From positions 1,488,001 to 1,552,000 of the forward strand of contig NZ_CP049859.1 in the NCBI RefSeq assembly GCF_011400295.1: a stretch of DNA of 64,000 bases. The letters are read 5' to 3'. The stretch comes from Erysipelothrix sp. HDW6A (GTDB lineage Bacteria; Bacillota_I; Bacilli_A; Erysipelotrichales; Erysipelotrichaceae). Shown here in pieces: positions 1-64,000 of this stretch (the first letter of the stretch is position 1; each line of letters starts with the position of its first letter). Position numbers and translations under genes: made by a program. The notes beneath the pieces are model-generated. The model saw only the letters and a program-made list of their open reading frames with translations. It was not told the DNA's origin and searched no databases.

Positions 1-118
1 TACCATTCTTAAAAAAACTAGAAAAACTCTCTTCCGACAGTAAATTCAAGCTGTCTTCATCGGTTGAAACCCAACCTTTGACACGTGTATTACCTGCTCC
101 AAGTATGACTTTCATCAT
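1..118 (-). CDS. SAM-dependent methyltransferase, N-terminal part (cut by window edge)
   Basis: Only the first ~39 residues are present; the gene continues off the left edge. It begins Met-Met-Lys-Val-Ile-Leu-Gly-Ala-Gly-Asn-Thr, which matches motif I (GxGxN-like, SAM binding) at the extreme N-terminus of small class I methyltransferases, followed by a KGW segment also typical of that group. An AGGGGG ribosome-binding site lies in the 10-base gap after the upstream permease gene. Its spacing favours the second ATG (115) over the first (118). It is the last visible member of the cca-ABC transporter run and is probably co-transcribed with it. The substrate cannot be inferred from so short a fragment. 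Confidence 0.55.
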   Translation of the reverse strand, partial: MMKVILGAGNTRVKGWVSTDEDSLNLLSEESFSSFFKNG

Positions 119-128
119 GTTCCCCCTA

Positions 129-3098
129 TTATTCATCAAACGTCTTAAGTGCCTCACTCATATTAACGTCATTCGCTTTACGCGACATTAAGAAATTAAT
201 AATCAACGAAAGAAGTATGGTTATTGCGATTGCTGTAGCAACACTTGATACTAAAAGTTCGCGATTAAACATTACAAAGTTAAGTTCAGCTTTTAATATA
301 ACATAACGATGCAATACCACACCAAAGCCTAAACCAAAGACCATACTAATAAATGTAAGAATAATATTCTCACGTAATACGTATTGAGCTACCTCTTTTG
401 GATAGAATCCTAAGACTTTAATCGTCGCTAACTCCTTCGTTCGTTCACTTAAATTCATCGAAATAAGATTTAATAATACAATCAGCTCTAAAATGAAAGC
501 AGCCCCCATAATTACATAGATCACGATATCAAAATTCTTCATCATATCGCTATAGGCATCCGAGACATTATCCATAAACGATATTGAATAAACATCTTTA
601 TTTTCTAAAATCTGCGTTGCAAGAGCTTGATTATCTGTATCAGTATTAAAGAAAGTTATTGTATCGTGTGTGCTTTCTCCTGTTTTTTCTGTATAAAGAT
701 TGCGACTCATATACACATAATGCATTACATAGTTCTCTGTAATACCACCAATAAGTACACTAACGTCCTGACCATTAAGATCTAACATCATTGTGTTCCC
801 AACCTCTAATCCCCCAAGTATCGCCAGCTTCTCGCTGATAATAATTGAATTATCATCTAAGCTTAACTTCTCTTTGGTAACACGAGACTGAAGGCTTATA
901 AAAGAACTGATATCATCTTCTGGACTTGAAATCATTACTTGAATGTCATTGCCTTCATACTTGCCACCAACCGAAGCAACATTTATTGACTGTGTAAATA
1001 AAGATGTATCGATAGTGGCATCATTATGCAGTACAGTTCCATCATAATGAATAACTTCACCAAACTGTTTATCAATAATTGAATAAATTGAATGTTGTAA
1101 ACCAAAAGCAGTAATAAGTAGCCCAGCACAACCACCAATACCTAAGATTGTCATTAGAAAGCGTGACTTGTTTCTAAACAGGTTTCTAAAACTAACTTTA
1201 TACAGAAATGACATGCGATTCCATATAAAAGGAATACGTTCTAGAATAATTCTTTGCCCCTTCTTAGGTGCTTCAGGTCGTAGTAGATTTGCAGTCCTTT
1301 GACGACTAACCTTTAATGCTTTATAGCCAGCTATACCAACGCTGCATAAAAAACTAATAATTAGTGGTAACAATGCATAAGACATTACAAACTGGGTAAT
1401 TAAATCCGGTGTTTGATACATAATACGATAAGCATTATATATTAAACTAGGTATCATATAAAACCCAATGGCAACTCCTATAAGAACACCACCTGCCCAA
1501 CTAAACAAGGCAAAATAAATATACTTTAAGGAAGCATACCACGAAGAGTATCCCAAGGCTTTATATACACCAATTTGTGATCGTGATTCATCAATCATTC
1601 TTGATATAGTACTTAATGTTACAAGAACTGAAACTCCGAAGAAAATGAGCGGGAATACTTTACCAATAGCTTCAATACGGTCACTGTCTTGGTAAAATTC
1701 GGTATAACCGACAAGGACATCTTTTCTCTCGAAACTATAGATTTTACCATGACTTGTAGAATCTATAGTAGCAATACCTTCATCAATTTCGCTTTGATTT
1801 TGATTAATCTTAGTAAGTGCTATATTTCGATTCGTTTGCAATTTTTGCATATTTTCTTTATATAACTGATTTGCTTCGTTGTAGTAGTCTATTCCAGCTT
1901 GAAGAGTATTTACTCCATCATCCACCACTTTAAACTCTGCAGTGAGCTCCGATTGCTTCTCCATAAGCATTGTGACTTGAGCTTCCACTGTCTGAATTTG
2001 TACTTCCATTTCTTTTTGTTGAATTGTAAGTTGCTCCAGCAGTGAAACATCAGTTGTGATTTCAATTTGCTTAGCAATTGCTTCATAGTTTGTTTGAAGC
2101 TCTTCTAGCATCACTGTTGCTTTCGCAAGTTCACCATCGACGAGTTTAGTATTTGTATTTTTGAATTCTGTCACATGAAGTTTAACATTATCGAGTTGTG
2201 CTTGATAACTCATTCCAGAAATATTGATACCCAGTTGACTTGTAATTTCTTGAATACCTGAAGCTAACTCATGACTCGCATCTTTGAGTTTCTGATTTGC
2301 TTCTTTTAGAGCATTTTCAGCTTGTGTGAATTGTTGTAAGATCTTTGCTTTCTGAGTGTTTAATTCAGACTGGGCATCCGCAAGTTTTTGTCGATCGTTT
2401 GCCACAATCCGTTCAAAGCGTTCATTAGAAAGTGTTTCTTCATTATTACCAATCACATCTTTGGCTTCACTAACATTTACACCTTCAAAACGCACAGCAG
2501 TAAAAACTTCATGTTTATGCTGTAAGCCTTTCGGGTAGATAAAACCATTTACTTCACCTGTCCCTAATGTAGTAGATCCTCTTTCAAGATTCATATAGAG
2601 ATTAGATTTTCCAAATCCTACGATTGTTAATTCTATTTCTTCAAAGATATCATTGTCTTTAAGTACTATAGTGTCTCCAATTTTCAATTGAAATTTATTG
2701 ATGAGTTGTTCATCCACGAAAACTTCATTATCATTTTTGGGAACTGTTCCTTCACTTATCAAAACATCATTCGATGTTGCATCTGTAAACTCAATAACAC
2801 GTGCAACACCGTCTCTGTTACTTAGATGAATATAGGCATCTGTAACGTAGATACCTTGTCCTTGGGAGCCTGTAAGCTTGTTAAGTGAAGTAAGCATCTC
2901 CTCATCAATCCCAAGAGTATGCCGTACTTCCAAATCAAGGGCATTACTTGTTTTCATATATTGATCTGCAGTAAAGCGCATATCGTAACCTGTGACTTGA
3001 ATTCCAATATAAAAACCAACCCCAAGGGCTGTAATTAATAGAATCGCTACAAACTGTAGCCATCTTCCTTTAATATCACGAATGACATCTTTTACCAT
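129..3098 (-). CDS. ABC transporter permease, FtsX family, with large coiled-coil ectodomain
   Basis: This 989-residue membrane protein has the double-FtsX layout. One N-terminal membrane helix (about residues 13-37) is followed by a long extracytoplasmic region to about residue 475, three membrane helices (about 475-600), a second start helix near 650 after the sequence FRNLFRNKSRFLMTILGIGG, a second extracytoplasmic part, and a final FtsX bundle (about 855-970). Residues about 235-450 are heptad-rich (many Gln, Glu, Lys, Leu) and should form a long antiparallel coiled coil projecting from the membrane. Such mechanotransmission-type permeases (MacB/LolCDE/FtsX superfamily) usually couple ATP hydrolysis to work outside the membrane rather than classical transport. 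It overlaps its ATPase partner by 7 bases. The cargo or target is unknown. Confidence 0.85.
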   Translation of the reverse strand: MVKDVIRDIKGRWLQFVAILLITALGVGFYIGIQVTGYDMRFTADQYMKTSNALDLEVRHTLGIDEEMLTSLNKLTGSQGQGIYVTDAYIHLSNRDGVARVIEFTDATSNDVLISEGTVPKNDNEVFVDEQLINKFQLKIGDTIVLKDNDIFEEIELTIVGFGKSNLYMNLERGSTTLGTGEVNGFIYPKGLQHKHEVFTAVRFEGVNVSEAKDVIGNNEETLSNERFERIVANDRQKLADAQSELNTQKAKILQQFTQAENALKEANQKLKDASHELASGIQEITSQLGINISGMSYQAQLDNVKLHVTEFKNTNTKLVDGELAKATVMLEELQTNYEAIAKQIEITTDVSLLEQLTIQQKEMEVQIQTVEAQVTMLMEKQSELTAEFKVVDDGVNTLQAGIDYYNEANQLYKENMQKLQTNRNIALTKINQNQSEIDEGIATIDSTSHGKIYSFERKDVLVGYTEFYQDSDRIEAIGKVFPLIFFGVSVLVTLSTISRMIDESRSQIGVYKALGYSSWYASLKYIYFALFSWAGGVLIGVAIGFYMIPSLIYNAYRIMYQTPDLITQFVMSYALLPLIISFLCSVGIAGYKALKVSRQRTANLLRPEAPKKGQRIILERIPFIWNRMSFLYKVSFRNLFRNKSRFLMTILGIGGCAGLLITAFGLQHSIYSIIDKQFGEVIHYDGTVLHNDATIDTSLFTQSINVASVGGKYEGNDIQVMISSPEDDISSFISLQSRVTKEKLSLDDNSIIISEKLAILGGLEVGNTMMLDLNGQDVSVLIGGITENYVMHYVYMSRNLYTEKTGESTHDTITFFNTDTDNQALATQILENKDVYSISFMDNVSDAYSDMMKNFDIVIYVIMGAAFILELIVLLNLISMNLSERTKELATIKVLGFYPKEVAQYVLRENIILTFISMVFGLGFGVVLHRYVILKAELNFVMFNRELLVSSVATAIAITILLSLIINFLMSRKANDVNMSEALKTFDE

Positions 3099-3793
3099 TG
3101 AATATCATCCACATCTCTGACATTATGGTTCACAACATCTGATTCAACTTTACCATTCTTGATTTCAATTACACGGTCTGCGACTTGTGTAATACTTTGG
3201 TTATGAGTAATAACTACAACCGTCATATTATAGAAATCCGAGCATTGACGAAGAACTCTCAATATCTGTTGACCAGTATTGGTATCTAAAGCTCCAGTTG
3301 GTTCATCACACAATAATATCTTAGGGTTCTTAGCGATTGCTCGTGCAATAGCAACACGTTGTTGTTCCCCACCACTCAGTTGTGATGGAAAGTTATTCAT
3401 TCGATCTTCCAAGCCTACTTGTTTTAAAACTGCTGCAGGATCTTTAGCATCTTCTGATATTTGCGTTGCGAGTTCAACATTTTCTAATGCCGTTAAGTTA
3501 GAAATAAGGTTGTATGATTGAAAAACAAAACCAACATCATAGCGACGATACCGTGTCATCTCTTTGTCATTAAGTTTTGAAATATCTTTACCATCTACAA
3601 TTACACTACCCGAGGTTGGTAAATCCATACCACCAAGAATGTTCATTACAGTAGTTTTCCCAGCACCCGAAGGACCCACAATAACGGTAAACTTACCTTG
3701 TTCAAGTTCAAAATTAACTCCTGATGCAGCATGAATCTCTACATCTCCTATTTTATACACTTTACGAATATCATTAACTGAAATATAACTCAT
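3092..3793 (-). CDS. ABC transporter ATP-binding protein (MacB/LolD type)
   Basis: A 233-residue nucleotide-binding subunit with Walker [11 protein letters not shown]-loop VFQSYNLI, signature LSGGEQQR, Walker [12 protein letters not shown] and an H-loop VVITHN. The DEPTGALD wording and size are those of the MacB/LolD/FtsE-like subfamily that pairs with FtsX permeases, in line with the permease directly downstream. Two ATGs are possible (3799 and 3793). I chose 3793 because AAGGAGG sits 7 bases before it and because its A overlaps the TGA of the upstream cca gene (ATGA), a classic coupled start. It acts as a cytoplasmic dimer on the inner face of the membrane. Confidence 0.9.
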
Positions 3794-5100
3794 AACCATG
3801 CCTCCTTACAGTACGAAAGTATTGCTTCTTCATTATTTTCTAATAAACCATCGATAAGTCGATCTAGTATATCTTCCTTTACTTTTGACAACTGTTCTTT
3901 TTTTATACCGAGTTCTAGTATCTTTTCAGAACTTGCATTAATATCTTGGACTGAAACTGGATAGTTTTCTTTGATTATCGTATTCACAATGCCATCAAAC
4001 TCATCACAGTTATCCAATTGATAGGATGCTTTAGAAGATTTAGAAGCATTATCCGCTCTTTTTAGCGCAAGCAAGCTTCTTACCCACACTTCTCCATGCT
4101 TTCTAATAAGGTGTTGGAAATGAGAAGTTGTGCGTTCAAATCTCAAGGTGTGATTTTCAATGAGAGAAACAATGAATAGACACTGTTTCTTAGGCAATTC
4201 CATCTCTATCAAGTAACGTTGAGCAATTGCAGCACTCACCTTTGCATGATTTGGATATCGACCCTGTCCATCTTCAATAACTTGTGTTTCAAGTTTGCCT
4301 AAATCATGAAATAGAGCTGCTAAACGTATTGATTCATCATAAGGACACGCCCCTACAACCCGAATGCTATGTTCATACAAACTATATTGATGATAACTAT
4401 TCTTTTGGTCAAAATGATACGCTATACGATACTCATCAAAGATTTCAGATAGTAACCATGGAGCGGACAGGACAAGTTCTTGAAAGCCTTCCGACATTAA
4501 TAATTTGATAAATTCATCACGCATCTGTCTTAATGTTAACTTGTTAAGTAAGTCTATATTTTTCTTGCAGACTTTATAACTTTCTCTATCATAGTTCAAA
4601 TTATGTTGTGCAATAAAACGATAAAACCTTAGAATTCTTAAAGCATCCTCCTGTATCCTCGTATAAGGGTCATCAACAAACTTTAAACGATACCCAAGAA
4701 CATCGTTCATGGCAGCAAGTGGATCATGAATTAAACCTTCACTGTCACAATACAAAGTGTTGATTGTAAAGTCGCGTCGCTTGGCATCAATTTCAATTGA
4801 ATCAACAGCCTCCATAATCTCAGGATGTCGTAAATCTTGAGTACCAGTTTCTTTTCTTAAGATACTAATTTCAATATCATATTCATTATGTTTGAATTTA
4901 ATTCCATACGGTTCATAAATACTTGGTCGTAAATCTTTGAAAATTTGAGCACATTCTTGTACCGGTGAATCCGTACACATATCAACATCAAATGATTCTT
5001 TTCCCCAGACTGCGTCGCGAACAAAACCACCCACAAGATATACCTGATAGTGTGGTTCTAAGCGCTTCATTATGGAAAGAATTGGTTCTGGAATGTTCAT
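3790..5100 (-). CDS. cca: CCA-adding tRNA nucleotidyltransferase
   Basis: A 436-residue class II CCA-adding enzyme or poly(A)-polymerase-family protein that builds or repairs the 3' CCA end of tRNA from CTP and ATP. The N-terminal nucleotidyltransferase core shows LVGGFVRD (about residues 22-29) and the catalytic DVD (38-40), then RRDFTINTL and EDALRILRFYRF, the conserved template and neck segments. A C-terminal HD domain (HSIRVVGAC then FHDLGK) is also present, as in many bacterial homologues with phosphohydrolase activity. An ATG at 5100 with AGGTGAT upstream is preferred over an upstream extension starting 51 bases earlier. The stop codon overlaps the start of the ABC ATPase gene, so translation is probably coupled. 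Whether it adds CCA or only A residues cannot be decided here. Confidence 0.88.
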   Translation of the reverse strand: MNIPEPILSIMKRLEPHYQVYLVGGFVRDAVWGKESFDVDMCTDSPVQECAQIFKDLRPSIYEPYGIKFKHNEYDIEISILRKETGTQDLRHPEIMEAVDSIEIDAKRRDFTINTLYCDSEGLIHDPLAAMNDVLGYRLKFVDDPYTRIQEDALRILRFYRFIAQHNLNYDRESYKVCKKNIDLLNKLTLRQMRDEFIKLLMSEGFQELVLSAPWLLSEIFDEYRIAYHFDQKNSYHQYSLYEHSIRVVGACPYDESIRLAALFHDLGKLETQVIEDGQGRYPNHAKVSAAIAQRYLIEMELPKKQCLFIVSLIENHTLRFERTTSHFQHLIRKHGEVWVRSLLALKRADNASKSSKASYQLDNCDEFDGIVNTIIKENYPVSVQDINASSEKILELGIKKEQLSKVKEDILDRLIDGLLENNEEAILSYCKEAWL

Positions 5101-5171
5101 ACTATCACCTACTCTAATTTTATTGTTTCTTCTATTATAACACCCTATCATGTTTTACCGATACTAAGTCA

Positions 5172-5195
5172 TAAAAAAACGCCCGTAGGCGTTTA
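5172..5195 (-). terminator. Rho-independent terminator of the UMF1 transporter gene
   Basis: On the minus strand AACGCC-TACG-GGCGTT forms a 6-bp stem with a 4-base loop, followed by a run of seven T. It overlaps the stop codon of the transporter gene and separates it from the cca operon downstream. Confidence 0.85.
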
Positions 5196-6425
5196 TTCTT
5201 CATATTGTTGTACTTTTCCTAGAAGTACGTAACCAACGATAAAGAGGACAACAAGTAAGAGTACACCATAACGTGATTCTCCCAACATGATTGATGATAA
5301 AGCAATAATTAAAGGTCCCATGAAATCCGCAAACTTACCAAAGATATCGAAGAATCCAAAGTATTCGTTCGATTTTTCTTTAGGAATAATTTGACCAAAG
5401 TATGATCGTGACAAGGATTGAATACCCCCTTGTGCGATTCCAATCATGATTGCTAACGTCCAGAATTGCCATGCATGTTCTAAGAAGAAACCAAACACCG
5501 CAATAACTGCATATAATAATACGAACTTTTTAATGACATTAAGAACACCATATTTTTTCGCAAAACTAATTGAAAAGATTGCAAATGGGAACGCTACAAA
5601 CTGTGTTAGTAATAGCGCCAATAACATCTGTGTGTCATCAATTCCTACTTCACCACCGTATGTGGTTGCCATTGAGATAATTGTATAAACTCCATCAATA
5701 TAAAAGAAATAAGCAAAAATGTAATACATAATTTTTGGGTTTTTGCGAATGTCTTTAATTGTGTTAATTACTCGACTTACCGAAGTCTTCAACAATTGAG
5801 GTTGGTGTTCGAGGTAGTGAGTTTGTTTCACATTCTTAAGTAGTGGAATTGAAAGAATCAACCACCATGCAATAACAATAATAAACGATAGTTTAACTGC
5901 AAAGTCAGCACTTAAACCCAATGATTCGTTCATGAAAATTAGAACTACACCAATAATAAACGGAATAGTACTCCCGACATATCCATAAGCATACCCATAC
6001 GATGATATAGCATCCATACGTTCGTTTGTTGTTACATCAACAAGCATGGAGTCATAGAATATGTTACAGGCAGAATACCCCAAGCGCGCAACGATATAAA
6101 GTGCAATAAATACTTGCCAGTCGTTTGCGAATGTAAAGCCAAAGGCAGAAACAACCGCAATCAGTAAGAATATCGTAAAGAGGCGTTTTTTCATGCCTTT
6201 ATAGTCCCCTAAAGCACCTAGAAATGGCGACATAAACGCCAAAATAAATAGAGATATAGAAGTAGCCGTTCCCCACCAAGCACTAATAATATTCTCTGAA
6301 ACTCCTGCATCAGTAGCTAAAGTTCTAAAATATATTGGAATTGTAGCCGTTACGATCAATATAAAAGCAGAGTTTGCAACATCGTACATTACCCATGATT
6401 TCTCTTCTTTCGTTAGTTTCATCAT
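5193..6425 (-). CDS. MFS transporter, UMF1 (Atg22-like) family
   Basis: A 410-residue protein with about 12 predicted membrane helices. The opening KEEKSWVMYDVANSAF is the hallmark N-terminus of the UMF1/Atg22-like branch of the major facilitator superfamily, as is the LGALGDYKGMKKR loop after helix 2. Yeast Atg22 exports amino acids from the vacuole. Bacterial members are poorly characterised, so the substrate is unknown. AAAGGAG lies 10 bases before the first of two adjacent ATGs. A promoter is proposed at 6455-6483 and a terminator overlaps its stop, so it looks monocistronic. Confidence 0.85.
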   Translation of the reverse strand: MMKLTKEEKSWVMYDVANSAFILIVTATIPIYFRTLATDAGVSENIISAWWGTATSISLFILAFMSPFLGALGDYKGMKKRLFTIFLLIAVVSAFGFTFANDWQVFIALYIVARLGYSACNIFYDSMLVDVTTNERMDAISSYGYAYGYVGSTIPFIIGVVLIFMNESLGLSADFAVKLSFIIVIAWWLILSIPLLKNVKQTHYLEHQPQLLKTSVSRVINTIKDIRKNPKIMYYIFAYFFYIDGVYTIISMATTYGGEVGIDDTQMLLALLLTQFVAFPFAIFSISFAKKYGVLNVIKKFVLLYAVIAVFGFFLEHAWQFWTLAIMIGIAQGGIQSLSRSYFGQIIPKEKSNEYFGFFDIFGKFADFMGPLIIALSSIMLGESRYGVLLLVVLFIVGYVLLGKVQQYEE

Positions 6426-6454
6426 ATTAAGACTTCTCCTTTAGTAATGACTAT

Positions 6455-6483
6455 AGTATAACGAATATTAGTTTGTAATACAA
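6455..6483 (-). promoter_or_regulatory. Candidate sigma-A promoter for the UMF1 transporter gene
   Basis: On the minus strand TTGTAT (6478-6483) and TATACT (6455-6460) are separated by 17 bases, about 30 bases upstream of the start codon. The -10 is good; the -35 matches only 3 of 6. Confidence 0.4.
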
Positions 6484-6526
6484 AATAAACATGGTAAATT
6501 AACAGAAGTTTAACATGATCACCAAA

Positions 6527-6578
6527 CAAAAAAGGAGCGTATGCTCCTGAGCTTAAAACTCTATTACATACGTTCCTT
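6527..6578 (-). terminator. Terminator of the hsp20 gene (two nested hairpin options)
   Basis: On the minus strand the short option is AGGAGC-ATAC-GCTCCT followed by TTTTTTG. A longer option pairs AAGGAACGTATG with CATACGCTCCTT (12 bp with one mismatch or wobble) across about 23 bases, ending at the same T-run. Both would stop transcription just after the heat-shock gene. Confidence 0.75.
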
Positions 6579-6975
6579 ATTTTATTGAAATTCTATTTAC
6601 AATTTCTTCTTGAGTTTTCTTTGGTAAGATAACTTTTAAGATACCGTCTTGGTACTCTGCATCGATTTTACTATCATCTACATCTGAGAATCTAATTTGA
6701 CGATTGACGCTGCTAGATTTTCTAGAACGATAGAAGTAATTCTTTTCGTCTTTTTCTTCAGATTCATTATGCTCTGCTCTAATTGATAAAACATCACCGT
6801 TATATTGAACATCAATGTCATCTTTAGTAAATCCAGGCATTTCAAGTTCTACTGTATAACTGTTTTCATCTTTATAAATATCAATACCGGTACCAAATGA
6901 AGCATTATTTAATAAGTCTTCACCAAAGATACTTTCCAACAAACTCACTGGTCTACGTGTTAATTCTTGTTTCAT
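6577..6975 (-). CDS. Small heat-shock protein, Hsp20/alpha-crystallin family
   Basis: A 132-residue ATP-independent holdase chaperone. The alpha-crystallin domain spans about residues 28-122, with the ELEMPGF signature after strand 3 and GILKVILPKK near its end. The C-terminal tail holds an Ile-Ser-Ile (IxI) motif that docks subunits in sHsp oligomers. The N-terminal arm RRPVSLLESIFGED is the usual short disordered binding region. I chose the ATG at 6975 because AAAGGAGG lies 8 bases upstream; the ORF could be read 7 codons further, but that would place the start inside the operator. Two CIRCE-like sites flank its promoter, predicting HrcA control. It is monocistronic. Confidence 0.93.
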   Translation of the reverse strand: MKQELTRRPVSLLESIFGEDLLNNASFGTGIDIYKDENSYTVELEMPGFTKDDIDVQYNGDVLSIRAEHNESEEKDEKNYFYRSRKSSSVNRQIRFSDVDDSKIDAEYQDGILKVILPKKTQEEIVNRISIK

Positions 6976-6989
6976 AATATATGCCTCCT

Positions 6990-7016
6990 TTAGCACTCGA
7001 CCTATCTAAGTGCTAT
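6990..7016 (-). promoter_or_regulatory. CIRCE-like operator 1 (HrcA site) in the hsp20 leader
   Basis: The plus strand reads TTAGCACTC, nine bases, then AAGTGCTAT, against the CIRCE consensus TTAGCACTC-N9-GAGTGCTAA. The left arm is perfect; the right arm has two mismatches. It lies just downstream of the predicted transcription start and touches the ribosome-binding site, the usual place for CIRCE. Confidence 0.8.
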
Positions 7017-7025
7017 TACATTATT

Positions 7026-7053
7026 AGTATACCACTTGTTTTAGCAGTGTCAA
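7026..7053 (-). promoter_or_regulatory. Sigma-A promoter of hsp20
   Basis: On the minus strand a perfect TTGACA (7048-7053) and TATACT (7026-7031) are 16 bases apart. The -35 is embedded in the distal CIRCE-like site, and the proximal site starts about where transcription should begin. Confidence 0.8.
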
Positions 7054-7067
7054 GCGTTAAGTGCTAA
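7041..7067 (-). promoter_or_regulatory. CIRCE-like operator 2 overlapping the hsp20 -35 box
   Basis: The plus strand reads TTAGCAGTG, nine bases, then AAGTGCTAA: two mismatches to CIRCE in the left arm and one in the right. Its centre is 51 bases from operator 1 (about five helical turns), so two bound HrcA dimers would lie on the same DNA face. Confidence 0.65.
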
Positions 7068-7181
7068 AATCTGGAATTTTTGATTTTTCTTCATGAATTT
7101 CTATAAGTAAACAGTTATCTTTCATATTCAATGAAACTTCTTTGATTTAGGTGTAAAATAGTCTTATTGGAGGTTATTATT

Positions 7182-7922
7182 ATGAAACTAGTATTAGTAC
7201 GACATGGTCAAAGCGTTTGGAATGAAAAGAACTTATTCACTGGTTGGACAGATGTAGATTTGTCAGATCTAGGACAAGAAGAAGCAAAGACCGCCGGAAA
7301 GCTACTTCTTGAAAACAACTTTGATTTCGATATTGTCTACACTTCTTACCTAAAACGTGCAATTCACACCACAAATCATATCTTAGATGAGATGGATCGT
7401 AATTGGTTACCCGTTACCAAAGCATGGGAACTTAACGAACGTCACTATGGCGCCCTTCAAGGTCTTAATAAGAAAGAAACAGCAGAACAATACGGCGAAG
7501 AACAAGTTAATATTTGGAGAAGATCTTTTGATGTCCTTCCTCCTGCACTCGATGAAAATGATAAACATGCACCTATTCATGATGTCATGTATCGAGATAT
7601 CGTAGATAAATCAGTTCTCCCTTTTACGGAATCACTTAAAGAAACAATTGAACGTGCAGTCCCATATTTTGAAAATCATATAAAAGTTGATATGCTTAAT
7701 GGAAAAAACGTTCTCATCGTTGCTCACGGTAACTCTATTCGAGGACTTGTTAAGTATTTCGATTCAATGAGCGAAGAAGCAATTGTTGATGTTAATATCC
7801 CTACAGGAACACCGTTAGTCTACGAATTTGACGACACTATGAAAGTGATTCGTCATTATTATCTCGGTGATCAAGATGCAATTAATGAAAAAATGAACGC
7901 TGTGAAAAACCAAGCAAAATAG
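7182..7922 (+). CDS. gpmA: 2,3-bisphosphoglycerate-dependent phosphoglycerate mutase
   Basis: A 246-residue cofactor-dependent mutase of the histidine phosphatase superfamily that interconverts 3- and 2-phosphoglycerate in glycolysis. The catalytic loop LVLVRHGQSVWN has the phospho-accepting His8. The motif NERHYGALQG supplies substrate contacts and the acid/base Glu. HGNSIRGL carries the second catalytic His. The start at 7182 follows ATTGGAGG by about 9 bases; an upstream in-frame ATG at 7167 lacks a good site. A weak promoter may lie at 7131-7159 (ATGAAA, 17 bases, TAAAAT). It is followed after about 80 bases by gnd-zwf on the same strand with no terminator, so the three may be co-transcribed. 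A second, unrelated phosphoglycerate mutase is encoded at 12694-14256. Confidence 0.95.
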   Translation: MKLVLVRHGQSVWNEKNLFTGWTDVDLSDLGQEEAKTAGKLLLENNFDFDIVYTSYLKRAIHTTNHILDEMDRNWLPVTKAWELNERHYGALQGLNKKETAEQYGEEQVNIWRRSFDVLPPALDENDKHAPIHDVMYRDIVDKSVLPFTESLKETIERAVPYFENHIKVDMLNGKNVLIVAHGNSIRGLVKYFDSMSEEAIVDVNIPTGTPLVYEFDDTMKVIRHYYLGDQDAINEKMNAVKNQAK

Positions 7923-8001
7923 TTTTAATAGATTAGGAATAACCTAGGTATTTACTATTGTTTATTGTACAATAGAAGCATAGAAGAATATGGAGGAAAT
8001 T

Positions 8002-9426
8002 ATGCAAAAAAATCAAATCGGGGTAATTGGCCTAGCAGTAATGGGGTCAAACTTAGCTTTAAATATGGCAGATCATGGTTACCATGTCGCTTTATTTAAT
8101 CGTACATATGAAGTTGGTGTTAAGGTAATTAGCGAAAATCCACATACACATTTACATTTATATAAAGAACTTGAAGACTTTGTTGCTTCATTAGAAAAAC
8201 CACGCAAAATCATGATTATGGTTAAAGCAGGAAATCCTGTTGACTTAGTAATTAATGGTTTAATTCCTTTACTTGATGAAGGCGATATTATTATGGATGG
8301 TGGTAACTCAAATTTCCACGATACAATTCGACGCACTGAAGCTATTGAAGCTAAAGGTTTACGTTATCTAGGAGTAGGAATATCAGGTGGTGAAGAAGGA
8401 GCTCGTTTTGGTCCTGCTATAATGCCAGGTGGAAGCAAAGATGCTTACACTTATGTCCAAGATATTCTCGAAAACATTGCAGCAAAATACAACAATGAAC
8501 CTTGTGCAACCTATATGGGAACAGATGGAGCTGGACACTATGTAAAAATGGTCCACAACGGTATTGAGTACGCAGATATGCAACTTATTGCTGAAAGCTA
8601 CTCCGTTCTTAAACATCTTGGTGGGTTTACCAATGATGAAATGGCAGCTATTTTCAATGAATGGAATCAAGGCGAACTTGAAAGCTTCTTAATCGAAATT
8701 ACTGCACAAATCTTTAAAGAAGTTGATCCAGCTACTGGAAAACATATGGTTGACGTCATTCTTGATACTGCCGCTCAAAAAGGTACAGGAAAATGGACAG
8801 CTGAAGAAGCACTTAATACTGGAACTGATGCATCATTATTGGCTTCAGCAGTATTCGCAAGATTCATGTCATCACAAAAACAACAACGTGTTGCCGCTTC
8901 TGAAATTCTTAAACCAGAATTTGATAAAGCAATCATTAATGACAAAGAATACTTTGTAGAGATGGTCCGTAAAGCACTTTATGCAAGCAAGATTATTGCT
9001 TATGCTCAAGGTTTTGACCTACTTAAGAATGCAAGTGTTGAATACAAGTGGGACTTAGATTTCGGGGCAATTGCTCGTAATTTCCGTGAAGGATGTATTA
9101 TTCGTGCACGCTTCTTAAACCGTATTAGTGATGCTTATAATACAAACCCTGCACTTGCAAACTTAATGCTTGACGATAGTTTCGCAAGACAATTAGAAGA
9201 TTATCACCAAAGTTTACGTGATGTCATCAGTATGGCCATCCAAAACGGAATTAGCATGCCTGCATTTACAACGGCTATCAGCTACTTTGATTCATACCGT
9301 AGCGCTCGTTCAAACGCTAACCTAATTCAAGCACAACGCGACCTCTTTGGTGCGCATACATTTGAACGTATCGACATGGACGGAGTATTCCATTACGAAT
9401 GGAATAGCAACAATGAAGAAAAATAA
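8002..9426 (+). CDS. gnd: 6-phosphogluconate dehydrogenase (decarboxylating)
   Basis: A 474-residue enzyme converting 6-phosphogluconate to ribulose 5-phosphate, CO2 and NADPH in the oxidative pentose phosphate pathway. The N-terminal Rossmann motif is GLAVMGSNLALNMADHG. The substrate loop GISGGEEGARFGPAIMPGG and the catalytic stretch HNGIEYADMQLIAE (Lys just before) are intact, and length is normal. I chose the ATG at 8002 with GGAGG 5 bases upstream. A 12-bp perfect palindrome (TATTGTACAATA, 7963-7974) lies just upstream and contains a TACAAT that could be a -10 box. The 3' end overlaps zwf by 14 bases, placing the two oxidative-branch enzymes in one translationally coupled unit. Confidence 0.95.
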   Translation: MQKNQIGVIGLAVMGSNLALNMADHGYHVALFNRTYEVGVKVISENPHTHLHLYKELEDFVASLEKPRKIMIMVKAGNPVDLVINGLIPLLDEGDIIMDGGNSNFHDTIRRTEAIEAKGLRYLGVGISGGEEGARFGPAIMPGGSKDAYTYVQDILENIAAKYNNEPCATYMGTDGAGHYVKMVHNGIEYADMQLIAESYSVLKHLGGFTNDEMAAIFNEWNQGELESFLIEITAQIFKEVDPATGKHMVDVILDTAAQKGTGKWTAEEALNTGTDASLLASAVFARFMSSQKQQRVAASEILKPEFDKAIINDKEYFVEMVRKALYASKIIAYAQGFDLLKNASVEYKWDLDFGAIARNFREGCIIRARFLNRISDAYNTNPALANLMLDDSFARQLEDYHQSLRDVISMAIQNGISMPAFTTAISYFDSYRSARSNANLIQAQRDLFGAHTFERIDMDGVFHYEWNSNNEEK

Positions 9427-10846
9427 TCAAACAATAACCATTTTTGGTGGAACTGGTGACCTTACTTACCGTAAGTTGTTACCAGCTTTCTACAATCTAA
9501 TGGTTACCAAAGAATTACCAGAAAATTTTAAGATTATTATCATCGGAAGACGTGAATATACTCAAGAAAAGTATCGTTCAATTGCTCGAGAATGGCTCTT
9601 TGAACATGCTCGATTCAATGTCACCGATGAACTAGCAGATACATTTCTTAGTTATGTACACTATTTTAAAATGGTATTTACTGAACTTGAAGGCTATTTA
9701 CGCTTAAAAGATTTCTATAAAGAGTGTCAATGTAGTGGTGAAAACCTCATTTACTTTGCGGTTGCCCCAACTTATTTCACGACAATCGCTGAAAACTTAG
9801 AAGCATCAGGACTTGTTCACAACAGTAAAATTATTATTGAGAAACCTTTTGGTGATGATTTGCATTCAGCCAAAAAAATTGAAGCAAAACTCACAGAGAT
9901 ATTCGGTGACAAGGTATTCCGTATTGACCACTATGTCGCAAAAGAAATGGTGCAAAATATCCATACTATTCGCTTTGCGAACACACTGTTCAAAGACATA
10001 TGGGATAATCACCACATAGAGAACATCCAAATTTCAGCCAATGAACTTGTAGGTGTCGAAAGTCGTGGTAATTATTATGACCAAACTGGTGCATTGAAAG
10101 ACATGTTCCAAAACCACATCCTACAAATTCTTTCGATTGTTGCAATGGATCCCCCAAAAGATGATAGTGTTGCAGCATTACATCACGAACAGGAAAAAGT
10201 ACTCGACAGTCTCTATATTGATGACTACAATGACGATATTGTTTGGGGTCAATATACAGAAAACGAAGATTCCTTAGCATATCGTGATGAAAAGAACGTT
10301 GATAAAGAATCTCAGACTGAGACATATGTTGCTCTCAAACTTGGACTTAATATGAACCGTTGGGAAAACACCCCAATCTACGTTCGTACAGGAAAGAGAA
10401 TGAACAACCGCTCCACTGAAGTCATCATTGAATTCAAATCAAAAGATGATATTCCTTCAAATGTCTTAGTAATCAAGATTCAACCAGAAGAAGGTATTTA
10501 TCTCCGTTTCAATATTAAGAAACCTGGTCAAGAGAATCTTATTGAAACAGTCTATATGGACTTCTGCCAGAGCTGTATTGTTCACAACCGTCTCAATACT
10601 CCTGAAGCATATGAACGTTTACTAAATTCAGCAATGGAAGATGATATGACGTTATTTGTAAGTTACAAACAGGTTGAAGCAAGTTGGACATTTGTTGAGA
10701 ACATTACAAGACATAGTCGCAAAGCAATTGATTTCTATCCAGCCTATACGGACGGACCAGTTGAAGCTCAAGAATTACTAGCAAAGAACAATCATAAGTG
10801 GATTGAGTCTCAATCTCTTGAAGCACTCTACCGTAATCTCGATTAA
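9413..10846 (+). CDS. zwf: Glucose-6-phosphate 1-dehydrogenase
   Basis: A 477-residue enzyme oxidising glucose 6-phosphate to 6-phosphogluconolactone with NAD(P)+. The nucleotide-binding motif is IFGGTGDLTYRKLLPAFYN (the family usually has GASGDL). The substrate motif reads RIDHYVAKE, where most family members have IDHYLGKE, so Leu-Gly is Val-Ala here. RFANTLFKDIWDNHHIENIQI is the normal downstream signature. The ATG at 9413 lies inside the end of gnd, with only a weak GGAA upstream, so initiation probably depends on ribosomes finishing gnd. A bidirectional terminator follows. No lactonase gene is present nearby. Confidence 0.93.
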   Translation: MKKNNQTITIFGGTGDLTYRKLLPAFYNLMVTKELPENFKIIIIGRREYTQEKYRSIAREWLFEHARFNVTDELADTFLSYVHYFKMVFTELEGYLRLKDFYKECQCSGENLIYFAVAPTYFTTIAENLEASGLVHNSKIIIEKPFGDDLHSAKKIEAKLTEIFGDKVFRIDHYVAKEMVQNIHTIRFANTLFKDIWDNHHIENIQISANELVGVESRGNYYDQTGALKDMFQNHILQILSIVAMDPPKDDSVAALHHEQEKVLDSLYIDDYNDDIVWGQYTENEDSLAYRDEKNVDKESQTETYVALKLGLNMNRWENTPIYVRTGKRMNNRSTEVIIEFKSKDDIPSNVLVIKIQPEEGIYLRFNIKKPGQENLIETVYMDFCQSCIVHNRLNTPEAYERLLNSAMEDDMTLFVSYKQVEASWTFVENITRHSRKAIDFYPAYTDGPVEAQELLAKNNHKWIESQSLEALYRNLD

Positions 10847-10854
10847 CAAATTAA

Positions 10855-10909
10855 AAAAAGAACAGTTCCTGTAAATGGTAAGCTAACCATTATAGGAACT
10901 GTTTTCTTA
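10855..10909. terminator. Bidirectional terminator between zwf and the pyrophosphatase gene
   Basis: AACAGTTCCT (10861-10870) pairs with AGGAACTGTT (10894-10903), with an inner AATGGT/ACCATT stem. A-rich and T-rich flanks on both sides let it work for both converging genes. Confidence 0.85.
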
Positions 10910-12571
10910 TTTTAACTTCGTATGATTTGAAGCAACTACTTTAGCTATTGCTGCAGATAATCGTGGAATAATTTGATTCTTACGGGAAACAACATCTTGT
11001 AAGAAATTACGATCACTTCCCTCTTCATTAGGGAAGGCTTCAAGTACAGCATTCTTTAATGATCCTGCTGAAACAACAATCGACCCATTATCTTCAACAC
11101 TTGTAAATACGACGACGAGTAAATCCAGTCTGTGTTTCAATACATAGTCTTCCATTGAAGATTCAAAGGTATCTTGAATTGCATCTAACTCCGTAAAGTG
11201 GTAGATTACAATTTGCGAGACCATTACAACCTGTCCCGAAATATGGAATGTTTTTATATCTTGGTTGATAATCTCTTCATAAGTTTTATTACGAAGTGAA
11301 GATGTTACTTCATACATTTCTTGAGCAAATTGATAACGATTCAATCCAGAAATAGCTTCTAATTGAAGAGCAATCTTAAAGTCTTGTGGGGTTGTTGTTG
11401 GTGACTTCAAGTTCAGTGTATCTGATATTAATGCTGCTAATAGAATCGACGCTAAGTTCTTTGGAATGTTTACACCATTCTCAGTAAACATTTTTGTGAT
11501 AATGGATGCTGTTGAACCTATTATTTCATTTCTAAAGTAAATTGGTTTAATTGTATTAAGATCTCCGATACGGTGATGATCAATAACTTCAAGTATATCA
11601 GCATCTTCAACACCTTCAACACTTTGAGAATACTCATTATGATCCACTAAAATTAAACGTTTACTGTGACTGTTTAGAATATGGAATCGTGAGATAAATC
11701 CATAGATTGTATTATCGTCATTAACTACAGGATACGATCTAAATCGTGTCTGTAACATAACAACCCCTACATCTTCTACAAATTCATTTTTATTAAAAGT
11801 TACCAAATCCGTTGTCATTACTTCTCTAACACTTGGTGAGAAGAGTAAGTAACGTGAAGTATTCATTGTCCCATGGGATGATTGAATCACTGCACAACCC
11901 TTTTCAATAGCTTTTTGGAGAACACGGTCATCAACTTCTTCAGTCCAAACTGTTACAAGACATGCCGCTCCTTTTTCAATAGTTTGAATTTGAGCTTCAA
12001 CATCATTACCAACAATAACTAATCGATTATCCAATTGATAATTTTCTAGTTTTGACTGAGCAATAGCAATGATACTTGTTTTCCCATTAAATCTAAAGTT
12101 CTTAGGTTTATAAATCAACTGACCGTCTATTGCATTCACAATATTCTCTACAGGTGTTCTTTTTAAAAGTTCAATAGTATGAGCTGTATCCCCCATCGCA
12201 ACGTGAGCAAGATTGGAAGATGTTACTACACCAACTAAGGTTCCTAAGTCGTCAACTACCGCTAATGTTTGGCGGTTTTTTTGTACCATTGTCATCGCAT
12301 CTTTAATTGAAGTATCAAGATGTATTGAGTTTGCAGTATCAACATCGATTTCATCAAGTGTTGCTCTAGCGTCTTTTAAAAGCATTGGAGGCTCGAAACC
12401 AAAGCGATCAAGGAGATATTCAGTTTCTTCATTAAGAGCCCCTAAACGGCAAGCAACCGCTGGTATATCAAGCTGATTCTTTAAATAAGAATAAGCGATT
12501 GCTGAAACAACTGAATCTGTGTCAGGATTTTTATGTCCATGGATATAAATTGCGTTATTTTCACTTTTCAT
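10907..12571 (-). CDS. ppaC: Manganese-dependent inorganic pyrophosphatase with CBS and DRTGG domains
   Basis: A 554-residue family II (DHH) pyrophosphatase, about 240 residues longer than the plain form because a regulatory insert splits the DHH domain. Metal ligands are visible in GHKNPDTDS (His13, Asp17, Asp19) and in VIDHHRIGD further on. The insert comprises a CBS motif (about residues 75-130), a DRTGG domain (about 150-245) and a second CBS motif (about 250-305). The DHHA2 substrate-binding domain is C-terminal. In studied CBS-pyrophosphatases, AMP/ADP inhibit and ATP or diadenosine polyphosphates activate; this is known of the family, not shown here. It acts in the cytoplasm to pull biosynthetic reactions forward and shares a bidirectional terminator with zwf. 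Confidence 0.92.
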   Translation of the reverse strand: MKSENNAIYIHGHKNPDTDSVVSAIAYSYLKNQLDIPAVACRLGALNEETEYLLDRFGFEPPMLLKDARATLDEIDVDTANSIHLDTSIKDAMTMVQKNRQTLAVVDDLGTLVGVVTSSNLAHVAMGDTAHTIELLKRTPVENIVNAIDGQLIYKPKNFRFNGKTSIIAIAQSKLENYQLDNRLVIVGNDVEAQIQTIEKGAACLVTVWTEEVDDRVLQKAIEKGCAVIQSSHGTMNTSRYLLFSPSVREVMTTDLVTFNKNEFVEDVGVVMLQTRFRSYPVVNDDNTIYGFISRFHILNSHSKRLILVDHNEYSQSVEGVEDADILEVIDHHRIGDLNTIKPIYFRNEIIGSTASIITKMFTENGVNIPKNLASILLAALISDTLNLKSPTTTPQDFKIALQLEAISGLNRYQFAQEMYEVTSSLRNKTYEEIINQDIKTFHISGQVVMVSQIVIYHFTELDAIQDTFESSMEDYVLKHRLDLLVVVFTSVEDNGSIVVSAGSLKNAVLEAFPNEEGSDRNFLQDVVSRKNQIIPRLSAAIAKVVASNHTKLK

Positions 12572-12660
12572 AATTTTTCCTCATCATTAATTACTTTTAG
12601 TTTATCATATTTACACTCTATAAAGTAGCCATCTTGGATAAACATGCACAGAGAAAACAT

Positions 12661-12689
12661 TAAAAAAACCAGATCCTAAGATCTGGTTA
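12661..12689 (-). terminator. Terminator of gpmI
   Basis: On the minus strand AACCAGATC-TTAG-GATCTGGTT forms a perfect 9-bp stem, followed by TTTTT, immediately after the gpmI stop codon. Confidence 0.92.
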
Positions 12690-12693
12690 GCAA

Positions 12694-14256
12694 TTATTTT
12701 TTAATTAAACTTGTTTCCCATTTTGGATTAGGAGCAACTTCTAATAAGTCAGCAACTGTAGCCGCAACGTTTGCAAGTCCATATTCTGCATCTTTCTTAA
12801 GTTCAACATCACGATTGTAGATCACAAATGGTACTGGATTAAGACTGTGTGAAGTTTTTGGGTTACCCTTCTTATCAATCATTTCATCAGCATTACCGTG
12901 GTCTGCAAGCACAATTAATGTTCCTTCATTACGTTTAACAGCAGGTAGTAAACGACCTAATGCTAAATCAACTGCTTCAACTGAGATGATTGATGCAAGC
13001 ATATCGCCTGTATGTCCAACCATGTCTCCGTTAGGGAAGTTTAGACGGATAAAGTCATACTTACCACTGTCTAATGCAGCAATAACTTCATCAGTAATTT
13101 CTGCTGATTTCATCCAAGGACGTTGGTCAAAAGTAACGTCGTCCCCTTTAATTTCAACGAATGTTTCGAGGTTTTCATCAAACTTACCAAGTTTGTTACC
13201 ATTCCAGAAATAAGTTACGTGACCGTATTTTTGTGTTTCTGAAATTGCGAATGATGACATCTTATTAGCAATTAATGTTTCTGTTAATGTATCTGTAATT
13301 CGTGGAGGTTCTACTAAGAAGTTAGCAGGAATTCCTAAGTCTCCATCATATTGAAGCATACCAGCAAATTTAACTTCTGGAACACGTACACGATCGAAAC
13401 GGTCAAAGGAATCATCACCTTCGAATGTTTTTGAGATTTCTAGAGCACGGTCACCACGGAAGTTAAAGAAGATTACTGAATCTCCATCAACGATAGGTGC
13501 AACAGCTTTACCATCTTTAGCAATAACCCATGCAGGTACATATTGATCAGAAAGTTTTGGATCTACTGAACGGAAGTGTTCAATCGCTGCATGTGGTGAT
13601 TCAAACATTTCTGCTTCACCTAATACGTGTGTTTTCCAACCACGTTCAACCATTCCCCAATCTGCATCATAACGGTCCATTGTTACTAACATACGTCCAC
13701 CACCACTCGCAAATTGTGCGTGGAATGTATCATCGTTTAATTCATCCATTACTGCTTGAATCTGGTCGATATAAACTAACGCAGATTGTTGCTCAACATC
13801 ACGACCATCTTGAAGTGCATGAAGTGCTAATTTCTTAACACCACTTGCTTTTGCATTACGAATTAACGCTTCAACATGATTAACATGTGAGTGAACGTTA
13901 CCATCTGATAAGAGTCCAATCAAATGAAGTGTATTATCATTTAATCCCTCTGTTAAATAGTTCCATGTTTTTGATTCAAAAAGACTTCCATCTTGAATTG
14001 ATTCATTCACAAGTTTTGCACCTTGTGAATAGATTTGTCCTGAACCTAAAGCATTATGCCCTACTTCAGAGTTCCCCATATCTTCATCACTTGGTAATCC
14101 TACCGCAAGACCATGAGCCTTAAGTTCTGTATTTGGGCAAGTCGCTAATAATTCATCTAAATAAGGTGTATGAGCTTGGCGAACAGCATTTCCTTCAACG
14201 CTATCGGAAAGACCAACACCATCCATTACTACCAATACTACTGGTTTCTTTTTCAT
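12694..14256 (-). CDS. gpmI: 2,3-bisphosphoglycerate-independent phosphoglycerate mutase
   Basis: A 520-residue alkaline-phosphatase-superfamily enzyme performing the same glycolytic step as gpmA but through a phosphoserine and two Mn2+ ions. Visible are VVMDGVG (Asp12 metal ligand), DEDMGNSEVGH with the nucleophile Ser63, RGDRALE, and the C-terminal LADHGNADEM metal site. The start at 14256 follows GAGGAGG by 7 bases; the ORF reads 24 codons further upstream but that extension is not family-like. It stands alone between its own terminator and a ~180-base gap. Having both mutases is redundant for the reaction but allows different metal and cofactor dependence. Confidence 0.95.
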   Translation of the reverse strand: MKKKPVVLVVMDGVGLSDSVEGNAVRQAHTPYLDELLATCPNTELKAHGLAVGLPSDEDMGNSEVGHNALGSGQIYSQGAKLVNESIQDGSLFESKTWNYLTEGLNDNTLHLIGLLSDGNVHSHVNHVEALIRNAKASGVKKLALHALQDGRDVEQQSALVYIDQIQAVMDELNDDTFHAQFASGGGRMLVTMDRYDADWGMVERGWKTHVLGEAEMFESPHAAIEHFRSVDPKLSDQYVPAWVIAKDGKAVAPIVDGDSVIFFNFRGDRALEISKTFEGDDSFDRFDRVRVPEVKFAGMLQYDGDLGIPANFLVEPPRITDTLTETLIANKMSSFAISETQKYGHVTYFWNGNKLGKFDENLETFVEIKGDDVTFDQRPWMKSAEITDEVIAALDSGKYDFIRLNFPNGDMVGHTGDMLASIISVEAVDLALGRLLPAVKRNEGTLIVLADHGNADEMIDKKGNPKTSHSLNPVPFVIYNRDVELKKDAEYGLANVAATVADLLEVAPNPKWETSLIKK

Positions 14257-14404
14257 AATATTCCTCCTCAATAAACAACATGTTAATTTTATCACTTTTA
14301 AGGATGATGTTCTAGTTTTTATACTCATAATTCAAGATATGTTATAAATAATCAGTAAATACAAAAACGAACCCCTTACAATGTGAAGAAATCAAAGTTT
14401 TTCA

Positions 14405-14430
14405 ATAAAAAATCTCATTTCTGAGATTAA
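14405..14430 (-). terminator. Terminator of the 14439-14915 gene
   Basis: On the minus strand AATCTCA-GAAA-TGAGATT is a 7-bp stem closed by a stable GAAA tetraloop, followed by TTTTTATTG. Confidence 0.85.
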
Positions 14431-14438
14431 ATGTACTT

Positions 14439-14915
14439 TTAGCTTAAGAGTTCTTCTTCAGATTCTTCATCAATATCCGAGTTATCATGCATAAATGACT
14501 CAAGAATCTCATCAAAGATTACCCAGTCTTCATTTGAGACGACATCCATCATCATTTGATCAAGTATTCCTTCAATAAAAAATTTATCAATACCTTCTTT
14601 AAGACTCGCTTCTTCTAATCCATCCAAGATATATTCAGTCAGCTCATTAAATTTGACACACTCTACAAGCAACATTTGAATAATTGGTGGTAAACTCTCA
14701 AACAAAATATTATCATCGATTTCATCACCCAATGCGATGAGCGTTTCAATGTAATCTTCAACATCTTCAATCATATTGGAGTATTGATTCCATTCGTTCA
14801 ATATCATGATTGTTTTGTTACGTTTTACTTGTATTGTTTGCAGAACGCCTGCAACTTCAGCTGTCATTGAAATAAAAACTTCTATTTGTTCTGGGCTAAT
14901 AAAATGTTTTGTCAT
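14439..14915 (-). CDS. Hypothetical acidic protein
   Basis: A 158-residue protein that I do not recognise. It is strongly acidic, ending in a cluster of Asp, Glu and Ser, and looks mostly helical, with no signal peptide or membrane segment. The basic patch VKRNKTIM is the main exception. It starts 9 bases after the HAD phosphatase gene and ends at a good terminator, so it is the last gene of a three-gene unit (MBL-fold protein, HAD phosphatase, this). It could be a cytoplasmic accessory or regulatory protein, but nothing in the sequence gives a function. Confidence 0.7.
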   Translation of the reverse strand: MTKHFISPEQIEVFISMTAEVAGVLQTIQVKRNKTIMILNEWNQYSNMIEDVEDYIETLIALGDEIDDNILFESLPPIIQMLLVECVKFNELTEYILDGLEEASLKEGIDKFFIEGILDQMMMDVVSNEDWVIFDEILESFMHDNSDIDEESEEELLS

Positions 14916-14924
14916 TTATATCTC

Positions 14925-15560
14925 CTAAAATAAATCTAAAATTGCTTCAGCTTGATCAATAATTATTGTTGCTCCTTCACGCTCTAATTCTTCCACTTCA
15001 CGAAATCCCCAGGATACACCAATTGGTACCATTCCTGCATTTTTAGCAGTATGCATATCTACATCTGTATCACCTACAAAATAGATTTCTTCTGGTTTAA
15101 GATTCATCATTTCAGCGATTTTTAAAGTGTTTAGTGGATTTGGCTTTAAGGTATTGTTGGAAAGATCTCCGATGACAGATACAAACTCAATACCTTTGAA
15201 GTCTTTTGCAACAATTCCTTCAGAGTAAGCTTGTTTCTTATTTGTACAAATTGCAACAGGAATCCCCATCTCATTCAATGACTTTAACATCGAAAGTATA
15301 CCCGGATACGGTTTAGAAAAAACTGTGTGATTGTGTTCGTAATCTGTGAGAAAATCATTAAGAATTTCATCACTCAAGACAACATCATCAGGAATAGCAC
15401 GCGTGATGGTCATTTTTAGACCATTCCCAACGAATTCTTGATAGCTTTCCATTGGGTGTTCTGGATACGAATATTTTTTTAATGTTCTATTAGCACTTGA
15501 GCCAATATCTTCGAGGGAGTCGTACAATGTCCCATCAAGATCAAAGATTATCCCTTTCAT
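14925..15560 (-). CDS. HAD-family hydrolase, phosphoglycolate phosphatase-like
   Basis: A 211-residue haloacid dehalogenase-type phosphatase. Motif I FDLDGTLYDS holds the two catalytic Asp; motif II is the Thr of ICTNK; motif III is a Lys after LSNN; motif IV is GDTDVDM. The helical cap between residues about 15 and 80 matches subclass IA (Gph/PgmB). It overlaps the upstream MBL-fold gene by 4 bases (ATGA). Likely substrates are small phosphorylated metabolites such as 2-phosphoglycolate, but HAD specificity cannot be read from sequence. Confidence 0.85.
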   Translation of the reverse strand: MKGIIFDLDGTLYDSLEDIGSSANRTLKKYSYPEHPMESYQEFVGNGLKMTITRAIPDDVVLSDEILNDFLTDYEHNHTVFSKPYPGILSMLKSLNEMGIPVAICTNKKQAYSEGIVAKDFKGIEFVSVIGDLSNNTLKPNPLNTLKIAEMMNLKPEEIYFVGDTDVDMHTAKNAGMVPIGVSWGFREVEELEREGATIIIDQAEAILDLF

Positions 15561-16258
15561 TTCACAACCTCGATATTCTCAAACGCATGATTTGCATAAA
15601 GTGGTTGGAAAATTTTTACACTGCTAACAGAATCTCCCCACTTAATAAAATTTGAGATACGTGAAGGTTTGTCTTCAAAATCCATAGGGAAGAAATACCT
15701 TGGCTCTAAACTTTGAATAATTCGACGTGCAGTAGCATCATAATTCATACTAATATTTGGATTAACAGACGCTAAAGCTACATCAATAGGTTTGTACGGT
15801 TCAATTCTTTCTAAGAACTGGGAAAGTAGTATCTCAGTGTTCAAATCTTCCTTTTCAACGCCTAAAGGACGCCATAGTTTATGGTTTAAGTCCCCTGCAT
15901 AAAAGATACTTAAGTTTGGTTCTTTTATAATAAATGCCAATCCTTGTCGAGAAACTTGGAGTACATTAACTTTAGTTTTCCCTAAGAATAAAGTATCGCC
16001 ATTTGCAATTTTAAACACATCATCCTGTGGTGATGTCTTTATCTCTTCATGCATGAAAATTGGCTTGCGATACGATAAAATTGACGAACTATAATGTTTT
16101 ACATCATCCCTACTTACAAAGAAATAGAGTGGTTTTTTACTTAATAAATACTTTGAAGGCAATTGACCCTTCGTGTAGTCAAATACATAAATCGCTAGCT
16201 CAGTTTCAATAACATAACCAAATACATCCAGATATTCTACATTAATCACACTGATCAC
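15557..16258 (-). CDS. Metallo-beta-lactamase-fold protein with degenerate metal motif
   Basis: A 233-residue protein resembling the MBL-fold hydrolases of Firmicutes. The later signature FYAGDLNHKLW (metal-bridging Asp region) is present, and a DFEDKPSR stretch precedes the end. However, the expected HxHxDH motif after the first beta layer is replaced by VSRDDVKHYSSS, keeping only the last His. The protein may therefore bind fewer metals or be non-catalytic. It is the first gene of a unit with the HAD phosphatase (4-base overlap). Function is unknown. Confidence 0.65.
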   Translation of the reverse strand: MISVINVEYLDVFGYVIETELAIYVFDYTKGQLPSKYLLSKKPLYFFVSRDDVKHYSSSILSYRKPIFMHEEIKTSPQDDVFKIANGDTLFLGKTKVNVLQVSRQGLAFIIKEPNLSIFYAGDLNHKLWRPLGVEKEDLNTEILLSQFLERIEPYKPIDVALASVNPNISMNYDATARRIIQSLEPRYFFPMDFEDKPSRISNFIKWGDSVSSVKIFQPLYANHAFENIEVVK

Positions 16259-16278
16259 CTCTTAAATAAAGTATAACA

Positions 16279-16306
16279 AAAGAAAAGGTAGCAAAGCTAC
16301 CTTTTT
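16279..16306 (-). terminator. Terminator of the MarR/ABC exporter operon
   Basis: On the minus strand AAAAGGTAGC-TTT-GCTACCTTTT forms a 10-bp stem, followed by CTTTTGTTA, directly at the end of the second ABC gene. Confidence 0.85.
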
Positions 16307-18101
16307 ACGTTAATTCTGTTTGTCCTGTATAGAGTGATGCGTAACGTCCATCTAATTCAAGTAGGTCATCGTGATCACCACGTTCTATGATCTCACCATT
16401 TTCTAAGACAATAATCGCATCGGCATTACGGACTGTTGAAAGTCTGTGTGCAATTACAAAGGTTGTTCTACCTTCCATTAAGGTGTCCATTCCCTTTTCA
16501 ATTAAGCGTTCAGTACGAGTATCAATTGAGGATGTAGCCTCATCTAAAATCAGAATACTTGGATTAGCAACAGCAGCTCGTGCAATGTTCAAGAGTTGTT
16601 TTTGCCCTTGAGATAGTTCTGAGCCAGTACCCGTAATCTTTGTATGATAACCATGCTCTAGAGTCGTAATAAAGTGGTGGGCATTGGCACGTTTCGCTGC
16701 CGCAATACACTCTTCATCACTAGCATCTAAATTACCATAACGTATATTCTCTAAGATTGTTCCCGTGAATAAGTTGGTATCTTGAAGAACCATTGCTATA
16801 TTCTTACGTAAACTATAACGGTTTATCGTACGAATATCGGTACCATCAATGAGAATTTGACCACTATCGATATCATAGAAACGTGAGATAAGATTGGTAA
16901 TGGTTGTCTTCCCTGCTCCTGTAGACCCTACAAAAGCAATCTTTTGCCCAGGTTTCGCATAGAATGAAACATCCTTTAGAACTGGATGATTCTTGTTGTA
17001 ACCGAAAGTAACGTTTTCAAAGCGTACATCTCCTACAACGTTATCAAGAATAATATCATCACTATTAACGACTTCCTCTGTCCAATCTAAGAGTTCAAAG
17101 ATACGCTCTGCCGAAGCAATAGCGGATTGAAGTGTCGTAAACTGACTGGAAATTTCATTGATAGGTTTACCTTGAGTACGTGTCATATTTACATAAGCAC
17201 TAAGGTCCCCAATGCTTAGGCGGCCATTAATCGCAAGATATCCCCCAACAATACCAATAACAGCATAACTAATTGTATTGATGTTTTGCATGAGTGGATA
17301 AATCATAATCGATGTAATCTGAGCGAACTGAGCATTTTTACGATATATTTTATTCTTTTTATTAAATGTCTCATGAGCTTGATGTTCATGGTTGAAGAGT
17401 TGCATGACAGTTTGACCTTCCATTGCTTCTTCAATATAACCATTGAGATCACCTAAGGTTTGTTGTTGTCGTTTCGAATAAATTCTTGATTTCTTTATGA
17501 TTATATTCGACATAATCGATAATAATGGCAAGATAAGTAAAGTTACCGCACTAAGTATTGGACTTAATACAAACATTACTACCACAGTACCAATAAGAGT
17601 AAATATATTTATAATAATTGATGCAGCAGCTGAGTTTAATCCTTCACCAACTAAATCAATATCGTTTGTAAAGCGACTCATTAAATCTCCATGAGCATTT
17701 GAGTCATGGAACTTAACATCCATACGAAGAACACGTTGGAACATTTCTTTACGAATAGTTTCTACAGTTCGTTGAGATATACGTACCATTAAGCGAGCTG
17801 ATGCATACATCGTAATGACTTCAACTGCAAAGACAATCCCAAGAATAGTAATCTGTCTTCCAAGACTTGCTATCATTACATCACGTGTAATGACATTATT
17901 CAGGGTATCTTCAATCGTTTGAATCATTGGTGATATAGCATAGGATCCGTATAGGCCACCAAGTGTAGAGAGTATGGAGGCTACAATTACGATAAACAAG
18001 AGTAATTTACTTTCTGCAAGATAAGAGATAAGTCTTCGGAGTGTTTTCTTTTGATTCTTTGGTTTATGTTTACCAATAACAATATTTTTCGATTGACTCA
18101 T
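16305..18101 (-). CDS. ABC exporter subunit (heterodimer partner, TM288/LmrD type)
   Basis: A 598-residue fused transmembrane and nucleotide-binding half-transporter. Six helices lie in about residues 30-325. The NBD has Walker A GSTGAGKTT, signature LSQGQKQLL, Walker B ILILDEATSS with the catalytic Glu, and H-loop FVIAHR. The non-canonical LSQGQ plus intact Glu and His is the pattern of the catalytically competent partner in heterodimeric exporters such as TM287/288. I chose the ATG at 18101 because AGGGGGGTGAG precedes it; the ORF extends 18 codons further but overlaps its partner. The partner upstream is frameshifted, so this subunit may lack a functional mate unless the frameshift is an error. 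Multidrug export is a likely role. Confidence 0.88.
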   Translation of the reverse strand: MSQSKNIVIGKHKPKNQKKTLRRLISYLAESKLLLFIVIVASILSTLGGLYGSYAISPMIQTIEDTLNNVITRDVMIASLGRQITILGIVFAVEVITMYASARLMVRISQRTVETIRKEMFQRVLRMDVKFHDSNAHGDLMSRFTNDIDLVGEGLNSAAASIIINIFTLIGTVVVMFVLSPILSAVTLLILPLLSIMSNIIIKKSRIYSKRQQQTLGDLNGYIEEAMEGQTVMQLFNHEHQAHETFNKKNKIYRKNAQFAQITSIMIYPLMQNINTISYAVIGIVGGYLAINGRLSIGDLSAYVNMTRTQGKPINEISSQFTTLQSAIASAERIFELLDWTEEVVNSDDIILDNVVGDVRFENVTFGYNKNHPVLKDVSFYAKPGQKIAFVGSTGAGKTTITNLISRFYDIDSGQILIDGTDIRTINRYSLRKNIAMVLQDTNLFTGTILENIRYGNLDASDEECIAAAKRANAHHFITTLEHGYHTKITGTGSELSQGQKQLLNIARAAVANPSILILDEATSSIDTRTERLIEKGMDTLMEGRTTFVIAHRLSTVRNADAIIVLENGEIIERGDHDDLLELDGRYASLYTGQTELT

Positions 18102-18102
18102 A

Positions 18103-19829
18103 TTACTCACCCCCCTTTTGCATTTGACTGTTGTAGATTTCTTGATAGACACCACAAGAATTTAATAAATCATCGTGTTTACCTAATCCAACAATACGTC
18201 CTTCATCTAAAACAACAATCTTGTCACTGTCTGCTACTGAACTAATTTTCTGAGCAATACTGATAACCGTTGTATCTTTGAAACGTTCTGCTACAGATTC
18301 CTTAACTTGAGCTTCTGTTGCAGCATCAAGCGCACTGGTTGAATCATCCATCACAAGATAGTGTGGAGAAATCATTAGAGCTCGTGCGATACAGAGACGT
18401 TGTCTTTGTCCACCTGAGAAGTTAGCTCCACCTTGTTGAACCGGTGCATCAAAGCCACCTTTTAAATCACGGATATATCCATAAATAGAAGCAGCTTCTG
18501 TTGATTCAATCATTTGGTCAACTGTTCCAAATTCATTACCAAGTTTCAAGTTGTCAGCAATAGTTCCTGAGAATAGGAGATTCTTTTGCGGTACAAAGCC
18601 AAATAAGGTGCGTAGGTACTTCAAATCTAAATCTCTGATATCAATATCATCAATTGTGATTCTTCCCCTGTGACGTCGATAAGACGTGATAAGAGGTTAA
18701 CTAAAGTTGACTTACCACTACCTGTTGATCCAATAATCCCAATATGCTCACCAGGATTAATCGTTAGATTGATATTTGTAAGAACATCTTGAGCATCCGC
18801 ATAATATCTAAATGATACATTTTCGAATTTTAAGACACCCTTCATATCCTCAATTACAACTGCATCTTCTTTAGGAAGGATATCAGCTTCTGTATCAAGA
18901 ACTTCACCGATACGAATAACTGAAGCACGGCTTCTTGAAATCATCATTAAAACGTTCGTAATCATGTTCATTGAGAACATAGTAAATCTTAAGTAGTTAA
19001 TGAAAACTAGTAAATCCCCGACATGAATTAAGTTCATGTCTACGATAAGATACGAAGAAATCCAAACAATAAATAACGTTGCAAAATGGATTGCTCCTGT
19101 TAATGCAGGGTTCATAATAATCATTAAGTTCATAGCATTAACACTTGCATTGAATAGCTCTTTGTTTTCTTTATCAAATCCATCATCTTCAAAGTCTTCA
19201 CGAACAAATGATTTAATAACTCGAATGTTCATCAAGGTTTCTTGAACTTTACGGTTCATATTATCAACCATTTTTTGTAGTCGAACAAAACGTGAGAAAC
19301 CATGAGTAACCACATACACTAAGATTCCCGACAAGAAGATAACTGCACCTAACATAACCCAACTTAATTCTGGGCTCACTAGGTAGGTAAAGTAAACAGA
19401 TGTAAATAAAAATACTGGCGCCCTAACTAGAAGACGTAAACACATCATTATAGTACGTTGTAGAAAGTTAACGTCATTGGTTAATCGCGTTACAAGAGAT
19501 GCAGTTGAGAAGTTCGTCATATTCTTTATTGAGAATGTTTGAATTCTTTGAAATAATGCATCCCTTAAACGTAAAGCAAAGTTATTGGATACTTGTGATG
19601 GAAACACAAGACCAAGAATTGCGAGAATAGCACCTAGAAGCGCTAACCATATCATTTTTAGTCCCACTGATAAGATAATGTCAAAGTTAGAATTCGCAAT
19701 ACCGTTATCAATTATTTCTGCCATAAGCTGTATTTGGTAAAGTTCAATAAAAGCTACACTACCAACAAATATAATCCCAAGAATGGCTGCAGGAATCTCT
19801 GGTTTAAAATACTTATAAAACTTTTTCAT
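18103..19829 (-). pseudogene. ABC exporter subunit (TM287/LmrC type) split by a one-base frameshift
   Basis: The coding sequence reads as one ~575-residue half-transporter if one G is restored. The first part (18627-19829) gives six helices and Walker A GSTGSGKST, then runs out of frame and stops. The second part (to 18103) resumes with LDLKYLRTLFGFVPQKN, signature FSGGQRQRL, Walker B VMDDSTSALD and ISIAQKIS. The break is in a run of four G (plus-strand C at 18665-18668): five G would give Thr-Gly-Gly-Arg-Ile-Thr-Ile, the expected sequence. Asp replaces the catalytic Glu and Gln replaces the H-loop His, as in the degenerate-site subunit of heterodimeric exporters, so those changes are not decay. 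The start overlaps the MarR gene by 17 bases. It may be a real mutation, a slippage variant or a sequencing error. Confidence 0.85.
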
Positions 19830-20253
19830 TCATTGACCCCTTTTTCAATTCGATTAACATAATTTCAAAGTAGGATTTTAACTGGTCTTGTTCTTCGCTT
19901 GAAAAGGATTGAAACATTGCGTTATCAATCTTTTCGAAGTTTTCTTTTAAAGCATCGCTTGTAATCTTACCTCGCTTGGTAAGATAGAGTTTCTTTGCAC
20001 GACGATCTTTTTCGTCAACTTTTCTCTCTATATAACCTGATGCTTCCAATCTTTTTAACGACACTGAAGCTGACTCCTTCGATACATTCAAAGATGCGAC
20101 AAGTTCCTTTTGAGTAATTCCTGGATTCCTTTCAATGGTCGATAAAAAACGCGGCTGTCCGATATACAGGTCCAATTCATCTAAATACTTTTGGACTGTA
20201 TAGCGATGCCAACGAAATACTTCTCTAAACAATGATCTTAGTTCATTATCCAC
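19813..20253 (-). CDS. MarR-family transcriptional regulator
   Basis: A 146-residue winged-helix regulator. The DNA-binding helix region GITQKELVASLNVSKESASVSLKRLE and the wing YIERKVDEKDRRAKKLYLT with the Asp-Arg-Arg tip are typical of MarR/SlyA proteins. It is first in the operon with the two ABC exporter subunits and overlaps the next gene by 17 bases. The promoter just upstream has a palindrome covering its -10 end and the start of transcription, so autorepression relieved by a toxic ligand is the likely mode. Confidence 0.9.
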   Translation of the reverse strand: MDNELRSLFREVFRWHRYTVQKYLDELDLYIGQPRFLSTIERNPGITQKELVASLNVSKESASVSLKRLEASGYIERKVDEKDRRAKKLYLTKRGKITSDALKENFEKIDNAMFQSFSSEEQDQLKSYFEIMLIELKKGSMNEKVL

Positions 20254-20264
20254 ACTATCTCTCC

Positions 20265-20295
20265 TAATTAGTTAATCAACTAACTAATTATAACA
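20265..20295 (-). promoter_or_regulatory. MarR operon promoter (extended -10) and overlapping operator palindrome
   Basis: On the minus strand TGTTATAAT (20287-20295) is an extended -10 box. Overlapping it downstream, TAATTAGTT (20265-20273) and AACTAATTA (20282-20290) are perfect 9-base arms around an 8-base centre. This size and placement fit a MarR dimer binding at the start site. Confidence 0.7.
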
Positions 20296-20333
20296 TACTA
20301 CACAAATTCGCAAAAGAGATATGAAAGAATTAT

Positions 20334-20364
20334 CAAAAAAAATAAGACCGTTTGGTCTTATTTT
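20334..20364 (-). terminator. Terminator of the opp operon
   Basis: On the minus strand AATAAGACC-AAAC-GGTCTTATT is a perfect 9-bp stem followed by a T-run, at the oppF stop codon. Confidence 0.92.
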
Positions 20365-21287
20365 AATCGTGTTTTGTATTTTTCAATTTCTACAGAGTTT
20401 GCCCAAACAAAGTGTCCTGGCTTAATTTCTACAAAACTTGGCTTTTCTTGAGAATAATCATGAACAGCTGGATTGTAGATAACTGGTTTCTTCTCTCTTT
20501 CAGACTCTGGGTCTGGTAGAGGAACTGCAGAAAGTAATGAACGTGTATATGGGTGAAGTGGATTGTTAAACAATTCTTCAGTTTCAGCTAACTCAACAAT
20601 AACACCTTGATGAATAACTGCGATTCTATCTGAGATAAAGCGCACAACTGAAAGGTCATGAGCAATGAACAGATATGTTAGACCACGTTCTTCTTGCATA
20701 GTTTTAAGTAAGTTAAGTACTTGCGCACGGATGGAAACATCAAGTGCTGAAATAGGTTCATCAGCAACCACTAATTCTGGTTCCATAACCAATGCACGAG
20801 CAATACCAATACGTTGACGTTGTCCACCTGAGAACTCATGAGGATAACGTGTTAAGTGTTCTTTAAGAAGTCCAACTTCACCAACAATTTTCTCAACTTT
20901 ACGAATACGATCTGCTTCGTCTTCGTATAAGTGATAGTTATGAAGTCCTTCTGAAACAATATAGTCAACAGTAGCACGTTCATTAAGTGAAGCAGCAGGG
21001 TCTTGGAAAATCATTTGAATTCCACGAATAACCTCTGCATCTTCTGCTTTGTTTAATTTTTTATTAATTTTCTTACCTTTGAAAATAATATCACCATGAC
21101 TTGTTTCGTTAATACGAACAACAGCACGGCCAATTGTTGTCTTTCCAGATCCGGATTCACCTACAAGTGAGAAAGTTTCTCCCTTATAGATATCAAAACT
21201 TGCATTATTAACAGCTACAAACGAGCCAAATTTAACTTGAAGTTCTTTAATAGATAGTACAACTTCTCTATTATTATTGTTCTCCAT
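20358..21287 (-). CDS. oppF: Oligopeptide ABC importer ATPase OppF (AmiF-like)
   Basis: A 309-residue nucleotide-binding subunit powering oligopeptide uptake. Walker A is GESGSGKTT, the signature [15 protein letters not shown], Walker [13 protein letters not shown], and the H-loop FIAHDL. The family-specific C-terminal stretch [20 protein letters not shown] is present, confirming the peptide/nickel-importer group rather than a generic ABC ATPase. The last residues (ETPGHFVWA-like) match the AmiF type. The gene overlaps oppD by 14 bases and ends at the operon terminator. Confidence 0.93.
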
Positions 21288-22371
21288 TGTTTGCCTCCTC
21301 TTGCGCTATTGCGTTATATGTCTGACTTATTTTCTTAATCTTACCATGTAAGTCACGAATTACTTCAGGCATCTCAACTTTAGGAGCACGTGGATCGAGC
21401 AACCAAGTTTTTGCCCAGTGAACATCACTTACATAGAACACTGGAGGTTCAACTTCAAAGTCAATCTCCATTGCAAATGGATTTCTAGGTGCAAATGCAT
21501 CCCCTTTAATTTCGTTATAAAGTGATGGAGGTGTACCTGGAATTGCATAAAGTTTATCACCTTTTTCACCAAGTTGCGGAAGTGATGATAGTAAGCTCCA
21601 TGTATATGGGTGTTTTGAGTTATAGAAAATATCTTCGACAGTACCATATTCAACAATTTGACCACCATACATAACTGCTACTTTATCAGCAACAGATGCA
21701 ACAACACCAAGGTCGTGAGTAATATAAATTGTTGTGAATTTGAATTCATCTTGAAGTTCTTTAATTAAGTCAAGAATTTGTGCTTGAATTGTAACATCCA
21801 AAGCAGTAGTTGGTTCATCACAGATTAAAATGTTTGGTTTACATGCTAATGCAATCGCAATAACGATACGTTGACGCATTCCACCTGAATATTCAAATGG
21901 ATAGTCATCAAAGCGTTTTTCTGGATCTGAGATACCTGTTTTACGCATTAAATCAATCGCAATTTCTTTTGCTTCTGCTTTTGACTTATCTTGGTGCTTA
22001 ATAATTACTTCAGTAATTTGAGTTCCAATTGTAAGAATTGGGTTTAAAGAAGTCATTGGGTCTTGGAAAACTGTAGCAATTTTATTACCACGAATCCCAA
22101 CCCAGTCTTTGTCCTTCTTAAGTTCGGTTAAATCATTTCCTTCATAAATAATACTTCCTGAATCAATATACCCGTTTGAATCGAGCATTCCAGTAAAAGT
22201 TTTTGTAAGAACTGATTTCCCTGATCCTGATTCCCCAACGATTGCTAGAGTTTCGTTTTCGTAAAGATCTACAGATACATTTCGGATAGCTGTTAAGATG
22301 CGATCACGAACTTTAAATTTAACAGTAATATCTTTAGCAGATAGAATTTTATTTTTATTGTTTGTCATCAT
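21274..22371 (-). CDS. oppD: Oligopeptide ABC importer ATPase OppD (AmiE-like)
   Basis: A 365-residue ATPase partner of OppF. Walker A is GESGSGKSV, the signature [15 protein letters not shown], Walker [13 protein letters not shown], and [13 protein letters not shown] marks the Opp/Dpp branch. The extra C-terminal segment ([21 protein letters not shown] and following) is a feature I associate with streptococcal AmiE, and it replaces the Cys-rich Fe-S tail of DppD-type proteins. Two adjacent ATGs are possible (22371, 22368); AGAGGTG spacing slightly favours the second. Confidence 0.93.
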
Positions 22372-22378
22372 ACACCTC

Positions 22379-23329
22379 TTACATCATGTGCGTCTTCGGA
22401 TCCGAAGCATCCGCAAGCGCTTGTCCTACTAAGAACAATGAAACAGTAACTAAAGCAAGAACAATAACCGGTAACCAGAATAGGTATGGATAGTTACTCA
22501 TGTTCATTGAATATTTAGAAATAATACGGCCTAATGATGGAATTGATGCATTAAGACCAACTCCCATAAAGGATAGGAATGCTTCGTAGGAAATAAATCC
22601 TGGTAACGTTCCTGAAATATCAGTAACAATAACTGAAATCAAGTATGGAAGAATGTTTTTTGTAATCATACGTGGAATTGGTGTTCCAAGACAACGTGAA
22701 GCAAGGTTATACTCACGGTCACGCATAATCATAACTTGTACACGAATCATATATGCTGTACCAACCCAACTTGTGATTGACATCGCAACAATAAGATTCC
22801 AGAACCCTTGACCCATTGAATATGCCATAACAAATACAATAAGTAGTGAAGGAACGTTACTAATGATGTTGTAAACTTCAATCATAATCTTGTCAACAAC
22901 TTTTGAATAACCCCAAATAGCTCCAACAATAATCCCTACTACAGATGTAATTAGTGTAGCAATAAATCCAATTGAGATTGAGATACGAGCACCAGACCAC
23001 ACTGCATCAAAGAGTGAGTGTCCGTTAGCATCAGTACCAAACCAATATTTCAATGATGGCCAGTTATAGCGATCGCCAAATTCATTAATGTTATCAATAT
23101 TCATGAAGTCATAGCCACTGAATATTGGTTGAATGAATGCGAAAGCACAAATTACTACGATTAGTAATAACATGAATACAGCAATTTTATTTCCAAAGAA
23201 TTGACGTGCTACAGCTTTCCAATAGGAATATGTAGGAGCATCAATATGCTCAGAAGCCGTTTCATCAAGTTTAACAAATTTAAATTTATCATCATACGAT
23301 GCATCAACTGTGTTAATGTTTTGTGTCAT
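22379..23329 (-). CDS. oppC: Oligopeptide ABC importer permease OppC (AmiD-like)
   Basis: A 316-residue permease with an N-terminal cytoplasmic arm, one helix near residues 50-70, and a five-helix BPD_transp domain. The coupling-helix region reads EYNLASRCLGTPIPRMITKNILP, the EAA-type loop contacting the ATPases. It begins 2 bases before the end of the oppB unit and is followed after 7 bases by oppD. Together with OppB it forms the membrane channel. Confidence 0.92.
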   Translation of the reverse strand: MTQNINTVDASYDDKFKFVKLDETASEHIDAPTYSYWKAVARQFFGNKIAVFMLLLIVVICAFAFIQPIFSGYDFMNIDNINEFGDRYNWPSLKYWFGTDANGHSLFDAVWSGARISISIGFIATLITSVVGIIVGAIWGYSKVVDKIMIEVYNIISNVPSLLIVFVMAYSMGQGFWNLIVAMSITSWVGTAYMIRVQVMIMRDREYNLASRCLGTPIPRMITKNILPYLISVIVTDISGTLPGFISYEAFLSFMGVGLNASIPSLGRIISKYSMNMSNYPYLFWLPVIVLALVTVSLFLVGQALADASDPKTHMM

Positions 23330-23331
23330 GA

Positions 23332-24816
23332 TTAACGTCCTCCTTTGCTATCAGATAATTTAATACGTGGGTCTACCATTGTTAATGTAATATCTCCAAG
23401 TAATACAGAAAGTACAGATAATGTAGTAAATACAAATACAAGACCGATTACAACAGTATTGTTATAGGAGTTGATTGCATCTGGTAACATTTTACCCATA
23501 CCTGGCATAACGAAGATACTTTCAGTAATTGTAGCACCAGTAATTGATAAAATAAATGAACGAGCGATTCCTTGTGTAATTGGAATAATCGCATTTCTAA
23601 AGATGTGTCGTTTAGAAATCTCTTTCTCTGATAGACCTTTAGCTTTAGCAAACTTAACATAGTCTGCAGATTGTTGGTCAACCATATAACGACGAATCCA
23701 TACAGTTAATCCAGGTACGTTTAGTAACGCAAGAACTAATGTAGGAAGTACATAGGATAGGAAGTTTCCAGCACCTAATGCAGGGAATGTATCAGGCAAT
23801 CCTAAGAATGTTGAACCTAAGAAACGGAAGAAATAGATAAACGCAATACTTGGAACCGACATTAATACCATGACGATACCTGTTCCAAAACGGTCAAACA
23901 TTTTTCCTTTGTTTCTAGCAATTGTAATACCAAATGGAATTGCAATTAAGTATGAGAGTGCAACCGCAACAATACCTGTCATCATTGAGATACCAATCAT
24001 TGATGGATCTCCATTAGTTTGTTTACAGTTTGCATAGTTATCTACGAAACGTTGTTCATCTAAGTGATCAATCATTTCTGTTGGTTTATATGTACATGAA
24101 TGCACATCAATGGAAGAGTTTGTTGTTAATCCTGTTTCAAATGTTACTTCTTTTTGAACAGGAGTACCCTGTTTATCAGTAATAACATCCATAACTGGAC
24201 GACCACTGAATGTAGGATATGACGTACCCATATCAAGTGTAATTATGTTTTGGTGAATGAATGGGAATGTACCGTCAAAATAGACTAGATGTTTTGAGCG
24301 ACAACCAGAACATGCCAAAGACAGACCACTGGTCTCATTGTTACTAATATAAATATTGCGATCAAGATTTGGATCATCAATTGCCCATGGATGATCAATC
24401 TTAATTAAATTGCCATAAAAACGCGCTACTCTTTCAAAAATTGGAATTTCACGAACGGCATAAAAATCCTTAGATAAAGGATATTGTCCGATTTCCCAAC
24501 CTTTTGAAGACTTAGCCCATTCTGTAGCATAAGTTTCTGGGTTAGATATACAATCTTGGTAATTATCAGTACCTTCAGTAGCTACATTACAAAGTTCATG
24601 TGTTGTTTTATAATCAACGTACCCCATCTTTTTATATGTAGTGTACTCATAATTAACACGCTCATCAGGTTTTCCTGATAGCTTTGTCCACGCAGTATCA
24701 CCAATAAATATGTTTTGGCGTGGAACCATTGTAAATATTAAAATATATGCGATAGTCGTAACGAGAAAAATGCTGAGCATTGAACGCAGGACTCTAAAAA
24801 ATACGTATTTTTTCAC
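23332..24816 (-). CDS. oppB: Oligopeptide ABC importer permease OppB with large extracytoplasmic insert (AmiC-like)
   Basis: A 494-residue permease, about 180 residues longer than Gram-negative OppB. After the first helix (about residues 8-30) comes an extracytoplasmic insert up to about residue 275 containing four Cys, two in SLACSGCRS. Five helices with the EAA loop DYVKFAKAKGLSEKEISKRHI then follow. The same insert is known from streptococcal AmiC, so this is a shared feature of that lineage. It probably contacts the lipoprotein OppA outside the membrane. A hairpin between oppA and oppB may lower its expression relative to oppA. Confidence 0.92.
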   Translation of the reverse strand: MKKYVFFRVLRSMLSIFLVTTIAYILIFTMVPRQNIFIGDTAWTKLSGKPDERVNYEYTTYKKMGYVDYKTTHELCNVATEGTDNYQDCISNPETYATEWAKSSKGWEIGQYPLSKDFYAVREIPIFERVARFYGNLIKIDHPWAIDDPNLDRNIYISNNETSGLSLACSGCRSKHLVYFDGTFPFIHQNIITLDMGTSYPTFSGRPVMDVITDKQGTPVQKEVTFETGLTTNSSIDVHSCTYKPTEMIDHLDEQRFVDNYANCKQTNGDPSMIGISMMTGIVAVALSYLIAIPFGITIARNKGKMFDRFGTGIVMVLMSVPSIAFIYFFRFLGSTFLGLPDTFPALGAGNFLSYVLPTLVLALLNVPGLTVWIRRYMVDQQSADYVKFAKAKGLSEKEISKRHIFRNAIIPITQGIARSFILSITGATITESIFVMPGMGKMLPDAINSYNNTVVIGLVFVFTTLSVLSVLLGDITLTMVDPRIKLSDSKGGR

Positions 24817-24839
24817 TTCTATACCTCCTAATACAGAGA

Positions 24840-24872
24840 TAAAAGAGAGTTAGTTATTAAGCTAACCCTCTA
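24840..24872 (-). terminator. Attenuating terminator between oppA and oppB
   Basis: On the minus strand GAGGGTTAG pairs with CTAACTCTC (one G-U) around 8 bases, followed by TTTTATCTC. The short, interrupted T-run suggests partial termination, letting the binding protein be made in excess of the permease. Confidence 0.65.
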
Positions 24873-24900
24873 TTAACTCAAATGCTTTATCGTCTAGGTT

Positions 24901-26847
24901 TTATGAACCAGCTTTTACTTTCTTTTCCCATTCTTCTTTAGCTTTTGTATATTGTTCGATTGAAACAACATCTTTTTGGACTTTCATGAACTTAAGTTTT
25001 TCTTTACCTAAGCCTGCGAATCCTGAAGGTCTTGTAAATGGAACAACTTTAGATACAAATGGTGTACCACCACCTGCTTGGATAGGAATTTGTAAAACGT
25101 TAGCTGCTAACCAAGCTTCTGCTTCTGCATAAGCTTCGTTACGTGCATCTAATTGATCTTTATCTGTAATTGCATTTGCTTTTTCAAGCATTGCTTCAAA
25201 CTTATTAAGACCGATTAATTCTTTAGCTGCTACGTTTGCTGGATCACCACCAACTGCTGCAACTGCTGCATCAAGACCAAATGTATTTAACATATCCCCG
25301 TTTGTTGGGTTGTAAATATTTAGGTATGTTGAAGGGTCAATAAAGTCTGCTCCCCAACCTGATGCTGTTGAAATATCGAAATCACTTGCTGCTCCAGAAG
25401 TAGCATAGTAAGTAATATCCATGTATTCTTTTCTACTGATTAATTGTAGGTTAATAACAACGTTATCTGTACCTAATGATTTTTCAATAGATGCTTTGAG
25501 TGATTTAGCTTGGTTCATTCCAATTTCTGCTTCGTTATTAACTGGCATATCAAGTTGAATTGGGAATGCTACACCTTGTGCTTCGAGTTCAGCTTTAGCT
25601 TTTTCGAATGTTGCTTTAGCTTTTTCTACATTGTAGAATGCATCGTGACCATCTTTAAGATCGATTCCTGTATATAACTCAGGATTTAATGCTGCTAATT
25701 TTTCTGATGTAACTTCACCGTATGTCTTGTTACCAATTGTTAAGAATTCAGAAGGTGTTAACATATTACGGATTGAAATTTCTTTCATATCATCACCAAC
25801 GTTTTGCGCTAAGTATGAAGCACGATCCATTGCAAACATTAATGAAGTACGGAAGTTTAAGTTCTTGATTGCTTTTTGAGCATCAACTCTACTTGTTTCT
25901 GAGTGGCTTGTGTATTTGTAAGCACCACGGTTAAAGTTGAATGTCATGTTGAATGTTGAACTATCTGTTTGTGAAGCATTGATGTTGTCTTTATCATTCT
26001 TCACAACATCTGCATATCCTGCTGATGCTGGATATACTCGAGCTTGTGTATAAGTTCCATCTGAGAATGCACGATATAATGCATCTGGATCTTTACCATC
26101 AAAGAATGTGTATTCTACTTTTTCAAGGAATACATTGTCTTTGTCCCAGTAGTTTTGGTTCTTAGTATATTCAATCTTAGTTTTCTCTGTTGAGTTAGCT
26201 AAGATAAATGGTCCGTTGTATAAGATACTATCTGGTGAAGCTGATCCGAATGTGTCACCTTTCGATGTAAGGAACTTTTCACTGATAGGGAATAAGATAC
26301 CATATGTTGTCTTTGTATTAAAGTATGGTTCTGGATTTGCTAATGTATATGTTAATGTCATTGCTGCATCATCAGCTTTAACACCAACACTTTCAATTCC
26401 TAATGAAGGGTCTTTAATATAAGCTGCAAGTCCATCAATTGAATCTGCAACAATATATAGTAACTCTGACTCTACATCAACTGCATGTTTTAAACCTGTA
26501 ACGAAATCTGAAGGTTTAACTTCATCGTATTCTACACCTTCGTTTGTTACCCATTTAATACCTGGTTTAAGTTTATATGTATAGTTTAATCCATCATCAC
26601 TAACTGTTGGTTCACCTTCAGCAAGTGCAGGAACATATCTACCTAAATTGTCGTTCTCAAATAGTCCATCCACAAAGTTTGCGAAGTGGTCACCATTTGT
26701 AGCTCTCATTGTTGCAGTATAGTCTAGTTGAGTAATATCTGTTGTATAAACATATTTATACTCGTTAACTGTGTCAGATCCTTTGCCGGATGAACAACCA
26801 GTAATTACTAGTAATACCGCTACTAATGTCGCGAGTAATTTCTTCAT
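24901..26847 (-). CDS. oppA: Oligopeptide-binding lipoprotein OppA (AmiA-like)
   Basis: A 648-residue solute-binding protein of family 5. The signal MKKLLATLVAVLLVITGC has a lipobox ending at Cys18, so it is lipid-anchored outside the membrane. The mature part contains the family signature around GLNYTYKLKPGIKWVTNEG and a long C-lobe. It captures oligopeptides for nutrition or signalling and passes them to OppBC. It has its own strong promoter and is separated from oppB by a partial terminator, consistent with higher abundance. Confidence 0.95.
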   Translation of the reverse strand: MKKLLATLVAVLLVITGCSSGKGSDTVNEYKYVYTTDITQLDYTATMRATNGDHFANFVDGLFENDNLGRYVPALAEGEPTVSDDGLNYTYKLKPGIKWVTNEGVEYDEVKPSDFVTGLKHAVDVESELLYIVADSIDGLAAYIKDPSLGIESVGVKADDAAMTLTYTLANPEPYFNTKTTYGILFPISEKFLTSKGDTFGSASPDSILYNGPFILANSTEKTKIEYTKNQNYWDKDNVFLEKVEYTFFDGKDPDALYRAFSDGTYTQARVYPASAGYADVVKNDKDNINASQTDSSTFNMTFNFNRGAYKYTSHSETSRVDAQKAIKNLNFRTSLMFAMDRASYLAQNVGDDMKEISIRNMLTPSEFLTIGNKTYGEVTSEKLAALNPELYTGIDLKDGHDAFYNVEKAKATFEKAKAELEAQGVAFPIQLDMPVNNEAEIGMNQAKSLKASIEKSLGTDNVVINLQLISRKEYMDITYYATSGAASDFDISTASGWGADFIDPSTYLNIYNPTNGDMLNTFGLDAAVAAVGGDPANVAAKELIGLNKFEAMLEKANAITDKDQLDARNEAYAEAEAWLAANVLQIPIQAGGGTPFVSKVVPFTRPSGFAGLGKEKLKFMKVQKDVVSIEQYTKAKEEWEKKVKAGS

Positions 26848-26868
26848 TTCTCTTCCTCCTATTTCTGG

Positions 26869-26888
26869 ATACAGTTGTCGCTCTGTAT
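26869..26888 (-). other. 5'-end stem-loop of the oppA transcript
   Basis: ATACAG and CTGTAT pair around an 8-base loop. The predicted transcription start (about 26888) coincides with the outer edge of the stem, so the mRNA would begin in a hairpin, an arrangement known to protect transcripts from decay. Confidence 0.4.
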
Positions 26889-26894
26889 GAAATT

Positions 26895-26922
26895 ATTATA
26901 TACCACTTGAAATTAAAGTCAA
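26895..26922 (-). promoter_or_regulatory. Strong sigma-A promoter of oppA
   Basis: On the minus strand TTGACT (26917-26922) and a perfect TATAAT (26895-26900) are separated by 16 bases, about 48 bases upstream of the oppA start codon. Confidence 0.8.
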
Positions 26923-27005
26923 TGCTTTTTTCATATTTCTCTCACATATTTGAAAACTTTTAATTATATTTCTGAAAATTGTTTCATAGATGTAATTTTA
27001 TTACA

Positions 27006-27038
27006 TTGAAAAAAGGACTCCTGTTCAGAAGTCCTTTC
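27006..27038 (-). terminator. Terminator of the pdh operon
   Basis: On the minus strand AAAGGACT and AGTCCTTT form a stem around about 10 bases, followed by six T, about 20 bases after the lpdA stop. Confidence 0.88.
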
Positions 27039-27058
27039 TATATATACTATAGATACTA

Positions 27059-28465
27059 TTAAATATGAATTGGTAATCCAAGTGATAACTCAGATGCATC
27101 CATAATTGTTTCGGATAATGTTGGGTGAGCATGAATTGTTAAGGAAAGATCCTCAATATTCATACGTGCTTCAACAGCTAATCCAATTTCAGCGATAATA
27201 TCAGAAGCCCCAACACCAGCTACTTGGCCTCCAAGTAAGAGTCCTGAATCTTTTTCTGAAACAAGTCTTACAAAACCTTCTGTAGCATTTAGTGAAAGCG
27301 CACGTCCGTTAGCACCGAATGGGAATTTTGAAACTTTTACAGTTAATCCTTGTTCTTTTGCTTCTTTTTCAGTTAATCCAACTGTAGCAAGTTCAGGATC
27401 TGTAAAACATACTGCAGGAATCGCAACATAATCGATTTCTACATTTTCGCCTGAGATAGCTTCTGCTGCAATTTTTGCTTCATATGAAGCTTTATGTGCA
27501 AGAGCTGCTCCAGGAACAACATCACCGATTGCAAAGATATGTTCTTGTGATGTACGGCCTTGCTTGTCAACAACGATTAATCCACGATCTGTAGTCTCAA
27601 CATTAGCTACTACTAATCCTAAATCGTCTGTATTTGGACGACGTCCAACAGTTACAAGAACGTAATCAGCTTCGATTGTTGTTGGTTTACCATCAATTTC
27701 ATAAGTAACTGCAACACCGTTATCTAATTCTTTAGCTTCTTTAGCCATTGCATTTGTAACGATTGAAACATGTTTCTTAGCAAATTCATTTTCAACAAGT
27801 TTAATCATGTCTTTGTCGAATTGTGGCAAGATACTTGGGCTACCTTCTAATATAGTAACTTCTGTACCTAAGTTAGCGTAAACACCAGCTAACTCACTAC
27901 CGATGTAACCACCACCGATAACAACTAATTTCTTAGGAATTTCTTTTAAGTTTAATCCACCTGTTGAATCAAGTACTCGTTTACCATATTTGAAGCCTTT
28001 GATTTCAATTGGACGGCTACCTGTAGCAATAATTGCATTCTTAAATGTATAAGATTGTGCATCATCACCATTAACAACACGTAATTGGTGTGTATCATTG
28101 AAGAAAGCTGTACCACGAATGATTTCAACTTTATTCTTTTTAAGAAGCATTTCAACGCCGCTTGTAAGTTTCTTTACTACTTCGTTGTCTTTCCATGCTT
28201 GTGTCTTTGTAAAGTCAATTGTTACACCTTTAGTTGTAATTCCAAAAGGTTCTGAATGTAATGCTTCTTGGTAACGGTGTCCAGCATTAATTAATGCTTT
28301 TGAAGGAATACATCCAACGTTTAAACACACACCACCGATAAATTCTTTTTCAATGATTGCTACCTTTTGTCCAAGTTGTGCTGCACGGATTGCTGCAACG
28401 TATCCACCAGGACCTGAACCGATAACAACTGTTTCAAGTTCTAAAGCTAAATCTCCTACTACCAT
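27059..28465 (-). CDS. pdhD: Dihydrolipoyl dehydrogenase (E3)
   Basis: A 468-residue FAD flavoprotein that reoxidises the dihydrolipoyl arms of E2 with NAD+. The N-terminal FAD motif is [19 protein letters not shown] and the redox disulfide is in [13 protein letters not shown]. The NAD motif is [13 protein letters not shown]. The C-terminal His-Glu pair is in HAHPTLSE. There is no N-terminal lipoyl domain. It lies 17 bases after pdhC and is the last gene before the operon terminator. Confidence 0.95.
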
Positions 28466-28482
28466 AATAATTTACACCTCTC

Positions 28483-30099
28483 TTATGATTCCATTAATAA
28501 TAATTCTGGATCGCTCAATAAACGTTTGATTTCATTCATTGCTGATTGAGCAGTCATACCATCGATAATACGGTGGTCAAAGCTTAATGAAAGAGCTAAG
28601 ACATTACCGATTCCTAATGTTCCATCTTCTAGAACAACTGGTTTCTTATCGATACGTCCAACACCTAAGATTGCAACTTCTGGGAAGTTGATGATTGGTG
28701 TAAACCATAGTCCACGAGCTGAACCAATATTTGAAATAGTAATTGTTCCATTTCTCATATCTGGTCCTGCAAGTTTATTGTCATTTGCATCTTTAGCAAG
28801 TTTTGTAATTTCTTTAGCAATTGAGAATAATCCTTTTGAATCTGCGTTCTTAATATTTGGAACGTATAATCCATGAGGTGTATCTGCTGCAAATCCAATA
28901 TTGTAGTAATTTTTGTAAACAATTTCATTTGTTTTATCATCAACACTACTATTTAATACTGGGTATTTACGTACAGTAGCAATTAATGCTTTAACTACGT
29001 AAGGTAAGAATGTTAACTTAACATCTTGTGATGCAGCAACATCTTTGAATTTCTTACGGTGGTTAACAAGTGCTGTAACATCCACTTCGTCAAAGATTGT
29101 AACGTGTGGTGCTTCTTTTTTACTTGTAAGCATTGCTTTTGCGATTGCACGACGTGTTGGTGTCATTGCAACGCGTGTTTCTTCTCCAGCTACAAATACA
29201 GGTGCTGCTGGTGCAGGTTTTTCTGCAGGAACATGAGCACTTGGTTGTACTGTTGTTTCTTGAGTTGTTTGTACTGGTGCTTCTACTGCTGGTGCTGCTT
29301 GTTGTGCTCCACCTTGTAAGAATGCATCAATATCTTGTTTACGAACATGTCCATGACGACCTGTTGCTGCTACCAATGTTAAATCAACACCTTTATCACG
29401 TGCATATTGACGTACTGAAGGCATTGCAAGTACACGGTTTGCAATTGTGTTATGAACAAATGTTGTTCCATCTCCTTGTGTTGCAGCTGCTGCTTGAGCA
29501 GTTGGAGCTGGTGCAGCTGCAGGAGCTGCTTGAGCAACGTGTCCACCACCAGCTGTAGTAATTTCAACAAGTGGATCTCCAACTGTTGATACTGTACCTG
29601 GTTGTACGTGGATTTTTGCAATTGTACCACTTACTGGTGATGGTACTTCTTGTACTAATTTATCGTTTTGGATTTCTAAGAGAGGTTCATCTTCTTTAAT
29701 TGAATCGCCTTCTTTAACAAACCATTGAACAATTTCACCTTCAGCAATACCTTCTCCAACATCTGGCATGTTGAATGTAAAGTTTGCGGATGCAGCTGGT
29801 GCTGCAGGTGCTGGTGCTGCTTCAACTGGTGCTTCTGGAGCAGCTGGTGCGGGTGCACCACCTTCAACAGCGATTTCAATTAAGCTATCACCAACAGTTG
29901 AAACTGTACCTGGTTGAACTAAAATTTTTGTAATTGTACCAGCAACTGGTGATGGTACTTCTTGTACTAATTTATCATTTTGGATTTCTAAGAGAGGTTC
30001 ATCTTCTTTGATGGTATCCCCTTCTTTAACAAACCATTGAACGATTTCGCCTTCAGCGATGCCTTCTCCGACATCTGGCATTTTAAAAATATATGACAT
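28483..30099 (-). CDS. pdhC: Pyruvate dehydrogenase E2, dihydrolipoamide acetyltransferase, two lipoyl domains
   Basis: A 538-residue core subunit. Two nearly identical lipoyl domains (about residues 1-78 and 106-182) carry the lipoyl lysines Lys43 and Lys147, each in [11 protein letters not shown]. They are joined by Ala/Pro-rich linkers. A peripheral-subunit-binding domain (about 230-265) holds [15 protein letters not shown], and the catalytic domain (about 310-538) ends with the HxxxD motif DHRIIDG. The start at 30099 follows GAAGGGAG by 8 bases. The near identity of the two lipoyl domains at the DNA level suggests a recent duplication or gene conversion. It depends on lipoylation, probably by the adjacent lplA product. 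Confidence 0.95.
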
Positions 30100-30117
30100 A
30101 CTGTTTGCTCCCTTCAA

Positions 30118-31097
30118 TTAGTCAAAGTTCACTGTTTCACGAACTTTTTCAACGACATCTGTAACACTTGGTAACCAATCACCTTCAGCTAAACCAAATG
30201 GGAAGATCGTATCAGGTGCAGCCACACGTCCAATAGGTGCTGTTAATGATAGAATTGCACGTTCTGCGATTTCTGCCATAACTGTAGCGCCAACTCCTGC
30301 TTGACGTTGTGCTTCTTGAACAACTACTAAGCGACCAGTTTTTGTAACTGATGCAACGATTGTTTCAATATCAAGTGGTGATACTGTACGTAAGTCAATA
30401 ACTTCTGCTGAAATACCTTCTTTAGCAAGGACATCAACAGCTTTAATTGCTTCACGAACCATGTATCCGTAAGTAACGATAGTAACATCATTACCTTCAT
30501 TAACTACGTTTGCTTTTCCTAATGGAATTGTATAGTATCCTTCAGGAACTTCATCACGGAATGAACGGTAAAGTTTCATGTGTTCTAAGTAAACAACTGG
30601 ATCGTTGTCTTCAATTGCAGCTAATAGTAAACCTTTAGCATCATAAGGGTTTGAAGGAATAACTACTTTAATCCCTGGTGAGTGTGCAATTAAACTTTCT
30701 AAGTTGTCTGAGTGAAGCTCAGGTGTATGAACCCCACCACCAAATGGTGAACGAATTGTAATAGGCATTTGGCGTGTACCACCCATACGGTAACGAGTAC
30801 GTGCCATTTGTGCTACTACTGAGTCCATTACTTCAAAGATAAATCCAAAGAATTGAATTTCTGGAATTGGACGGAATTTTTCTAATGCTAAACCAATTGC
30901 AAGTCCACCAATACCGGACTCAGCAAGAGGTGTGTCAAATACACGATCTTCACCGTGTTTTTCTTGAAGACCTTCAGTCGCACGGAAAACTCCACCGTTC
31001 TTCCCTACGTCTTCACCGAAAATTAATGTGTTTTCATCACGTTCAAGGGCAATGTCAAGCGCTTCGGTAATGGCTTGAATCATAGTTAGTTGTGCCA

Positions 31098-31098
<1 letters not shown>
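30118..31098 (-). CDS. pdhB: Pyruvate dehydrogenase E1 component, beta subunit
   Basis: A 326-residue transketolase-fold subunit that pairs with PdhA to decarboxylate pyruvate. The sequences [34 protein letters not shown] and [16 protein letters not shown] are standard E1-beta landmarks. The ATG overlaps the pdhA stop by one base (TAATG), implying coupled synthesis of the two subunits. Confidence 0.95.
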
Positions 31099-32302
<1,204 letters not shown>

Positions 32303-32376
32303 TGATAATGCTAGGATATCCCGAGATTTCGTTAAATAGACTTAATTTTTCACAATCGTTTTGTAAATATATGGAA

Positions 32377-33363
32377 TTAATTGAACATTAAGTCTAAGAT
32401 TTCTTCTTTTTTAATACCGCCAAAATAGGTACCAATGTGGTATGAATCAAGAATCGCTTCTACATCTTTTTGGTGGAATCGTACCCCTTTTAATCGATTT
32501 TCTATTTCTTCAACATCTTCAACACCAAGGTAATCACCAATGAAACGAATGTTCTCAATACGTCCATGATCAACATCCATTAACACTTCAAGTTTACCAC
32601 CAGGGAATCGGCGACTATTCTTTAAGTTAAACTCTGGTGAATAACCATAAATCCAATCCCATGTTGAGAATCGGTTCATTGCTTCAAATTCAATCTTTGC
32701 GATATCTTCTTCCGATAAGACAATTTCTTCATCTTGACCTTGATTTGATAAATAATATTGAAGAGCATCCCAGAATTGTTGGAGTGTTGTTCCTTCAGGT
32801 AAATGTTCTTTAATATTAGTTACACGAGAACGCACTGATTTAACACCTTTAGATGTAATCTTATCTGGATCAACATTAAGTGCATCTACTAAATCTTCAA
32901 CCTTTACATCAAACATTAAAGTACCATGATGCATTAGCTTACCATTTGCTACACGTTGAGCATTACCCGATATTTTAAGTCCGTCTACAAGAATGTCATT
33001 ACGACCAGATGCCTCAGCTTTAACACCCATACTTTCTAAAGCGTCTATGACTGGTTGTACGTATTTTTTGTAATTAACTTTACTTGGGTCATCTACATTA
33101 ATAATAAATGTGAAGTTTAGATTCCCTAAATCATGATATACAGCCCCACCACCAGAAACACGGCGAGCAACTTTAACGCCATTATCATCAATAAACTTCT
33201 GATTAATTTCTTCAGCAGTATTTTGGTTCTTGCCAATGATTACTGACGGCTCATTTTGCCATAAAAAGAAAAAATCGTCATCACAATCAATATATTTCAT
33301 AGCATACTCATCAAGTGCTAGATTGAAATACGGATTGGTTGACGGATTAATTAAGTATCTCAT
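32377..33363 (-). CDS. lplA: Lipoate-protein ligase
   Basis: A 328-residue ligase attaching lipoate to lipoyl domains via lipoyl-AMP. The core motif RRVSGGGAVYHDLGNLNFTFI (from residue 67, Arg67 to Asp78 key) and the Lys in ISGNAQR are present. The C-terminal accessory domain is retained (about residues 245-328), as in the bacterial LplA that scavenges free lipoate. The ATG at 33363 follows AGAGGA by about 8 bases; the ORF extends 20 codons upstream but without family likeness. The position just ahead of pdhABCD suggests it lipoylates PdhC. No lipoate biosynthesis gene is seen in the window. Confidence 0.93.
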   Translation of the reverse strand: MRYLINPSTNPYFNLALDEYAMKYIDCDDDFFFLWQNEPSVIIGKNQNTAEEINQKFIDDNGVKVARRVSGGGAVYHDLGNLNFTFIINVDDPSKVNYKKYVQPVIDALESMGVKAEASGRNDILVDGLKISGNAQRVANGKLMHHGTLMFDVKVEDLVDALNVDPDKITSKGVKSVRSRVTNIKEHLPEGTTLQQFWDALQYYLSNQGQDEEIVLSEEDIAKIEFEAMNRFSTWDWIYGYSPEFNLKNSRRFPGGKLEVLMDVDHGRIENIRFIGDYLGVEDVEEIENRLKGVRFHQKDVEAILDSYHIGTYFGGIKKEEILDLMFN

Positions 33364-33450
33364 TTCATTTCCTCTTTTCTCATTCAATGATATAATTTTA
33401 TCGACAATTAATGTATAATTCAATGATTTTACACAGAAGAAGGAGAAACT

Positions 33451-33858
33451 ATGTCATTCACATTTGATTTTTCATTAACAACACCAGCACTAATATTTCC
33501 TGCCTTATCACTATTAATGTTGGCATATACAAACCGATTTGTGGTTCTTGCTGATTTAATTCGTGATCTTTATGAACGTCACCAGGCACATCCTGACGAG
33601 CGAAATTTAAACCAAATCGCTAATCTACAATTTCGTATGACCCTCATCAAGAAAATGCAGATGTTTGGAGCTGTTGCGTTTGCGATTGCAGCCATCAGTA
33701 TGCTTGCAGCAATGGTCAACATTCCCAAACTCTCAGGTGTTCTCTTTATTACAAGTTTAATATGCTTAGTAATATCCCTTGTTTACTTATTAAAAGAATT
33801 GTCAGTTTCCATTGATGCACTAACAATTCAATTGGATGATATCAAAAACCAAAAATAG
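33451..33858 (+). CDS. DUF2721 membrane protein
   Basis: A 135-residue protein with three predicted membrane helices: about residues 10-28, 70-90 and 95-115. The layout, with a conserved TNRF then a charged helix (LIRDLYERHQAH and RMTLIKKMQ) between helices 1 and 2, matches DUF2721. The function of that family is unknown. AGAAGGAG lies 7 bases before the ATG. It is divergent from lplA and followed by a bidirectional terminator. Confidence 0.75.
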   Translation: MSFTFDFSLTTPALIFPALSLLMLAYTNRFVVLADLIRDLYERHQAHPDERNLNQIANLQFRMTLIKKMQMFGAVAFAIAAISMLAAMVNIPKLSGVLFITSLICLVISLVYLLKELSVSIDALTIQLDDIKNQK

Positions 33859-33886
33859 CCGTGGATTAATTTCCACAGCTATTTTT

Positions 33887-33888
<2 letters not shown>
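33851..33888. terminator. Bidirectional terminator between DUF2721 and bgl genes
   Basis: AAATAGC plus GTGGA pair with TCCAC plus GCTATTT around a 6-base loop, with A-rich and T-rich flanks. It overlaps the DUF2721 stop codon and ends next to the converging glucosidase stop. Confidence 0.88.
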
Positions 33889-35359
<1,471 letters not shown>

Positions 35360-35471
35360 TCATTCTTGTTTCCTCAATTAATTTATGGTTCCATTGTAGC
35401 GCGTACTCTTCGTATCCGTAATATCTACAGGGTAATATGGTAATACTTTCTTTTTATTTAATGAAACCGTA

Positions 35472-35498
35472 TAAAAAAGACGGAAATTGCTTCCGTCA
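35472..35498 (-). terminator. Terminator of the RpiR regulator gene
   Basis: On the minus strand GACGGAA and TTCCGTC form a 7-bp stem around a 5-base loop, followed by six T. Confidence 0.88.
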
Positions 35499-36377
35499 TT
35501 CTCCTAATAATATATTTTTAAGGTATTCGCCTTGTTCATTAATATGTTGTCCTGATTTGTACTGTCTCAATACATTGTTTTGATAATCCAGTTGGAACAA
35601 CATGGCATATATAATATCAGCAACAAATTGCATAGCAATCCTTGATGCAAAGACTCCCATTTTTACCATTCTCTTTTCACTATTATCGATTAATACAGAA
35701 CAGTCTACAAGATTAGCATAGGGTGTATTCGGATTGGCTGAAATCAAAATAACTTCACACTTTGCTTCTTTAAATTGCGTAATCCAATCTCTTACTTGTT
35801 TACTATTTGCGTAAGTACTAAAGATTACTGCCACCTCTTTGTGGTTCTTAAATCTTGGAGGAAAATAGTTATGGAATCCCATTGTATTGTCACAAGAGGA
35901 AGGATAACCTATATGCTTAAGTTTGTTATGGAAGTCCAGTGCAACAAGTGCCGAGTTTCCAATTCCCCATAAAGTGATACGATGAGCGTCTTCTAATAGA
36001 TTAACAGCTTGGCGCAAATCTTTAATATTAAGATTATGATAGGCATCTTCAATAGCCTGTGAATTCAAATTCACAAAAGCTTTTACAATTGCTTCGTCTG
36101 AGTCAGTAGGTAATATTGGCATATCAACTTCAATTCTTTCGTTTTGAAGAAGTATCATGCTTATTTCTTTAGCTAAGGTAATTTTAAAGTCAGAAAAACC
36201 TTTAAAACCAAGCTTCTGGCAAAATCTTACGACAGTAGAATTAGAAGAAAAAACTGTTGCACTAAAATCACTTATCGTCATTTCAATTACCTTTTTTGGA
36301 TTTTCAAGTATGTAGTGAGCAATTTCTTTTTCATTATCAGATAGGTTCTTTGTATTCTTTAGGTCATCAATTAGCAT
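35496..36377 (-). CDS. MurR/RpiR-family transcriptional regulator
   Basis: A 293-residue regulator with an N-terminal HTH (about residues 1-75, including FSSNSTVVRFCQKLGFKGFSDFK) and a C-terminal SIS sugar-phosphate-binding domain (about 105-235, GIGNSALVALDFHNKL). Such proteins sense phosphosugars. Placement just upstream of the 6-phospho-beta-glucosidase gene, with a separating terminator, suggests that it controls that gene. The start at 36377 has AGAGGG about 7 bases upstream. Confidence 0.88.
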   Translation of the reverse strand: MLIDDLKNTKNLSDNEKEIAHYILENPKKVIEMTISDFSATVFSSNSTVVRFCQKLGFKGFSDFKITLAKEISMILLQNERIEVDMPILPTDSDEAIVKAFVNLNSQAIEDAYHNLNIKDLRQAVNLLEDAHRITLWGIGNSALVALDFHNKLKHIGYPSSCDNTMGFHNYFPPRFKNHKEVAVIFSTYANSKQVRDWITQFKEAKCEVILISANPNTPYANLVDCSVLIDNSEKRMVKMGVFASRIAMQFVADIIYAMLFQLDYQNNVLRQYKSGQHINEQGEYLKNILLGE

Positions 36378-36399
36378 ACATATCCCTCTTTTCTTACTT

Positions 36400-36408
36400 A
36401 TTATACCA
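36400..36408 (-). promoter_or_regulatory. Extended -10 promoter of the RpiR regulator gene
   Basis: On the minus strand TGGTATAAT is a perfect extended -10 box, 23 bases before the start codon. No good -35 is seen, as is common for extended -10 promoters. Confidence 0.5.
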
Positions 36409-36430
36409 TTTTGAAAAGGCTTAAAGATTA

Positions 36431-36458
36431 TAAAAAACAACTCCGTAATGGAGTTGTT
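36431..36458 (-). terminator. Terminator of the 36457-36813 gene
   Basis: On the minus strand AACAACTCC-ATTAC-GGAGTTGTT is a perfect 9-bp stem followed by TTTT. Confidence 0.9.
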
Positions 36459-36813
36459 AGTGCATCAGTCTATTTTCATCGTTTGCGCTGCGAATAAACT
36501 CTTGGAGTGTTTCAAATACAGCCTGTGTCTCTTTCGCATCAAATGTTTCAAAATCTTCTTCTAAGAAAAAGTATTCGACAAGTGGTAGAATGTCTTTTTC
36601 GTTCATAGCATCATGAATTGCAGTAAAGAAAGAAACAATGTATCGTTTGATATTTTCATTAACTCGATACGTTTGAATTTCCTCAAGTACCGCCTCTAAA
36701 TTATCTTCGATTTCATAAAGATTAATTGGGCGAAAAGGAGGAATCAAAATTTGCATCGACAAATCGACTGGATTTTTATTTACAATAATAACTTGTTTTT
36801 CTTCTGGTTTCAT
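36457..36813 (-). CDS. Hypothetical small soluble protein
   Basis: A 118-residue protein I do not recognise. It begins KPEEKQVIIVNKNPVDLS, has a Pro-rich turn (LIPPFRPINL), then looks helical and acidic. There is no signal peptide or membrane helix. AAGGAAGGG precedes the ATG at 36813, which is preferred over an extension 17 codons upstream. It is monocistronic with its own terminator and is divergent from the M24 peptidase gene. Confidence 0.65.
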   Translation of the reverse strand: MKPEEKQVIIVNKNPVDLSMQILIPPFRPINLYEIEDNLEAVLEEIQTYRVNENIKRYIVSFFTAIHDAMNEKDILPLVEYFFLEEDFETFDAKETQAVFETLQEFIRSANDENRLMH

Positions 36814-36858
36814 AGTATCCCTTCCTTTCACATTTATCTTATCACATCTTAGATAACA

Positions 36859-36886
36859 TTGCATTTTAGAGAACTCCTACTATAAT
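36859..36886 (+). promoter_or_regulatory. Promoter of the M24 peptidase gene
   Basis: TTGCAT (36859-36864) and a perfect TATAAT (36881-36886) are 16 bases apart. GAGGAGG follows at 36894-36900, just before the ATG at 36908, giving a leader of about 15 bases. Confidence 0.65.
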
Positions 36887-36907
36887 TATTAATGAGGAGG
36901 AATTACC

Positions 36908-37948
36908 ATGCGATACAAGAAATTACAAGAAATAATGACACTACCCCAAATACTTGTGACAGACCCAGTAATGATCTATTACTTTATTGGGAAAGAGTAT
37001 GATCCAGGAGAGCGTCTCTTAGCTCTACTTATTCAAAAAGATAAAGAACCACTTCTATTCCTAAACAAACTATTCATAGCACCAGACACTATCAAAACAA
37101 TCTCTTATGAAGATAGTGATAATCCAATTAATCTAATCAAGTCATACTTAGCCCACAAAGATCTCGGTATTGATGGAACGTGGGCTGCACGATTCGTGAT
37201 TCCTTTTATCCATGATTACGACATTCATGATGCTTCTGCTACTTTAGAATCCCTGCGTCGTATTAAGGATAATGACGAAATTGAACTCATGACAAAAGTT
37301 TCTGAACATAATGATCGAATCATGGAAGAACTGAAACATGAAATTCGTGTAGGTATGACTGAAATTGAATTAGCTGACATTATCAACACAAAGCAAAACA
37401 CAGATCCATTAGAAGGTGTCAGTTTCACTCCAATCGCACTGTTCAGTGAGAACATTGCTGACCCTCATGGCATTCCATCAAATCGTAAGCTTACAGAAAA
37501 CGATATGGTACTGATAGATATGGGTGGAATGTATAAGCATTATGCATCAGACATGACACGTTGTTTCCTAGTAGGTAGTAAGCCAGAGCTTGAGAAGATT
37601 TATGAAATCTGTCGACAAGCAAATGAAGCTGCTATTGCCGCTATAGCACCAGGTGTCAGTTTCGCCTCTATTGATAAAGCTGCTCGAGATGTGATTAGTG
37701 ATGCAGGCTATGGAGAATACTTCGTACACCGCACTGGTCATGGAATAGGATTAGAGGCTCATGAAAACCTTGATGTATCCTCAAGTAACCAGGAACTTGT
37801 CCAAATAGGGATGTGTTTTTCAATCGAACCAGGAATCTATATCCCGGGAGTTGGCGGTGTAAGAGTTGAAGACCTAGTCTGCGTCAGTGAACATGGTGTA
37901 AAGGTATTAAATCACTATACCAAGTCATTAGAACAAATAGTTCAATAA
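36908..37948 (+). CDS. pepQ: Xaa-Pro peptidase, M24 family
   Basis: A 346-residue metallopeptidase with a creatinase N-terminal domain (about 1-120) and the pita-bread catalytic domain (about 125-346). Metal ligands are readable: Asp in LIDMGGMY, Asp in SDMTRCF, His in HRTGHGIGLEAHE, Glu in FSIEPGIY and Glu in GVRVED. It removes N-terminal residues preceding proline (aminopeptidase P or prolidase type). PepQ versus PepP cannot be settled by sequence alone. It would act downstream of the Opp importer in peptide use. Confidence 0.88.
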   Translation: MRYKKLQEIMTLPQILVTDPVMIYYFIGKEYDPGERLLALLIQKDKEPLLFLNKLFIAPDTIKTISYEDSDNPINLIKSYLAHKDLGIDGTWAARFVIPFIHDYDIHDASATLESLRRIKDNDEIELMTKVSEHNDRIMEELKHEIRVGMTEIELADIINTKQNTDPLEGVSFTPIALFSENIADPHGIPSNRKLTENDMVLIDMGGMYKHYASDMTRCFLVGSKPELEKIYEICRQANEAAIAAIAPGVSFASIDKAARDVISDAGYGEYFVHRTGHGIGLEAHENLDVSSSNQELVQIGMCFSIEPGIYIPGVGGVRVEDLVCVSEHGVKVLNHYTKSLEQIVQ

Positions 37949-38002
37949 AATACCTCTCTTTTAGACACGAAACAGAAGATTTGAGAATAATAAAGGGTAC
38001 TA

Positions 38003-38032
38003 TAAGTATGCAATCTTCGGATTGTATGCTTA
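38003..38032. other. Stable UUCG-capped hairpin without a T-run
   Basis: AAGTATGCAATC, TTCG, GATTGTATGCTT form a 12- to 13-bp stem with two G-U pairs and the extra-stable C(UUCG)G tetraloop. It lies in the 3' region of the M24 peptidase transcript, 17 bases before the bidirectional terminator. AGGG (37994-37997) and CCCT may extend it. It is not a terminator by itself. Confidence 0.55.
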
Positions 38033-38047
38033 CATCCCCTCAAGCAT

Positions 38048-38076
38048 TGAAAAGCGACTATATCAGTCGCTTTTCC
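38048..38076. terminator. Bidirectional terminator between pepQ and cyclophilin genes
   Basis: GAAAAGCGACT and AGTCGCTTTTC form an 11-bp perfect stem around ATATC, giving A- and T-rich ends on both strands. Confidence 0.9.
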
Positions 38077-38555
38077 TATATTATTTCAATTGTTTGGATT
38101 ACTTGGTCTTCAAGTGGTTTATCATTACTGTTTCGTTTAACGTTAACGATTTCTTGAATTACATCAAGTCCTTCGATAACTTTACCAAATGAAGCATATT
38201 GTCCATCTAAGTGTGGTGAATCTTGAGCCATGATAAAGAATTGGCTTCCTGCGCTGTTTGGATCGTATGCACGAGCCATAGAGAATACACCTTCACTATG
38301 CTTTAAATCATTCTTAAAGCCATTTGATGTGAATTCTCCCTCGATTTGATATCCAGGTCCACCCATTCCAGTTCCTGTAGGGTCTCCACCTTGGATCATA
38401 AATCCTGGAATAACACGGTGGAAGATTAATCCATCATAGAACTTGTCGTTAATTAACTTGACGAAGTTCTCTACTGTTTTTGGTGCAATTTCTGGGTACA
38501 ACTCAGCAATCATTGTACTACCGGTTGTCATTGTGATTTTTATTTTAGTTTCCAT
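38076..38555 (-). CDS. Peptidyl-prolyl cis-trans isomerase, cyclophilin type
   Basis: A 159-residue cytoplasmic cyclophilin catalysing proline isomerisation. The sequence FHRVIPGFMIQGGDPTGTG contains the catalytic Arg and the Phe/Met/Gln of the active site, and SAGSQFFI and DGQYASFGKV complete the pocket; Tyr replaces the Trp or His often seen there. There is no signal peptide. The ATG at 38555 is preceded by CGGAGG at 6 bases, preferred over an upstream extension. Confidence 0.93.
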   Translation of the reverse strand: METKIKITMTTGSTMIAELYPEIAPKTVENFVKLINDKFYDGLIFHRVIPGFMIQGGDPTGTGMGGPGYQIEGEFTSNGFKNDLKHSEGVFSMARAYDPNSAGSQFFIMAQDSPHLDGQYASFGKVIEGLDVIQEIVNVKRNSNDKPLEDQVIQTIEII

Positions 38556-38565
38556 AAATACCTCC

Positions 38566-38593
38566 GTGACAATCATACCAAACATGCTATAAT
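38566..38593 (+). promoter_or_regulatory. Promoter of the ChbG-like deacetylase gene
   Basis: GTGACA (38566-38571, 5 of 6) and TATAAT (38588-38593, perfect) are 16 bases apart. Transcription would start close to the AGGAGG site, giving a very short leader. Confidence 0.7.
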
Positions 38594-38612
38594 TTTACTA
38601 GGAGGATTTAAT

Positions 38613-39329
38613 ATGAAATTAATTGTTAATGCAGATGATTTTGGTTTAACTGATGGTGGCAACCGTGCCATCATAGAATGTTATAAAAATGGAATTGTAA
38701 CTTCCACTACTTTAATGGCAAATATGCCTTTCGCAGATCAAGCAATCCAGTTTTCAAAAGAAAATCCTGGTCTTGGTGTCGGAGTCCATATGGTACTCAC
38801 AACCGGAAGACCTCTATTAAAAACTCACAAAACATTAGTTGATGACGAAGGAAATTTTAAATTCCGCTCAGATACTATTGATGAATCTATAGATTTAGAC
38901 GAGCTTTATCAAGAATGGGATGCACAAATTGAATCAATCAAGAGTCAAATTCCAATCACTCACCTTGATTCTCATCACCACACCCATCTACATCCTCTCT
39001 TGAGAACTGTAGTTGAAAAGCTTGCTAAGAAATACAATCTACCTTATCGTTCAGATGCGACAGTCGTCCCTACCCAAGTTAAACTCGATGGTGGCTTCTA
39101 TAAAGAAACAGTTTCTACTGATTACTTATTGAACCTTTTCCAAACAAACACTGAGGAATATCTAGATCTCATGACACACCCTGCATACGTTGACGATCGT
39201 ATTATGGAAATATCCAGTTACAATACTTATCGTGAAACGGAACGACAAGTGTTACAAGATCCTAAGGTGCTTCAAGCAGTTAAAGATTTAGGAATCGAAC
39301 TTGTTAGTTATAAAGATCTTTCAAAGTAA
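38613..39329 (+). CDS. chbG: ChbG/YdjC-family carbohydrate deacetylase
   Basis: A 238-residue protein beginning MKLIVNADDFGLTDGGNRA, the metal-binding NADDFG signature of the YdjC/ChbG family. LDSHHHTHLHP supplies further His ligands and MTHPAYVDD the C-terminal one. ChbG removes an acetyl group from chitooligosaccharides or their phosphates. The family fits amino-sugar or beta-glucoside use alongside the 6-phospho-beta-glucosidase 3 kb away, but that link is inferred. It has its own promoter and a bidirectional terminator. Confidence 0.85.
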   Translation: MKLIVNADDFGLTDGGNRAIIECYKNGIVTSTTLMANMPFADQAIQFSKENPGLGVGVHMVLTTGRPLLKTHKTLVDDEGNFKFRSDTIDESIDLDELYQEWDAQIESIKSQIPITHLDSHHHTHLHPLLRTVVEKLAKKYNLPYRSDATVVPTQVKLDGGFYKETVSTDYLLNLFQTNTEEYLDLMTHPAYVDDRIMEISSYNTYRETERQVLQDPKVLQAVKDLGIELVSYKDLSK

Positions 39330-39354
39330 AAAGAGTCTAGCGACTCTTTTTCTT
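39328..39354. terminator. Bidirectional terminator after chbG
   Basis: AAAAAGAGTC-TAGC-GACTCTTTTT is a perfect 10-bp stem with A- and T-rich ends, serving chbG and the converging 39355-39828 gene. Confidence 0.92.
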
Positions 39355-39828
39355 TTACTCTTGGTTATCTACTTCTTCTACAGTTTCAACTTCTTCAGTG
39401 TCTAATGGACCACCTTCAATAATATATTTCATAGTTTCCAAACGTTTTAATAGACGTTTTCTTGAACCACGACTAATAATAGGCAATGACATTAATTTAT
39501 AGTTTAATGAACGAGCTTTACTACTTACCCCTTGTCCATCTTCTGTTGTGGATAAGAACGTACCGTCAGCATCTGCAATTAATTCATAACTTGTAAATAC
39601 ACGGTCTTTACTATTAATTGATTCTATAGTTATTTTTACGTTTGGTTCAAATACTGTAACTTTTTGTTCAATCGAAATCTCTTGACCATTAAAGTTACGT
39701 GCTGTCGACTTAATTTCTTGATTAAGTAACTTTGATGGACTACATTTAAATACCTTTGCAAATTCCATTTCAATAAAACGCCATACTTCCTCAACTGGTT
39801 TTTCAATAAAAATTTGTGCTTGTAACAT
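39355..39828 (-). CDS. SRPBCC-fold (DUF3284-like) protein
   Basis: A 157-residue soluble protein starting MLQAQIFIEKPVEEVWRFIE, the first strand and helix pattern of START/SRPBCC ligand-binding folds and like DUF3284. The middle has alternating strands (VTVFEPNVKITIES, FTSYELIAD) and the C-terminal helix ends in an acidic tail. Relatives are often encoded near beta-glucosidase genes. The ligand is unknown. A promoter with an inverted repeat lies upstream. Confidence 0.55.
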   Translation of the reverse strand: MLQAQIFIEKPVEEVWRFIEMEFAKVFKCSPSKLLNQEIKSTARNFNGQEISIEQKVTVFEPNVKITIESINSKDRVFTSYELIADADGTFLSTTEDGQGVSSKARSLNYKLMSLPIISRGSRKRLLKRLETMKYIIEGGPLDTEEVETVEEVDNQE

Positions 39829-39866
39829 GTCTTATTCTCCTCTTATTACTTTTTATGATTACTGTT

Positions 39867-39896
39867 ATTATATCATCAACTTTACTAATAAGTAAA
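39867..39896 (-). promoter_or_regulatory. Promoter with inverted repeat before the SRPBCC gene
   Basis: On the minus strand TTTACT (39891-39896) and TATAAT (39867-39872) are 18 bases apart. TTTACT and AGTAAA (39881-39896) form a perfect 6-base inverted repeat with a 4-base centre that covers the -35 box. Confidence 0.5.
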
Positions 39897-39924
39897 AAAT
39901 CTTTATTAAGTTTAGTACAGCTTA

Positions 39925-40218
39925 TTAAGACTGACGATTCTCATGGTACATTACTTCTTTTCCAGCTTCAGTAGCATACTTAATCTCACTACGTACACTC
40001 TCACCAATATAATCGTTTATGTTCACAACATAAATGGCATCGCTCATATCAATCTTCCTCATATGACTTTTCGCAAGTTTGATAGGATTAATTTCAATGT
40101 TGTCAATATTATATGAACACTGAAGGACAGCGCACTCGTGATTCAACTCTAAATCCAATGCAATCCTCATCATTTCATTGGCAAATCTCATACTTCCACA
40201 AAGTGTTACAACTTTCAT
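39925..40218 (-). CDS. Small nucleoside 2-deoxyribosyltransferase-like protein
   Basis: A 97-residue protein. MKVVTLCGSMRFANEM, DAIYVVNINDYIGES and the SEIKYATEAGKEVMYH end form the Rossmann-like core of nucleoside 2-deoxyribosyltransferase and DUF4406 relatives, with a Glu in the YIGESVRSE segment where the family has its nucleophile. It is shorter than true deoxyribosyltransferases (about 150 residues), so the activity is uncertain. The ATG at 40218 has GGGAGG 6 bases upstream. Confidence 0.55.
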   Translation of the reverse strand: MKVVTLCGSMRFANEMMRIALDLELNHECAVLQCSYNIDNIEINPIKLAKSHMRKIDMSDAIYVVNINDYIGESVRSEIKYATEAGKEVMYHENRQS

Positions 40219-40239
40219 TGATTTCCTCCCTTTCATGTA

Positions 40240-40266
40240 GAAAAAAACTTAGCAAATGCTAAGTTC
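40240..40266 (-). terminator. Terminator of the M42 peptidase gene
   Basis: On the minus strand AACTTAGC-ATTT-GCTAAGTT is a perfect 8-bp stem followed by TTTTT. Confidence 0.9.
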
Positions 40267-41379
40267 TTATCGTTTGTAGTTTTGTAATTCTGTTAATGTT
40301 TCAGCATTCATACGACGGCTAAATTCTGTTAAGAGTTTAACTGTATCCACAAAATCTTTACGGTGAATAATTCCGTAATGTGAGTGAATATAACGTGTAG
40401 GAATTGAAATTGATAGTGTAATTACACCATCATGAACTTTATGGATTTCTCCTGAGTCAGTACCACCAGCTGCTAAGAGCTCAAATTGGTAATCAATACC
40501 CATTTCATCACATAAGTCTTGTAAGTGATATAGTAAGCCTTTATGTCCAATATAGGAAGCATCCATGACTTCTAATGTAACACCAACACCTAATTTAATA
40601 CGGTTGTCATCACCTGGAGTATCAAGTGCAATTGTAGTATCAATTGTTACTGCAATATCAGGATTGATTTTTTGTGCTGCAGTTTTTGCTCCACGTAAAC
40701 CAACTTCTTCTTGTACTGTACCAACTGAATATACGTTTGCATCAATTTTTTCGTCTTTTAATGAGCGAATAACCTCTGCTGCAACTGCTGCACCAATTCG
40801 GTTATCCCATGCTTTTGACATTAAGTAGTTAGGATTAGCAAGAACATGGAAATCAGCTTTAGGTGTAACAGCGTCACCCACTTGAATACCAAGTAGTTTT
40901 ACTTCTTCTTTGGAAGCAACACCTAAGTCAACATACATATCTTGAATATCCATTACTTTGTTGCGTACTGCTGGTGGTAATCCGTGAGGAGCTTTTGATC
41001 CAATAACCCCCACATAATCCATACCTGTACGAGTTGTTATTGTAACAGGATGTGATGGTAAGACATGTCCCCACCATCCTCCAACTGCTTGGAGTCGTAA
41101 GAAACCTTTATCATCGATGCTTTTTACTAAGAAACCAATTTCATCAACGTGACCTGCAAACATAATCTTCGGTCCGTTTTCAGCACCTTTTTTAAGAGCA
41201 ATAATTGATCCTAATTGATCATAACTAATTTCATCAGCGAATTCTTCAGTCCATGTTTTGAAAACACGTGTCATCTCTACTTCATGTCCAGAGATACCAT
41301 TTGTGAGGGCAAAGTCAGCAAGTAAACTTAAATTTACTTCTCCGTATGCTTCCTCTAATTTTGCGTCTTTCTCGCTCAT
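40267..41379 (-). CDS. M42-family metallopeptidase (aminopeptidase)
   Basis: A 370-residue tetrahedral aminopeptidase. Metal and catalytic landmarks are GHVDEIGFLV, WDNRIGAAVA, VQEEVGLRGA (catalytic Glu-Glu) and the C-terminal TDSGEIH. M42 enzymes remove N-terminal residues from peptides inside large self-compartmentalised dodecamers. Cellulase activity, sometimes annotated, is not supported. It probably processes peptides imported by Opp. GGAG lies about 9 bases before the ATG. Confidence 0.9.
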   Translation of the reverse strand: MSEKDAKLEEAYGEVNLSLLADFALTNGISGHEVEMTRVFKTWTEEFADEISYDQLGSIIALKKGAENGPKIMFAGHVDEIGFLVKSIDDKGFLRLQAVGGWWGHVLPSHPVTITTRTGMDYVGVIGSKAPHGLPPAVRNKVMDIQDMYVDLGVASKEEVKLLGIQVGDAVTPKADFHVLANPNYLMSKAWDNRIGAAVAAEVIRSLKDEKIDANVYSVGTVQEEVGLRGAKTAAQKINPDIAVTIDTTIALDTPGDDNRIKLGVGVTLEVMDASYIGHKGLLYHLQDLCDEMGIDYQFELLAAGGTDSGEIHKVHDGVITLSISIPTRYIHSHYGIIHRKDFVDTVKLLTEFSRRMNAETLTELQNYKR

Positions 41380-41471
41380 ACTTCTTTCACTCCACTTCTT
41401 TTTCTATAACACTGGGAATAAAACCCAAGTAAACTAATAATACCACAGCTCAGTTAAAGTTTCATTGAAAA

Positions 41472-41487
41472 TGATAAATATTTATCA
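41472..41487. promoter_or_regulatory. Perfect 16-bp palindrome upstream of the M42 peptidase gene
   Basis: TGATAAATATTTATCA is perfectly self-complementary. On the minus strand it lies a few bases upstream of a possible -35 (ATGAAA) and -10 (TATTAT) for the peptidase gene. It may be an operator; the binding protein is unknown. Confidence 0.4.
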
Positions 41488-41495
41488 AAGTATTT

Positions 41496-41526
41496 ATTAA
41501 AAGAAAGAGAGTCATTAAACTCTCTT
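41496..41526 (-). terminator. Terminator of the second ABC exporter operon
   Basis: On the minus strand AAGAGAGT and ACTCTCTT form an 8-bp stem around 6 bases, followed by TCTTTT. It overlaps the stop codon of the exporter subunit. Confidence 0.82.
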
Positions 41527-43366
41527 ATAACTCTGACATTAATTGTGCTTCGCGAGCTTCGTTAAACTGATTTGTATAGAGCTTGTGATAATAACCTTTT
41601 AAGGCTAATAATTCTTGGTGTGTTCCGTCTTCAATGATTTCACCATATCGGATAACAAGGATTCTATCTGCATTAACAATCGTTGAAAGTCTATGCGCGA
41701 TTATAAAACTTGTTTTTTCCTTGAGTACAGTATCCACAGCATGTTGAATAATTGCTTCAGTTTCTGTGTCAATGGATGAAGTTGCCTCATCTAAGACGAA
41801 AATTGATGGCTGAGCGATAAGTGCTCGAGCAAATGAGATTAATTGTTTTTGCCCTGTAGAGAGTCTTCCTCCCCCTTCACCAACATCGGAATCATAGCCA
41901 TTATCAAGTTGCATAATGAAATCATGTGCATCTACAAGTTTTGCTGCTTCCACGATTTCTTCATCAGTTGCATTAAGTCTACCATAGCGAATATTCTCTT
42001 TAACCGTACCATCGAAAAGGTGTGGTGCTTGAAGTACATAACCTAAATGTGAGTGCATCCAAGCAATAGAACGTTCTCGATAGTCTTTTCCATCAATTAA
42101 GATTTCACCGCTACGTGGTTCATAGAAGCGACAAATTAAGTTAACAATTGTACTCTTACCTGAACCCGTCTCCCCAACTAAAGCAATACGTTGCTTCGGT
42201 TCAACTTTAAGATTGAAATTCTTTAGAATCGGCTCTTCTGGATTATAGTAGAAATCAACATCTTTAAATTCAATGTGACCTACCATATCTTCATAAGCTT
42301 CTTCTTTAGGTTCAAGAATTGTTCCGTATTTCGCAATAACTTCTTCTGTATCCGTAAGTTCTATTTCACTGTTAAGCATGGATAACACACGCTCAGCTGA
42401 TGCTTGCGCCATTTGTAATGATGCTAAGATATTTGCAATGTTACGTAATGGCTCATAGAATTGACCAGCGTACTGTGTAAACATAATAAGTGTTCCTACT
42501 TGAATCAAGCCTTGGACAACCATTTCTCCACCAACTACAATAACCCCAGCGTTTCCAAGTGATGAGATTAAGATAATAATTGGAACATAGAGAGAACTTA
42601 ATAAGATTGCTCTCATTGTTTGCGATCTCATTTCTGATGTTAGAACTGTAAACTCACTATAATGGAGTCTTTCAAGAGCCATTGTTTTCGTAGTCTTGGC
42701 TCCTGATATCCCTTCACTAAAACCACTTGTAATCTTAGAGTTAATTGCACGGGTTTTACGATAGTTCTTTAGAATTCGTTTTTGAAACCATGCACTGATA
42801 AAGTAAACAAACGGTACTATGGCTACAACAACTAATGCAAGCTTCCAGTTTGCCACAAACATAACGATTGCAAGCATAATCATCATAAAGATTCCCCATA
42901 GGAGGTCAATAAAGCTCCATGATAATATTTCTGATAAACGAGCAATGTCACTTGTGACACGTGCCATCAACCATCCTGATGGTGTCTTATCATAATATGA
43001 GAACGGTAATACTTGTAGTTTCTTCATTGCCTCTTGACGTGTATTAAAACTTACGTCCATTTCAATAAGGCCACTTTGATAAATAAACTGATAAATAAGG
43101 TATGCTTGAAACATTACCAATGCAGCATAACCTAATGCAAAGAAGAGGATATCTTGATTGCTACCTTGACCTGAGTAATATACATCAATTGCGTGACGGT
43201 TTAACAATGGTAGGATTACACCAATCATAGCTTCTCCTGTAACGATCACAAGAGCACCCATCATTCTTTTCTTACTGGATTTCATCAATCCAAAAATTTC
43301 TTTCCAAAGACTCGTATTTAAAGAGTCCGATTCAAATACTTCTTCTTCAAACTTATTGTCCATCAT
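41525..43366 (-). CDS. ABC exporter subunit, catalytic partner
   Basis: A 613-residue half-transporter (six helices in about residues 45-340). NBD motifs: GETGSGKST, signature LSTGQKQLI, Walker B FVLDEATSS with the catalytic Glu, and FIIAHR. The LSTGQ variation with intact Glu and His marks the competent partner of a heterodimer. The adjacent ATGs at 43366 and 43363 follow GGAGGTG by 5 to 8 bases and lie inside the end of the partner gene. Substrate unknown; multidrug or lipid export is usual for this type. Confidence 0.88.
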   Translation of the reverse strand: MMDNKFEEEVFESDSLNTSLWKEIFGLMKSSKKRMMGALVIVTGEAMIGVILPLLNRHAIDVYYSGQGSNQDILFFALGYAALVMFQAYLIYQFIYQSGLIEMDVSFNTRQEAMKKLQVLPFSYYDKTPSGWLMARVTSDIARLSEILSWSFIDLLWGIFMMIMLAIVMFVANWKLALVVVAIVPFVYFISAWFQKRILKNYRKTRAINSKITSGFSEGISGAKTTKTMALERLHYSEFTVLTSEMRSQTMRAILLSSLYVPIIILISSLGNAGVIVVGGEMVVQGLIQVGTLIMFTQYAGQFYEPLRNIANILASLQMAQASAERVLSMLNSEIELTDTEEVIAKYGTILEPKEEAYEDMVGHIEFKDVDFYYNPEEPILKNFNLKVEPKQRIALVGETGSGKSTIVNLICRFYEPRSGEILIDGKDYRERSIAWMHSHLGYVLQAPHLFDGTVKENIRYGRLNATDEEIVEAAKLVDAHDFIMQLDNGYDSDVGEGGGRLSTGQKQLISFARALIAQPSIFVLDEATSSIDTETEAIIQHAVDTVLKEKTSFIIAHRLSTIVNADRILVIRYGEIIEDGTHQELLALKGYYHKLYTNQFNEAREAQLMSEL

Positions 43367-45146
43367 TTGCACCTCCATTCGTATTGTGTTGAATGTTGGC
43401 AATCTTTTGATAGAGACCTTCTTCATTGATCAGTGTCTCATGTGTACCAATTTGTTCTATTTTCCCTTTATTGATAACAACGATTTTATCAGCATTTTGT
43501 GCTGAGTTAATTCGGTGCGTGATAATTAAGGTTGTAGCTTCTTGGTTTTCTTTTAATGCTTTTCGTATAGATGCGTCTGTCTCAGCATCTAATGCTGAAA
43601 GTGAGTCATCAAAAATAACGATAGGTTGTTTATTAATAACAGTACGAGCAATGGCAACACGTTGTTTTTGTCCACCACTTAAGGTAACTCCCTTTTCTCC
43701 TACTGCAGTTTCATAACCCTGATCAAATCCTTCAATAACATCGTGAATTGACGCAATACGAGCTGCATCATAAACATCACGTTCATCAGCACGAGGTGTT
43801 GCAAGCTTAATGTTGTCAAAGATTGTTTTTGAGAATAAGTAAGGTTCTTGTAAAACAATCCCTACATGTTCTCTAACATGTCGAGGTGCAATCGTTTTAA
43901 GATCATGGTCATCGAAGTAAATTTTTCCTTCACTAGCATCGTAGATACGTGTTAGTAAATGTACAAGACTTGATTTACCACTCCCTGTTGGACCCATAAT
44001 TGCGACAGTTTCTCCTGCTTTGATGTCAAATGAGATATCATCTAATACCTTATCTGTTCCATCATCATAGATAAATGATACATTTTCAAAACGAATGCTT
44101 CCTTTTATTTCAGGAGTGTCTCCTGCATCAAGTTCTTCTGGTACAACTTCTAGAATTTCATTCAATCGATCGATTGCAACAGTAACTTTACCCATATCGG
44201 ACAAGATACGTCCCACATTTCGAATAGGCCACAATACCGTACTAATGTATGTAACAAACACAACTGCATTACCAATTGTCATTGCTCCACTTCGAACTTC
44301 AAAGATACTTGCGATGAGCACAGTTAGAATTTGTAGGAAACATAACATATCAGAGATTCCCCAATACATTCCCAACAACCAAATTAAATGCTTTGTTTTG
44401 TCACGATACACTTCATTTTTCTTCGTGAATTTTTCTAATTCAAAACGTTCGCGATTAAATGCCTTTACAACACGAACTGCATCTAAGGACTCTTTAAATG
44501 TATCTGATAGATCAGCCTCTGCTTCATCACTCTCTCTAAAGACTTCTTGCATCTTCTTAAAGAATGCATAGCCAAAGAAGAAAATGATTGGAAAGACAAT
44601 CATCGAAATAAACGTCATCTTAACGTTGATGTTAAACATAATCGTTAATGATATAACAACCATGAAGATTGCATAAATAAATTCACGCACTTGATTAGAA
44701 AGGAATCTATTGATTGTATCAACATCTGATGTACAGCGTTGAATTAGATCCCCTGTTTTAGCACGTACATGATATGCATAAGGCAATGTTTGTAAATGGT
44801 CATACAAATGATTACGAAGGCGGCGTGTAAAAGTCTCCGTATAACGTCCATTTGCCTGTCCACGAATAAAGAGCGCAATACCACTTAAGGCATTGAGCGA
44901 TACGATAGCTACCGCAATAATCCAAAGATTATTACTTACATACTCCACACCACCTAACAGTGATGCAATTACTTGTGCTGATCCACCGTTTACTGCTTGT
45001 TGGTTAAATACATTATCAACAACAAACTGCAGTAAAATTGGGTTTACTAAAACAATTGAAACATAAAATAATGTCGCAATAATTACAATGAGTAAATTAC
45101 GTTTATACCCTTTGGTATAACCAGCAATAAACTTTAAATGATTCAT
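43353..45146 (-). CDS. ABC exporter subunit with degenerate catalytic Glu
   Basis: A 597-residue half-transporter paired with the downstream gene. Six helices lie in about residues 15-315. The NBD has GPTGSGKSS, signature LSGGQKQR and Walker B VIFDDSLSALD, where Asp replaces the catalytic Glu, while ITHR keeps the His. A consensus LSGGQ combined with a degenerate Walker B is the known partner pattern in heterodimeric exporters. The gene is intact, unlike its counterpart at 18103-19829. AGAGGG precedes the ATG. Confidence 0.9.
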   Translation of the reverse strand: MNHLKFIAGYTKGYKRNLLIVIIATLFYVSIVLVNPILLQFVVDNVFNQQAVNGGSAQVIASLLGGVEYVSNNLWIIAVAIVSLNALSGIALFIRGQANGRYTETFTRRLRNHLYDHLQTLPYAYHVRAKTGDLIQRCTSDVDTINRFLSNQVREFIYAIFMVVISLTIMFNINVKMTFISMIVFPIIFFFGYAFFKKMQEVFRESDEAEADLSDTFKESLDAVRVVKAFNRERFELEKFTKKNEVYRDKTKHLIWLLGMYWGISDMLCFLQILTVLIASIFEVRSGAMTIGNAVVFVTYISTVLWPIRNVGRILSDMGKVTVAIDRLNEILEVVPEELDAGDTPEIKGSIRFENVSFIYDDGTDKVLDDISFDIKAGETVAIMGPTGSGKSSLVHLLTRIYDASEGKIYFDDHDLKTIAPRHVREHVGIVLQEPYLFSKTIFDNIKLATPRADERDVYDAARIASIHDVIEGFDQGYETAVGEKGVTLSGGQKQRVAIARTVINKQPIVIFDDSLSALDAETDASIRKALKENQEATTLIITHRINSAQNADKIVVINKGKIEQIGTHETLINEEGLYQKIANIQHNTNGGANDGQ

Positions 45147-45165
45147 ACATTCTATCCCTCTACTA

Positions 45166-45666
45166 TTAATCTGTTATAAATCTTTTATTAATAGTTTTAA
45201 CGAGATATCCTGTTAGTATTCCTGTAGGAACTCCTGTCAATAACATTACGGGTAGCCATGTAATCATTAATGGCATGTTCGTAATAAAAATAATTACTCC
45301 AATTTGTCCTAAATTATGAAACGTAGCAGATGCCGTTGAAATACCAATCTCTGACATCTTAGTAACTTTATGAAAAAAGACTATTGATAAACAACTTGAT
45401 AGAGTACCAATGAACGCTAACCAGAATCCCGTTCCAACTAATGTTCCCCTCAATAATGATACGATTAAAACTCTCATTACGTTAACAATAAATAATTCTT
45501 TGACACCTAGTAAATAAAACGCTATTAATCCCAAAACGTTTGCTAGACCTAGTTTTACCCCTGGAACCCCAATAACAAATACGGGTTCAATCATATTAAC
45601 GATCATAGCCATCCCTAAAAGCATTGTTAAAACTGTCATGCGGTGTGTCTTACTTCTTATTTTCAT
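45166..45666 (-). CDS. Gx transporter family membrane protein (EetB/HepS-I-like)
   Basis: A 166-residue protein with about five membrane helices and the family features GVPGVKLGLANV and GILTGYLVK. It belongs to PF07456, annotated as Gx transporter or heptaprenyl diphosphate synthase component I. In Listeria the homologue EetB acts with EetA in flavin-based extracellular electron transfer. Here it overlaps the EetA-like gene by 4 bases (ATGA), preserving that pair, but no ndh2, fmnB (apbE) or pplA is in the window. Function is inferred from family only. Confidence 0.75.
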   Translation of the reverse strand: MKIRSKTHRMTVLTMLLGMAMIVNMIEPVFVIGVPGVKLGLANVLGLIAFYLLGVKELFIVNVMRVLIVSLLRGTLVGTGFWLAFIGTLSSCLSIVFFHKVTKMSEIGISTASATFHNLGQIGVIIFITNMPLMITWLPVMLLTGVPTGILTGYLVKTINKRFITD

Positions 45667-46040
45667 CGAATGATGATGTCTTCCTCTGTGGCTGTGTTAT
45701 CTGCTTCAACGACAATCAAGATTTTATTTGGTAAACAAACAATTGGGACATTTGTCTTATCTACCCAACCTTGAATGGAGCAATAGTTTAAAGGAGAAAT
45801 TTCATCAGCGACTCGAATACGACCATCTTTGATTTCAATTACAACATCTCCTAAGTCGCCAGGAACGGTATAATGTCCATCTTTGTTCATATTGAGACGA
45901 AGGATTTCTTCATCTTTGTACATCACAACTGCATGAGACGAATCACTATCAACGGCACTTATTAACTTGCCTGTTGAAAAGAATAATCCCACTGATAGTA
46001 AGAGTACAACAGCTATAAAGACTTTATCGGATCGATTCAT
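45663..46040 (-). CDS. NusG domain II-containing membrane-anchored protein (EetA-like)
   Basis: A 125-residue protein with one N-terminal membrane helix (VFIAVVLLLSVGLFF) and a small extracytoplasmic beta domain of the NusG-II type. That domain ends with Cys-rich CSIQGWVD and VCLPNKILI; the two Cys are conserved features of the family and may form a disulfide. Listeria EetA has this architecture. The ATG at 46040 follows AAAGGAG by 6 bases, 12 codons inside the longest ORF. Confidence 0.75.
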   Translation of the reverse strand: MNRSDKVFIAVVLLLSVGLFFSTGKLISAVDSDSSHAVVMYKDEEILRLNMNKDGHYTVPGDLGDVVIEIKDGRIRVADEISPLNYCSIQGWVDKTNVPIVCLPNKILIVVEADNTATEEDIIIR

Positions 46041-46171
46041 TGACTTCTCCTTTCTATATCTCATAAATATTACCATATTTTTATTAATGTGTATTCAATT
46101 TTCGGTAAATACGTAAGTTTTTATCATTTAATTGTTAAAAAACGAATGATATGCACCAATTCCGTTATTTT

Positions 46172-46180
46172 TGGTATAAT
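46172..46180 (+). promoter_or_regulatory. Extended -10 promoter of the metallophosphatase gene
   Basis: TGGTATAAT is a perfect extended -10 box. It would start transcription about 10 bases before the ATG, giving a nearly leaderless mRNA. Confidence 0.5.
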
Positions 46181-46196
46181 AAGAATTGGTGATAAA

Positions 46197-47720
46197 ATGA
46201 AAATAAAAATAGTAGCGACAACAGATATACACGGAAGTATCTTTCCTACAAACTATACAACACGAGATCAAAAGCAAGATTATAGCCTTGCTCACATCTC
46301 GAGTGCGATTAAGAAATTCCGTAATGAAGGAAATGTCCTTCTCTTAGATAACGGTGATGCCTTCCAAGGAACGCCATTATTAACCTATGCACATCAGAAC
46401 ATAGATACAGTGATGAATCCAATAGCTCAAGTTTTCAACGCTCTAAAGTATGATTATATTAATTTAGGGAATCATGACTTTAATTATGGACTTGATGTTC
46501 TTAAGAAGTTTATCAAGGAGAACAATGCGCCTTTACTGACTTCAAATGTATTTTTTGATGGAAATCCAGTAGGTAAAACACAGATCCTTGAATATGGTGG
46601 TAAGCGTATCGCTCTAATTGGAGTACTGACACAGTTCATTCCTCATTGGGAACGACCAAGTCATCTTGAAGGTGTAACTCTTAATGATGCTTACGAACAT
46701 ATGAAAGCAGAAGTAGAAGCTATTAGAGACTCTGTCGACTATGTTATCGGAATGTATCATGGTGGATTCGAGAAAGACTTAGAAACTGGTGAACCCACAG
46801 AACGTCAGACTGGAGAAAACGAAGGATATCAAATGAGCTTTATTGAAGGTCTTGATATCTTAATTACAGGTCATCAACATCGTTCGATTGCAACTTACTT
46901 ACATGGAAAAGCAGTTACGCAAACTACTCTTAAAGCTAAAGAGTTTGCAACCATCGATTTTGATCTCGAAACCGGTGAAATCTCACCAATGATCCATCAG
47001 ACAGAAGACTACCCGCTTGATGAAGAAATCTTAAAACCTTTAGCAACGTTACAAGAAAATGTACAAAATTGGTTAGATCAACCAATAGGTTCGTTCTCCG
47101 AGTCTTCTCCTTCACTTATTATTGAAGATGAGTTTGAAGCAAGAATTCGTAAACATCCTCTCGTATCATTTATGAATCAGGTGCAAAAGGATCGAAGTGG
47201 TGCTCAGTTATCGTCTGTTGCATTATTCAATGGAAGCATTGGCTTTAACAAGTCTATTACAATGAGAGAGCTTGTAGGTACCTATATCTATCCTAATACC
47301 TTAGTAGTCAAACGAATTACTGGAAGTCGACTTAAAAAGATGCTTGAGTATTCCGCTTATTTCTTTACCATTGATGAAAATAATCAAATCGCAGTTTCTC
47401 CTGATTATGTAAGTCCCAAACCACAACACTATAATTATGATATGGTTGACGGTGTAAGCTACACAATCCATGTTGCAAATCCTCGAGGCTCTCGCATTGC
47501 CGATTTAAAATACCAAGGACGCGATGTTGAAGATGATGACACATTCACAATCGTTGTAAATAATTACCGTGCAGCAGGCGGTGGTGGCTATATGATGGTC
47601 GCAAAGAGTGATCTTGTTGAAGACATTCAAGAAGAAATGGTTGATACACTCATGAACTATTTCCAAGAAAACTCACCTGTAGAAGTTGAACACGAAGATA
47701 ACATCCTCGTTACCTATTAA
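46197..47720 (+). CDS. 5'-nucleotidase/UDP-sugar hydrolase-family metallophosphatase
   Basis: A 507-residue two-domain phosphatase. The calcineurin-like domain (about 1-290) shows ATTDIHG, LDNGDAFQG, GNHDFNYG and GHQHR metal motifs. The C-terminal 5'-nucleotidase domain (about 320-507) ends with the substrate stack near NNYRAAGGGGY. There is no signal peptide, so unlike UshA it is predicted to be cytoplasmic, as for B. subtilis YunD. I chose the ATG at 46197 because the family begins there and an extended -10 lies just upstream; the ribosome-binding site is weak (GGTGAT). Confidence 0.88.
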   Translation: MKIKIVATTDIHGSIFPTNYTTRDQKQDYSLAHISSAIKKFRNEGNVLLLDNGDAFQGTPLLTYAHQNIDTVMNPIAQVFNALKYDYINLGNHDFNYGLDVLKKFIKENNAPLLTSNVFFDGNPVGKTQILEYGGKRIALIGVLTQFIPHWERPSHLEGVTLNDAYEHMKAEVEAIRDSVDYVIGMYHGGFEKDLETGEPTERQTGENEGYQMSFIEGLDILITGHQHRSIATYLHGKAVTQTTLKAKEFATIDFDLETGEISPMIHQTEDYPLDEEILKPLATLQENVQNWLDQPIGSFSESSPSLIIEDEFEARIRKHPLVSFMNQVQKDRSGAQLSSVALFNGSIGFNKSITMRELVGTYIYPNTLVVKRITGSRLKKMLEYSAYFFTIDENNQIAVSPDYVSPKPQHYNYDMVDGVSYTIHVANPRGSRIADLKYQGRDVEDDDTFTIVVNNYRAAGGGGYMMVAKSDLVEDIQEEMVDTLMNYFQENSPVEVEHEDNILVTY

Positions 47721-47724
47721 ACAG

Positions 47725-47757
47725 AAGCAAAGGACCACATAACGTGGTCCTTTTTGC
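47725..47757 (+). terminator. Terminator of the metallophosphatase gene
   Basis: AAAGGACCAC-ATAAC-GTGGTCCTTT is a perfect 10-bp stem followed by TT, immediately after the stop codon. Confidence 0.9.
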
Positions 47758-47836
47758 TAACTAGAATATGACTGAGTTTTTGTATAGGAGTTTATAAACA
47801 AGGCATATTCATGGCATTTAGTAGAATCTTTTTTAA

Positions 47837-47857
47837 CATGAGCAGTAATTGCTCATG
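47837..47857. repeat. Small inverted repeat near the 3' end of the buk-ptb operon
   Basis: CATGAGCA and TGCTCATG are perfect 8-base arms around GTAAT. No T-run follows on either strand, so it is not a typical terminator; it may mark an mRNA 3' end. Confidence 0.4.
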
Positions 47858-47870
47858 GTGACTCTAATTA

Positions 47871-48770
47871 TTAAAGTGCAGCAATACAAGCAAGAATTGA
47901 ATAATACTTACCTTCTGCTAAAGTTCCTCTTGATGTTAATACAATTGGAACACTTGCACCTGTAACAAAGGCAATTGATCTCACTTTTCCAAAACGACCA
48001 ATCGCTTTAACAAGGATATTACCAGCAACAACGCTAGGTACAACAAGAATGTCTGGGTCTCCAGCAATCTTTCCTTTGTATCCTTTCTTTTCAGCAGTAC
48101 GTTTGTTTAGAGCAATATCAAATGATATTGGCCCTTCAACAAGTGCATGCTTGATTTCCCCTTCTTCATTCATCTTTTGAAGTTCTGCTGCATCAACTGT
48201 TTCAGGCATCTTCGGATTCACGCTCTCAACAGCTGCTAATATCGCAACTTTAGGTTCATCATAATCCATATTACGTAATACATTTACTGCATTCTCTATG
48301 ATTTCTTTCTTTTGCTGAAGTGTTGGACTTATCACAATACCTACATCGGTAATAATAAGAAGTTTTTCATAGCCATCAATTTCCATGATATTAATATGAG
48401 AAATTGTTCTACCTAATCCAAGTCCAGTTTCCTTATTCACAACAGCTCTTAATAAATCAGATGTATTCAAGAAACCTTTCATCAAGAAGTCAGCTTGGCC
48501 AGTCTTTACAAGTTCAACTGATTTCTGAGCACTCTCTGTATCATCCAGAGCTTCAAATATTTGATAAGTTTCTGGATCTTTACCTAAAGTTTCTAAATAC
48601 TCTTTAATCTTTAGTGTATCACCCACGAGGAGAGGGTCAATTGCCCCCTCATCCTGAGCTCTGATTACAGCTTTTAAACTCTCCAAATCATGTGCCGCTG
48701 CAACCGCAAGTTTCTTTCTTCCTTTTTTCTTTGCGTGTGCAAAGATCTCCTCTAAATTAACATATGGCAT
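47871..48770 (-). CDS. ptb: Phosphate butyryltransferase / acyl-phosphotransferase
   Basis: A 299-residue PTA/PTB-family enzyme transferring an acyl group between CoA and phosphate. Recognised from LVGDTLKIKEYLETLG, MKGFLNTSDLLRAV, ILAAVESVNPKMPETVDA and DPDILVVPSVVAGNIL. The size and motifs match Ptb rather than acetate-specific Pta. It is the last gene of the buk-aldehyde dehydrogenase-ADH-ptb set and would couple acyl-CoA to ATP formation via buk. Chain-length preference is unknown. Confidence 0.88.
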   Translation of the reverse strand: MPYVNLEEIFAHAKKKGRKKLAVAAAHDLESLKAVIRAQDEGAIDPLLVGDTLKIKEYLETLGKDPETYQIFEALDDTESAQKSVELVKTGQADFLMKGFLNTSDLLRAVVNKETGLGLGRTISHINIMEIDGYEKLLIITDVGIVISPTLQQKKEIIENAVNVLRNMDYDEPKVAILAAVESVNPKMPETVDAAELQKMNEEGEIKHALVEGPISFDIALNKRTAEKKGYKGKIAGDPDILVVPSVVAGNILVKAIGRFGKVRSIAFVTGASVPIVLTSRGTLAEGKYYSILACIAAL

Positions 48771-48793
48771 CCTAGTACCTCACTTATTTCTAA

Positions 48794-49960
48794 TTAGTAA
48801 CTATATGCTCGTTCAATGATCCACTTAGCACCTTCATCTGTTAATGGACGCGGTGTACTTGTTGTCATAACATCAGCTTTAGCCATAGGAATTAAAACGT
48901 CTAATTTATCGACTTCAGGTTCGATATCTAGCATTGTCTTTAATCCCATGCGGTTCGCTAAATCAGTAATGTGTTCACCGATTTTTCTTGAGATTTCATT
49001 AATATCGCCTTCTGGGTTATAGTCTAATCCAAATGCATCAGCGATCATCATGATTTCTTTAGGTTTTTGTTCAGCAACATAATCAATTGTAGGTGGCAAG
49101 AAGCGACCAACACAGTTACCGTGAGCAATGTGATGTGTTGCACCTATTGAGTGACCAAATGAGTGTGAAAGTGAGCAGTTTGCGCCTGTAATAATAAGTC
49201 CACCAAGACTTGCTGCTGTAAGCATGTTATTACGAGCTTCAACGTTCTTTCCATTTGTAACTACTTCTTCAATGTTAGCATTAAACAAACGAATGGTCTC
49301 ACTAGCTATTGATTTAGTAATGTCATTTGCGAAGATTGATAACATACCATCAATCGCATGAGCTAAAACGTCAAATCCTGTCGTTGCAGTAACATAAGGT
49401 GGAACACCTAATGTAAGATCTGGGTCAACTAGAATTAAGTTTGCAACTGTTGCTGCACCAGCAATAACACCTTTAACTTGAACTTCTGTATTTGTAACAA
49501 TACCACCACCGGTTGACTCACTACCTGTCCCTGCAGTTGTAGGTATAGCTACAAGATATTTACCAGGTTTTTGAGGAATAGTTCTATCGAAGTAGATACC
49601 AATCTCACCAGGGTTAGTTAAGAGTACGTTAACACCTTTTGCGGTATCAATGGTACTACCACCACCAACAGCAACAATACAGTCAACTTCTTCACGACGA
49701 CCTATTTCAGCAATCATGTTAACGGATGTATCAGGTGGATCAGCTTGTACTAAATTACTCTCTACAACAACCAAACCTGCATCTTTAATGGATTGAGCAA
49801 TCTTAGGTCCAATACCTATTGCTTCAATACCTTTGTCGTAAATAACCAAAGCTTTCTTAAGACCAGCATCTGCTAATCTTTTTCCAGTTTCTTGAGATAT
49901 TCCGCTTCCTTGGAATATCGGTCCTATTGTCCTAAAAGGTCTTTCTATTCTAACTGTCAT
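48794..49960 (-). CDS. Iron-containing alcohol dehydrogenase
   Basis: A 388-residue group III alcohol dehydrogenase. GGGSTIDTAKGVNVLL binds the nucleotide. Iron ligands lie in TGFDVLAHAID (Asp, His) and SHSFGHSIGATHHIAHG (His residues). It reduces an aldehyde to an alcohol with NAD(P)H. It is 28 bases downstream of the aldehyde dehydrogenase gene, which suggests they share one aldehyde intermediate. Confidence 0.9.
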   Translation of the reverse strand: MTVRIERPFRTIGPIFQGSGISQETGKRLADAGLKKALVIYDKGIEAIGIGPKIAQSIKDAGLVVVESNLVQADPPDTSVNMIAEIGRREEVDCIVAVGGGSTIDTAKGVNVLLTNPGEIGIYFDRTIPQKPGKYLVAIPTTAGTGSESTGGGIVTNTEVQVKGVIAGAATVANLILVDPDLTLGVPPYVTATTGFDVLAHAIDGMLSIFANDITKSIASETIRLFNANIEEVVTNGKNVEARNNMLTAASLGGLIITGANCSLSHSFGHSIGATHHIAHGNCVGRFLPPTIDYVAEQKPKEIMMIADAFGLDYNPEGDINEISRKIGEHITDLANRMGLKTMLDIEPEVDKLDVLIPMAKADVMTTSTPRPLTDEGAKWIIERAYSY

Positions 49961-49988
49961 TATATTTCTCCTTTATTATGTGTATGTG

Positions 49989-51365
49989 TTAATCTGCCCA
50001 AACTTCTTCAGGTGTTGGAGCAACAATACCAGGAATAATTCTTGATACTTTTGTAACGTTGAGTAAATGTCTATAAGTTAAGTTCTCAGAAATTGAGTTA
50101 TTTCCCCATGATCCACAACCAATAGATAGTGTCGGATTTAATCCATTATTATATGGTCCACCTGATGCAGCTGAACCCGCTTGATTAACCATGAGTCTAC
50201 CAACAGGTAAACGCTCTCCAGCGATTTCAATGTTTTCATCATTGCTTGTGTGGATCGTTCCTGTATGACCTGCCCCTTCCATGAGCAAGTTTGTTCTTCC
50301 CCACTCGATTGCTTCTTTAAAGTCATCGTAAACACGGTAACGAAGCATTGGGCAAAGAATTTCTTTAGCAAGTGGCTCTGTTGGTCCTTCTTGATCAACT
50401 TTTACCAGGAGTACACGTGCTTCTTCCGGAACATCAAGACCTAATTCCATGACTTCAGCAACTTGTGTTGGTGTCTTACCAATAATCTTTAAGTTTTGAC
50501 GTCCATCAATAAATGCCTGTTGGCGAATCTTATCAACTAATGCATCATCATTAATGAGATAAGCACCATTTTCTACAAAGGAATCAAGGATTTCTTTTTC
50601 CATTGAACGTGGAATGTAAACTGTTTGGTCTCCTGTACATGGAACACCTAAGTCCATTGCACGGTTTCCAACGATTGTGGCTGTTGCTACGGCTAAGTTA
50701 GGAACTGTTTCATCGATATATGTTTGAACGTTTCCTTGTCCAACACCAAATGAAGGTTTACCACTTGAGTAAGCAGCTTTAACCATTCCAAATCCACCAG
50801 TAGCTAAGATAACATCAGCATTAGCCATCAAGAGGTTTGTCATTTCTAAGCTTGGTTCTTCAATAACTAAGACAAGGTCTCGTGGAGCTCCTAATTTTTC
50901 AATCGCATCTTGCATAATTTCTACAGCATGTGATGTTGCTTTCTTTGCATTAGGGTGAGGTGCAACAATAACTGAGTTACGGCCTTTAATAGCGATCATA
51001 GCATTTTGAGCAGGTGTTGATGTAGGGTTTGTACTTGGAGTAACACTAGCAACAACTCCCATTGGTTTCGCTAAGGTAACAATTTGGTTAATTGGATCAA
51101 CTTCAATGACACCCACTGATTTTATATTTTTCATATAATGCCAGTTTGCCATTGTAACACTCTTATGTTTACCAATCTTACCTGGCAAGTTTCCAAATCC
51201 AGTTTCATCAATTGCTTCTTGAGATAAAATCTCAGCATGATCAAAGATTGCTTTACCGATTGCTTTAACAAGTTGGTCTGTTTTCTCTTGTGACCAATCT
51301 TCAATAGCAAGTTGAGCCTTCTTTGAACGTTCAATTAATTCATTCATTATTTTTTGGTTTTCCAT
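49989..51365 (-). CDS. CoA-acylating aldehyde dehydrogenase
   Basis: A 458-residue protein of the EutE/PduP/butyraldehyde-dehydrogenase type. The catalytic Cys is in LGVPCTGDQTVYI, the nucleotide loop in VTPSTNPTSTPAQNA, and LATGGFGMVKAAYSSGKP is conserved. It converts an aldehyde, NAD+ and CoA to acyl-CoA. There is no N-terminal encapsulation peptide for a microcompartment, in contrast with PduP/EutE. The substrate could be acetaldehyde, propionaldehyde, butyraldehyde or a semialdehyde. Confidence 0.87.
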   Translation of the reverse strand: MENQKIMNELIERSKKAQLAIEDWSQEKTDQLVKAIGKAIFDHAEILSQEAIDETGFGNLPGKIGKHKSVTMANWHYMKNIKSVGVIEVDPINQIVTLAKPMGVVASVTPSTNPTSTPAQNAMIAIKGRNSVIVAPHPNAKKATSHAVEIMQDAIEKLGAPRDLVLVIEEPSLEMTNLLMANADVILATGGFGMVKAAYSSGKPSFGVGQGNVQTYIDETVPNLAVATATIVGNRAMDLGVPCTGDQTVYIPRSMEKEILDSFVENGAYLINDDALVDKIRQQAFIDGRQNLKIIGKTPTQVAEVMELGLDVPEEARVLLVKVDQEGPTEPLAKEILCPMLRYRVYDDFKEAIEWGRTNLLMEGAGHTGTIHTSNDENIEIAGERLPVGRLMVNQAGSAASGGPYNNGLNPTLSIGCGSWGNNSISENLTYRHLLNVTKVSRIIPGIVAPTPEEVWAD

Positions 51366-51386
51366 TCTAATATTACCCTTTCTTTT

Positions 51387-52490
51387 TTATCGATCGATGT
51401 CGGTATAGTTAGCAATTTCTTCTTCACCACGAATAACTCGTAATGCTCCATAAGCAAGTCCTTCGTTCTCAAATTCTCCAGGGAACACTAGACTTGGTGC
51501 AAAGGATCCTACGCGTTCATTCAATGCATTAATGACACGTTGAGAATGTGCAATACCACCTGTATACGCTATGCAGTCAACGTCACCTCCTAATACCGCA
51601 TAAGCTGAACCTATTTCTTTGGCTACCTGATAGATTAAAGCATTCCATACAAGCTCTGCTTTCTCATCGCCGTTGTCAATCATTTGTTCGACTTCACGCA
51701 TATCAGAGGTTCCTAGGTATGCTTTAACACCACCATTACCTCTTAGCATGAGTTCGATTTGTTCTTTAGTGTAATCACCAGTTAAGGCTAGCTCTACGAG
51801 CTGTCCCATTGGCAATTGACCTGATCGCTCTGGTGACATTGGTCCATCACCACGAGTACAATTATTAATATCTACAATCATTCCGTCCTGATGAACTCCA
51901 ACCGAGATTCCAGCACCAAGATGAACTACAATAATACGTGAATCTTGATAATCTTTATTAAGTTCATGAGCAACTTTTCGTGCCACTGATCTTTGATTTA
52001 AGATGTGTGCAATAGCTTGTCGTTCAAATAAGGGATGACCCGCAATACGTGCTACTTTAGCTATTTCATTGACTGTAGGTGGGTCTGTTACATATAGTGG
52101 AATTTTACGACTGCCACTTAGTGCTGTTGCGACATGTGGAGAAACAATAACACCATGATGGAATAATGCATCTGGGTTATATCGCTTCATGATTTCTTCT
52201 TTTAGGAAATCATCAATTAAATATGTACCACCATGCTCTGACATTTCTCGTGGAATATTACCACCACGTAAAGCCATGCTTGTGATGTCTTCAACATTTA
52301 TGTGGTTTTCCTCTAACCAATCTAAAATCATTGAAGTACGATAGATTACTTGTTCTTTATTTGTAGGTGCATCATCCATTTCTTGTTTGGAATGACGAAT
52401 CGTTTTTTCTAGTACTAACTGCTCATCATCATATACAGCTACTTTGGAAGATGTTCCACCTAAATTAATCACTAATATTTTATTTTTCAA
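51387..52490 (-). CDS. buk: Butyrate kinase-type acyl kinase
   Basis: A 367-residue ASKHA kinase that converts acyl phosphate and ADP to acid and ATP. LVINLGGTSSKVAVYDDE is the phosphate-1 motif, HLGAGISVGVH the phosphate-2 motif and AYTGGIAHS the adenosine motif. The length matches Buk rather than acetate kinase (about 400). It is the first surviving gene of the operon; a TATAAT (52525-52530) with no clear -35 lies in the 44-base gap after the MFS stub. AGAGGCGG precedes the ATG. Confidence 0.9.
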   Translation of the reverse strand: MKNKILVINLGGTSSKVAVYDDEQLVLEKTIRHSKQEMDDAPTNKEQVIYRTSMILDWLEENHINVEDITSMALRGGNIPREMSEHGGTYLIDDFLKEEIMKRYNPDALFHHGVIVSPHVATALSGSRKIPLYVTDPPTVNEIAKVARIAGHPLFERQAIAHILNQRSVARKVAHELNKDYQDSRIIVVHLGAGISVGVHQDGMIVDINNCTRGDGPMSPERSGQLPMGQLVELALTGDYTKEQIELMLRGNGGVKAYLGTSDMREVEQMIDNGDEKAELVWNALIYQVAKEIGSAYAVLGGDVDCIAYTGGIAHSQRVINALNERVGSFAPSLVFPGEFENEGLAYGALRVIRGEEEIANYTDIDR

Positions 52491-52534
52491 TTGAATTACC
52501 GCCTCTTCTAAGTAAATTAGTGTAATTATATTTA

Positions 52535-52735
52535 TTAAGAACTGAGACTATTTGATTCTTTATAAGGAGCCAGTTTATAGCCTGTTAAGAATAATAACAG
52601 TCCTATTATTGAGAATACTGATAAGATAACGAATCCTAAGGATAAGCTACCTGTAATTTTGTGGACTTGTCCTAAGATAATTGGCAAGAGTGCTTTTCCT
52701 AAATACCCAGCTGTTGATAGCTGATTTCTATTATA
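52535..52735 (-). pseudogene. C-terminal stub of an MFS transporter, truncated at the prophage junction
   Basis: The minus-strand frame ending at the TAA at 52535 reads NQLSTAGYLGKALLPIILG and then two hydrophobic helices (LGFVILSVFSIIGLLLFL), ending YKESNSLSS. This is the last ~60 residues of a major facilitator transporter. Reading upstream, the frame meets a stop at 52736-52738 and similarity ends near 52724-52735. There is no start codon or ribosome-binding site, so it is not expressed as a protein on its own. It was the gene directly before buk on the same strand. Confidence 0.8.
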
Positions 52736-52750
52736 TTATTCGCACTTAAT
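52720..52750. other. Probable prophage attachment-site region
   Basis: The MFS reading frame breaks here and phage-type non-coding DNA begins. The core sequence cannot be delimited from one end alone; the matching copy should lie at the far end of the prophage, outside the window, beside the N-terminal part of the transporter gene. Confidence 0.5.
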
Positions 52751-52841
52751 AGACGGTATTTTGATAATAAATATGAGTCGGTCACCAAAAAGTCACCAAA
52801 TATGCCTATGATTGTGAACAAACTCTATAATATTTCATAAC

Positions 52842-52916
52842 AAAAAAAAGAACTCCAGCGCTTGATTGAAGTTCATGATTATTACTATTTGGTATTTTTG
52901 TAAATGCGCTGGAGTC
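52842..52916 (-). terminator. Terminator-like hairpin T5 (long loop)
   Basis: On the minus strand ACTCCAGCGC and GCGCTGGAGT are perfect 10-base arms around 44 bases, followed by TCTTTTTTTT. The long loop makes it less certain than the others. Confidence 0.55.
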
Positions 52917-53100
52917 CGAATTCTTAGCATAGTGATGGCGATTATTGCTAAGAATTTAGCCATATCTCTAAGTGGCTTACCACTAGATATAATCGAGAGA
53001 CAGTCTGTGTGATATTTATCTAAGATTTAGCCACTATCCATGACTTTACTATATTGTATCAGTCTTTCTTCAATAGTAAGTGTATAGACTGTGTGAAACA

Positions 53101-53135
53101 GAAAAAAAGACCCAAGGACAGGGGCTTTGGGTCTA
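53101..53135 (-). terminator. Terminator hairpin T4
   Basis: On the minus strand AGACCCAA and TTGGGTCT form an 8-bp stem, extendable inward, followed by seven T. Confidence 0.85.
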
Positions 53136-53233
53136 GATACGTTATATTGTGGTGCATGCATAAAGAGTTTTATAAAAACATTTTCAATATTCGATAACGC
53201 ATCTATTTATTATCTTAGCACATCACCATATTA

Positions 53234-53266
53234 AAACAAAACCTAGAGATTGGCACACCTCTAGGC
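53234..53266 (-). terminator. Terminator hairpin T3
   Basis: On the minus strand CCTAGAG and CTCTAGG form a 7-bp stem around 10 bases, followed by TTTTGTTTT. Confidence 0.8.
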
Positions 53267-53283
53267 TTTAAGGATTTTATGAT

Positions 53284-53364
53284 ATGCCCATAGTATACAT
53301 ACCACAAATTAATTATATATTATTATTTAGTAAAAGAAAACCAGAGCCGCCACCCTGGTCTTAA
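53284..53364 (+). CDS. Doubtful 26-residue ORF (possible decayed toxin-type peptide)
   Basis: AAGGA lies 9 bases before an ATG. The peptide has a short hydrophobic stretch (VYIPQINYILLF), then basic KRK and a Pro-rich end PEPPPWS. It has the hydrophobic-then-basic plan of small type I toxins but the hydrophobic part is too short for a clear membrane helix. Its 3' end is covered by the oppositely oriented transcript that would end at T2. It may be chance. Confidence 0.15.
   Translation: MPIVYIPQINYILLFSKRKPEPPPWS
53331..53361 (-). terminator. Terminator hairpin T2
   Basis: On the minus strand ACCAG and CTGGT form a short GC-rich stem (extended through GGTGGCGGC), followed by TTTCTTTT. Confidence 0.7.
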
Positions 53365-53437
53365 GTACATTGTCGCTGCACGGATGCACGTTAATCAACG
53401 TACCACCTTAGATTATCATATATCATTAATTAATCAA

Positions 53438-53472
53438 ACAAAAACTCGGAGAATATTTTCATAACTCCGAGC
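53438..53472 (-). terminator. Terminator hairpin T1
   Basis: On the minus strand CTCGGAG and CTCCGAG form a 7-bp stem around 13 bases, followed by TTTTTGTTT. It is the first terminator after the small membrane protein gene at 53542-53754. Confidence 0.85.
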
Positions 53473-53479
53473 CGGGATT

Positions 53480-53515
53480 TGTGACGCACTATGCTAAACA
53501 TTGAGGGTCGTCACA
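53480..53515 (-). other. Stem-loop between the small membrane protein gene and T1
   Basis: TGTGACG (53480-53486) and CGTCACA (53509-53515) pair around 22 bases. Together with T1 it gives a compact two-hairpin RNA of about 80 bases. Confidence 0.45.
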
Positions 53516-53541
53516 TTAATATTATACAGTATATAATTATT

Positions 53542-53754
53542 TTAGTGTATTTTAACTTTGAAAATTATTCCAATAATTGACAAAATGACTACACAAATTA
53601 CAGATATATTAATTCCATATTCACTTGAAAGTCTATTCATTTCATTAGCTTCTATTTTTCCAGACATGTATTTCTTGTTCGCAATATGTGTTCCTATAAC
53701 AAAAGAAACAACGATGATTATTATAATAATTATGATCGCTAGACTAATATCCAT
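53542..53754 (-). CDS. Small two-helix membrane protein
   Basis: A 70-residue protein with helix 1 made almost entirely of Ile and Val (about residues 4-22), a charged loop (KKYMSGKIEANEMNR), and helix 2 (about 50-66). GAGG lies 8 bases before the ATG and a TATAAT is about 20 bases further upstream. It sits between the secreted M23 peptidase and the non-coding prophage end, where superinfection-exclusion or other accessory genes are common. No family is recognised. Confidence 0.6.
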   Translation of the reverse strand: MDISLAIIIIIIIIVVSFVIGTHIANKKYMSGKIEANEMNRLSSEYGINISVICVVILSIIGIIFKVKIH

Positions 53755-53823
53755 TTCAATTACCTCGCTGTATTATAAATGTAACACATCATTTTAATAG
53801 AGTAAATAGTAGCATACAGTAAA

Positions 53824-53862
53824 TAAAAAAACACCCACTCTTAGATAGGAGAAATGGGTGTT
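53824..53862 (-). terminator. Terminator of the secreted M23 peptidase gene
   Basis: On the minus strand AACACCCA and TGGGTGTT form an 8-bp stem (with inner CTC/GAG pairing), followed by TTTTT. Confidence 0.88.
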
Positions 53863-53904
53863 CGCATATATCTAGAGGACATATACTAGACATATATTAT
53901 CATA

Positions 53905-55029
53905 TTATAATCCAAAAAGCCTTCTAAAATCTATTGTTGACCCAACCGATGTAGCTTTAACGTCATTAAGTCGAACTTCAACATGGAGATGAGGTCCATC
54001 AGAGTCTCCACTATTTCCAGATAACCCTAATAGAGTATTTGTTGATACTTTCTGACCAACAGACACTTTAATTGAATTTTGGCTTAAGTGACCATAGTAA
54101 ACAAAATATCTCTTTCCATCTTTCATTACTTCTACTACAACATGATTTCCAAAGCGATTTCCACAACCAGAACCGCGATATCCTTCAGTTGGACAAGATG
54201 CTTGTATCCTCCGTACTATTCCTTCAGCAATATTGAAAACCTTAGTTCCTCTTGAAACTCCTAAGTCTATACCAGTATGACCGGAGTAACATCCTATACC
54301 GCATGTAATTGGTGCATGTCTGTTTGCAACAGGATATACGTATTTATTTCCAGAAGGAGTAAGATCTGTAATACTCTTTATTCTACTTCCATGTCCGTCT
54401 CCATAATAAGATGGTTCTAAATATTCGTATAAGCGAACAGCATTTTGATTTTTATCATAGCCTACTGCGTGCTTTATAGCTGCATTAGGATACAACTCAA
54501 ATCTGAACTTTATTTTTGAACCATGTCCATCACCATACCATGCATCATGGTATTCATATGCTTGGGTGATCTCACCTTTTAAATTGTATGCTATTGCATT
54601 CTTAATGAACCCATTCGAATATGTGTTAAACTTAAACTTTATTCTACTTCCATGTCCGTCACCATAATAGGACGGTTCATGATATTCGTAAACTGCAATC
54701 AATTCCTGCTTTGTATTTCTTTCTCTAGAAAATTTTATGGCAGCATTTGGATATATTTCAAATTCAAATTTTATCTTTTTTCCATGATCTTGCCCATATT
54801 TCGTATTTGGGAAATATTCGTATACTCTTACTAATTCACCTTTATCATTGAACTCACGAGCAAACTTTATTATTTTGTTTGAATCTACTACAAACTGAAA
54901 TCTTCCTTCGATAATAGTGCTATCACTAGCTGCATAAACTTCTGATTTTTGATTAACCATCATTGCAGAAAATACTAGTAAGAACGCGACAAAAAACACA
55001 GTTAATTTTTGCAAACCTTTTTTTATCAT
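53905..55029 (-). CDS. Secreted M23 peptidase with four N-terminal repeats (accessory prophage gene)
   Basis: A 374-residue protein. Residues 1-33 are a signal peptide (hydrophobic core TVFFVAFLLVFSAMMV, cleavage near VYA-A). Residues about 42-216 form four repeats of about 44 residues sharing IKF-hydrophobic, YPNAAIK, then VYEY and YGDGHGS. The C-terminal part is a lysostaphin-type domain with zinc and catalytic residues in GHTGIDLG (His251, Asp255) and GPHLHVE (His347, His349), plus four Cys (243, 247, 279, 289) suggesting disulfides. It should cut peptide cross-links or a surface polymer outside the cell. It has its own terminator and a signal peptide, unlike the phage endolysin, so it looks like a lysogenic-conversion gene. 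The role of the repeats is unknown; wall binding is a guess. Confidence 0.85.
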   Translation of the reverse strand: MIKKGLQKLTVFFVAFLLVFSAMMVNQKSEVYAASDSTIIEGRFQFVVDSNKIIKFAREFNDKGELVRVYEYFPNTKYGQDHGKKIKFEFEIYPNAAIKFSRERNTKQELIAVYEYHEPSYYGDGHGSRIKFKFNTYSNGFIKNAIAYNLKGEITQAYEYHDAWYGDGHGSKIKFRFELYPNAAIKHAVGYDKNQNAVRLYEYLEPSYYGDGHGSRIKSITDLTPSGNKYVYPVANRHAPITCGIGCYSGHTGIDLGVSRGTKVFNIAEGIVRRIQASCPTEGYRGSGCGNRFGNHVVVEVMKDGKRYFVYYGHLSQNSIKVSVGQKVSTNTLLGLSGNSGDSDGPHLHVEVRLNDVKATSVGSTIDFRRLFGL

Positions 55030-55087
55030 AGTTATTTATCTCCTGTTATATTTTGTTCTTCGTTCGAACTACTAACAAATAAACAGT

Positions 55088-55102
55088 ATCACAATCTGTG
55101 AT
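55088..55102. promoter_or_regulatory. Inverted repeat upstream of the secreted M23 gene
   Basis: ATCACA-ATC-TGTGAT is a perfect 6-base inverted repeat 59 bases before the start codon, in an AT-rich leader that also has GTTCGAAC. It could be an operator; no clear promoter was found. Confidence 0.35.
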
Positions 55103-55167
55103 TTAAGTCTATATTCTCAAAACACTCATCTAACTGCTTTTTTTTTTCGTTCAAATTTCACTAACAT

Positions 55168-55200
55168 ACAAAAAAAACACCCTCAATAAAGAAGGTGGAA
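55168..55200 (-). terminator. Terminator of the phage late (lysis) operon
   Basis: On the minus strand CACC and GGTG, extended by neighbouring pairs, form a short hairpin followed by eight T, just after the stop of the 55206-55457 gene. Confidence 0.65.
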
Positions 55201-55205
55201 AATTT

Positions 55206-55457
55206 CTAGTATCTATCTTTAATAAAATTTGTGCTTTCGATAACGATTAAACGCTTTTCGTGATCGTCAATTAACTCTGAATGATTATCGAGTCTTTTAT
55301 TTTGACTAATATCACTTCTATTTAGATGCTCTAGATTTGCGTTCAACTTCACTATTTCAATTGTAAGGTTGTGAGTAGGTTTATAAAACATGGTGTATGC
55401 TGTTCCCACAAAACCTAACATTGTGGTAACCACAAGGAATACGCTCCATTCTGTCAT
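55206..55457 (-). CDS. Small phage membrane-anchored coiled-coil protein (XhlA-like)
   Basis: An 83-residue protein with one N-terminal membrane helix (about residues 5-24) and a heptad-rich tail (KLNANLEHLNRSDISQNKRL and following). Small proteins of this shape (XhlA or DUF7365 type) lie near holin and endolysin genes and may assist membrane lysis or anchor the lysin. It ends the tail-lysis transcription unit. Confidence 0.65.
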   Translation of the reverse strand: MTEWSVFLVVTTMLGFVGTAYTMFYKPTHNLTIEIVKLNANLEHLNRSDISQNKRLDNHSELIDDHEKRLIVIESTNFIKDRY

Positions 55458-55460
55458 GAA

Positions 55461-56453
55461 TTACCCCACCTTACCATCAGACTTGGTTACCCACACTTTG
55501 TTTTGTGGAGCATCAAACAATTTATGCTGAATTTGCACTCGTCCATTTGCTTCACTTAGAATCGTGTATGATCGATCACCATTACTGTCTCCGTAGTTAG
55601 TACCGCCTGTTGATTGTGGATATAACTTTAACGGAAAACTCTTAGGAGTCCATGATTTACCAACATCACTCACAGGTCTACTTGGTTCTTTACTTAGAAA
55701 CTCTGCATCACCATAAATCTCTGAATTATCAAGCTTACGACGTGCACCATAGACTCGTATGCCTTCGTGAATCCACGATACCCAACGATAACCTTCTTCA
55801 TCGATATAATTATCGTAGATAACAGATTGACCCTTAGATAATCCTGTAACACGCTCTGAATTAACGCTAGGTTTTTTACGAACGTTTAGGCCATCTGCAA
55901 ATGTAACAGTGAATTTACCATCTTGTCTTACAAGAGAATCATCATCTGTGATGCTTGCCCAATCATTAGGCATTGCTTTCATATCAAGCACATCCATCTC
56001 AGGAGTTGTATAAATATAGTCATAAGGATTAACTCGAGGAGCATTAAACAATGCATCCCAAATGAAAGGTGTTCCTTTAGGTACAAAACACATACGAATA
56101 TGAGCGTGAGCACCAAATGATTTCCCACTATCTCCCATGTTACCCATTTGAGATGAGCGTGTAAGAATATCTCCTACTTTTACAATTGCTGCATACTGCA
56201 TATGTCCTGTCGCTACCCATACGTCTCGTTCATTGTCATATTGAGCACCTAAGGCTATGTTGTTTCCAGCATCTTTAAAGTATTGCGCCCCTAATACTTG
56301 CATTTCTCCAAGAGAATACAATGGTTGATTCGGGTTGTTGTATTTATTTCTCCAACCTAAGTCCATCGCATCGCCATTAGGATGTCCATCAAAGTTTACA
56401 AATGATTTATGAGCTGGAGATTGTAAGTAGTTCAATAAAATCGGTAGTCCCAT
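55461..56453 (-). CDS. Phage endolysin: M23 peptidase plus SH3 domain
   Basis: A 330-residue lysin without a signal peptide. An N-terminal M23 domain has FDGHPNGDAMDLG near residues 21-33 and FGAHAHIR (His116, His118) as metal and catalytic residues. A bacterial SH3 domain follows (about 190-255, DGLNVRKKPSVNSERVTGL), then a second, partly repeated SH3-like region (about 280-330). It should cut peptidoglycan peptide bridges once the holin opens the membrane. The ATG at 56453 has AGAGGG upstream and lies 1 base after the holin stop. Confidence 0.88.
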   Translation of the reverse strand: MGLPILLNYLQSPAHKSFVNFDGHPNGDAMDLGWRNKYNNPNQPLYSLGEMQVLGAQYFKDAGNNIALGAQYDNERDVWVATGHMQYAAIVKVGDILTRSSQMGNMGDSGKSFGAHAHIRMCFVPKGTPFIWDALFNAPRVNPYDYIYTTPEMDVLDMKAMPNDWASITDDDSLVRQDGKFTVTFADGLNVRKKPSVNSERVTGLSKGQSVIYDNYIDEEGYRWVSWIHEGIRVYGARRKLDNSEIYGDAEFLSKEPSRPVSDVGKSWTPKSFPLKLYPQSTGGTNYGDSNGDRSYTILSEANGRVQIQHKLFDAPQNKVWVTKSDGKVG

Positions 56454-56454
56454 A

Positions 56455-56814
56455 TTATTCGCCCTCTTTCGTTTGAATATCAGTATCAATTAGAAAGGCA
56501 TGATCATTCATACCCTTCACGATTGCTTCAATCCACATTGTTAATTCTTCATCAGAAATCTTGATACCAATATTATTAAGAGAACTTAGTGCTCGTTGTT
56601 TCGCAAGTTCTAGTTTTTTTTCACCAAATATTTTATTTCCAGAAACTTGTTCTACAAATTCAACTGCAGCTTTAGCTACTTTGATAATTTGCGCTTGTTG
56701 TTCGCTTGTAATCTTAATATTGATCCATGTCTTAAACTGTAAAGAAAAGTAACCTAAGATTAAGGTTACCAGTGTAATCAATGTAGGTCTTACAATTTCA
56801 AATAATTCATTCAT
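56455..56814 (-). CDS. Phage holin, LL-H family
   Basis: A 119-residue protein with a single N-terminal helix (about 8-27) followed by a charged helical domain (SEQQAQIIKVAKAAVEFVEQ). This matches the phage LL-H holin family (PF09682). It overlaps the upstream 80-residue gene by 4 bases. It would time the release of the adjacent endolysin. Confidence 0.85.
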   Translation of the reverse strand: MNELFEIVRPTLITLVTLILGYFSLQFKTWINIKITSEQQAQIIKVAKAAVEFVEQVSGNKIFGEKKLELAKQRALSSLNNIGIKISDEELTMWIEAIVKGMNDHAFLIDTDIQTKEGE

Positions 56815-57053
56815 AATACTTCCTCCACTTCCTCTGTTTCGAGGGTTTCTAAATACCGTTCCATATCTTCAATATGAACGATTTCTTTTTCAAATTCATC
56901 ATACAGATTCTTTTTCTGATTCATAAGAATCACCTTATTCTGAAGCTGATCATTTAATCTATTAATTTCAGTTTCATCTGAACGATAATCATACTTTGCT
57001 TGTTCTTCTTTTAATTCGGCTTTTCGTTCAGCCAATAATTCTGTCGTGCTCAT
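56811..57053 (-). CDS. Small phage coiled-coil protein
   Basis: An 80-residue, highly charged, probably helical protein with no membrane segment. It lies between the tail fibre-type gene and the holin, overlapping the latter by ATGA. Such proteins are common in this position; no function is known. Confidence 0.6.
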   Translation of the reverse strand: MSTTELLAERKAELKEEQAKYDYRSDETEINRLNDQLQNKVILMNQKKNLYDEFEKEIVHIEDMERYLETLETEEVEEVL

Positions 57054-57068
57054 GTTGAGACCTCCTAT

Positions 57069-59150
57069 CTATTTCCAATATCCTGACGCCTCGATTGTCA
57101 CTGGAGTAGAAACGTTATATATGTTTCCACGATATAACGCCAATCCATTTACCTTATTAGCGAGAATTGCGTCTGAACCAATCCACCCTGCATAATATTG
57201 AGGAGAACCAGTAAGAGTTATGTTTCGGTTAGCGAAAGCATGTGGGAATGTCCAGTCTTTAGTGGATAAATAACCATAGGCCATCCCTCCCCATGTGGTA
57301 TCAACCCCAGGGCATACTCCAATAACTCTACATATCAAACGGCCACTTTCATACTTCCAATACTGTCCATTTGCGTTAGAACTGTAACCGATTATTCTAT
57401 CACTATGGTACTTAGTTAGCTCATTGTAGTAGTTATTAGAATCAATAAAACGCCGCCATCCTGTTACGTTATTAGCATTCCACGATGTCCAGTAATGGTC
57501 ACCTGTAGCTTGATGTTTCCATGTTGCATAACCTTCCGAGCTTCCAAATGATGCCAATATGACTAAAAACCCATAATCACTGGGTTTACCAGTTACTCCG
57601 TCATTTTGAACACTCCAATATACTCCAGTACCGAGACTTCCTAAATCATTTTTATCATTCAAGTTAATTCCTGAAGGTATACGACCACAATAGCCATTTG
57701 CTACAGGTACTCCGTTATTTTGATAGATTGGACCATAAGAGTTCATACCTTTTGGTCCTACATAGAAATTATATACCGTACCAGGCAGTAACATTCCTGC
57801 CGATAAACTTGATTTATGCCAATGCATTAAGACCTCACCAATTGCCACAACACCAAATGACGATGTTTCACCAAAGATGTCAGTAATTCGTGCGACAAAA
57901 TTAAACGAGTAGTCTATCGCATAAGTGCTTAGTACCGTACTTGCTGAATATGATAAAGAACCATGATCTGTGTTTGTCTTTGTCACATACGATGATTCAC
58001 TGGTTCTTTTAGAAAAAATCTTGTAGTTGAGTTTATTCTTCTGTGTGCCATTAATGAGCGATGACACTGAACCACTAAACGTTACCTTCACAAATGTTCC
58101 TAAGGCATCAATAGTTCCAGTTGAAGTACAGCGTTCAAAGCGAACACTTGAAATCTTTGGTGCTGCATAGGCTAAGACACTAATCGTTGTACTTGCTTGA
58201 GCAGTTCGACCCCTACTGTCAGTTACCGAACCTGTAATAGTCAAATTACCATTTTGCGTAATCTTTCCAGTTGTTCCAGAAACACTATTAATGGTATGAC
58301 CAGCAAGGGTTATCTTATACGATTTAATAGTACTTCCATATGATCCTTTAGCTCCATTAATAGCTAGGGTAACTCGTGATTGACCTTGTACATAAGCACC
58401 TACTTTATTCCTTATATCCGCTACATACTCGCTGTTTGATATGTGACTAAACGATGGCCATACAGAATTAGGCACAGTAAGCGTAAACGAACGTGAAACT
58501 GTACTACCAATCTGTGTTGAACCATTATAGGTTGTAAGTGTTATCGTTCCAGTCCCGCTTGTTGCATTAGGAATCGCATTACACCAATCTAAAGGCGGTG
58601 TAAAACTTGCGCTAGTTGATTGCCCTGTTAAAATATGAGAGTAATTCCCAAATGTAAACTTAACAGTATGCGTAAATGATGAACTTGCTCTACTGATTGC
58701 TACAGTGACTACTGAGCCTATTGTACTCCCTGTTACTGAAGAGATACTACTTGCTCTTGGTATCGTTGTTAACCACAGTGTACCATTAGCATTACCACCT
58801 TGAAGTAAACCACTTCCAATTTGAATTGTACCGTTAATATAAACAGATTTAGTACCATCAGCATTATGAGGAACTGTAATTGTAGAACTCGCTAAAACCT
58901 TGTAAGTTGAATTGCGGAAGTCATAAGAAAAGTTAGCTATTGATATGTTTGTACCATTAACAGTTAACCATGCGGAGTTATTGGTGTTAGTTGTCCAATA
59001 CGCACCACCATTAGTCGCTGTTCTTCGTATCCCAAATTCATAAGCGATAACTGTATTATTGTTTGCTATGTTTTGAGAACGCTGCTCTAACCATACTTCT
59101 AGTTGATGAAACGATCCTAATTTCGTTGTTCCGACTAATACCCACGCCAT
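57069..59150 (-). CDS. DUF859-family phage structural protein (receptor-binding candidate)
   Basis: A 693-residue Ser/Thr/Gly-rich protein. The start MAWVLVGTTKLGSFHQLEVW and the following beta-rich stretches match DUF859 minor structural proteins of streptococcal siphophages. The C-terminal third (about residues 500-693) has aromatic-rich carbohydrate-binding character, e.g. GYATWKHQATGDHYWTSWN. It probably lies at the tail tip and helps receptor binding. It starts 1 base before the preceding gene ends its stop. Confidence 0.75.
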   Translation of the reverse strand: MAWVLVGTTKLGSFHQLEVWLEQRSQNIANNNTVIAYEFGIRRTATNGGAYWTTNTNNSAWLTVNGTNISIANFSYDFRNSTYKVLASSTITVPHNADGTKSVYINGTIQIGSGLLQGGNANGTLWLTTIPRASSISSVTGSTIGSVVTVAISRASSSFTHTVKFTFGNYSHILTGQSTSASFTPPLDWCNAIPNATSGTGTITLTTYNGSTQIGSTVSRSFTLTVPNSVWPSFSHISNSEYVADIRNKVGAYVQGQSRVTLAINGAKGSYGSTIKSYKITLAGHTINSVSGTTGKITQNGNLTITGSVTDSRGRTAQASTTISVLAYAAPKISSVRFERCTSTGTIDALGTFVKVTFSGSVSSLINGTQKNKLNYKIFSKRTSESSYVTKTNTDHGSLSYSASTVLSTYAIDYSFNFVARITDIFGETSSFGVVAIGEVLMHWHKSSLSAGMLLPGTVYNFYVGPKGMNSYGPIYQNNGVPVANGYCGRIPSGINLNDKNDLGSLGTGVYWSVQNDGVTGKPSDYGFLVILASFGSSEGYATWKHQATGDHYWTSWNANNVTGWRRFIDSNNYYNELTKYHSDRIIGYSSNANGQYWKYESGRLICRVIGVCPGVDTTWGGMAYGYLSTKDWTFPHAFANRNITLTGSPQYYAGWIGSDAILANKVNGLALYRGNIYNVSTPVTIEASGYWK

Positions 59151-60764
59151 TTAGTCCACCTGCCTTACTATTGTAGATTTACCAACAACTGGGGACTGGT
59201 ACGTTTCAACAAGGTGAGTACCGATAATAATCGATATCTTTGCAATGATGTTATCGACACTCATCGTACCACCTTCCCAATAAGCAAATGCTACTCCGTT
59301 CTCACGGAACTCAATTCTGTTGTTTGTTTGGTAGAGCTCAATCGGAGATCCTTCTTTACCGATAATTGCACCATTAATATCCCATCTAAAGTATGTTTTA
59401 AATTGATTTAATTCTTCAGATGTTAATTGCTGTTCATTTTCAATTTTTGTGAATATGATTTGCCAGCTTTCGCTTGTAGAGCTTATGAGTGATGTCGTTT
59501 CTTCTATGATTGTTTCACCCATTGAAATTCTATCAATGATTTCCTGTTCTATTGATGATTGAGTTTGAGTGATGATAGACGATTGATTAAGTAATTCATT
59601 ATCTATCTTTTCAATAACTTCAACCTGTTCTGTAATTTTAACCGCTATTCTATCAACCTTAATACCCATATTGAGTATTGATTGATTTAAGCTATCAAGC
59701 TCATAGTCAGTTAAAGTCTCGGGTAATAAAGGACATGAAAGAGAACCACGTAACCCACCATTTTTCCAAGACCATTCAACGTTTGTTAGAACTGTCTTAT
59801 AAGGTTTTTCCTCCATGTCCATGATTTCCACTACATCACTAGAGTCAAAGTCTGGCCTCATTACCTGGTCAGTGCTAAATTCGTGATAAATGAACCCTTC
59901 AGGATTCGTAGATACCATTAAGTTAAATAATCTATCAACTACCTCTCGCTTATACTCTCTAAAATTTAGCTGAATGAATATGCTTGTAGGCAATTTAAGT
60001 TCAGTCAATCCATACTCTTCAATACTTAATTCATTTCTTTTGAATATAGGGTCTTCAACATCTCCTTCGTTATATACTAAGGAATTAATTGGCTTATTTG
60101 TCTTATCTATTTTTAATCCCATATAATCATGGCCACTAATTTGTGATACAGATTCTGAAGAAAAGACACATACAAATTCTAACACTCCAAAACGGTTGAT
60201 TTTTGCATTACTTAAGTTTAATCTAGCAAAATCATTAACTACTTGTCGATAACTAATTCTTTCATTTTCTCCGATATTTAACTCAGTAAATTCGTCATTA
60301 GATAACACCAAAGCGTTCAAAGATGGAACATTAACAGGAATCTTCAATCTATTACATATTTGTGTAATTATAGATGCTCCTGTTGCAGGTAAGTCAATAG
60401 GCTCATACTTAATATCAAAATTGACCGTAGAATCATAGGCAGTAATAGTATATTTCTTCATTACTTCATCGAAAACTATATCCTCATTGTCAACATAGAA
60501 TCTACCAATAGGCACCTTGATGTCTGAGCCTTTAAACATAATATAAGGTTCGATTAACGCATTAACAAGCGTTCCTTCGTATGCAAGATGGTCAATGCAT
60601 AGAGTAACATATTTGGATACAAAGCCACCTACAAATGAATCACGAGGTTCTTTAAAATCAATGCTGATAATATCAATTTCGATATCGTTTATAAATACAA
60701 TTGGAATAGGTCTTCTTGTTATTGCATTAGATAATTTTATAAATTCTTCATTTGTTTGATACAT
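59151..60764 (-). CDS. Phage tail-tip (tail-associated) structural protein
   Basis: A 537-residue protein. The first 350 residues are beta-rich and resemble baseplate/gp27-like tail proteins (FGVLEFVCVFSSE, RISYRQVVNDFARL). The last part (about 375-470) is a long coiled coil with an ILNMGIKVDRIAVKI heptad pattern. Position between the small tail protein and the DUF859 protein fits the tail-associated hub. A peptidase active site was not seen. Confidence 0.65.
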   Translation of the reverse strand: MYQTNEEFIKLSNAITRRPIPIVFINDIEIDIISIDFKEPRDSFVGGFVSKYVTLCIDHLAYEGTLVNALIEPYIMFKGSDIKVPIGRFYVDNEDIVFDEVMKKYTITAYDSTVNFDIKYEPIDLPATGASIITQICNRLKIPVNVPSLNALVLSNDEFTELNIGENERISYRQVVNDFARLNLSNAKINRFGVLEFVCVFSSESVSQISGHDYMGLKIDKTNKPINSLVYNEGDVEDPIFKRNELSIEEYGLTELKLPTSIFIQLNFREYKREVVDRLFNLMVSTNPEGFIYHEFSTDQVMRPDFDSSDVVEIMDMEEKPYKTVLTNVEWSWKNGGLRGSLSCPLLPETLTDYELDSLNQSILNMGIKVDRIAVKITEQVEVIEKIDNELLNQSSIITQTQSSIEQEIIDRISMGETIIEETTSLISSTSESWQIIFTKIENEQQLTSEELNQFKTYFRWDINGAIIGKEGSPIELYQTNNRIEFRENGVAFAYWEGGTMSVDNIIAKISIIIGTHLVETYQSPVVGKSTIVRQVD

Positions 60765-61132
60765 TAAATCACCTCAGTTCCTGTAAACGTCAACTCTAAT
60801 GGACGATGAAGATTTTGACTAATTCTTACTAACTCTAAATCAGAGTGATAAAAAGTTGTTTCCATTCTTTCTCCAATCCAATCGTTATAAAATTCCACTT
60901 TGACGACAAATGGATCTAATGCGTTACATATCCGAATGTACTCATTTTCGGATTGTGATGGAAGAGTAAACTTCAGCTTCCATACATCACCGAGTTGATC
61001 AATACGCATAGATTTAGCTGTACGTTCCGCATATGCGTTATATTTAATTTTGGTTACTGAAAAGCTATCACGAAGTGGAGAGGGGAAACGATATCCGTTC
61101 ACCACTATCTTTAATTCTTCTTTAGTAGGCAT
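60764..61132 (-). CDS. Small phage tail protein (distal-tail position)
   Basis: A 122-residue beta-rich protein of unknown fold in the place where siphoviruses carry the distal tail protein, between tape measure and tail hub. It overlaps the next gene by 1 base. It is half the length of typical Dit proteins, so it may be an N-terminal-only version or another small tail component. Confidence 0.6.
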   Translation of the reverse strand: MPTKEELKIVVNGYRFPSPLRDSFSVTKIKYNAYAERTAKSMRIDQLGDVWKLKFTLPSQSENEYIRICNALDPFVVKVEFYNDWIGERMETTFYHSDLELVRISQNLHRPLELTFTGTEVI

Positions 61133-61145
61133 ATATGTTTCCCTC

Positions 61146-63728
61146 CTATACTTGTCCTAACGCTTTCAATTTTCTCCCGAGAGATTGTGCTTGCTTCTTT
61201 GTTACCTTTTCATCATCAATATAGACATCCGTGTCTTTTTCAGAAATTCGAGCAAGATACATATTCATCTCTAGCATCAAGTGAATTATTTCTAAATCAC
61301 GCTGTGCACGCTCTTCATATTTTTTACCTTGTTTAGCAGGGACAACACTCTCTCCTTTATGAAGTAAAGCAAATCCCGTTTCAGGCACAAAGTTTGTTCC
61401 TTTTTCGTAAGCTGGCAAGCTTGGTATTCGAGGCACCGGAATTGGACTATATCCCCAGAAGCCTTTAAACGGTTTACCAATTATTGGAATATCAATATCC
61501 CTAATAAAATTCAAAACACCATTAATAGTATTAAATGGAATAGATACAACTTTGTTAATTCCACTAATCACTGAGTTAACAATTGATGTAAAGATTTTTG
61601 CGATTCCTCCAACAATCCCATCAAATAGTTTTCCTCCAGAATTAAACAATCCCATGATTAGATTCCATACGTTTTTAAAGATTCCAAAGAATGTTCCAAC
61701 AATTGAACTGAAAATAGCCTTTACACCTTCCCAAGCCAACTTCCAATCACCTGTGAATACACCCTTGATGAAGTTAATAATTCCTTTAAATTCTCCAACA
61801 ACTCCGTCAATAACAATTGAAGCATGTTTGAAGAATGCTCCAAGAACTTGTCCCATTGCAGAAAAAACGTAAGCAAAAGTTTGAGCTAACATATCAAACA
61901 GGCCTGTTAATATTGGTCCAAAAGTAATTACTAACCAATCAAATATCGGTTTAAGCACTTCGTCCCAAAACTCAGTCATGACAAGTACTGTAGATCTTAC
62001 AAACTCAACCCAACCATCCCATAAAGGCTTAATTCCATCGTTCCAAATAATCATCATTGCATCTTTAATCGATGTGAGGATTGGTTCAAGTACAGTCGTA
62101 TAAATAAGCGATAGCGTGTCTTTAATTCCGTTCCACGCGTTCAATACACTTTTCTTGAAACTGTCGTTCGTAAGCCATAGCTGAGTGATTGCTCCAACCA
62201 CTGCCATGACAACCGCAATGATTGCTACGATAGATAAGTTTGTTGCACCAAATATTGTTACGAGTAAGTCAAACGAACCTTTCAAAAGACCCATTTCGCT
62301 TGTCCATAATTTAAATAACCCAAGGCCTCCACCAATAAGATTGAACAACGTTTGTACTTTAGGGATTAAACCTATGACTCCTAAAGTCGAAAATCCAGCG
62401 ATTACAGCTGCCAAAGTTGAAAGAATAGGGACCTTGTATTTATCAAGAAATGATCCTATACCTTTAGCAAACCCAAGCAGTTGTTGTACCTTTTCTGATA
62501 CTTTATCAACCCCGTTCGCTTGTTCATTCCAATCAAAGTCAAGACCTGACATATCAACTGCACCACCGCCGACATCGGCTCTGCCAGAAGCTCCTGTAGA
62601 TCCGTTATCTTGAGGTTGGTGCATAACGTGTAAATCGTCAAAGTCGGCAAGTCCTTTTAATTCTTTTTTTAGTTTCTTTGCTGATCCAGTTGCTTTATCG
62701 ATTCCTTTTGCTGCAGTTCCAGAGGAACCCCCTAGACTACCCATAGATGTCGTAATGTCTTTAATATCTGAACCAACTGTTTTGGCTTGTTTAGATGTTC
62801 TACCAAATAAGGCAGATACCCACCCCACTGCCATTTGCACTACTTTTGCAAAGGCAATTACATAAGGTATTGCTGTATTAATTGCATTTGTGATTCCATT
62901 AAAAAAGCCAGCTATATTAGACTGGCCAATTGCATTAATCACGTCTGCAATACCACGCGTGATTGCTGTTTTAACGTTTATCATTGATGTTGCAATACCG
63001 CCCGTTGAGTTGCGTGCTTGATCTTCAAAGCTTTGAAATCCTTTGACTCCTTCTTTGTTTAATTTTATCAATTCAAGCATGAAATCATTCATTGAAACTG
63101 TTCCATTACGTAAGCTTTCGCCAAGTTTATCCGAACTTGCATATCCCATTGATAACGCAACTTGTTTTAGTTGGGCCGGCATTGCTGACATAGCAGTACG
63201 CCACTCCATCATGTCAGGTTTTCCTTTGCTATAGGCTTGACTTAATTGCTCAATGGCGGATCGTTGCATATCCATTGGCGCATTACCTGCTAAAACAGCA
63301 TTATTCATTGCAAGAAACATCTCAGTTGATGCTTTAATATTTCCATTAGCACTCGTGAAACGTTGTACTGATAATGTCGCATCGTTCAAGGTTGTAGGCA
63401 AGCCTTTTAACTTTTCACTAAGTCGATTAACCGATTGCTGTGAGTGTTCTGCACTGATACCAAGATTACTCATCGTCCTAGGGAAGTTATTCAAAGCATC
63501 CACTCTAGCAATTGCACCATCAAGATTAGTGATGATTGATTGAATAACTTTTCCTATACCAAGAGCTACGATTGCGGTTTTCATAAACTTAAATCCACTA
63601 ATGACACCTTTGCTTGTTCTTGACGAACTCTTTTCTAAACTAGCAAGGGTATTGTTTGTGCTCGTTATTTCTTTTTTTAAGTCGCTCGTGTTTGCGGTAA
63701 TTAAAATTTGTAGTTCTTCAATTGTCAT
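61146..63728 (-). CDS. Phage tail tape measure protein
   Basis: An 860-residue protein setting tail length. The N-terminal half is helical and coiled (EITSTNNTLASLEKSS), with the TMP-type segment around MDMQRSAIEQLSQAYSKGKP. Hydrophobic membrane-like stretches lie at about residues 435-520 and further helices at about 600-720. The C-terminal region ends in PETGFALLHKGESVVPAKQG, a wording I associate with many siphovirus tape measures. At about 1.5 A per residue it implies a tail near 130 nm. Confidence 0.85.
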   Translation of the reverse strand: MTIEELQILITANTSDLKKEITSTNNTLASLEKSSSRTSKGVISGFKFMKTAIVALGIGKVIQSIITNLDGAIARVDALNNFPRTMSNLGISAEHSQQSVNRLSEKLKGLPTTLNDATLSVQRFTSANGNIKASTEMFLAMNNAVLAGNAPMDMQRSAIEQLSQAYSKGKPDMMEWRTAMSAMPAQLKQVALSMGYASSDKLGESLRNGTVSMNDFMLELIKLNKEGVKGFQSFEDQARNSTGGIATSMINVKTAITRGIADVINAIGQSNIAGFFNGITNAINTAIPYVIAFAKVVQMAVGWVSALFGRTSKQAKTVGSDIKDITTSMGSLGGSSGTAAKGIDKATGSAKKLKKELKGLADFDDLHVMHQPQDNGSTGASGRADVGGGAVDMSGLDFDWNEQANGVDKVSEKVQQLLGFAKGIGSFLDKYKVPILSTLAAVIAGFSTLGVIGLIPKVQTLFNLIGGGLGLFKLWTSEMGLLKGSFDLLVTIFGATNLSIVAIIAVVMAVVGAITQLWLTNDSFKKSVLNAWNGIKDTLSLIYTTVLEPILTSIKDAMMIIWNDGIKPLWDGWVEFVRSTVLVMTEFWDEVLKPIFDWLVITFGPILTGLFDMLAQTFAYVFSAMGQVLGAFFKHASIVIDGVVGEFKGIINFIKGVFTGDWKLAWEGVKAIFSSIVGTFFGIFKNVWNLIMGLFNSGGKLFDGIVGGIAKIFTSIVNSVISGINKVVSIPFNTINGVLNFIRDIDIPIIGKPFKGFWGYSPIPVPRIPSLPAYEKGTNFVPETGFALLHKGESVVPAKQGKKYEERAQRDLEIIHLMLEMNMYLARISEKDTDVYIDDEKVTKKQAQSLGRKLKALGQV

Positions 63729-64000
63729 TCGTCAATCTCACCTCCTAACATGATTGTGTTTCTACGTGCAATACGTTCCATATCATCATCCGACATAGTA
63801 GTGTGTTTTGTCTGACTATGATATGGTTCCTTAGGATATTTCTTGGGGTCATTAAAAGCTTGCAGTACATATAAGCCCATTAAATGAGCAATTTCATCTG
63901 CAAACTTTGCTTTGTTAATTTCTTTTTCTTTGAATACATCGAGATGCTTTATAAATTGATTTGGAGTAAGATTCCAATAATAATCTAGTTGCATTCCAAT
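63725..64000 (-). CDS. Small phage protein in tail-assembly-chaperone position (partial at edge)
   Basis: At least 89 residues, charged, with no membrane segment; the frame is open to the edge, so the true start may lie outside. It overlaps the tape measure gene by 4 bases (ATGA). Directly before the tape measure, siphoviruses encode the G and G-T type tail assembly chaperones, the longer made by ribosomal frameshifting. This could be the second part of that pair, but the slippery site would lie beyond the window. Confidence 0.55.
   Translation of the reverse strand: MGMQLDYYWNLTPNQFIKHLDVFKEKEINKAKFADEIAHLMGLYVLQAFNDPKKYPKEPYHSQTKHTTMSDDDMERIARRNTIMLGGEIDE

What the first reader, a model, noticed from the sequence alone, without database searches (positions are those of the whole stretch)
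53905..55029. Secreted repeat-bearing M23 peptidase as lysogenic-conversion gene
It lies outside the lysis operon with its own leader and terminator, has a signal peptide and four ~44-residue repeats I do not recognise, with conserved YEY and YGDGHGS. Exported during lysogeny, it could remodel the wall, attack competitors or alter host interaction.
Basis: partly seen in the sequence, partly recalled or inferred. Interest (0 to 1): 0.6.

Follow-up and report, generated by a model that had tools for sequence, protein, structure and literature searches.

The report
Prophage-carried secreted wall hydrolase, undescribed repeats
A phage dormant in a bacterial chromosome carries, outside its lysis genes, a gene for a secreted cell-wall-cutting enzyme joined to four copies of an undescribed 44-residue repeat, which elsewhere turns up on several kinds of secreted enzyme, most of them wall-active, so it is probably a new wall-docking module.

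Summary
Window 53905-55029 (-) encodes 374 aa: signal peptide, four ~44-aa repeats, and an M23 peptidase domain with an intact zinc site (H251/D255, H312, H347/H349). The gene lies inside a 39.2-kb prophage. Its att core (TATCAACAGC) splits an MFS transporter gene, and joining the flanks restores the frame. The hydrolase is the last large gene between the lysis module and attL, bracketed by terminators and distinct from the phage's own endolysin.

The repeats match no Pfam, NCBIfam, PHROGs or PDB sequence. An iterated profile found them in three other genomes of the class, in secreted proteins with glucosaminidase, NlpC/P60, L,D-transpeptidase, C39-like or M23 domains. In the window genome's own family only this genome (1 of 272) has them. 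AlphaFold gives a confident single-layer beta-sheet resembling OspA, MORN and TarM/SdgB folds.

Best reading: a cellular-type wall hydrolase with an undescribed wall-association repeat, carried as an accessory (moron) gene. Expression in the lysogen, wall binding and activity are inferred, not shown.

The parts
53905..55029 (-). secreted M23 peptidase with four N-terminal repeats (374 aa)
54928..55029 (-). signal peptide (about residues 1-34)
   Evidence: basic n-region, hydrophobic core, AYA/A cleavage site; no dedicated predictor available
54772..54903 (-). repeat 1 (residues 43-86)
54640..54771 (-). repeat 2 (residues 87-130)
54511..54639 (-). repeat 3 (residues 131-173)
54379..54510 (-). 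repeat 4 (residues 174-217)
53959..54282 (-). M23 catalytic domain (residues 250-357), H251xxxD255, H312, H347xH349; cysteines 243, 247, 279, 289
   Evidence: fold match to LytM/DipM/lysostaphin, Z 16-18
53824..53863 (-). intrinsic terminator downstream of the gene
   Evidence: fold z -4.0, followed by a T run
55178..55197 (-). intrinsic terminator ending the lysis operon, upstream of the gene
52710..52719 (-). attL core TATCAACAGC
55206..56814 (-). lysis module for contrast: PF09682 holin (56455-56814), M23+SH3_5 endolysin without signal peptide (55461-56489), second small holin-like protein (55206-55457)

Best explanation
The gene is a phage-borne accessory ('moron') gene for a secreted, cell-wall-associated peptidoglycan endopeptidase. 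The signal peptide exports it. The four 44-aa repeats fold into one elongated single-layer beta-sheet and hold the enzyme on the wall or a wall polymer. The M23 domain cuts stem-peptide or cross-bridge bonds there. It is transcribed apart from the lysis operon and would therefore modify the wall of the lysogen, for example in autolysis, growth, surface properties or exclusion of other phages. Shown here: prophage location, architecture, intact active-site motifs, and related repeats on several cell-wall enzymes. Inferred: wall binding, enzymatic activity, expression in the lysogen, and benefit.
For: Prophage limits and restored MFS frame. Terminators on both sides. Signal peptide here and none on the endolysin. 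M23 hit, catalytic motifs and M23 fold Z 16-18. The repeat profile finds the same repeats in glucosaminidase, NlpC/P60, YkuD, C39_2 and M23 proteins, N-terminal or C-terminal to the enzyme. Profile comparison of the window repeats with repeat sets from other genomes only: E 3.9e-8 and 1.5e-6. Four of those genes lie among chromosomal housekeeping-type genes (neighbours named by eye from sequence).
Against: No expression data and no clear promoter upstream. No ligand is known; the fold resemblance to OspA, MORN and TarM/SdgB shows no function. One relative carries a C39-like domain, not necessarily wall-directed. The M23 tree is poorly resolved, so the origin of the domain is unsure.
Confidence: 0.6

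Rival explanations
1. The repeats are a latency pro-region: they cover the M23 groove until removed or moved, as the repetitive N-terminal regions of lysostaphin-type enzymes do.
For: A review states that M23 pro-peptides often have tandem repeated motifs (PMC9662197). The repeats are N-terminal here.
Against: The same repeats lie C-terminal to glucosaminidase in two proteins and precede unrelated enzymes in others, which fits a portable module better. They form a confident folded sheet (pLDDT 86).
Confidence: 0.12
2. It is a lysostaphin-like bacteriocin secreted by the lysogen against related bacteria lacking the prophage.
For: Secreted, basic (mature pI 9.1), M23 with a putative targeting module, mobile location.
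Against: No recognised immunity gene beside it: the only neighbouring ORF with a plausible RBS is a 70-aa membrane protein without a clear family. The architecture fits an autolysin as well.
Confidence: 0.13
3. It is a second, late-expressed lysin exported by Sec to help lysis or release.
For: It lies directly after the lysis module on the same strand.
Against: A strong terminator separates them. The phage already has a holin and an M23+SH3_5 endolysin, and the two M23 domains differ (28% identity, very long branch).
Confidence: 0.15

Closest known systems
Cellular coiled-coil M23 (PcsB/EnvC-like) hydrolases of the same bacterial family
   Same: M23 domain with a similar CPT-G...CG...GN cysteine-bearing insertion, up to 46% identity
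   Different: Those have a long N-terminal region that reads as coiled coil; here the N-terminal part is beta repeats
G101:C67 secreted M23 protein (locus L079)
   Same: Signal peptide, repeats of the same family, then M23
   Different: Chromosomal by its neighbours, diverged repeats, extra C-terminal region, low M23 similarity
Lysostaphin / LytM / EnpA-type M23 enzymes
   Same: Catalytic fold and HxxxD/HxH motifs
   Different: Lysostaphin is targeted by an SH3 domain (own knowledge); PDB sequence matches cover only the M23 part
MORN / OspA / TarM-SdgB single-layer beta-sheets
   Same: Predicted fold
   Different: No sequence match to MORN or related Pfam models; 44-aa three-strand unit with a short helix
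DUF2963 (PF11178) repeats
   Same: Tyr-rich short repeats, weak profile hit
   Different: Profile comparison not significant (10% probability)

Membership tests
Peptidase family M23 (PF01551) | profile match above curated cut-off | tested here: met
   66.5 bits against 28.7
Peptidase family M23 (PF01551) | HxxxD and HxH zinc motifs plus catalytic His | tested here: met
   H251-D255, H347-H349, H312
Peptidase family M23 (PF01551) | zinc-dependent peptidoglycan cleavage | not testable with these tools
   needs purified protein
Lysogenic-conversion (moron) gene | located within prophage limits | tested here: met
   att cores and restored transporter frame
Lysogenic-conversion (moron) gene | transcription unit of its own | tested here: inconclusive
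   terminators on both sides but no clear promoter
Lysogenic-conversion (moron) gene | expressed in the lysogen and changes host phenotype | not testable with these tools
   no expression data
Phage endolysin (canonical, holin-dependent) | no Sec signal peptide, within the holin operon | tested here: not met
   signal peptide present; separated by a terminator; a separate endolysin exists
Wall-binding families held in Pfam (SH3, LysM, GW, choline-binding and others) | profile match of the repeats | tested here: not met
   no Pfam hit outside M23 at E up to 1; none over the repeats of six relatives
MORN repeat | MORN sequence motif | tested here: not met
   no Pfam match
MORN repeat | single-layer beta-hairpin sheet fold | tested here: inconclusive
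   Foldseek E about 1e-7 to 1e-8 to viral MORN models but low TM-scores, 0.2-0.4

The most novel reading that the evidence does not exclude
The repeat is a general, undescribed wall-polymer recognition module shared by at least five classes of secreted enzyme in this bacterial class, and the phage captured it with an M23 domain to let its lysogens rebuild or defend their wall.
Probability: 0.35. Interest if true: 0.6.

Novelty: new variant of a known kind. Interest (0 to 1): 0.45.

Why it matters
Wall-targeting modules decide which bacteria a hydrolase attacks and are used to build antibacterial enzymes. A repeat family absent from Pfam, NCBIfam and PHROGs yet attached to glucosaminidase, NlpC/P60, L,D-transpeptidase, C39-like and M23 enzymes is a testable candidate for a new module. 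The prophage copy also shows how automatic provirus trimming can miss such cargo: the IMG/VR record of this same prophage stops at window 55206 and leaves the gene out.

Tried and rejected
Full-length and repeat searches of phages, plasmids, IMG/VR and genome contigs found no relative; degenerate DNA patterns in IMG/VR gave only unrelated frames. First profile hits to unrelated proteins (L024, L025, L029) were dropped as chance. DUF2963 kinship was not supported. A palindrome ATCACA-N3-TGTGAT upstream of the gene looked like a host regulon site, but three of the other four genomic copies sit in identical transposase genes and the fourth lies before a gene that reads as glycerol kinase, so the idea was dropped. 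No repressor-site link between the gene and the early region was found. No Rfam family in the region and no PADLOC match. The M23 tree did not resolve the domain's origin. Papers on Erysipelothrix prophages, searched on a guess at the host, gave nothing on such a gene; the genus of this genome was not established.

Full report
Observation. The ORF at 53905-55029 (-) encodes 374 aa: signal peptide, four repeats at residues 43-86, 87-130, 131-173 and 174-217, and an M23 domain at 250-357 (PF01551, E 2.4e-18). Zinc and catalytic motifs are intact. Repeat pairs score 78-152, against at most 52 in 2000 shuffles each. YEY is in all four; YGDGHGS is in three.

Where it lies. The window is G000:C1:1488001-1552000 of a 2.04-Mb single-contig genome. 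Tail genes, an LLH-type holin and an M23+SH3_5 endolysin lie upstream. Terminase, portal, replication, repressor-like and integrase genes follow beyond the window end (functions partly read by eye from sequence; the portal identity is backed). A 10-bp core TATCAACAGC occurs at window 52710-52719 and at genome 1579908. Joining the flanks rebuilds one MFS transporter frame, reading ...MAQLSTA-GYLGKALLPIILGQ.... The prophage is therefore 39.2 kb, and the M23 gene is its last large gene before attL. IMG/VR holds the same prophage, trimmed at window 55206, without the gene.

Transcription. A terminator at 55178-55197 closes the lysis operon, and a hairpin with a T run at 53824-53863 follows the gene. 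No good sigma-70 promoter is seen between, though an extended -10-like TGTGATACT lies at a dyad at 55088-55102 (read by eye from the sequence). Expression in the lysogen is thus plausible, not shown.

The repeats. No Pfam, NCBIfam, PHROGs or PDB sequence match covers them. A profile of the four (A1) found one convincing relative in 395 genomes of the class: a secreted glucosaminidase with six repeats. Two rounds of profile extension (A2, A3) found further carriers in G089 (four proteins) and G101 (one). The catalytic partners are glucosaminidase (G060, G089), C39_2 (G089), NlpC/P60 (G089), YkuD L,D-transpeptidase (G089) and M23 (G101). Comparing the window profile with profiles made only from other genomes gave E 3.9e-8 (A8, G060) and 1.5e-6 (A9, G089). 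These E-values come from single comparisons, and the carriers were found by iteration, so the G101 member, the most diverged, is the least sure. Four carrier loci examined (G089 x3, G101) lie among apparent housekeeping genes, so they are probably chromosomal. In the window's own family only this genome, 1 of 272, has the repeat, which suggests the phage brought it from elsewhere.

Structure. AlphaFold with a 17-row alignment gave pLDDT 81, pTM 0.60; the repeats alone gave pLDDT 86, pTM 0.77. Each repeat is three antiparallel strands and a short helix, which the matches suggest stack into one open sheet. Best solved matches are SdgB (Z 10.2), OspA variants (Z about 9) and TarM (Z 9.2); viral MORN models lead in BFVD. 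These values may mean only a common arrangement. The M23 part matches DipM, lysostaphin and ShyA at Z 17-18.

Origin of the catalytic domain. It shares a cysteine-bearing insertion with M23 proteins of the same bacterial family whose N-terminal part reads as coiled coil, and is up to 46% identical to them; the tree does not place it firmly. It is far from the phage's own endolysin.

Mechanism. Export by Sec, attachment to the wall through the repeats, local peptidoglycan cleavage, and a changed lysogen wall. The first step is predicted from sequence; the second rests on the repeat's partners; the third rests on intact motifs; the fourth is inference. Rivals are a latency pro-region (PMC9662197 notes repeated pro-peptide motifs), a lysostaphin-like bacteriocin, and a late helper lysin.

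Verdict. A real and somewhat unusual accessory gene: a known enzyme type with an undescribed repeat. Interest comes mainly from the repeat family, not from the M23 enzyme.

Noticed in passing
window 52838-53863: At least six terminator-like hairpins, all on the minus strand, in about 1 kb between the M23 gene and attL, with one small ORF; possibly an array of small transcripts. No Rfam match.
   Followed up: partly
window 53542-53754 (-): 70-aa membrane protein with a plausible RBS near attL, no clear family.
   Followed up: partly
window 52535-52687 and L037:7902-8984: The prophage splits an MFS transporter gene; excision would restore a protein of about 416 aa.
   Followed up: yes
L104 (IMGVR_UViG_2873593402_000002): Public provirus record of this same prophage is trimmed at window 55206; by its length it runs into the transporter gene on the other side.
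   Followed up: yes
window 55088-55102: Perfect dyad ATCACA-N3-TGTGAT upstream of the M23 gene; regulator unknown.
   Followed up: partly
G089:C40, C50, C15, C4: One 1.3-Mb genome carries the repeat on four different secreted enzymes, as if it used the module generally.
   Followed up: partly
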